Positions 1 through 36,878 of a DNA stretch of 36,878 nt are shown here, piece after piece (position 1 is the first letter of the stretch; each line of letters opens with the position of its first letter). The notes beneath the pieces were generated by a model that did no database searches, was not told the DNA's origin, and worked only from the letters and a program-made list of their open reading frames with translations. Location of the stretch: contig DWUP01000194.1 of assembly GCA_020012075.1 (NCBI GenBank), positions 1 through 36,878 of the forward strand. Direction: 5' to 3'. The stretch is from Candidatus Avibacteroides avistercoris. GTDB taxonomy: Bacteria > Bacteroidota > Bacteroidia > Bacteroidales > Bacteroidaceae. Made by a program: the position numbers and the translations under genes.

Positions 1-160
1 TTGTCGGCATAGGCCAGCGCAAGCGCAAACATCGATGCGACCGATGGGAATGAGATCGTCAGGTAGCTAACACAGTCGTTATGCCAAAAAGAACCGGCAT
101 GTCAACATCAAACTAAGGAATTTTGCCCACAAACACGACAGCATTCACAAAGAGACGAGA

Positions 161-198
161 GAAATAAAATGTCCCGTGGCCTCATTGGGTCACGGGAC
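161..198 (-). terminator. Intrinsic terminator at the end of the ribosomal protein cluster (after rplQ)
   Basis: GTCCCGTG (171-178) / CACGGGAC (191-198) perfect 8-bp inverted repeat; on the minus strand it is followed by ATTTTATTTC. Confidence 0.7.
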
Positions 199-222
199 TG
201 TCCATAACTATATATGTATTCG

Positions 223-750
223 TTATTCCGCTGCCGGAGCAGACTCATTGTTCTGAGCCGGTTGAGCATCAGCTGGCGTCTCGGTTGCCGCAGCTGCCGG
301 CTCTGTTGCCTGTGCTTGTGCAGCAGACGAAGATTTCCTGCGCGAACGACGTGTCTTGCCGGCCTGCTTGCCTGCCTCCTTCATCATGTTTTCATCGAAA
401 TCGACAAGCTCGATGAAGCACATCTCGGCAGCATCTCCTTGGCGTGTGCCAATCTTGATGATGCGTGTGTAACCTCCCGGGCGGTCAGCTATCTTGACAG
501 AGATATTTTTAAAAAGTTCAGTCACAGCATATTTGTTCTGCAAGTAGCTGAACACCACGCGGCGTGAATTTGTGGTGTCGTTTTTCGACTTGGTCAGGAG
601 CGGCTCGACATACTTCTTCAGAGCCTTTGCTTTTGCGAGGGTCGTAGTGATTCTTTTGTGCATTATAAGCGAAATGGCCATGTTTGCCAACATTGCCTTA
701 CGATGAGATGCAGTACGACCCAGATGGTTGAATTTCTTATTGTGTCTCAT
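223..750 (-). CDS. rplQ: 50S ribosomal protein L17
   Basis: [24 protein letters not shown] start; position after rpoA; Ala/Pro/Glu-rich C-terminal tail. Confidence 0.97.
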
Positions 751-752
751 TG

Positions 753-1745
753 TTATTCTTTGTCTAATTTGTATTTAGATATATCAGTCCCAAACGACAG
801 ATTCAGACTCGCGAGCAAATCATCAAGCTCAGTGAGCGATTTCTTACCGAAGTTGCGGAATTTCAAGAGGTCAGTCTTGTTGTACTGCACGAGGTCACCA
901 AGCGTCTCAACTTCAGCAGCCTTGAGACAGTTGAGCGCACGGACTGAAAGATCCATATCAACTAACTTGGTCTTGAGCAGCTGGCGCATGTGAAGCACTT
1001 CTTCGTCAAACTCCTCATTGCTGTCATTGTCTGACGATTCCAATGTAATCTTTTCGTCAGAGAAAAGCATAAAGTGATAGATGAGAATTTTGGCAGCCTC
1101 TTTCAATGCTTCCTTCGGGTGTATGGAACCATCGGTCGTAATCTCAAGCACGAGCTTCTCATAATCGGTCTTTTGCTCGACACGATAGTTCTCGACTACA
1201 TACTTGACATTACGGATCGGAGTATAGATAGAATCGATGGCTATCATGGTGGGGTCAGTGCAGAACTCCTGATTCTCGGTGTAAGGCACATAACCTCTTC
1301 CTTTGTTGATAGTCAATTCGATTGACATCGTCGCTTTTGAATCTAAATGGCAGATAACTAATTCAGGATTTAACACTTCAAATCCAGTCAAATATTTATT
1401 AATATCACCTGCTTTAAATTCAGTTGCATTCTCGATGGTCATGCTGACCTTTTCGTTCTCGAATTCCTCAACTATCTGTTTGAACCTCACTTGTTTGAGA
1501 TTCAAAATGATGTTAGTGACATCTTCTTTGACTCCAGGAACGGCCGCAAATTCATGCTCGACGCCGGCAATCTTGATCGTGTTGATTGCAAAGCCTTCGA
1601 GCGACGAAAGGAGAATCCTGCGCAAAGCATTGCCCACGGTCGTTCCAAAGCCTGGTTCGAGAGGACGGAATTCGAATTTTCCAAATTTAGAATCCGCCTC
1701 TAACATTAAGACTTTATCGGGTTTTTGAAATGCTAATATTGCCAT
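753..1745 (-). CDS. rpoA: DNA-directed RNA polymerase alpha subunit
   Basis: 330 aa; [26 protein letters not shown] and C-terminal [14 protein letters not shown] alpha-CTD motif; alpha operon context. Confidence 0.98.
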
Positions 1746-1755
1746 GAATCAATTA

Positions 1756-2361
1756 TTATTTAGAGTACAACTCGACGATCAAATGCTCCTTGATATTCTC
1801 TGGAATGTCGGCACGTTCCGGCACATGCAAAAACTTGCCCACTTTTGTAGACTCATCCCATTCAAGCCATGGATATTTAGCATGATTGAAACCTGCCAAT
1901 GAGTCAGCGATTACCTCCAAAGACTTCGATCTTTCTCTAACTGCTACGAGTTGGCCCGGCTTAACTGAATAAGATGGAATGTTTACCACTTTGCCATCCA
2001 CAGTTATGTGGCGGTGTGACACCAACTGACGCGCAGCTGCACGCGACTTGGCAATGCCAAGACGATAGACGATGTTGTCCAATCGGCTCTCGAGCAATTG
2101 GAGGAGCACCTCACCGGTAATGCCTTTAGAGCGCTCTGCCTTTACGAAGAGATTACGGAATTGCCTCTCAAGCAAACCGTAAGTATATTTAGCTTTTTGC
2201 TTCTCACGTAATTGGATGCCATACTCTGAAGTTTTTCTTCTCTTATTGTTACCATGCTGTCCTGGAGGGAAATTCCTGCGGGACAAGTACTTGTCGGGTC
2301 CGAATATAGCTTCACCAAACTTACGTGCAATCTTGGTTTTTGGTCCAGTATATCTAGCCAT
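1756..2361 (-). CDS. rpsD: 30S ribosomal protein S4
   Basis: [18 protein letters not shown]4 RNA-binding motif [29 protein letters not shown]. Confidence 0.98.
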
Positions 2362-2384
2362 TTCTTTTCTAATTAAATTGTTTA

Positions 2385-2452
2385 AGTTATGATTTCATTT
2401 TGTTGCAGCCGCGATTACAGGAAGGAGATGTAATCCATAACAAAACAATCTC
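2385..2452 (-). promoter_or_regulatory. Candidate structured RNA (S4-type leader) in the rpsK-rpsD intergenic region
   Basis: Nested inverted repeats: TTTTGTT (2398-2404)/AACAAAA (2439-2445) outside and GATTACA (2413-2419)/TGTAATC (2429-2435) inside, with a 9-nt loop. Confidence 0.6.
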
Positions 2453-2473
2453 ACATATTAATAAGCTATATAA

Positions 2474-2863
2474 TTAAACTCTGCGTCTTTTCGGTGGACG
2501 GCAACCATTGTGAGGAAGCGGCGTCACATCAACTATTTCTGTGACCTCGATACCTGCACCATGAACGGTACGAATAGCGGACTCACGTCCATTGCCCGGT
2601 CCCTTGACATAAGCCTTGACTTTTCTCAAGCCGAGGTCAAATGCGACCTTTGCACAATCTTGAGCAGCCATCTGCGCTGCATAAGGAGTGTTCTTCTTTG
2701 ACCCCCTGAAACCCATCTTTCCTGCAGAAGACCACGAGATTACCTGGCCTTCCGAATTAGTCAGAGAAACAATAATATTGTTGAACGACGAATGGACATG
2801 CAATTGGCCATTTGCATCAACACGGACGTTTCTCTTTTTAGCTGCGACTGTTTTTTTTGCCAT
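2474..2863 (-). CDS. rpsK: 30S ribosomal protein S11
   Basis: [38 protein letters not shown]-terminal [18 protein letters not shown]. Confidence 0.98.
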
Positions 2864-2871
2864 ATCAAATA

Positions 2872-3252
2872 TTATTTAGTAGCTTTCTTCTTATTAGCAA
2901 CCGTTTTCTTCTTGCCCTTTCGTGTCCTTGCATTATTCTTTGTGCTTTGGCCACGAACAGGAAGGCCAAGACGATGGCGGATACCTCTATAACAGCCGAT
3001 ATCCATCAAACGCTTGATATTCATTTGTACTTCAGAGCGGAGGTCACCCTCAACCTTGAAGTTTGCGCCTATGATTTCACGAATCTTTGCAGCCTGGTCA
3101 TCATTCCAATCCTTGACCTTGATGTCGCGGTCAATACCAGCCTGGCTCAAGATTTTGTTTGCGCTGCTACGACCTATACCATATATATAGGTCAATGCGA
3201 TTTCACCCCTCTTGTTTTGGGGTAAGTCTACACCAACGATTCTTATTGCCAT
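2872..3252 (-). CDS. rpsM: 30S ribosomal protein S13
   Basis: [57 protein letters not shown]. Confidence 0.98.
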
Positions 3253-3284
3253 ATATAGTTAAAATTTTTGCAAAAGTAACAAAT

Positions 3285-3401
3285 TTATCCTTGACGCATC
3301 TTAAACTTAGGATTTTTCTTGTTAATTACATACAAACGTCCTTTGCGTCTCACGATTTTGCAATCCGGAGTGCGTTTCTTGATTGAAGCTTTTACTTTCA
3401 T
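3285..3401 (-). CDS. rpmJ: 50S ribosomal protein L36 (degenerate zinc-ribbon form)
   Basis: Translated by hand: [38 protein letters not shown]. Not in the ORF track because of its length; lies between infA and rpsM. Confidence 0.95.
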
Positions 3402-3416
3402 ATTTACATTATTTTT

Positions 3417-3635
3417 TTATTTGTATCTGAAAACTATACGCCCCTTGGACAGGTCATACGGCGACATTTCTACTTTGACCTTATCACCGGGGAGAATTTT
3501 GATGTAATGCATTCTCATTTTCCCTGAGATATGCGCTGTAATGGAATGTCCATTTTCAAGCTCGACGGTGAACATTGCATTTGACAATGCTTCCACTATC
3601 GTACCATCTTGTTCTATTGCTGACTGTTTTGCCAT
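3417..3635 (-). CDS. infA: Translation initiation factor IF-1
   Basis: 72 aa: [72 protein letters not shown]. Confidence 0.98.
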
Positions 3636-3654
3636 TTTAGCAGTATTCTTCTAC

Positions 3655-4452
3655 CTATTGGTTTGAATTTAAAACTTCTTCTATGTATTTAAACGATGAA
3701 AGTATGAGAGCACCACAAGGGCGTACAGCTATAGTATGTTCAAAATGAGCTGCAGGCTTGTGATCCACAGTCCTCACAGTCCAGCCATCATGCTCCATAT
3801 ATATGTTGCGAACACCCATTGTTATCATCGGTTCGATTGCAATGCAAAGCCCATTTTTCAACATCATGCCACGACCCGCAGCACCATAGTTTGGGACTGG
3901 TGGATCTTCGTGCATCTCTTTTCCAATACCGTGCCCCACAAACTCGCGGACTACACCATAGCCATTAGACTGACAATGATTTTGAATAGCATTACCTATA
4001 TCTCCTATCCGTTTACCGGGGACAGCTTGTTCTATCCCAAGATAAAGAGACTGCTTGGTGACATCCAAGAGCTTTTTGACTTCAGGTGCGACCTCACCAA
4101 CACAAAAGGTGTAAGCAGAGTCGCCACAGAAACCATTGAGCAAGGTACCGCAATCAACAGAAATTATATCGCCATCTTTCAAAAAAACTTTGTCAGATGG
4201 AATGCCGTGCACCACTACATCATTGACAGACGTACATATCGAACCCGAAAAAGGAACTCTATTTTGATTAGGATATCCCTTGAATGTCGGGATTGCTCCG
4301 TTATCGCGTATAAATTCCTCTGCAATGGTGTCAAGCTGCTTGGTAGAGACACCCGGCTTTATATATTTTGCTACTTCCGCCAATGTCTTACCTACCAAGT
4401 CATTGCTTGCACGCAAGAGCTCTATTTCGTCGTCTGTTTTTAAATATACCAT
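3655..4452 (-). CDS. map: Methionine aminopeptidase type I
   Basis: GHGIGKEMHEDPPVPNYG and VDCGTLLNGFCGDSAYTF metal-ligand motifs; secY-map-infA order. Confidence 0.96.
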   Translation of the reverse strand: MVYLKTDDEIELLRASNDLVGKTLAEVAKYIKPGVSTKQLDTIAEEFIRDNGAIPTFKGYPNQNRVPFSGSICTSVNDVVVHGIPSDKVFLKDGDIISVDCGTLLNGFCGDSAYTFCVGEVAPEVKKLLDVTKQSLYLGIEQAVPGKRIGDIGNAIQNHCQSNGYGVVREFVGHGIGKEMHEDPPVPNYGAAGRGMMLKNGLCIAIEPMITMGVRNIYMEHDGWTVRTVDHKPAAHFEHTIAVRPCGALILSSFKYIEEVLNSNQ

Positions 4453-4461
4453 TTATTCAAA

Positions 4462-5793
4462 TCAATATGCAGATACACCGCTACGACCCCTTATTCGACC
4501 TGATTTCAACAAGCCGTCATAGTGACGCATGAGCAAATGGCTTTCTATCTGCTGCAAAGTGTCAAGTACTACACCCACAAGAATCAATAATGATGTACCT
4601 CCAAAGAATTGGGCAAACTCAGCCTGCACATCAAAAAGATGGGCAAATGCTGGCATAATTGCTATCAGAGCCAAGAAAATTGATCCCGGCAGGGTTATCC
4701 TATCCATTATCTTATCCAAGTAATCTACAGTATTCTTACCCGGTTTTATGCCTGGTATGAAACCATTGTTGGTCTTCATCTGATCTGCCATCTGGGTCGG
4801 ATTGACCGTAATGGCAGTATAGAAGTAGGTGAACAGGATAATCAAGACTGCAAAGACTAAATTATACCAGAAGCTGGTATGATCCATCATTGTTGTCATA
4901 AATGCTGACGGAGTAGAATCTGCATAACCGACAAAAGCCAATGGGATGAACATTATTGCCTGCGCAAATATTATAGGCATAACTCCAGCAGCATTGACTT
5001 TCAATGGCAAATACTGACGAGCCCCCCCAACTTGCCGATTACCGACCACGCGCTTTGCATATTGGACAGGCACCTTTCTGACACCTTGCACAAGCAAGAT
5101 TGCAGCTGCCATGACAATGAACAAAATGAGCAATTCAATCAAGAACATCACCAAGCCACCAGTCTTCTCAGACATTCTTGAGATAATTTCCTGGAAGAGA
5201 GATTGCGGTAATCTGGCGATGATACCAATCATAATGATCAATGATATACCATTGCCTATCCCCTTATCTGTAATTCTCTCACCCAACCACAGGATAAACA
5301 TACTCCCCGCAGCAAGAATGATGGTAGAAGTAATCATGAAGAATGTCCAATTGCCTGCAAAAGCATTAGGCGCCTGCATCTTCAGATTTATCAAATAAGA
5401 CGGAGCCTGCAAGACCAAAACAAATATCGTCAGATACCTCGTATATTGATTAATCTTGCGCCTTCCGCTTTCCCCCTCACGCTGCATCTTTTGGAAGTAT
5501 GGAACTACAATCGTCAAGAGCTGAATGACAATTGAAGCAGAGATATAGGGCATAATACCCAAAGCGAATATTGACGCTTGAGAAAATGCTCCTCCGGAGA
5601 ACATATCCAGAAGTGAGAGCAAGCCTGTACTCGTCTGCTCTTGCAACCTTGACAAAGCCGTAGCATCTATGCCAGGCAAGACAACGTAAGAGCCAAAACG
5701 GTATACGGCCACAAACAATATGGTGATGAGGATCCGGTGTCTCAGATCCTCAATCTTCCATATGTTTCTAATTGTCTCTATGAACTTTTTCAT
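4462..5793 (-). CDS. secY: Protein translocase subunit SecY
   Basis: 443 aa multi-TM; GIMPYISASIVIQLLTIVVPYFQKMQREGESGRRKINQYTRY. Confidence 0.98.
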   Translation of the reverse strand: MKKFIETIRNIWKIEDLRHRILITILFVAVYRFGSYVVLPGIDATALSRLQEQTSTGLLSLLDMFSGGAFSQASIFALGIMPYISASIVIQLLTIVVPYFQKMQREGESGRRKINQYTRYLTIFVLVLQAPSYLINLKMQAPNAFAGNWTFFMITSTIILAAGSMFILWLGERITDKGIGNGISLIIMIGIIARLPQSLFQEIISRMSEKTGGLVMFLIELLILFIVMAAAILLVQGVRKVPVQYAKRVVGNRQVGGARQYLPLKVNAAGVMPIIFAQAIMFIPLAFVGYADSTPSAFMTTMMDHTSFWYNLVFAVLIILFTYFYTAITVNPTQMADQMKTNNGFIPGIKPGKNTVDYLDKIMDRITLPGSIFLALIAIMPAFAHLFDVQAEFAQFFGGTSLLILVGVVLDTLQQIESHLLMRHYDGLLKSGRIRGRSGVSAY

Positions 5794-5797
5794 TTAG

Positions 5798-6244
5798 TCA
5801 GACTTTTACAGCTGAACCACCAAGAGACTCTATAGCCGCAACAGCAGAAGCAGAGAAAGCATTGGCTTCTACGTCAAGCTTTGACTTGAGTTCACCTCTG
5901 CCCAAGACTTTAACCGGAGCTTTCCGCTTAAGTCTACCAGTTTGGAACAAGTCATCAAGAGTAATTTTAGTCAGATTGAACTTCTCTGCAAAAACCTGCA
6001 AATCATCTAAGTTCAAAACTTGATACTCTACTCTATTGATGTTTTTGAAACCAAATTTCGGAACCCTACGCTGCAAAGGCATCTGGCCTCCCTCGAAACC
6101 AATCTTACGTGAATAACCAGACCTTTGCTTTGCACCTTTATGTCCCCTTGTAGAAGTTCCACCCAAACCAGAACCTGGTCCACGGCCTACGCGTTTTCTC
6201 TCTTTGGTCGAACCGGGAGCGGGTTTCAAACTACTTAAATCCAT
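5798..6244 (-). CDS. rplO: 50S ribosomal protein L15
   Basis: [43 protein letters not shown]. Confidence 0.97.
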
Positions 6245-6277
6245 ATTATTGTTTTAATTAATATTCAACAATGACTA

Positions 6278-6454
6278 TTAGTCGACTATTTTCACCAAAT
6301 GATGTACCTTGCGAATCCTACCGCGAAGTGAAGGTGTATCCTCATGCTCAGCTACACGATTCATCTTTGTCAAGCGCAAAGACCTCAGCGTATCTTTCTG
6401 ATCCTTAGGAGCACCAATACTGCTCTTTACTTGCTTTACTTTTATTGTAGCCAT
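6278..6454 (-). CDS. rpmD: 50S ribosomal protein L30
   Basis: Translated by hand: MATIKVKQVKSSIGAPKDQKDTLRSLRLTKMNRVAEHEDTPSLRGRIRKVHHLVKIVD*. Missing from the ORF track; lies between rplO and rpsE. Confidence 0.95.
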   Translation of the reverse strand: MATIKVKQVKSSIGAPKDQKDTLRSLRLTKMNRVAEHEDTPSLRGRIRKVHHLVKIVD

Positions 6455-6466
6455 AGTAAATAACCT

Positions 6467-6982
6467 TTATCCATTAAAGACTTTCTCGAGACTTATACCA
6501 CGATTTTGAGCAACGGTTCTCGGGTCACGCATTTCGCTCAAAGCCTTGATTGTCGCTTTAACAAGATTGTGAGGGTTTGAAGAGCCTTTAGACTTTGCCA
6601 AGACATCTGTCACACCTACACTCTCAAGCACTGCACGCATTGCACCTCCTGCAACAACACCAGTACCATGCGAAGCCGGCATAATAAGAACCCGCGCACC
6701 TCCAAACTTAGCCTCTTGCTCATGAGGTACAGTGCCTTTCAAGACATGGACTCTTGTTAAATTCTTCTTTGCAGCCTCTACTCCTTTTGCAATTGCAGCG
6801 GTAACTTCTCCAGCCTTACCCAAGCCCCAGCCGATTATTCCATCTTCGTTTCCGACTACGACTATTGCTGAGAAACTGAAAGTGCGACCACCTTTAGTAA
6901 CTTTTGTTACCCTGTTTATAGCTACCAAACGATCTTTCAATTCGACATCGTTGGCGACTCTCACTCTATTATTTTCCATCAT
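6467..6982 (-). CDS. rpsE: 30S ribosomal protein S5
   Basis: [45 protein letters not shown]. Confidence 0.98.
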
Positions 6983-6987
6983 GGTAA

Positions 6988-7383
6988 TTATATTTTTAAT
7001 CCAGCTTTACGCGCAGCCTCAGCCACTTCTTTCACTCTTCCGTGGTACAGATAACCGTTACGGTCAAATACCACTTGTGTTATGCCTGCTGCCAAAGCTT
7101 TTTGCGCGGCAAGCTCACCAACCTTAGCAGCCTGTTCGCACTTGGGCATTTTCTCCAATGAAAGAGAACTTACAGAAAGGAGCGTTCGGCCTACATTCAG
7201 GACCTTTTGTCCCTGAAGATTGGTATGCTCATTCGGATTTACCCATGAGTCATCAATAAACTGCACATAAATTTGTCTGTTGCTCCTGAACACGCACATA
7301 CGAGGGCGATCAATTGTACCCGATACTTTCTTACGTATTCTATATTTGATTCTCTGACGTCTTTCTACTTTTGTAATAGTCAT
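6988..7383 (-). CDS. rplR: 50S ribosomal protein L18 (this length is consistent with TTG/alternative start uncertainty only at the N-terminus)
   Basis: [34 protein letters not shown]...[28 protein letters not shown]. Confidence 0.96.
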
Positions 7384-7403
7384 AACTCTATCAATTTTAA
7401 GGT

Positions 7404-7958
7404 TTACTTAGCACCTGCAGACTTACCCGACTTTCTACGGATAACCTCGCCAACGAATTTGACACCCTTGCCTTTATATGGTTCAGGCTTGCGGAAAGAA
7501 CGAATCTTGGCACAAACTTGACCTAAAAGCTGTTTATCAAAAGACTCAAGTATAATCAAAGGATTTTTATTCCTTTCAGATTTTGTTTCAACCTTAACCT
7601 CTTTGGGCAGTTCGAAAAATATAGGGTGAGTATAGCCAAGAGAAAGCTCAAGGATATTCCCCTTATTGGAAGCACGGTAGCCTACGCCGACTAACTCCAG
7701 TTCTTTCTTATAGCCTTCGGATACACCTACGACCATATTATGAATCAATGCTCTATATAAACCATGAAAAGCTCGTTCTTGCTTTTCATCAGAACTTCTC
7801 AAGACATGCACTTGTCCGTCTTCAACAGTTACTGAGATTGAAGGATCTATGGTCTGGCTAAGTTCACCTTTCGGGCCCTTGACTGTAACAACATTACCCT
7901 CTGCAGAGATTGAGACTCCTGCAGGCAAAACTATCGGTAATTTACCTATTCTAGACAT
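7404..7958 (-). CDS. rplF: 50S ribosomal protein L6
   Basis: [17 protein letters not shown]...[28 protein letters not shown]. Confidence 0.98.
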
Positions 7959-7975
7959 TTGATATCCTCCTCAAA

Positions 7976-8371
7976 TTAATAAACGTAACACAATACCTCA
8001 CCACCGACTTTTAATGTTGAAGCCTCTTTGTCGGTCATCACACCACGCGATGTTGATATAATAGCAATACCTAAGCCGTTAATGACACGCGGCATTGTTC
8101 TATAACCGGTATACTTACGCAAACCTGGAGTAGAAACACGGACAAGTTTTTTGATTGCATTGACCTTATTGACTGTGTCATATTTCAATGCAATTTTAAT
8201 AGTCCCTTGAGGACCGTCTTCTACAAACTTGTAATTAAGTATGTAGCCCTTTTCAAACAAGATTTTAGTAATCTCCTTCTTCAAATTTGAAGCTGGTACT
8301 TCAACAACCCTATGCTTTGCACTGATTGCATTCCTCAGCCTCGTCAAATAATCTGCTATTGGATCTGTCAT
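7976..8371 (-). CDS. rpsH: 30S ribosomal protein S8
   Basis: MTDPIADYLTRLRNAISAKHRVVEVPASNLKKEI...ISTSRGVMTDKEA. Confidence 0.98.
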   Translation of the reverse strand: MTDPIADYLTRLRNAISAKHRVVEVPASNLKKEITKILFEKGYILNYKFVEDGPQGTIKIALKYDTVNKVNAIKKLVRVSTPGLRKYTGYRTMPRVINGLGIAIISTSRGVMTDKEASTLKVGGEVLCYVY

Positions 8372-8427
8372 TTTTTATTTTGTTAAATTAATCAGGACAT
8401 TCCTGACAATATTTAAAAGAATACTTT

Positions 8428-8697
8428 TCACCAACTGGCTTTTTTAACACCAGGAATCAAGCCGCTAGAAGCCATCTCTCTGAATTGAATCCTAGAAATG
8501 CCAAACATACGCATATATCCCTTGGGACGTCCCGTTATCTTACACCTATTATGCAAGCGCACAGGGGAAGCATTTTTGGGAAGTGCTTGTAAAGCTTCAT
8601 AATCGCCTGCTTTCTTCAATGCAGCTCTCTTCTCTGCATATTTTGCAACTAATTTTGCCCTCTTAACCTCACGGGCCTTCATTGATTCTTTTGCCAT
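8428..8697 (-). CDS. rpsN: 30S ribosomal protein S14 (zinc-independent form)
   Basis: Start trimmed to [70 protein letters not shown]. Confidence 0.95.
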
Positions 8698-8701
8698 ACT
8701 A

Positions 8702-9259
8702 TCAGTCTTTATTAGTATTTTTAAAAGGCAAGCCAAATTCTTTCAGCAGAGCAAAACCTTCTTCATCAGTATTCGCAGACGTAACGAAAGTAATATTCAT
8801 ACCAAGAATCTTAGTAATGCTGTCAATGTTAATTTCAGGGAAAATTATCTGTTCTTCTATACCCATAGAATAATTCCCGCGCCCATCAAGCTTTGAATTA
8901 ATACCCTTGAAGTCACGGATACGAGGCAAAGCTACGCGAACCAATCTTTCAAGGAATTCATACATTCTGTCTCCACGGAGAGTTACCATAACTCCGATGG
9001 GCATTTTCTTACGCAACTTAAAATTAGCAATATCCTTGCGTGACAAAGTTGCCACTGCTTTTTGGCCTGCTATCGCTGTCAATTCGTTAATCGCTATATC
9101 AATTATCTTCTTATCCTGAACAGCTTCACCAAGTCCTTGATTTATTACTATTTTTTTAAGTTTAGGAATCTGCATCACGGACTTGTATTGGAATTGCTTC
9201 ATCAATGCAGGAGCAATCCTCTCTTTATAAACAACCTTCAGATTTGCAGTATTAGCCAT
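8702..9259 (-). CDS. rplE: 50S ribosomal protein L5
   Basis: [27 protein letters not shown]...[16 protein letters not shown]. Confidence 0.98.
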
Positions 9260-9578
9260 TTTTTATTTCCTCTCCAGATTTTTTAGCATAACGAACCAAT
9301 ACACCTTCATCATTTTTCCTACGACCGATGCGAGTCGGTTTGCCTGTTTTAGGGTCAACTACGTTCAAATTTGATACGTGAATTGAAGCCTCCTGCTTAA
9401 CTATACCACCTTGAGGATTCTTAGCATTTGGCTTAACTCTTTTAGACACCATATTAAGCCCCTCTACTATGGCACGGTTTTTATCGACGAGCACTTTCAG
9501 AACACGCCCTGTACGTCCTTTATCATCACCAGCAAGGACGTAGACCGTATCGCCTCTTCTTATATGTAACTTGCTCAT
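9252..9578 (-). CDS. rplX: 50S ribosomal protein L24
   Basis: KOW motif: [23 protein letters not shown]; overlaps rplE by 8 nt. Confidence 0.97.
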
Positions 9579-9596
9579 TATAACTTACTATTAAAT

Positions 9597-9962
9597 TTAT
9601 AAAACCTCAGGTGCAAGTGAAACGACTTTCATGTTTACACTCCTCAGCTCTCTTGCAACAGGGCCAAAGATACGACTTCCTCTTATTTCACCTGCATTAT
9701 TCAGAAGTACACACGCATTATCGTCAAATCGAATGTAAGAGCCATCAGCGCGACGTATTTCTTTCTTTACACGGACAATCAGAGCCTTAGATACTGCTCC
9801 TTTTTTAATATCACTCGTGGGTATTACACTTTTAATCGCTACAACAATAGTATCCCCCACAGAAGCATAGCGCCTTCTTGTACCACCCAAGACACGTATG
9901 CAAAGAGCCTCTTTTGCTCCGCTGTTATCGCAAACTGTCAGTCTGGATTCTGTCTGTATCAT
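9597..9962 (-). CDS. rplN: 50S ribosomal protein L14
   Basis: [27 protein letters not shown]...[11 protein letters not shown]. Confidence 0.98.
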
Positions 9963-9964
9963 AA

Positions 9965-10222
9965 TTACTTAGCCCTTTCGATTATTTCAACTAACCTCCA
10001 TCTTTTCATTTTACTCAAAGGACGAGTTTCCATTATCCTCACAGTATCTCCAATATTGCACTCGTTCTTTTCATCATGAGCATAGTACTTCTTCGTCTTA
10101 TTGACGAACTTACCGTAAATAGGGTGTTTTTCCTTGAACTTGGAAGCAACAGTTATGGTTTTATCCATCTTGTTACTTACAACGACACCACTTCTTTCCT
10201 TTCTTAAATTTCTAGCTTCCAT
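9965..10222 (-). CDS. rpsQ: 30S ribosomal protein S17
   Basis: [50 protein letters not shown]. Confidence 0.97.
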
Positions 10223-10231
10223 CAGGACAAT

Positions 10232-10429
10232 TTATTTGTTATTAAGCTGTCTTTGGTGCAACTCACCCTTCATACGAGCTATATTCTTACGCACTTTCCT
10301 GAGTTGTGAAGGATTTTCAAGAGGAGAAACAGCATGTGTCAAGCGCATAGACGTATAACTTGCAACTTCCGCCTCCAATCTTTCTTTCAACTCCTCTGTC
10401 GTCAATTCTCTAATCTCAGCAATTTTCAT
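10232..10429 (-). CDS. rpmC: 50S ribosomal protein L29
   Basis: MKIAEIRELTTEELKERLEAEVASYTSMRLTHAVSPLENPSQLRKVRKNIARMKGELHQRQLNNK; ORF extends to 10438 but MKIAEIREL is the conventional start. Confidence 0.95.
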   Translation of the reverse strand: MKIAEIRELTTEELKERLEAEVASYTSMRLTHAVSPLENPSQLRKVRKNIARMKGELHQRQLNNK

Positions 10430-10434
10430 ACTAA

Positions 10435-10866
10435 TCAAGCATTTTGGGTGTAATCATAATCTCGTCTAACTACAAACTTTGTGGTAATTGGCAATTTCTG
10501 AGCAGCCAAACGTAAAGCTTCCTTAGCTATCTCATAAGGAACACCCTCCACTTCTATAAGAACTCTACCGGGAGTAACAGGAGCAACGAAACCTTCCGGA
10601 TTACCCTTACCTTTACCCATACGGACCTCAGCTGGCTTGCGAGTAATCGGTTTATCAGGGAAAATGCGAATCCATATTTGACCTTGACGTTGCATATATC
10701 TTGTCACTGCTATACGGGCAGCCTCAATTTGACGTCCTGTTATCCACTTGGTTTGCAAAGCTTTAATTCCAAAAGACCCAAAGGCCAATTGATTTCCTCT
10801 TTGAGCAAACCCCTTCATTCTGCCCTTTTGCTGCCTTCTGAATTTTGTCTTTTTCGGTTGTAACAT
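10435..10866 (-). CDS. rplP: 50S ribosomal protein L16
   Basis: [37 protein letters not shown]. Confidence 0.98.
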
Positions 10867-10879
10867 AATTAGGACCTAA

Positions 10880-11599
10880 TTAACGATTGTTTTTCTTCCT
10901 CTTGAAATTTCTACTAGGATTTCCGTCACGCATTCCATCTCTATTCTGAGTGAAATTGGGGGCAAGATCACGCTTACCATAGACTTCACCCTTACAAATC
11001 CAGACTTTGATACCCAACAAACCTACTTTTGTCAAAGCCTCAGCTTGGCAGTAATCAATGTCTGCACGGAATGTATGAAGCGGAGTCCTACCCTCCTTAT
11101 ACATTTCGGAACGAGCCATTTCAGCACCATTCAGACGGCCAGCAATCAGGACTTTTATACCTTCTGCACCCATTCTCATCGTATTCGTAATTGCCATTCT
11201 TATTGCGCGACGATAAGAAATTCGTCCCTCAATCTGACGAGCTATATTATTTGCTACTATGACAGCATCAAGCTCTGGTTTCTTAACCTCAAAGATATTA
11301 ATCTGAACTTCCTTGTCAGTGATTTTTTTCAGTTCTTCTTTCAAGGCATCTACGACCTGACCACCTTTACCTATTATAGCCCCAGGACGCGCTGTGCACA
11401 CTGTGATAGTGACAAGCTTTATCGTCCTTTCGATAACAATACGAGAGACACTTGCCTTAGACAGACGGGCATTCAAATACTTACGGATTTTAGTATCCTC
11501 GAGTAAAAGATCACCAAAACTCTTACCGCCACACCAATTCGAATCCCAGCCTCTTACGATACCAAGACGATTACTTATTGGATTAACTTTTTGTCCCAT
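10880..11599 (-). CDS. rpsC: 30S ribosomal protein S3
   Basis: [26 protein letters not shown] motif GAIIGKGGQ. Confidence 0.98.
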
Positions 11600-11610
11600 A
11601 AAACTTCAAT

Positions 11611-12015
11611 TTAATCTTTGTTAGTTGTTTTGGTGTCAACGAATAGAGTTATGTGATTAGAACGCTTGCGGATTCTATAACCACGGCCTTGCGGTGCCGG
11701 ACGCATTCTCTTGAGTGTCGGGCCACAATCTACAAAGACCTTTGAGATATAGAGTTCACCAGCCTCAGCTTTACGTTCATTTTTTTGCTCCCAGTTAGCG
11801 ACTGCCGAGCGCAAAACTTTCTCGACAGCAACTGAAGCACGCTTATTTGAGAATTTCAACACGCCCATAGCACGATTAACCTCCATACCACGAACCATAT
11901 CGACTACAAGTCGCATCTTTCGCGGAGAGCTAGGCTCATTGCAAAGGCGAGCAAAATACAAAGACTTTTTTGCCTCTTTTCTAGCATTAGCAGTATTACG
12001 CTTTCTTGCTCCCAT
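11611..12015 (-). CDS. rplV: 50S ribosomal protein L22
   Basis: [32 protein letters not shown]...[29 protein letters not shown]. Confidence 0.97.
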
Positions 12016-12053
12016 TATACTATTAATTTATTTTCATTTTTTGGCTGCCCTGT

Positions 12054-12323
12054 TTATTTCTTTCTATTTCCGGAATGACCGCGGAAAGTCCTTGTCAAGG
12101 CGAATTCGCCAAGTTTGTGACCTACCATGTTTTCCGTAATGTAAACAGGGATAAATTTATTCCCATTGTGAACAGCAATCGTGTGTCCTACGAAGTCAGG
12201 TGAAATCATTGAAGCTCGCGCCCAAGTCTTCACGACAGACTTAGAACCAGACTCATTCATTGCAAGAATTTTCTTCTCCAACTTAACGTTGATATATGGT
12301 CCTTTTTTTAATGATCGGCTCAT
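12054..12323 (-). CDS. rpsS: 30S ribosomal protein S19
   Basis: [19 protein letters not shown]...[30 protein letters not shown]. Confidence 0.98.
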
Positions 12324-12348
12324 AAATTACTCACTCTTTCTTTTCAGA

Positions 12349-13173
12349 TTACTTCTTTCTTCTCTCAATTATATACTTAGATGAGTGCTTCTTCGGCGAT
12401 CTTGTCTTAAGGCCCTTAGAATAAAGTCCCTTTCTAGATCTCGGGTGACCACCAGAAGCACGTCCTTCACCACCACCCATCGGGTGATCAACAGGATTCA
12501 TTACGACACCACGGTTATGAGGACGACGTCCCAGCCACCTTGAGCGACCGGCCTTACCGGATTTTTCAAGAGCGTGATCCGAATTTCCAACACTTCCCAC
12601 AGTAGCCTTACAAGTAGAAAGGATTTTTCTAATTTCACCCGAAGGCAACTTCACAACGCAATAATCACCTTCACGAGAAGTTAATTGAGCAAAATTTCCT
12701 GCCGAACGAACCAATGCAGCGCCTTGTCCCGGGCGCAATTCAATGTTATGGATTACTGTACCAACCGGAATATCTGCCAACGGAAGCGCATTACCTACCT
12801 CAGGAGCGGCATTTGAGCCAGACATAACTTTTGCACCAACTTGCAACCCATTAGGCGCAATAATATATCTTTTTTCTCCATCAGCATAATACAAAAGTGC
12901 AATACGAGCCGAACGATTCGGATCGTATTCAATGGTCTTTACGACTGCTGGCACCCCATCCTTATTCCTTTTAAAGTCAATAAGTCTGAATTTTCTCTTG
13001 TGACCGCCGCCCCTATAGCGGACAGTCATTTTGCCCGTAGCATTACGGCCACCCGTAGACTTTTTGCCTACAACAAGAGATTTCTCTGGTACTGATGCAG
13101 TAATCTCCTCAAACGTACCAATAATCTTGTGTCTTTGCCCCGGCGTAGTGGGCTTAAATTTACGTACTGCCAT
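12349..13173 (-). CDS. rplB: 50S ribosomal protein L2
   Basis: [17 protein letters not shown]...[29 protein letters not shown]. Confidence 0.98.
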
Positions 13174-13182
13174 TTTATTTTA

Positions 13183-13476
13183 TCAGATATTGCTATAAAA
13201 ATCAATTGTATCGCCTTCTTTCAGAGTCACAATAGCTTTCTTGAAAGCATTTGTGCGACCCTTAATTACTCCGGCACGTGTATAACGAGTCTTCCTTTTA
13301 CCGGAATATCTCGCCGTATTTACTTTAACAACTGTAACATTATAAAGTTTCTCAACTTCCTGCTTAATCACATATTTGTTTGCATCAGGGAGGACGACAA
13401 ACCCGTAACGGTTATTAAAACGCTCTGTGACACGTGTCATCTTTTCAGTGACCAGTGGTTTTATAATCACACTCAT
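13183..13476 (-). CDS. rplW: 50S ribosomal protein L23
   Basis: MSVIIKPLVTEKMTRVTERFNNRYGFVVLPDANK; ORF extends to 13494, conventional start is the internal ATG. Confidence 0.95.
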   Translation of the reverse strand: MSVIIKPLVTEKMTRVTERFNNRYGFVVLPDANKYVIKQEVEKLYNVTVVKVNTARYSGKRKTRYTRAGVIKGRTNAFKKAIVTLKEGDTIDFYSNI

Positions 13477-13490
13477 AAACTTCTCCTCAA

Positions 13491-14117
13491 TCACTTTAAG
13501 TTGTTATCAAACATAGCCAATGCACTCTCTGTAAAAAGAAGCACATTAGCATTTAACACATTGTAAGTGTTCACACCGGTCACAGTCTGAACATTCACCT
13601 TGCCCAAATTTCTAGCCGACAAATATACGTTTTTGTCAGATTCTTTCATAACAAGAAGCAACTTTTTATCTGATAATTTAAGATTATTTACCAGATCAAT
13701 GATTTGCTTTGTCTTCGGACTGTCAAAAGAGAAGTCTTCGAGTACCATTACAGCATTCCCTGCTGCCTTATATGACAACGCCGAACAACGTGCCAAAGCC
13801 TTGACTTTCTTATTTAGTTTGAAGCTGTAATCACGCGGTTTAGGGCCGAATACGCGCGCACCACCTACCAAGAGGGGAGAATTTATATCACCGCGACGTG
13901 CACCACCCCCACCTTTCTGACGTCCAAGCTTACGTGTAGAGCCAGAGATCTCACTTCTTTCCTTTGACTTATGAGTACCCTGACGGCGATTAGCCATATA
14001 TTGTTTCACCGCGAGGTAAATTACATGGTCATTAGGCTCTATACCAAAGACAGCGTCGCTCAAAGTGACCTTTCTGCCCGTATCCTCACCTTTGATGTTA
14101 TATACGCTAACTTCCAT
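13491..14117 (-). CDS. rplD: 50S ribosomal protein L4
   Basis: [19 protein letters not shown]...[53 protein letters not shown]. Confidence 0.98.
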
Positions 14118-14731
14118 TATTTCTCTATTATTACGATTGAACCATTGAAGCCCGGAACTGACCCCTTAATCAACAAGAGATTGTGCTCGGGAATAACTTT
14201 TAAAACTTTAAGGTTATGAGTAGTCACACGATCGCATCCCATCTGTCCTGCCATACGCATACCCTTGAATACTTTTGCAGGATATGAACATGCACCGATA
14301 GATCCCGGCTTCCTTGCTCTGTTGTGCTGACCATGGGTAGTCTGACCTACTCCGCCGAAACCATGACGTTTAACTACGCCCTGATAACCCTTACCCTTAG
14401 ACGTTCCGATAACATCAACATAAGATGAGTCTGCAAAAATGTCCACAGAGACTACATCTCCCAAATTCAGTTCGTCTTCAAATGAGAACTCAGCCAAGTG
14501 TCTCTTCGGTGTTGTCCCAGCCTTCTTGAAGTGGCCCAGCATAGGCTTTGTGACATTCTTTTCTTTCATGTCTTCAAAACCCAATTGGACTGCCTTATAG
14601 CCATCCTTCTCAACTGTTTTGATCTGAGTAACAACACAAGGACCTGCTTCGATAACAGTGCATGGCACATTCTTGCCATCAGCACTGAAAACGGATGTCA
14701 TTCCGATTTTTCTTCCTAATAATCCTGGCAT
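14117..14731 (-). CDS. rplC: 50S ribosomal protein L3
   Basis: [39 protein letters not shown]...[19 protein letters not shown]. Confidence 0.98.
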
Positions 14732-14751
14732 TTCTTCTATTACTATTGTTG

Positions 14752-15057
14752 TTAGACTTTGATTTCAACTGCTACCCCACTCGGCAACTCAAGCTTCATA
14801 AGAGCATCTACTGTCTTCGAAGTAGAGCTGTATATGTCTATGAGACGCTTGTAAGTAGAGAGTTCGAATTGCTCACGTGATTTTTTGTTCACGAATGTCG
14901 AACGATTGACAGTGAATATGCGCTTGTGTGTGGGCAATGGAATAGGACCACTTACAATCGCACCTGTTGCACGCACTGTCTTAACGATTTTCTCCGACGA
15001 CTTGTCAACCAGATTGTGGTCGTAGGATTTCAATTTGATTCTGATTTTTTGACTCAT
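14752..15057 (-). CDS. rpsJ: 30S ribosomal protein S10
   Basis: [43 protein letters not shown]. Confidence 0.98.
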
Positions 15058-15139
15058 AATTTATTTTTTATTATTTCAAACAATGAGTACGCCATAAGAG
15101 TCATACACTATGGTCGCACCCATTGTCCTCTTTAAACAT

Positions 15140-17257
15140 TTATAGCAAATCTACTCTGCCTTTTACTTCTTCAAGCACAGACTTCGCAATCGACTGCGAT
15201 ACCGGTGCGTGGTGTGAATATGACATTGATGATGTCGCACGGCCTGATGTAATGGTTCTCAATGCTGTAACATAACCGAACATCTCTGCGAGTGGCACCA
15301 TAGCCTTCACAATCCTTGCACCCGAGCGGCTTGTTTCCATGCCTTCGACCTGTCCCCTACGTTTGTTAAGGTCACCGATGACATCACCCATATTTTCCTC
15401 GGGTGTGACAACTTCAAGTTTCATTATCGGTTCAAGCAAGATCGGACCGGCCTTGGCACAAGCATTTTTATACGCCTGTATTGCACAAATCTCGAATGAC
15501 AACTGGTCTGAATCCACCGGGTGGAAAGATCCATCTACCAAGACAACCTTGAGTGAATCCATCGGGAAACCGGCCAACACGCCATTCTTCATTGCTGTAG
15601 TAAAGCCCTTTTGTACTGAAGGAATAAATTCCTTAGGCACATTACCGCCCTTGACCTCATCGACAAACTGCAATCCGTTCTGCTTGAAGTCTTCATCGAC
15701 CGGACCTACTTTGACTATAATGTCTGCGAACTTACCGCGACCACCTGACTGCTTCTTATAAACTTCACGGAGCTCGACAGTCTTGGTAATAGCTTCCTTA
15801 TAGTTTACTTGAGGACGGCCTTGATTACATTCGACCTTGAATTCGCGTTTCAGACGATCCAAGATGATATCAAGGTGCAACTCTCCCATACCGGATATAA
15901 TGGTCTGGCCTGATTGCTCGTCAGTCCTTACTGTGAAAGTCGGGTCCTCTTCTGCCAATTTAGCAAGGCCGTTAGAAAGTTTATCAAGATCTTTCTGTGT
16001 CTTGGGCTCAACGGCGATACCAATCACCGGTTCGGGGAATTCCATTGACTCGAGTACAATCGGTGCCTCCTCGTCGCAGAGGGTATCACCGGTACGGATA
16101 TCCTTGAAACCGACACCTGCGCCTATATCACCGGCTGAGATGACTTCTACCGGGTTCTGCTTATTTGAGTGCATCTGGAAGAGGCGTGACACACGCTCTT
16201 TCTTTCCCGAGCGTGTATTATAGATATACGAGCCGGCCTCTACCTTGCCAGAATAAACACGGATGAATGTCAGCCTGCCCACATACGGGTCAGTAGCAAT
16301 CTTAAACGCCAACGCCGAAGTCTTTTCATCCTCGCTGGGCTTACGATCTTCTTCCTCGCCTGTCTTGGGATTCTTACCTACGATATTGGGAGTATCAAGT
16401 GGTGAAGGCAGGAAAGCACAGACATAGTCAAGCAGAGTCTGGACGCCCTTGTTCTTGAACGAAGAGCCACAGAGCATCGGGACAATCTCCATCTTCAAAG
16501 TGCCTGCACGGAGTGCCCTGAGGACTTCTTCTTCAGTGATTGTCGAAGGATCGTCAAAATACTTCTCCATCAATGATTCATCGAATTCCGCAACCTTCTC
16601 GAGCATTTTGTCTCTCCACTCATTGGCTTCATCGACGAGGTTGTCGGGTATTTCCTGGACATCATAGTCCGCACCCATTGTCTCATCATGCCAAAGGATA
16701 GCTTTCATCTTGACAAGATCGACGACACCTTTGAAGTTTTCCTCTGCACCAACAGGGATTACAACCGGACAAGGATTAGCACCGAGCACATCCTTCATCT
16801 GGCGCACTACCTCAAAGAAGTCTGCACCGGAACGGTCCATCTTATTGACGTAGCCGATACGCGGCACATTGTACTTGTCAGCCTGACGCCACACGGTCTC
16901 TGACTGTGGCTCGACGCCACCGACTGCACAATATGTAGCGACAGCACCGTCAAGGACACGCAACGAGCGTTCTACCTCGGCAGTGAAATCCACGTGTCCC
17001 GGAGTGTCAATCAGATTAATTTTATACTTGTTGCCCGCATAATTCCAATAAGTAGTCGTAGCAGCCGAAGTGATGGTTATACCACGCTCCTGCTCCTGAG
17101 CCATCCAGTCCATCGTAGCTGCACCGTCATGGACCTCGCCAATCTTGTGCGTCAAACCGGTATAAAAGAGGATACGCTCAGAAGTCGTCGTTTTACCGGC
17201 ATCGATGTGCGCCATGATACCGATGTTACGGGTCAAATGCAAATCTTGTTTAGCCAT
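15140..17257 (-). CDS. fusA: Translation elongation factor G
   Basis: 705 aa; GTPase motifs [35 protein letters not shown]. Confidence 0.99.
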
Positions 17258-17286
17258 ATACTTACCTAACCTATTGATTAACCTGA

Positions 17287-17763
17287 TTAAAATCTGAAGT
17301 GTGCGAATGCGCGGTTAGCCTCGGCCATGCGATGCATATCTTCCTTACGCTTGAATGCACCACCCTGCTCATTGTAAGCGTCCACTATCTCAGCGGCCAG
17401 CTTGTCTGCCATAGATTTGCCACCACGCTTACGGGCAAATTGTATCATGTTTTTCATCGAGATAGACTCTTTCCTGTCCGGACGGATTTCAGTCGGCACC
17501 TGGAATGTCGCGCCACCGATACGACGGGATTTGACCTCTACTTGCGGCGTGATGTTTTCCAATGCCTTCTTCCATATCTCCAGAGGAGTCTTCTCCTCTG
17601 CCGAGAGTCTGCCTTTCACAATCTCAAGCGCGTCATAAAAGATGGCGTAAGACTTGTTCTTCTTGCCATCATACATCAAATGGTTGACAAACTTCGACAC
17701 CCTTTGATCATTGAAAACCGGATCCGGGAGGACCACACGTTTTTTTGGTTTTGCTTTTCTCAT
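17287..17763 (-). CDS. rpsG: 30S ribosomal protein S7
   Basis: [35 protein letters not shown]...; ORF is open to 17838 but homology starts at MRKAKPKK. Confidence 0.96.
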
Positions 17764-17778
17764 TTGTGTTCTACAAAT
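17761..17778 (-). promoter_or_regulatory. Hairpin overlapping the rpsG start codon
   Basis: ATTTGT (17762-17767) / ACAAAT (17773-17778), 5-nt loop; A and U of the AUG lie in the 3' arm on the transcript. Confidence 0.5.
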
Positions 17779-17921
17779 AATGTTTTTTGTTTGAGGCTGC
17801 ACAATGTCTTCAATGTACCCACCGGCGCATTTACTCAACCCTAACGGCTAATCCTTACAAACCAAAAACTGTTGTTTATTCAATCTATTTTCTAATTCTC
17901 ACTTGATGCTTCTCAGCTTCA

Positions 17922-18329
17922 TTATTTCTTCTTACCGCCGGCTGCCGGAGCTTGTCCCGGTTTCGGGCGTTTCACACCATACTTCGAGCGTCTTTGAGTG
18001 CGGTTTGCCACACCTGCAGTATCCAAAGTACCGCGCACGATGTGATAGCGCACACCCGGCAGGTCCTTCACACGTCCGCCACGCACCAGCACGATTGAGT
18101 GCTCCTGCAGATTGTGGCCTTCGCCCGGGATGTAAGAGTTCACCTCTTTCTTGTTTGTCAAACGCACACGGGCGACTTTACGCATAGCCGAGTTAGGCTT
18201 TTTGGGAGTTGTCGTGTAAACCCTGACACAGACTCCACGTCTCTGAGGACATGAGTCCAATGCCGGAGATTTACTCTTCTCCGCCAATACGTTGCGCCCC
18301 TTTCTTACTAGTTGTTGAATTGTAGGCAT
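17922..18329 (-). CDS. rpsL: 30S ribosomal protein S12
   Basis: [59 protein letters not shown]. Confidence 0.98.
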
Positions 18330-18396
18330 TTTCTTTTGTTTTAATTGTTATGTTGTTGTTTAATTATTTTATTCCAATTGTATATATTTCGGGCTG

Positions 18397-18426
18397 CAAA
18401 GATATGCAATATATTTTATATCTCAA
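18397..18426 (-). promoter_or_regulatory. Bacteroidota-type promoter for the rpsL-led operon
   Basis: Minus strand: TTG (18424-18426) then TATCTTTG (18397-18404), matching the TTTG/TAnnTTTG pattern, followed by CAGCCCG. Confidence 0.65.
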
Positions 18427-18479
18427 TGACTTTCAGTTTTTTTTTGACCCACAGACGAATAGGTGTCAATGAAATGTTT

Positions 18480-18600
18480 CCGGATGATGAAACACAAGCT
18501 CATGCGAAGATGCCCGAATGGTCTGACGTTCGCCGACGGTGCGGGTAGCCGGGCACAAGTCGCCGACGAATCCCGGATGACAAACAGCTTGTGTCAGGAC
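18480..18600. repeat. Unexplained element with internal direct and inverted repeats
   Basis: Direct CCGGATGA at 18480 and 18573; direct TCGCCGACG at 18530 and 18560; inverted ACACAAGCT (18492-18500)/AGCTTGTGT (18586-18594). Confidence 0.5.
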
Positions 18601-18654
18601 ATGCCATGCATCCCGGCAGATGCCTCTCTGCGGTCTAAAGCATGGAAAAGACAA

Positions 18655-18697
18655 AAAGAACAGTCCGGGCCGCGGTCAAGACTTTGCCGCGCGACCC
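18655..18697 (-). terminator. Intrinsic terminator downstream of the Cys-rich protein gene
   Basis: Minus strand GGGTCGCG (18690-18697) pairs with CGCGGCCC (18667-18674), then GGACTGTTCTTTTTGTC. Confidence 0.55.
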
Positions 18698-18722
18698 AGA
18701 CCACGAAGTATTGCCGGCGCCA

Positions 18723-19403
18723 TCAACGGACGCAACAGTCCTCGGGACAATACTGTTCGTAGCACTGTCCGGCACAGACGCCTCTGTCACGATGACAACA
18801 GTCTTCGTAGCGACGCTCATAGACGCCGTGGCAACCGCTGCGTCCATGGCATCCGCGTCCATAACCGCGATAGCCGTGCCGATAGTGATGCCGTGGCGGG
18901 GCCGGTCGCGACATACAGACGCTGTCGCAGACAGCCATGCAAGTGTCGCAACGCGCCGGGGCACAGTCTGGAGCCATCGGGCACGCCTGACACGGCGGGC
19001 AATGCCATGGCACATCATCGCCCGGCTCGGTTATCGTGACACAGTTGGGCATACGGTCATAGCGGTTAATGTAATCCACGAGACGCGCGCCGCGCGGTAT
19101 CCTGAACGACTTGCGCGATTGCTCCACGAGCTTCATGCCGGCATCATAGACATTTTCCTCGCACTCATACACCCAGTGTGCACCATCAGTGACGCGCGAG
19201 AGGACGACCACCTCGACCGTCACCGTATTTTCTCTGTCAGACCAATACTTACGGCACGTAGACTTCCCGTCGGGTTTCATGCCATAATATTCCAGCCGGT
19301 AACATTGCACGGGGTGACTGCGCCGGACGCCGTCGCCGGCCGCCCACGACAGGGTAAAAACCGCGACAACTATGAAAGCGAGTGCCAATAGAGACTTCTT
19401 CAT
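18723..19403 (-). CDS. Secreted cysteine-rich protein of unknown function (Cys/His/Arg/Tyr-rich C-terminus)
   Basis: MKKSLLALAFIVVAVFTLSWAAGD signal peptide; CPPCQACPMAPDCAPARCDTCMAVCDSVCMS and HHYRHGYRGYGRGCHGRSGCHGVYERRYEDCCHRDRGVCAGQCYEQYCPEDCCVR. ORF extends to 19544 but the promoter at 19473-19502 supports the 19403 start. Confidence 0.75.
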   Translation of the reverse strand: MKKSLLALAFIVVAVFTLSWAAGDGVRRSHPVQCYRLEYYGMKPDGKSTCRKYWSDRENTVTVEVVVLSRVTDGAHWVYECEENVYDAGMKLVEQSRKSFRIPRGARLVDYINRYDRMPNCVTITEPGDDVPWHCPPCQACPMAPDCAPARCDTCMAVCDSVCMSRPAPPRHHYRHGYRGYGRGCHGRSGCHGVYERRYEDCCHRDRGVCAGQCYEQYCPEDCCVR

Positions 19404-19472
19404 TATGTTTCCTCCTGATTGCTTGATTATGAGATTTGCAAAAAGCGTATAAGACTGCGCCATCGTCTGCGG

Positions 19473-19502
19473 CAAATATAAGCATTTCGCCAATACCGCC
19501 AA
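19473..19502 (-). promoter_or_regulatory. Bacteroidota-type promoter for the Cys-rich protein gene
   Basis: Minus strand TTG (19500-19502), 19-nt spacer, TATATTTG (19473-19480). Confidence 0.55.
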
Positions 19503-19774
19503 TCCATGCCCTCTGCCGGGCACGACATTATTACATAAAAACACATCCGATTTACACGTCTGCGCCGCGGGTCATACGCCCCGGTGACAGCATTGCATGC
19601 CACAGGATTTACATACGACCCTGCGGGCCTTGGCATCCTACCCTGCAGTGCATAGGGTCAGATGTTTTTCAGGCCGGCGCGGCACACCGACACACAATCC
19701 TCAGGAGGCAGACATGATGTGCCGCCGCACGTCTTATATAATATATATTATGGTATAGGGACGAATAGAGGATG

Positions 19775-21580
19775 TCAATCCTCGTACATCCGGTCTATCA
19801 CTCCGGCATAATGCTCGGCCACCACCTGCCGGCGCACCTTGAGCGTATTGGTCAATTCGCCTTTTGCCATCGTGAACGGTTCCGGCAGCAGCGTGATGCG
19901 CTTGATCTGTTCATAATGTGCAAAGTTGCGCTGCAAGCGCTCGATGCGCGACATTATCATGGCAATGATTGCAGGGTCATCGACCAATGCCCGCTTGTCA
20001 CTGCAGTCTATGCCCCTGCCGCGCGCATAAGCCTCGACGGCGCCAAAATCGGGCACGATGAGCGCCGAGACATATTTGCGCCTGTCGGCAATCACACAAA
20101 TCTGGTCTATGAAACGGTCCACGACGACAGCCGATTCGATGGCCTGCGGGGCAATATACTTGCCGTTGGACGTCTTGTACAAATCTTTCAGGCGGTCGGT
20201 CAGATAGAGCACATTGCCATCGAGCCTCCCCGCATCACCGGTGCGAAACCATCCATCACATGTGAAAGCGCTGTCATTTGCCTCAGGCTTGTTATAATAG
20301 CCGGGGGTGATTGTCGCACCTTTGAGCAATATCTCACCGTCGTCGGCCACGCGCACCATGACATTGGGCATCACTTCGCCCACAGACCCGATCACATAAT
20401 GCTCGAAATCTGTGAATGAGACCGTCGCCGTGGACTCCGTCAGGCCATAGCCGACGATAAGCCTGATGCCTACGGCACGGCAAAACTCGAACACCTTGTC
20501 GGGCACCGCCGCCCCGGCCGTCGGGAAGAAATTGCCGCGCTCGATGCCTATGACACGCTTGAGCCGGGAATAAATCGTCTTGTCATAAAACCAATGTGCC
20601 AGCGAAAGCCACATCGGAGGCCTGAGACCCCGGCTGCGATAATCGATGTTATAAGCCTTGCCCACCGCAATGGCATTGTACATAAGCATCTTGGCCGGGC
20701 CGCGCGACTGCGATATCTTGTTCTTGACCGCCGCATAGACTTTCTCCCAGAAACGTGGCACGGCACACATCACCGTAGGCCTGATGTCGGATATCGACGA
20801 CATTATATCTGCGGGATGCGTATTGATGCACACCAGCGTGCCCTTGTGGAAACAGAAGTAGGTCCACGCCCGTTCGAAGATATGCGTCAGAGGCAGGAAA
20901 TCCATCGCCACGTCACGGTCTGACAATTCGGTAAGGCGCTCATCGTGATTGACAAAAGCCTGTGTATAATTGGCCTGAATGAGCATCACGCCCTTGGGCT
21001 CGCCGGTCGTCCCGGACGTATATAGTATATCCACCAGATCCGTCTCCACGACCTTAGCCCTTCGCCCCTCGACCAGTGCGGCACACGGCATGCCTTCGCC
21101 CAGCGATTTGAACCTGTCCATCGTCATCACGCAATCTGCGTCACAAGTGACATGGCGGTCAAAGACTATTATACCTTTCAAGGTCGGACACGAAGAGACG
21201 ACCTGCATGGCGGTGTCGAGCTGATACTGTTCGCCGACGAACAGATAGCGTATCCCGGCATCATTCACTATATATTCGACTTGCGCCGACGAAGAAGTGG
21301 CATACAGCGGCACAGCCACTGCCCTGTTGGAGTATATGGCAAAATTCACACAGAGCACTTCGGGCATATTCTGCGAGAATACCCCCACTCTCTCCCCCTC
21401 TTCGATGCCGAGAACAGCCATGGCATTGGCACATACATCGACCAGTGACGCGAATTCATCCCAACTTATTGACTTCCACTCCGCAGTGCCGGACTCCCGA
21501 TGGCGCATTGCCGGCCTCGGGCCATAAAAGGACGCGCGTGCATGGATCAGATTCGACAAAGTGACATATTCCATGACCAA
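19775..21580 (-). CDS. Long-chain fatty acid-CoA ligase (AMP-dependent synthetase)
   Basis: DILYTSGTTGEPKGVMLIQANY, VGYGLTESTATVSF, GWFRTGDAGRLDGNVLYLTDRLKDLYKTSNGKYIAPQAIES. Start could be 21574. Confidence 0.93.
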   Translation of the reverse strand: MVMEYVTLSNLIHARASFYGPRPAMRHRESGTAEWKSISWDEFASLVDVCANAMAVLGIEEGERVGVFSQNMPEVLCVNFAIYSNRAVAVPLYATSSSAQVEYIVNDAGIRYLFVGEQYQLDTAMQVVSSCPTLKGIIVFDRHVTCDADCVMTMDRFKSLGEGMPCAALVEGRRAKVVETDLVDILYTSGTTGEPKGVMLIQANYTQAFVNHDERLTELSDRDVAMDFLPLTHIFERAWTYFCFHKGTLVCINTHPADIMSSISDIRPTVMCAVPRFWEKVYAAVKNKISQSRGPAKMLMYNAIAVGKAYNIDYRSRGLRPPMWLSLAHWFYDKTIYSRLKRVIGIERGNFFPTAGAAVPDKVFEFCRAVGIRLIVGYGLTESTATVSFTDFEHYVIGSVGEVMPNVMVRVADDGEILLKGATITPGYYNKPEANDSAFTCDGWFRTGDAGRLDGNVLYLTDRLKDLYKTSNGKYIAPQAIESAVVVDRFIDQICVIADRRKYVSALIVPDFGAVEAYARGRGIDCSDKRALVDDPAIIAMIMSRIERLQRNFAHYEQIKRITLLPEPFTMAKGELTNTLKVRRQVVAEHYAGVIDRMYED

Positions 21581-21724
21581 GTACTTTACATAGCAAAGAT
21601 ATTAATTCTTCTTAAATCCTTAAAAAAGGATACGTCAAACTTACTCTACACCGCCATAAAAAGCCGATGGCAAAGATGACAGACGTCAGACATGAAACCG
21701 GGCGAGAAAGAAAATCTGACGTTA

Positions 21725-21756
21725 TTTGTCTGATTGTCAGAAAAGCACTATCTTTG
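21725..21756 (+). promoter_or_regulatory. Promoter of the rplM-rpsI-rpsB-tsf operon
   Basis: TTTG (21725-21728)-N20-TATCTTTG (21749-21756). Confidence 0.7.
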
Positions 21757-21875
21757 CAAGCCGATTATTATCAAATTTTGATTAAAAAGATGATACCTAA
21801 CGCATTAAACCCATGTCCGAGGGTGTAGCGCATCAAGGGTCATCCATTAGTAGTAACAATTTAATTTCAAACAGA

Positions 21876-22337
21876 GTGGACACTTTAAGTTACAAAACGA
21901 TTTCAGCTAACGCAGCCACCGTGAAAAAGGAATGGGTCGTAGTCGATGCTACCGACCAAGTCCTTGGCCGTTTGGGCAGCAAGGTGGCCAAGTTGTTGAG
22001 AGGTAAGTACAAACCGAGCTTCACCCCTCACGTGGATTGCGGCGACAATGTGATTATCATCAACGCCGACAAAGTAAAATTGACCGGCAACAAATGGACC
22101 GACAGGATGTATTTGACATTCTCAGGTTATCCGGGTGGCCAGAAAGAATTCAGCCCAAAAGATTTGAAATCAAGACCGGGCGGTGACGAAAAACTCATGC
22201 GCAGAGTCGTAAAAGGCATGCTGCCCAAAAACAGATTGGGTGCCAAGTTGCTCAAAAACCTCTACGTCTATTCAGGTCCTGACCACAAGCACCAGGCTCA
22301 AAGCCCCAAACTCATTGACATAAACACCCTTAAATGA
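21876..22337 (+). CDS. rplM: 50S ribosomal protein L13
   Basis: (V/M)DTLSYKTISANAATVKKEWVVVDATDQVLGRLGSKVAKLLRGKYKPSFTPHVDCGDNVIIINADKV. Likely GTG start at 21876; the ORF-track ATG at 21813 adds 21 atypical residues. Confidence 0.92.
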   Translation: MDTLSYKTISANAATVKKEWVVVDATDQVLGRLGSKVAKLLRGKYKPSFTPHVDCGDNVIIINADKVKLTGNKWTDRMYLTFSGYPGGQKEFSPKDLKSRPGGDEKLMRRVVKGMLPKNRLGAKLLKNLYVYSGPDHKHQAQSPKLIDINTLK

Positions 22338-22342
22338 CAAAT

Positions 22343-22729
22343 ATGGAAGTAGTAAATGCAACCGGCAGGCGTAAAAGCTCAATAGCCCGCGTATATATCA
22401 AAGAAGGGACAGGCAAGATTGTCATCAACAAAAAAGACATAACCGAATACTTCCCGTCTTCTATCCTCCAATATGTCGTAAAGCAACCACTGTCGACCTT
22501 GGATGCTGTCGAAAAGTATGACATCAAGGCAAACCTCGTAGGTGGAGGCTTCACCGGCCAGTCTCAAGCCTTACGCTTGGCTATTGCACGTGCATTGGTA
22601 AAAATCAATCCCGAGGACAAATCCGCTTTACGTAAGGAAGGTTTCATGACCCGCGACCCACGTGTCGTAGAACGCAAGAAGCCGGGACGTCCCAAAGCAC
22701 GTAAGAGATTCCAGTTCAGTAAACGTTAA
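22343..22729 (+). CDS. rpsI: 30S ribosomal protein S9
   Basis: MEVVNATGRRKSSIARVYIKEGTGKIVINKKDITEYF...KKPGRPKARKRFQFSKR. Confidence 0.97.
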   Translation: MEVVNATGRRKSSIARVYIKEGTGKIVINKKDITEYFPSSILQYVVKQPLSTLDAVEKYDIKANLVGGGFTGQSQALRLAIARALVKINPEDKSALRKEGFMTRDPRVVERKKPGRPKARKRFQFSKR

Positions 22730-22895
22730 TCCGGTCGAATCGTTCGGACGGCGATGGGCTGCATAAACAGCCGGCCTGATTGAACTTTATGAACTGAGAC
22801 ACGACGTTTAGTATCTAAATCACCGGGATCTTACAGACAAGCTACCCGGGGATTGTCAAATAAAAAAGAATGTAAACGCTTTAAAGAAAAAGACA

Positions 22896-23729
22896 ATGTC
22901 TAGAACAAATTTTGATACACTGTTGGAGGCTGGCTGCCACTTTGGCCACTTAAAAAGAAAATGGAATCCCGCTATGGCTCCTTACATCTTCATGGAGCGC
23001 AACGGTATCCATATCATCGACCTCCATAAGACTGTCGCAAAAGTAGACGAAGCTGCAGAAGCTTTGAAACAAATTGCAAAGTCAGGCAAAAGAATACTTT
23101 TTGTTGCTACTAAGAAACAGGCAAAGCAAATCGTAGCTGAGAAAGCTGCTTCCGTCAATATGCCTTACGTGGTAGAACGTTGGCCGGGCGGTATGCTCAC
23201 CAACTTCCCCACTATCCGCAAAGCTGTCAAGAAGATGGCTACAATAGACAAATTGACTAACGACGGGACATTCTCTAACTTATCAAAGAGGGAAATCCTC
23301 CAAATCTCACGCCAACGCGCGAAATTAGAGAAGAATCTTGGCTCAATCGCCGACCTCAACCGTCTGCCTTCAGCACTCTTCGTTATCGATGCAATGAAAG
23401 AGAACATCGCAGTGCGCGAGGCAAACCGTCTCGGCATCCCGGTCTTCGCTATCGTAGATACGAACACCAACCCCAACAACATAGACTTCGTCATCCCTGC
23501 CAACGATGATGCAACAAAGTCTATCGAAGTGATAGTTGATGCATGCTGCTCTGCAATAGCCGAAGGACTCGAAGAAAGAAAGGCTGAGAAAGTAGAAACC
23601 GAAGCAACTAACGAGACCGCACCAAAACGGCTTAGGAAGAAATCTTCAAAAGCAAGATTGGACAAGTCTGATGAAGATGCTATCAATGCATCAAAAGCTG
23701 CGGCTTACGTGAAAGAGGGCGAAGAATAA
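22896..23729 (+). CDS. rpsB: 30S ribosomal protein S2
   Basis: FDTLLEAGCHFGHLKRKWNPAMAPYIFMERNGIHIIDLHKT; charged C-terminal extension. Confidence 0.98.
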   Translation: MSRTNFDTLLEAGCHFGHLKRKWNPAMAPYIFMERNGIHIIDLHKTVAKVDEAAEALKQIAKSGKRILFVATKKQAKQIVAEKAASVNMPYVVERWPGGMLTNFPTIRKAVKKMATIDKLTNDGTFSNLSKREILQISRQRAKLEKNLGSIADLNRLPSALFVIDAMKENIAVREANRLGIPVFAIVDTNTNPNNIDFVIPANDDATKSIEVIVDACCSAIAEGLEERKAEKVETEATNETAPKRLRKKSSKARLDKSDEDAINASKAAAYVKEGEE

Positions 23730-23747
23730 CCGACTACATTCACTCAA

Positions 23748-23835
23748 CTCTGCACAAAACAAGTGCGGAGACAAACAAAGGGTTAAAGTAAGACAAGGCA
23801 GCATAAAAGCAAGCCAACTCGTGCTTTAACCCTTT
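23748..23835 (+). promoter_or_regulatory. Two consecutive stem-loops in the rpsB-tsf intergenic region
   Basis: CTCTGCAC (23748-23755)/GTGCGGAG (23763-23770), 7-nt loop; AAAGGGTTAAAG (23777-23788)/CTTTAACCCTTT (23824-23835), 12 bp perfect. Confidence 0.6.
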
Positions 23836-23886
23836 TCAAATAAAAAAACATAATTCAATTAGAAACATTTAAAAGACTGAAAAACT

Positions 23887-24711
23887 ATGGCTGTTACAAT
23901 GGCTGAAATAACCAAACTCCGCAAAATGACCGGAGCTGGCATGATGGACTGCAAGAACGCCCTGACTGAAGCTGAGGGCGACATGGAAAAAGCAATGGAA
24001 ATACTTCGCAAGAAAGGTCAGGCTGTCGCTGCAAAGCGTTCAGACAGAGAAGCCGGCGAAGGATGTGTCCTTGCAAAAGCTGACGGTAATTATGCCGCTG
24101 TACTCGCCTTGAAGTGTGAAACAGACTTCGTGGCTAAGAATGCAGATTTTGTAGCTCTGGCAAAAGAGATATTGGATATGGCTGTAGCCAACAGATGCAA
24201 GTCTCTCGACGAAATCAAAAACCTCCCCTACGGCAATGCCACAGTTGCACAAGCTGTCACTGACCGCAGCGGAATAACCGGAGAAAAGATGGAACTCGAC
24301 GGATTCGGATACGTAGAAGCACCCGTCACCTCGAGCTACATCCACGCCGGCAACCGCCTCGCAGTAGTGGCAGGTTTCAACAAGGAATTGCCTGCTGACC
24401 TCGCACACGGGGTTGCAATGCAAATCGCAGCTATGAGCCCCCTCGCCGTGACTCCCGAAAGGATTGACCCCGAAGTCGTAGCACGTGAAAAGGAAATAGC
24501 AGCAGACAAAGCACGCGAAGAAGGCAAGCCTGAGAACATGATCGAGAAGATTGCAATGGGAAGACTCGGCAAGTTCTACAAGGAAGTCTGCCTGCTCCAG
24601 CAAGAATATGTCTGCAATGATGACAAGAAACCCGTAGGCGACATCCTCAAGGCTGTAGACAAAGACCTCACAGTCACTGACTTCCGCCGCTATACACTCA
24701 ACGCAGAATAA
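23887..24711 (+). CDS. tsf: Translation elongation factor Ts
   Basis: MAEITKLRKMTGAGMMDCKNALTEAEGDMEKAMEILRKKG; CETDFVAKN. Start could be 23899. Confidence 0.98.
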   Translation: MAVTMAEITKLRKMTGAGMMDCKNALTEAEGDMEKAMEILRKKGQAVAAKRSDREAGEGCVLAKADGNYAAVLALKCETDFVAKNADFVALAKEILDMAVANRCKSLDEIKNLPYGNATVAQAVTDRSGITGEKMELDGFGYVEAPVTSSYIHAGNRLAVVAGFNKELPADLAHGVAMQIAAMSPLAVTPERIDPEVVAREKEIAADKAREEGKPENMIEKIAMGRLGKFYKEVCLLQQEYVCNDDKKPVGDILKAVDKDLTVTDFRRYTLNAE

Positions 24712-24742
24712 CAGACCGCCAAACTAAAACGGCACAAGTATC

Positions 24743-24781
24743 AAAAGCGTGGCAACCGAAGTTGCCACGCTTTTGTTTTTT
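24743..24781 (+). terminator. Strong intrinsic terminator after tsf
   Basis: AAAAGCGTGGCAAC (24743-24756)/GTTGCCACGCTTTT (24761-24774), 4-nt loop CGAA, then GTTTTTT. Confidence 0.92.
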
Positions 24782-24983
24782 CACCATTACCCCATGCCAT
24801 GCCTTGCAGGACATCATCCTGCTCCACACGTCGGAAAAGCCCCGGATATAATCACGATAAAAAAAGATAAAAGGTTTATAACAATCGACAAGGCTGATGA
24901 CAGCCATGCAAAGCAATTATATAACTTCGCGCCACATTCTGCCCGAGGGCATAAACATTAAACACCGATAAAGCGCAACAAAG

Positions 24984-27248
24984 ATGTCAGAAGTCGCACC
25001 GCTAATCTCAGACCTCGCCTTCATCCTTGTCATTGCAGGCATAGTGACAGTAGTATTCAAATGGTTGAAGCAGCCCGTCATATTGGGATACATCGTAGCC
25101 GGAATAATCGCAGGACCATCAATCACGTTCCTGCCTACCGTCACCGACTCGGCCAACATACAGACATGGGCGGACATCGGAGTCATATTCCTGCTTTTTG
25201 CAATGGGACTTGACTTTTCGTTCAAGAAACTGATGAATGTCGGCATGACCGCAGTCATAGCAGCCATAACGGTAGTCTGCGGTATGATGTTCATCGGATA
25301 CACGGCCGGCAACGCCATGGGTTTTTCGCACATGAGCAGCATCTTCCTTGGCGGTATGCTCTCGATGTCATCGACGGCCATCGTCTTCAAAGCATTCAGT
25401 GACATGGGACTGATGCAGCAGAAGTTCACAGGCATTGTCCTCGGCATCCTTGTCGTCGAAGACCTTGTGGCCGTCGTCATGATGGTCATCCTCTCCACTC
25501 TGGCAGTAAGCAAGCACTTTGAAGGTGCAGAGATGCTCGACAGCATAATGAAGCTGGCGGCATTCCTCATCGTATGGTCGGTGCTCGGCATATACCTCAT
25601 CCCGACATTCATACGCAGGATACGCAGCTTTGTGTCAGATGAGACACTGCTTATCCTATCACTCGGCCTGTGCCTTGGCATGGTGATGATAGCGGTGAAA
25701 GCGGGCTTCTCGTCAGCACTCGGCGCATTCGTCATGGGTTCGCTGCTGGCCGAGACTGTCGAGTCCGGACGCATCATCAAGATTGTCCAGCCCGTAAAGG
25801 ACCTGTTCGGGGCAATATTTTTCATATCAGTGGGCATGATGGTCGATCCTGCGGTTATCTGGCACTACGCCCTGCCGATATTGGGATTGACACTGCTCGT
25901 GCTGGTGGGGCAGTCATTCTTCGGCAGTTTCGGTGTCCTGCTGTCCGGCCAGCCTCTCAAGATAGCCATCAAGTCAGGATTCTCATTGACACAGGTCGGC
26001 GAGTTTGCTTTCATCATCGCCTCACTCGGTGTGAGCCTCAATGTCACCGACCAATATCTCTATCCTGTCATAGTAGCGGTGTCTGTCATAACGACCTTCC
26101 TCACCCCCTACATGATACGCCTCTCCGACCCCGTCTGTTCGTTCATCGAGTCGCGTCTGCCCCAATCTGCAAAAGACCTCATCGACCGCTACACTTCCGG
26201 CACTGTAATGACCCGTCACGAGAGTGCCTGGCACAAATTGCTCAAGTCGATGATTCTGTCAGTCGCCTTGTGTCTGGTGCTGTGCAGCTTCTTCATCACC
26301 ATATTCTTCACTTATGTCGAGCCTTACATCTCAGGCCACCTGCCGGGGATATGGGGCGACATATTGAGTTTTGCAATCATATCCGTCGCACTGTCCCCGC
26401 TGCTGCTGGCCATAATAAAGAGCAAAAACAATTCGCATGAGTTTCACGAGCTGTGGGGTGACAACCTGTTCAACCGCGGGGCGCTTGTCTCGGCCATGGT
26501 TGTGAGGGTCATCATCTGTGTCATCATCGTCATGGGCCTGATAGTCCGCATCTTCAGTGTGGCACTCGGCGTGGGGGTGGTCATATCACTGGCCGTCATC
26601 GTTTTGATATATTTTTCCAAATGGATACGCCACCGCTCGATGACCATGCAGCAGCAGTTCATTGCCAACTTCGAGGGGAGTGATGATGTCACTGCGGACA
26701 CCGGGATGAGCGGGGTGAAACAGACATTCAGGGACAACGGGCCGTTCAAAGACCTGCACCAAGCCGAGTTCACCATATCGCCGTCATTCAGGCTGGTCGG
26801 CAGGACAATAGCCGAAAACGAGATACGCACCATCTATCACATCAACATACTGGCCATCACACGCGGCGGGCAATGCATCATGACACCCCAAGGCAGCGAG
26901 CGGCTCTACCCATACGACCGTCTGACCGTCATGGGCACCGACGATGATCTGACATCCTTCCGCAACTTCTTGCAGGACAACACCGGCAAGCAGCAGGATG
27001 ATATGCCGCGGACACCCGTCATGAAGCTCGAAGCCGTCACGCTTGATGCAGGCACGCCGCTCATCGGGCAGACCATCCGCCAAGCCGACCTGCAGGGATG
27101 CATAGTGGTGGGCATCGAGCGCGCGGGCAGCAACATTGTCAATCCCGCCCCGGCGACGACCTTCGCCGATGGTGACATCGTCTGGCTTGTGGGAAAGAAA
27201 GATGCCGTCAGACGCATAGCCAATCCGTCACAAAGCCGGAGACCATAG
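24984..27248 (+). CDS. CPA2-family cation:proton antiporter (KefB-like) with C-terminal TrkA-C/RCK_C domains
   Basis: Na/H exchanger TM core (GYIVAGIIAGPS, FLLFAMGLDFSFKKL, SMSSTAIVFKAFSDM, LGAFVMGSLLAET); two C-terminal RCK_C-like segments. Confidence 0.9.
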   Translation: MSEVAPLISDLAFILVIAGIVTVVFKWLKQPVILGYIVAGIIAGPSITFLPTVTDSANIQTWADIGVIFLLFAMGLDFSFKKLMNVGMTAVIAAITVVCGMMFIGYTAGNAMGFSHMSSIFLGGMLSMSSTAIVFKAFSDMGLMQQKFTGIVLGILVVEDLVAVVMMVILSTLAVSKHFEGAEMLDSIMKLAAFLIVWSVLGIYLIPTFIRRIRSFVSDETLLILSLGLCLGMVMIAVKAGFSSALGAFVMGSLLAETVESGRIIKIVQPVKDLFGAIFFISVGMMVDPAVIWHYALPILGLTLLVLVGQSFFGSFGVLLSGQPLKIAIKSGFSLTQVGEFAFIIASLGVSLNVTDQYLYPVIVAVSVITTFLTPYMIRLSDPVCSFIESRLPQSAKDLIDRYTSGTVMTRHESAWHKLLKSMILSVALCLVLCSFFITIFFTYVEPYISGHLPGIWGDILSFAIISVALSPLLLAIIKSKNNSHEFHELWGDNLFNRGALVSAMVVRVIICVIIVMGLIVRIFSVALGVGVVISLAVIVLIYFSKWIRHRSMTMQQQFIANFEGSDDVTADTGMSGVKQTFRDNGPFKDLHQAEFTISPSFRLVGRTIAENEIRTIYHINILAITRGGQCIMTPQGSERLYPYDRLTVMGTDDDLTSFRNFLQDNTGKQQDDMPRTPVMKLEAVTLDAGTPLIGQTIRQADLQGCIVVGIERAGSNIVNPAPATTFADGDIVWLVGKKDAVRRIANPSQSRRP

Positions 27249-27407
27249 CCGCAGCCACTCCCCCCGCAGTGTCCGCGTGCGTGAGAGAGATAGTCATGCC
27301 GCACCGTGTGACAACACTTTTTAACCCTCACGACCGGGCGGGACAATCCTACATGCAAACGGTATAACTGCTAATTTTGCAGCCCGAAAAGGGAAATAAA
27401 GGACAAA

Positions 27408-28559
27408 ATGAAAAAGAGTTTGATCGCCTTGGCCTTCGGGACACTGGGGCTGGGCATAAGTGAATTTACCATGATGGGACTTCTCCCCTACGTGGCCGAA
27501 GATTTCAGCATCGGCATCCCCACGGCCGGACATCTGATTTCGGCGTATGCCATCGGGGTGTTCTGCGGTGCTCCCCTCCTGTTGGTCATGCGCCGTGCAC
27601 GTCTCAAGGACATATTGCTCGGCCTTGCCGCCGTGATGTTCATAGGCAACATGTGTGCCGCGGCCGCGCCCTCCTATGGCATACTGCTGGCGGCGCGTTT
27701 CGTCTCGGGGTTGCCGCATGGTGCTTACTTCGGCGTGGCGTCCATTGTCGCTTCGCGTCTGGCCGACGAGGGCAAAGGCACGCAGGCGGTGTCAATCATG
27801 ATAGCCGGCATGACCGTCGCCAACCTGTTTGGCGTGCCGCTCGGCACGTCACTGGGCCATGCGATGTCGTGGCGCGTGACGTTTATGTTCGTCGCCGTGT
27901 GGTCTCTCATCACACTCTATTACATATTGCGGTGGGTGCCACAGGTCGAGGGGCTGAGCGACACGGGCTTCAAGGGGCAATTCCGCTTCCTGCGTCGTCC
28001 TGCGCCGTGGCTCATACTCGGTGCTACGATGTTGGGCAACGGCGGGGTATTCTGCTGGTACAGCTATGTCAGCCCGCAGATGACCGCCGTCTCGGGCTTC
28101 AGCGAAGGGAGCATGACAGGCATGATGATGCTGGCCGGCTTCGGCATGGTCGTCGGCAATCTGGCCAGCGGACGCCTGTCAGACCGCTACACTCCCGGGC
28201 GGGTGGCACAATGGACACAGGGATTGCTCTGTTTCATCCTGCTCGCCATCTTCCTGTTTGCACCGGTGAAATGGATTGCACCGCTGCTGATGGCCATCTG
28301 CACCGCAGGACTGTTTGCCGTGTCCAGCCCCGAACAGGTGCTGATGATAAGGCTTTCGCCCGGCGGCGAACTGCTCGGCGGGGCGAGTGTCCAGATGGCA
28401 TTCAATCTGGGCAATGCGCTCGGCGCGTACATAGGCGGCCTCGCATCTGTCAGGGGCTATGAGTGGTCGGCACTGCCGGGAGCCGCACTGGCATTTGCAG
28501 GCTTCATCATGCTCGTGGTGTTCAACGGTTTGGTCCGCAAGGGCAAGGCCGCGGCATGA
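27408..28559 (+). CDS. MFS transporter, AraJ/DHA1-like efflux family
   Basis: 12-TM pattern; GTLGLGISEFTMMGLLPYVAEDFSIGIPTAGHLISAYAIGV; FVSGLPHGAYFGVASIVASRL. Confidence 0.9.
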   Translation: MKKSLIALAFGTLGLGISEFTMMGLLPYVAEDFSIGIPTAGHLISAYAIGVFCGAPLLLVMRRARLKDILLGLAAVMFIGNMCAAAAPSYGILLAARFVSGLPHGAYFGVASIVASRLADEGKGTQAVSIMIAGMTVANLFGVPLGTSLGHAMSWRVTFMFVAVWSLITLYYILRWVPQVEGLSDTGFKGQFRFLRRPAPWLILGATMLGNGGVFCWYSYVSPQMTAVSGFSEGSMTGMMMLAGFGMVVGNLASGRLSDRYTPGRVAQWTQGLLCFILLAIFLFAPVKWIAPLLMAICTAGLFAVSSPEQVLMIRLSPGGELLGGASVQMAFNLGNALGAYIGGLASVRGYEWSALPGAALAFAGFIMLVVFNGLVRKGKAAA

Positions 28560-28648
28560 CACGTGCCTTGGCGGCAGGCTTGGCTTGAGGCTTCGCGCAT
28601 ACCGGCATCGTATGCCGGCCGCGGCATGGTCTGACCCTGCCGGGAAAA

Positions 28649-28718
28649 CTTAGGCTGCAAACATATATTTTCAGCTTAGCGTCTATATGTTTTTAACTTA
28701 GCATCTATATATTTTTAG
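28649..28718. repeat. AT-rich tandem-like repeats with 22-bp period
   Basis: CTTAGCGTCTATATGTTTTTAA (28675) and CTTAGCATCTATATATTTTTAG (28697), 19/22 identical; a related 26-nt unit starts at 28649. Confidence 0.7.
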
Positions 28719-28787
28719 CCTAAAAAAGTGAGACGGCATCAGACCATGCGGAGAAAATGTCCTGCTGCCATCCTGACAAAGGTAGCA

Positions 28788-28839
28788 GACAAAACGACGA
28801 CGGGTGGAGGTCCAAGCCGTCCGGCCTGACCTCCACCCG
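28788..28839 (-). terminator. Candidate intrinsic terminator downstream of the thioesterase gene
   Basis: CGGGTGGAGGTC (28801-28812)/GACCTCCACCCG (28828-28839), 12 bp perfect; minus-strand tail TCGTCGTTTTGTCT. Confidence 0.6.
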
Positions 28840-28889
28840 ACATAAATGCCGGCACAACGGCCGGACACTGCCGGCCAAGTGCCGCGTGT

Positions 28890-29264
28890 CTATTGCAGTT
28901 TTGCCATGAATCTCTGCCTGTCGACGACATACCTGACGTGGCGGCCCTCGCCTATCAGTCCGCCGTCGTCCTCGGCCTTGACATCGAAGACCAATTTACG
29001 CCCGTCGATCTCGACGAGGGTAGCCGTGGCACGCACCGAGGCGCCGACCTTGCTGGGCTTGATATGCGTGGTGTCGATTTTCGCCCCGACGGTCGTCGAG
29101 CCTTCGGGCAACGAGCCGGCGACGGCATTCATCGCGGCATTCTCCATCAATGCCACCATTGCGGGCGTGGCAAAGACATCCATGTCGCCTGAGCCGAGCG
29201 TACGTGCCGTATTGTCCGTGCCGACGACGGCCGTAGATGTGTGGGTAAGTCCGGTTTGCATCAT
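28890..29264 (-). CDS. Hotdog-fold thioesterase, FlK (fluoroacetyl-CoA thioesterase)-like
   Basis: MMQTGLTHTSTAVVGTDNTARTLGSGDMDVFATPAMVALMENAAMNAV...STTVGAKIDTTHIKPSKVG. ORF open to 29309. Confidence 0.82.
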   Translation of the reverse strand: MMQTGLTHTSTAVVGTDNTARTLGSGDMDVFATPAMVALMENAAMNAVAGSLPEGSTTVGAKIDTTHIKPSKVGASVRATATLVEIDGRKLVFDVKAEDDGGLIGEGRHVRYVVDRQRFMAKLQ

Positions 29265-29296
29265 TCTATCTGTTTTGATTATACAATCTGTCATCG

Positions 29297-30475
29297 TCAG
29301 TCGCCGCAACCCAGCAGGTATATCTCACGGCAGTCCTGCGGGGTGAGGCGGACGTAATTGCCTATCGGCTGCCCCTTGTCCTCGACGAGCTTTCTGACCA
29401 GCAGGTCGATGTCGGGATTGGCAACGCCCAGAGCAGCGAACGTCACCGGCAGGCCTATCGACCTGAAGAATGCTTTCAGCCGTGCTACTCCCTCGAGAGC
29501 CGTAGCTTCGGGACTTGCGAGTTGCTCCACACCGAAGACCCGCCCGGCGAATTGCGCCACCTTGTGTGGGTTGTGCGAGGCCATCCATGTCAGCCATGCC
29601 GGGAAGATGACCGCCAGTCCGGCCCCGTGTGCCACGTCATAGACGGCACTGACCTCGTGCTCCAATGCGTGCGACGACCAGTCTTCCTCACGTCCCACGC
29701 CGCATGTGCCGTTGTGCGCTATCATGCCGCACCACATGATGTTTGCCCTCGCGTCATAGTCGTCAGGCGACCGCATCACTATCGGCGCTTGGCCGATGAT
29801 GGTGGTCAGGACCGATTCGCACAGACGGTCGCTCACCTCCACGCCGGGGGTATTGCTGAAGTAGCGCTCCATGATGTGTGCCATCATGTCGGCTATGCCG
29901 CAAGCCGTCTGAAACGGCGGGAGAGTGAACGTCAGCTCGGGGTCCATTATCGCAAAGCGCGGACGCAACACCTCCTCTGTACGGATGCTGATCTTGTGCA
30001 GCCCGTCCACCTTGGTGATGACGGTGTTGCCCGAGCCTTCGCTGCCTGCTGCCGGGATGGTGAGCACTACTCCCACGGGCAGCGCCGACCGCGGGACAGC
30101 CTTGCCCGAATAGAAGTCCCAGAAGTCGCCGTCATAGACTGCACCGGCAGCAATGCCCTTGGCAGTGTCGATGACCGAGCCGCCGCCCACGGCCAATATG
30201 AAGTCTATCCTCTCGCGACGGCAGACATCGATGCCTTCATACACCCTGTCGTCGGTGGGGTTGGGCTTTATGCCGGCGAGGTCGGTGTGCCACAGGCGCG
30301 CCTCATCGAGCCGCTCCTTGACACGTGCGAGCAATCCGCTGCGGACGGCCGACCCTCCGCCATAGACTATGAGGACACGACCGGCGCCATACTTGACGCA
30401 CAACTCGCCTGCACGCGACTCTGTGCCGCGCCCGAAAGCGAAATAAGTGGGACTGCAAAAGTTGAAATTGTTCAT
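29297..30475 (-). CDS. Iron-containing alcohol dehydrogenase (BdhA/YqhD-like)
   Basis: NFNFCSPTYFAFGRGTE, AVGGGSVIDTAKGIAAGA, HALEHEVSAVYDVAHGAGLAVIFPAW metal-binding region. Confidence 0.93.
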   Translation of the reverse strand: MNNFNFCSPTYFAFGRGTESRAGELCVKYGAGRVLIVYGGGSAVRSGLLARVKERLDEARLWHTDLAGIKPNPTDDRVYEGIDVCRRERIDFILAVGGGSVIDTAKGIAAGAVYDGDFWDFYSGKAVPRSALPVGVVLTIPAAGSEGSGNTVITKVDGLHKISIRTEEVLRPRFAIMDPELTFTLPPFQTACGIADMMAHIMERYFSNTPGVEVSDRLCESVLTTIIGQAPIVMRSPDDYDARANIMWCGMIAHNGTCGVGREEDWSSHALEHEVSAVYDVAHGAGLAVIFPAWLTWMASHNPHKVAQFAGRVFGVEQLASPEATALEGVARLKAFFRSIGLPVTFAALGVANPDIDLLVRKLVEDKGQPIGNYVRLTPQDCREIYLLGCGD

Positions 30476-30515
30476 GTCTTCAATCCTTTATCTGAATTAC
30501 GTTATAAGCGTCTGG

Positions 30516-30523
30516 TAAAGATA
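30516..30523 (-). promoter_or_regulatory. Putative -7 box of the alcohol dehydrogenase gene (weak, no obvious -33 box)
   Basis: Minus strand TATCTTTA at 30516-30523, ~40 nt upstream of the ATG. Confidence 0.35.
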
Positions 30524-30586
30524 GCATATTTTGCCGCACCGACGGTCCGCCCACGCCGGTTAATTGCAGCACACTGCTGCGAATGG

Positions 30587-30661
30587 CATACAATGCTGTC
30601 GGCAAAATCATACAATGGTACTGCGTGTGGCATACAATGTTTCCGTGCCCGGCATACGATG
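30587..30661. repeat. Four direct CATAC(A/G)ATG boxes at exact 22-bp spacing
   Basis: CATACAATG at 30587, 30609, 30631 and CATACGATG at 30653. Confidence 0.85.
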
Positions 30662-30717
30662 CTGCGGGACATGTCATCGCAAGCCATCATGGGCGGCTGA
30701 CGCTGACGGTGACGCCT

Positions 30718-31119
30718 TCAAAAGTCGAAATGCTCAAGGACGGGCGGCGTCGGCGCAAGATCATAGTAGTCGATGCCGCTGACGGCCAGACGGAAATAGG
30801 ACAAGTCGGTGTATTTGCCGTAGAGACGTTGCAGGATGGCGTTGGAATCATATATCTCACGTGCCACCTCGTCGGTGACATCAAAGACGGCGCACCCCAT
30901 GACACGCACAGAGATGTCGCCCGACATGGCGAGCAGCTCGACACCGGGATTGGCGACCAACTGGCGGTAGACCTCCTTGCGTGCAGATGTCGCGAAGTAG
31001 AGGTCATGCCCGCTGCGCTTCATGATTTGGAATACCCTTATCTTGGGCTTGCCGCCATCGACCGTGGCAAAAGCCACATCGCGGTGCGACATCAGAAAAT
31101 CAAATGCTTTGTCTGTCAT
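30718..31119 (-). CDS. Pyridoxamine 5'-phosphate oxidase-fold family protein
   Basis: FDFLMSHRDVAFATVDGGKPKIRVFQIMKRSGHDLYFATSARKEVYRQLVANPGVEL split-barrel flavin-binding pattern. Confidence 0.85.
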   Translation of the reverse strand: MTDKAFDFLMSHRDVAFATVDGGKPKIRVFQIMKRSGHDLYFATSARKEVYRQLVANPGVELLAMSGDISVRVMGCAVFDVTDEVAREIYDSNAILQRLYGKYTDLSYFRLAVSGIDYYDLAPTPPVLEHFDF

Positions 31120-31141
31120 GATATATATTTAAGTCTGTCTG

Positions 31142-32698
31142 TCATCTCTCATCACACTCACGCCGGCAGCCTGCGGAGCTGACATGCCTGAGCCCCACGA
31201 TGCTGTCGAGCATCAGCTTCATAGTCTCTGTCTGTGCGGGATATTGCCGGGCGACGTTGCGGGTCTCATCGCCATCCTTGAAAAGCTGAGGCACCGTGTC
31301 GCATCCCGACGGGACTGCCACACCCCAAGGGACGACCCCGGGATAATGGCTCGGCGCCACATATTTCCATCCCGGCGTGACAAGTGCCAGCGTGTAGCCC
31401 TGCTCGACTATCCATGCCCGCCCCTCACCGGTCCCGGAGCCAAACCATGCAGGAGACGAATCACGGCTGTCGGGCGCCGCATCCGCCGGCACTGCGGCAC
31501 CGACGACAGAGGCAAGCGAACACAACAAATCGACCTGTGTGGCCAAAGCATCAGTGCGGGTGCCGGCAGGTATGACAGCCGGCCATCGCACCAAAGCAGG
31601 GACACACGTGCCGGCTTCGAAGACGCTGTACTTGGTGCCGCGCATCGCACCCCACGGACGGTGGCTGCCGAGCAGCTCAGCCGCACGGTCGCAGTAGCCG
31701 TCATCGATGACAGGGCCGTTGTCACTGGTCAGTATCAGGATAGTATCGTCGGCAATGCCAGCCTCGTCAAGAGCCTGCATGATGCGGCCCACGCTCCAGT
31801 CGAGCTGCATTATGGCTTCGCCGCGCAGTCCGAGCGGTGATTTCCCCCTGAACCTCTCGTGCGGCATCCTCGGGACATGTATGTCATTGGTGGCGAAATA
31901 GAGGAAAAACGGCTCGTGGCGATGGGCTTCGATAAACCGCACGGCACGTGCCGTGATCGAGTCAGCTATGTCTTCGTCGCGCCAGATGGACGCCCCGCCT
32001 CCCTTCATATAACCTATGCGCCCGATGCCATTGATGATCGAGTTGTCATGACCGTGGCTCGACTGCTGTTTGTAAGCCAATCCGGGATTCGCACGATAGT
32101 CCGGCTCGCCGTCGAAGGGGTGAGTATAGCTCACCTCGACAGGATGCTCCGGGTCGGGATTTGCTATCATTCCGTCTTCGATGAAGATGCACGGCACCCT
32201 GTCGGCCGTGGCCGCCATGATATAAGAATAGTCGAAACCAAGGTCGGCAGGTGTGCCGTCGAGCGGTGCATTCCAGTCCTGACGCCCGGACTCGCGCCCC
32301 AACCCGAGATGCCACTTGCCGATGACGGCAGTCACATAGCCTGCCGAACGCATCATGTCGGCCAGCGTATATGTCTCGGGTGAGATTATCATGGCCGCAT
32401 CGCCATTGGCCACATCTGTCCCGTCCTGCCTGAAAGCATACATCCCCGTGAGCAATGCGAAACGTGACGGCGTACTGGTGGCCGCTGCAGCATGTGCGCC
32501 GGTCATCAGCCTGCCTTCTGCCGCCAGCCGGTCGGCATTGGGAGTGAGGACATCCGGCGAACCATAACAGCCGAGGTCTCCCCAACCGAGGTCGTCGGCA
32601 TAGATCAACACCACATTGGGATGCTCGCCGGCAACAACGGCACAGGTGGCTGCGGCAACAGTGCCCGTGACTATGGAAGCAAATAATCGTCTCATCAT
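31142..32698 (-). CDS. Sulfatase (arylsulfatase A-like, serine-type active site)
   Basis: NVVLIYADDLGWGDLGCYG; active-site STPSR within AAAATSTPSRFALLTG; GKWHLG; TSDNGP. Start trimmed to MMRRLFASIVTGTVAAATCAVVAG (signal peptide). Confidence 0.93.
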   Translation of the reverse strand: MMRRLFASIVTGTVAAATCAVVAGEHPNVVLIYADDLGWGDLGCYGSPDVLTPNADRLAAEGRLMTGAHAAAATSTPSRFALLTGMYAFRQDGTDVANGDAAMIISPETYTLADMMRSAGYVTAVIGKWHLGLGRESGRQDWNAPLDGTPADLGFDYSYIMAATADRVPCIFIEDGMIANPDPEHPVEVSYTHPFDGEPDYRANPGLAYKQQSSHGHDNSIINGIGRIGYMKGGGASIWRDEDIADSITARAVRFIEAHRHEPFFLYFATNDIHVPRMPHERFRGKSPLGLRGEAIMQLDWSVGRIMQALDEAGIADDTILILTSDNGPVIDDGYCDRAAELLGSHRPWGAMRGTKYSVFEAGTCVPALVRWPAVIPAGTRTDALATQVDLLCSLASVVGAAVPADAAPDSRDSSPAWFGSGTGEGRAWIVEQGYTLALVTPGWKYVAPSHYPGVVPWGVAVPSGCDTVPQLFKDGDETRNVARQYPAQTETMKLMLDSIVGLRHVSSAGCRRECDER

Positions 32699-32849
32699 AT
32701 CATAAACATTGTATGCACAAGGCGAAGATAGCATAAGTGTCCGTGAAAAGCAACGTGACCATAATGTCACAAACATGCATCACGGACGCGGCCACATGCG
32801 AGGAACGGCAGACGGCAAAAGTTAAAAGGATTAATTTAGCCGTAAAAAC

Positions 32850-32880
32850 TTTGCATATACGGAAAATGAGGCTAATTTTG
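32850..32880 (+). promoter_or_regulatory. Promoter of tRNA-Pro
   Basis: TTTG (32850-32853)-N19-TAATTTTG (32873-32880), 24 nt before the tRNA 5' end. Confidence 0.75.
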
Positions 32881-32904
32881 CACCGCCTTTGACGAAAGGC
32901 ATCA

Positions 32905-32979
32905 CGGGGTGTAGCGCAGTCCGGTTAGCGCACCTGCTTTGGGAGCAGGGGGTCGAAGGTTCGAATCCTTTCACCCCGA
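32905..32979 (+). tRNA. tRNA-Pro (anticodon TGG)
   Basis: Acceptor CGGGGTG/CACCCCG, anticodon arm CCTGC-TTTGGGA-GCAGG, T arm GAAGG-TTCGAAT-CCTTT; CCA not encoded. Confidence 0.95.
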
Positions 32980-32988
32980 CAGGTGATG

Positions 32989-33029
32989 AGGGCAGCCATC
33001 AAGGTCACAAGACCGTGGATGGCTGCCCT
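32989..33029 (+). terminator. Two-tier hairpin just downstream of tRNA-Pro
   Basis: AGGGCAGCCATC (32989-33000)/GATGGCTGCCCT (33018-33029), with inner GGTC-ACAA-GACC; no T tract. Confidence 0.5.
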
Positions 33030-33483
33030 GTCTGTCTGTAGACTTGCACCCTGTCATGATATGAATAATAATCAGGGGACATCCCTACACCACCCACATA
33101 CGAAACATCCGCCAATGACATGCGATATTCAGCCCGGACATATCGCACGAAACAGAATGCCATACAAGACGTGACACGAATAATATATATCCATACCGTG
33201 ACAGCCGCTTTTGATTTTCAATATTATTCCTTTTATTCTGATATTCCGATCACAACCACAACAATACAATACTCTGCCAATCATCGGATTGGCAACGACA
33301 TAAAACGTATAAAAGAAGTATCTAAAAACAAAATCACAAGACATTTCGCATATTTACATCAACAGCAGATACAATCTGCGGGAATAATTTATACTTTTAC
33401 ACCGCATAAGCCATTATCGAAACCAGATATTCGAAAGCGGCAGATACAGACTTATTCTATTAATCATTTATCAAATCAACATC

Positions 33484-33903
33484 ATGACCGAATTAGAACG
33501 CCTAAACGAAGCATTGAAAGAAGCCTTTGCAAAAATCGGTATCACCAAAAAGACCGACATGGCAGCTTACATCCCCTACCGTTTTTCCTATTTTTCAGAA
33601 GTGACAACCGGCCACAAGCCTATGAGCAGGCTGTTTCTCAACAAACTATACGAGCGCATAGGGATAAACCCGCAATGGGTGAGAACGGGCGAAGGCGAAA
33701 TGCTGACCGAACCCGCAGTCCCCAAGGCCGAAAACGGAAGCCGCCGCCAATCAACGCGCGCCGCAAAGAGTGATATGCAGGATGTACAAGCATTCTTCGA
33801 AGAACTCAAGAAGCAACTGGCCGAGAAAGACGAACAACTCTCGAAACGTGACGCACAAATCGACCGTCTGCTGCAGATCATTGAGAATCTGAGCGGCAAC
33901 TGA
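33484..33903 (+). CDS. Small HTH-like DNA-binding protein with C-terminal coiled coil
   Basis: MTELERLNEALKEAFAKIGITKKTDMAAYIPYRFSYFSEVTTGHKPMSRLFLNKLYERIGINPQWVRTGEGEML resembles phage-repressor-type HTH; C-terminus FFEELKKQLAEKDEQLSKRDAQIDRLLQIIENL. Confidence 0.75.
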   Translation: MTELERLNEALKEAFAKIGITKKTDMAAYIPYRFSYFSEVTTGHKPMSRLFLNKLYERIGINPQWVRTGEGEMLTEPAVPKAENGSRRQSTRAAKSDMQDVQAFFEELKKQLAEKDEQLSKRDAQIDRLLQIIENLSGN

Positions 33904-33926
33904 ACAGACTATCAGCCTGACAGCAA

Positions 33927-35795
33927 GTGACCCCGGAGCAATATCTCGCACACCTGCAACGCTTGCTCGACACCGAGCATGAGAGCGAGCGCAATGAATT
34001 CTTAACACAAGTGCAGGGACAAAGCACTTATGAGAGGACACTGCGAGGCACTTGCTGGTATCCATTGAGCATAGAGGGCGGACATTACAACGCCCTCAAT
34101 CAATATGTCGTCGAGATTGTCAGGACAGGCAGCCGTGATGTCGAGCACCAGTTTGACCATGGCAAGCCTGTCAGCTTTTTCGCCGACGACGGCATGGGAC
34201 ATACGACACAGACCTCATGGTCAGGCACCGTGTCTTACGTAGACGGCGACCGCATGGGAGTGGTCATACCGTCGGAAGACCACATGCCGCAGCTCCGTTC
34301 CATGAGGCTTCCGGGTCTGCAGTTATTCTTTGACGAAACACCCTACCGCCTCATGTCATCCGCTCTCCACAAGGCCATCAACGCCAGTGACGGACGGCTC
34401 AAGGAAATGAAAGAGTTGCTGCACGGCACACGCCAATGCGCATCACGCACCATGGCAAAGCAATCCTTCCCGTGGCTCAACAGACAGCAAGAAGAGGCAG
34501 TAAACAAAATCATCTGCGCAAAAGACATAGCCATCGTACACGGCCCGCCGGGGACAGGCAAGACGACGACACTCGTCGAAGCCATCTGCGAGACACTGCA
34601 CCGCGAAACACAAGTGCTCGTCTGTGCACAAAGCAACATGGCAGTAGACTGGATCAGCCGGCAACTGGTCGAACGCGGCGTCAGCGTCATGCGTATAGGC
34701 AATCCCACACGCATCAACGGCAAGATGCTCGCCTACACATTCGAAAGGAGGTTTGAAGAGCATCCCGACTACCCGCTGCTATGGCAAGTGCGACGTTCGA
34801 TAAGAGAACTGTGCGCATCAAGGCACGGCGGCCGCGACATTCATTCCAAGCTGTCATCGCTCCGTGACAAAGCCACAGAACTCGAGGTGCGCATCACCTC
34901 ATCACTCTTCGACTCGGCGATGGTCATATCCTGCACGCTGACCGGAGCTGCATCGTCATTGTTGTTTGGGAAGCACTTCTCCACCCTTTTCGTCGATGAA
35001 GCAGGCCAGGCACTCGAACCGTCATGCTGGATTCCACTCGCCCATTGCAGCCGCATCATCCTGTCGGGCGACCACAAGCAACTGCCCCCGACGGTCAAAT
35101 CAGTCGAAGCCGCACGCGGCGGGCTGGCACGGACACTCATGGAAGTAGCAGTCAATTCACATCCGTCATGCGTCACAATGCTGCGCGAGCAATACAGGAT
35201 GAATGAAGAGATCATGACCTTCCCGTCCAAATGGTTCTATGGAGGACAACTGACCGCAGCCCCCATGGTGGCACACCGCAAGACATTCGAACTTGACACA
35301 CCGGTCGAATGGATTGACACGTCGGTGGCCGAGGCCCGCGAACGCTCCACCTCGGGCGGCACAGGCAAGATGAACGCCGCTGAAGCATGCGCCACAATAG
35401 ACACACTCAAGAGTTACATAAGTAAAATAGGCAGCAGCCGGATAGCGGAAGACAACATAGATTTCGCAATCATCTCACCATACAAATCGCAAGTACAACT
35501 GTTGAGACGGCTCATCAAGTCCGACCCCGGCCTGCGCCGCATACGGCACGCCATCACGACAGATACAGTGGACGGATTCCAAGGGCAGGAACGCGACGTA
35601 GTGATAATCAGCCTCGTGCGATCAAACGACAGAGGCGACATAGGCTTCCTCACCGACCTGCGCCGGATGAATGTGGCCATGACGCGTGCAAGGATGAAAC
35701 TGATCATCGTCGGCGACGTGACCACACTGTCGCGGCATACATTCTTTGCCGCCCTATACGACTATGTCACATCGCTAAACAGAGACTGCAATTGA
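33927..35795 (+). CDS. Superfamily 1 helicase, UPF1/IGHMBP2 (Dna2-like AAA_11/AAA_12) type
   Basis: Walker A GPPGTGKTTT, Walker B VDEAGQ, motif III GDHKQLPPT, motif V TVDGFQGQERDVVIIS, motif VI RRMNVAMTRARMKLIIVGD. GTG start. Confidence 0.92.
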   Translation: MTPEQYLAHLQRLLDTEHESERNEFLTQVQGQSTYERTLRGTCWYPLSIEGGHYNALNQYVVEIVRTGSRDVEHQFDHGKPVSFFADDGMGHTTQTSWSGTVSYVDGDRMGVVIPSEDHMPQLRSMRLPGLQLFFDETPYRLMSSALHKAINASDGRLKEMKELLHGTRQCASRTMAKQSFPWLNRQQEEAVNKIICAKDIAIVHGPPGTGKTTTLVEAICETLHRETQVLVCAQSNMAVDWISRQLVERGVSVMRIGNPTRINGKMLAYTFERRFEEHPDYPLLWQVRRSIRELCASRHGGRDIHSKLSSLRDKATELEVRITSSLFDSAMVISCTLTGAASSLLFGKHFSTLFVDEAGQALEPSCWIPLAHCSRIILSGDHKQLPPTVKSVEAARGGLARTLMEVAVNSHPSCVTMLREQYRMNEEIMTFPSKWFYGGQLTAAPMVAHRKTFELDTPVEWIDTSVAEARERSTSGGTGKMNAAEACATIDTLKSYISKIGSSRIAEDNIDFAIISPYKSQVQLLRRLIKSDPGLRRIRHAITTDTVDGFQGQERDVVIISLVRSNDRGDIGFLTDLRRMNVAMTRARMKLIIVGDVTTLSRHTFFAALYDYVTSLNRDCN

Positions 35796-35913
35796 CCATT
35801 AGTCCTGACGGTCTGTAAAAATGGTTGCATTTTCCCGACCATAGATAATAGCGGCACCATAATCTTGAAATAGATTTGCGGCCAAAAACATTAAGGACAA
35901 AACATCAGACAAT

Positions 35914-36483
35914 ATGATGCAATTAGAAGATTTCCTGCACCGTGTAGCCGCGCACAAGCCGCTTGACACACCTGAAGTATTCGAGTTTATGGACAGGATG
36001 AGCGGTGAGGCGCGCCGCATCACCTTTGAGCTCAACGCCGCCTACCATACGCCTGAGGAAGTACGGTCCTACCTCTCATCACTTTTCGGCAAGCCCGTCC
36101 CCGCCACGCTGCGGGTGTTCCCGCCATTCTACACCGACTTCGGGAAAAACATAACGGTAGGCGAAAACGTATTCATCAATGCCTGCTGCCATTTCCAAGA
36201 CCATGGCGGCGTATTCATAGGCGACGACTGCCAGATAGGACACAATGTCGTTTTCGCCACACTCAACCATTTCGAAGCACCATCAAAACGCAAATTGACC
36301 TATCCTGCACCCATCAGGCTGGAACGCGGCGTGTGGGTCGGCTCAAATGCCACCATCCTGCAAGGCGTGACCATTGGTGAATATTCCATCGTCGCAGCCG
36401 GAGCCGTCGTCACTCGGGACGTGCCGCCACGCACAATAGTGGGAGGAGTCCCGGCAAAGGTCATAAGGCATATCGAGGAATGA
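35914..36483 (+). CDS. Sugar O-acetyltransferase (maltose/galactoside acetyltransferase-like, left-handed beta helix)
   Basis: [103 protein letters not shown]. Confidence 0.92.
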
Positions 36484-36628
36484 ACATGAAGCCGAAGATG
36501 CGATTTACAAATCGCGGAATCATCACAGGATTTGACAGTTAAAAAAGCACGCGACCTGCTTAAGATTTATTTTATATGCTATATTTGAAGCCGACAAATT
36601 GTTTTTGCGATTAATACTATCAGCATTT

Positions 36629-36878
36629 ATGAGAAAGTTTTACCTATTGACATTCGCTGCTGCCTGCTGTTTTTCTCTTGCACAGGCACAGGGGAAGCAC
36701 TATCTGAGGGCTATAAATTCGACCGTAAGCCCGCTGGAGTACAACCAATACTTCTACGACTCCGAAGGACGTACCGACAGCATCCACTGGAGCGACGAGC
36801 TGGCCGAGGGGAGTGTCAAGCTCACCTATGACGAAGCCGGCAACGTCGTGCAGCGCGACATGTTCCAGCTAATTGACT
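36629..36878 (+). CDS. Secreted protein, 5' part only (runs off window)
   Basis: MRKFYLLTFAAACCFSLAQAQGKHYLRAINSTVSPLEYNQYFYDSEGRTDSIHWSDELAEGSVKLTYDEAGNVVQRDMFQLID..., open to the window end. Confidence 0.65.
   Translation, partial: MRKFYLLTFAAACCFSLAQAQGKHYLRAINSTVSPLEYNQYFYDSEGRTDSIHWSDELAEGSVKLTYDEAGNVVQRDMFQLID

Follow-up and report, generated by a model that had tools for sequence, protein, structure and literature searches.

The gap between rpsK and rpsD in Candidatus Avibacteroides avistercoris encodes a two-tier hairpin. It raises the question of whether this RNA is an S4-binding leader inside the alpha operon and whether it imitates 16S rRNA, as had been proposed from the letters of the sequence. 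The window, meaning the whole stretch of DNA that was analysed, is 36,878 nt long. The rpsK-rpsD gap takes up 112 nt of it (2362-2473), and the hairpin lies within this gap on the minus strand. When the sequence was re-read, the minus-strand text 5'-UUUUGUU AUG GAUUACA UCUCCUUCC UGUAAUC GCGGCUGC AACAAAA-3' was found to be exact as first noted. Its two 7-bp stems, the outer at 2445-2439/2404-2398 and the inner at 2435-2429/2419-2413, are present together with a 3/8-nt internal loop. The outer stem is called P1 and the inner stem P2 (Table 1). The 3' end of the leader is about 29 nt short of the rpsD AUG. A simple scan of positions 2300-2600 found no terminator-like site and no sigma-70 promoter.

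Table 1. Positions of the leader, its parts and the neighbouring genes in the window.
Feature	Positions	Strand	Basis
Conserved leader as a whole (P1, internal loop, P2, apical loop)	2390..2453	-	R1 span
RF03139 S4-Bacteroidia match: inner hairpin and GCGGCUG	2406..2435	-	39.3 bits, gathering 34.7
P1 (outer stem) 5' arm, GAUUGUUUUGUU	2439..2450	-	sequence and covariation
P1 (outer stem) 3' arm, AACAAAAUGAAAUC	2391..2404	-	sequence and covariation
P2 (inner stem) 5' arm, GAUUACA	2429..2435	-	sequence and covariation
P2 (inner stem) 3' arm, UGUAAUC	2413..2419	-	sequence and covariation
Apical loop UCUCCUUCC, pyrimidine	2420..2428	-	
GCGGCUG, internal-loop 3' strand, near-invariant	2406..2412	-	gap reading and alignment
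rpsK (S11), upstream gene, same gene run	2474..2863	-	NCBIfam NF003698, 188.9 bits
rpsD (S4), first downstream gene	1756..2361	-	NCBIfam NF003717, 282.9 bits; TIGR01017, 252.7 bits
rpoA, downstream	753..1745	-	NCBIfam NF003516, 451 bits
rplQ (L17), downstream	223..750	-	NCBIfam TIGR00059, 136.9 bits

Identity and distribution of the leader

A cmscan comparison with Rfam placed the family RF03139 (S4-Bacteroidia) at 2435-2406 with 39.3 bits, above the curated gathering threshold of 34.7. The match is full-length (model positions 1-34), and the model alignment finds in the window a 7-bp hairpin that is followed directly by GCGGCUG. The genomic context of the family is also found here, with the element upstream of rpsD-rpoA-rplQ as in relatives. 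The score and this position bear out the idea that the alpha operon contains an internal leader of the S4 type. A match to MIR405 with an E value of 0.7 was rejected as chance.

The original prediction also mentioned earlier proposals of S4 leaders in Bacteroidia, and this is correct (Eckert and Weinberg, 2020; PMC7247131). That paper describes, as a candidate family, a Bacteroidia motif upstream of rpsD, rpoA, and rplQ, for which S4 is the most likely ligand by precedent and the covariation-based rating is "likely." Its authors saw no likeness between the motif and either rRNA or the S4 leader of Flavobacteria, with the rRNA comparison covering only two sites, that of the likely ligand and that of the first downstream protein, and they caution on the confidence of ligand assignment (Eckert and Weinberg, 2020). 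From its name, lineage, and gene context, we infer that RF03139 is this motif. Because of the RF03139 match and the published Bacteroidia S4 leader, the leader was already known, and the window element is a further copy of a catalogued family. Experiments on the S4-Bacteroidia leader family were looked for in the literature, and none were found.

The Rfam model describes the inner hairpin, and a two-stem covariance model, R1, was built from 25 sequences with the window's own included. R1 scores 52.6 bits on the window (E 3e-12) and 60-61 bits on three relatives outside its building set (L024, L063, L064). An RNA-only search of 295 genomes of the order returned one copy per genome, in at least 37 with RF03139 and at least 39 with R1, the genome searches being strictly filtered so that their counts are lower bounds. 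In all 30 relatives' loci that were fetched from the RF03139 search, rpsD is directly downstream. Among 149 sampled genomes of the class, matches under this filtering were found only in the window's own order, Bacteroidales. At the level of distinct rpsK-rpsD gaps, GCGGCU and the hairpin pattern are present in 102 of 129. The leader is dispensable, because the other 27 gaps are without it. These are mostly short, usually 23-62 nt, and many are labelled Prevotella or Prevotellaceae. Leaderless loci include L090, L096, L103, L106, L108, and L130, and some are from termite-gut symbionts (L091, L115).

The most constant part of the element is the 3' strand of its internal loop. GCGGCUG is identical across the motif-bearing gaps that were read, with the exception of L129 (GCGGCUA), and GCGGCU forms an invariant column run in alignment A1. 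This invariance is partly ascertained, as motif-bearing gaps were picked by their GCGGCU content; the model searches are free of that requirement. GCGGCUG is a likely contact site for the ligand. The loops of the family mostly read CCUCUC, CCUUUC, or CUUCUC immediately 5' of the P2 3' arm.

Comparative evidence for the outer and inner stems

The folding energy of the gap is unremarkable (z = -1.42), and 18 of 200 shuffles fold equally well. The predicted fold pairs the outer strand further downstream, AUUGUUUU.GUUAUG with CAUAAC..UUAAACAAU. Since the energy was unremarkable and another outer pairing was preferred, the stems were judged by comparison. In relatives both stems as drawn show compensatory changes, in a pattern beyond chance.

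For one comparison, 44 distinct GUG/CAC-subgroup sequences were anchored and aligned without gaps, ignoring P1 pairing. P1 is paired in 73% (null mean 48%, maximum 63%) with a covariation of 0.347 (null maximum 0.266), and P2 is paired in 99% with a covariation of 0.394 (null maximum 0.359). None of 1000 tree-based null replicates reached the observed values for either stem, and the correct register outscored every slid one. For another, 91 matches were aligned with a covariance model, a procedure that favours the modelled structure. Here 86.3% of cells are paired, two-sided changes occur in 17 of the 18 pairs, two-sided cells number 314 vs. 95 in shuffles, covariation is 0.509 vs. at most 0.164 in slid versions, and a single P1 pair can show as many as six pair types. 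P2 is paired in 99.7% of cells (90 sequences) and has two-sided changes in six of its seven pairs, including GAUU/AAUC to GACC/GGUC. For the window's subgroup, eight pairs of P1 show 85-97% pairing along with compensatory changes. The P1 register beside the internal loop is shifted by one in this subgroup, which gives the loop strand GCGGCUGC. P1 is formed, for example, by GAAUC..GUG with CAC..GAUUC in some relatives and by CUUGAUUUUGUU with AACAAAUUGAG in the window's subgroup. A covariation test of all possible pairs (44 and 29 short sequences) ranked the stem pairs at the top in the first group; its power for single pairs was too low, and therefore per-stem tests were used. The comparison of related sequences argues that P1, missing from the Rfam model, is real and conserved in relatives. 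This puts the functional element at about 64-75 nt, vs. 34 in the Rfam model.

The downstream outer pairing of the window, 2450-2375 on the minus strand, comes out as more stable than P1 in the folding prediction, as it does for L033 and L035 of the same genus. It was rejected as a replacement for P1: it is absent from the prediction for L036 of the window's genus, and P1 as drawn covaries across relatives. As a folding prediction, it may represent a genus-specific switch.

Proposed function and rival readings

S4 autoregulates the alpha operon in E. coli and rpsD in B. subtilis. The window's copy of the S4-Bacteroidia leader is very probably an internal cis-acting element of the alpha operon, through which an excess of S4 likely lowers rpsD-rpoA-rplQ. 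S4 in excess over 16S rRNA would bind the internal loop and P2 of the leader, and bound S4 would reduce expression of the three genes just downstream. Translation would be the likelier regulated step, because no terminator was found and the leader ends shortly before the rpsD AUG. The data show the conserved RNA structure, its place directly before rpsD, the single copy per genome, and the score-based family membership; S4 as ligand, repression by its binding, and an action on translation are inferred.

The original prediction held that the leader might copy 16S rRNA, at the anti-SD tail or the 530 loop. We consider this very unlikely. In related 16S genes the 3' end reads GGUGCGGCUGGAACACCUCCUUUCU and the 530 loop GCAGCCGCGG. 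The claimed likeness of CAUCUCCUUCCU to CACCUCCUUUCU at 10 of 12 positions is arithmetically right, and related 16S does end in CACCUCCUUUCU, but the opening CA of CAUCUCCUUCCU is part of the inner stem. The loop CUCCUUCCU is tail-like, yet its 8 of 10 identities with the tail are reached by 18% of same-letter shuffles (P about 0.18). The loops of relatives share 6 to 9 of 12 positions with the tail, some of them only 6-7, and the CCUCC core is not kept in the family, where CCUCU and CCUUU are common. The likeness is thus at the level of composition and is not conserved. As had been stated, CGCGGCUGC and GCAGCCGCG of the 530 loop are complementary, and this speaks for mimicry in that 1.4% of shuffled 9-mers match antisense anywhere in 16S and 0.3% in helix 18, although it is one of several post hoc matches, with several rRNA sites considered. 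Since resemblances in sense and antisense to several rRNA sites compete, most of them must be chance. We regard the antisense match to the 530 loop, and likewise the sense match of GCGGCUG to helix 45, as weak. A further resemblance, of GAAUAAG in the helix 17/18 linker to GUGAAUA(A)G on the 5' side of the internal loop, was rejected. It belongs to the GUG/CAC subgroup, and it is no family feature because AUG or UUG mostly stands at this place in the window's subgroup. No family-wide likeness to the S4 binding site of 16S was found.

The RNA could also be a true autoregulatory leader whose ligand is not S4 and instead is the uS11 encoded by the adjoining upstream rpsK, L17, or a protein that senses the 16S 3' end. 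We think this unlikely. S4 is assigned by precedent only, and the 3' strand of helix 45 in 16S, which adjoins the CACCUCCUUUCU tail, also reads GCGGCUG. This helix 45/3' tail region is on the platform, away from the S4 site. However, the element immediately precedes rpsD rather than rpsM-rpsK, in two other phyla the operon of S4 is controlled by S4 itself, and about 3% of permuted GCGGCUG 7-mers (2.9%) land within the final 40 nt of 16S, other sites aside; roughly 8-11% match anywhere in sense. One specific proposal takes GCGGCUG and the C/U loop as a joint copy of the final 25 nt of Bacteroidota 16S, namely the helix-45 3' strand and the anti-SD tail, so that the leader would sense the holder of the 16S 3' end and not S4. 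This proposal was retained for two reasons: both elements lead to a single region, and a protein pocket exists there. PMC9976891 describes the Bacteroidia anti-SD tail as held in a bS21-bS18-bS6 pocket, and a tail mimic would therefore have candidate partners. We give it a very slight chance. An element that serves structure or stability, through RNA processing or protection at the rpsK-rpsD junction and with no r-protein ligand, would agree with the position internal to a long r-protein operon and with a caveat, given in PMC7247131, that the leader of an r-protein gene may act without binding an r-protein. Its probability is minimal in our view, as the unpaired, near-invariant GCGGCUG and the conserved pyrimidine loop suggest a sequence-specific partner instead, and Bacteroidota lineages fill the same gap differently, which is expected of repeatedly evolved S4 leaders. 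S4 feedback through the leader is the reading that we prefer. Counting against it are the assignment of the ligand by precedent, the want of a family-wide likeness to the S4 site, the leaderless gaps, and the alternative outer pairing that is predicted for the window's genus.

Two further candidates were rejected. An upstream-ORF attenuator was dismissed, as loop lengths among relatives are spread over the three frames and the start codon is not conserved. In the window a 7-codon AUG..UAA frame (MDYISFL; AUG GAU UAC AUC UCC UUC CUG UAA) at 2438-2415 on the minus strand overlaps the hairpin; it has only synonymous changes in L035 and reads MDCISFL in L024, with no wider conservation. A pseudoknot between the apical loop and the rpsD start region was dismissed by a swap test, in which own pairs had a mean of -2.08 kcal/mol vs. 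-2.33 kcal/mol for swapped pairs.

Other elements in the gap and comparison with known leaders

The same gap contains other elements in other Bacteroidota. In the Bacteroidia family f121 (L189-L218), 23 distinct copies of UUUAAAG[CA]UAAGAUUC-stem-GAUACUUUAAA are found directly upstream of rpsD, and six pairs of the inner stem have two-sided changes. No Rfam match was found in the f121 loci scanned. This motif is probably another, uncatalogued S4 leader. Four loci (L201, L208, L214, L215) carry the conserved f121 strands in swapped order, UUAUACU-hairpin-AGCUAAGA (UCAUAGUUAUACU in L201), which suggests a circularly permuted internal loop. A third type of element, GGUAUAAGCCCGGUCACGG-hairpin-GUGCGUUUGUC..GACAAACGAGACC, is present in family f131 and some other families (L219-L225, L173, L177), and it had no Rfam match where scanned (L172, L222, L225). 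With unrelated structured elements in the same gap, the Bacteroidota lineages clearly illustrate how r-protein leaders have repeatedly been replaced. The window copy is ordinary as an instance, and its value is a sharper definition of the family in terms of outer stem and element length. Mutations are best aimed at the GCGGCUG strand and the pyrimidine loop, which would give a first test of S4 binding in a Bacteroidales species a better target.

The window element shares with RF03139 the inner hairpin, the pyrimidine loop, GCGGCUG, the gene position, and the lineage. The RF03139 model has 34 positions, one stem, and a loop that is 4 nt longer than that of the window, whereas the window and its relatives add P1, conserved and covarying in 91 sequences. 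RF03141 (S4-Flavobacteria) belongs to the same clan as RF03139 (CL00119) and has in common with the window element the gap, the downstream genes, and a hairpin with an internal loop. It differs in having GAUUAUCGAAGGA..CCUUAAUUCAUAAUC and no GCGGCUG, and the two have no conserved nucleotides in common. The E. coli alpha-operon S4 leader is a pseudoknot before rpsM, at the start of the operon, and the B. subtilis rpsD S4 leader contains a GUAA rRNA mimic. An element of the B. subtilis/Fusobacteria GUAA type was considered for the window and rejected; the window GUAA (in UGUAAUC) is within P2 and varies to GCAA or GUGG together with its partner strand. The window element is operon-internal, with neither the E. 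coli pseudoknot nor the B. subtilis GUAA mimic, and by analogy it would share with both leaders one working principle, the feedback of S4 on its own genes.
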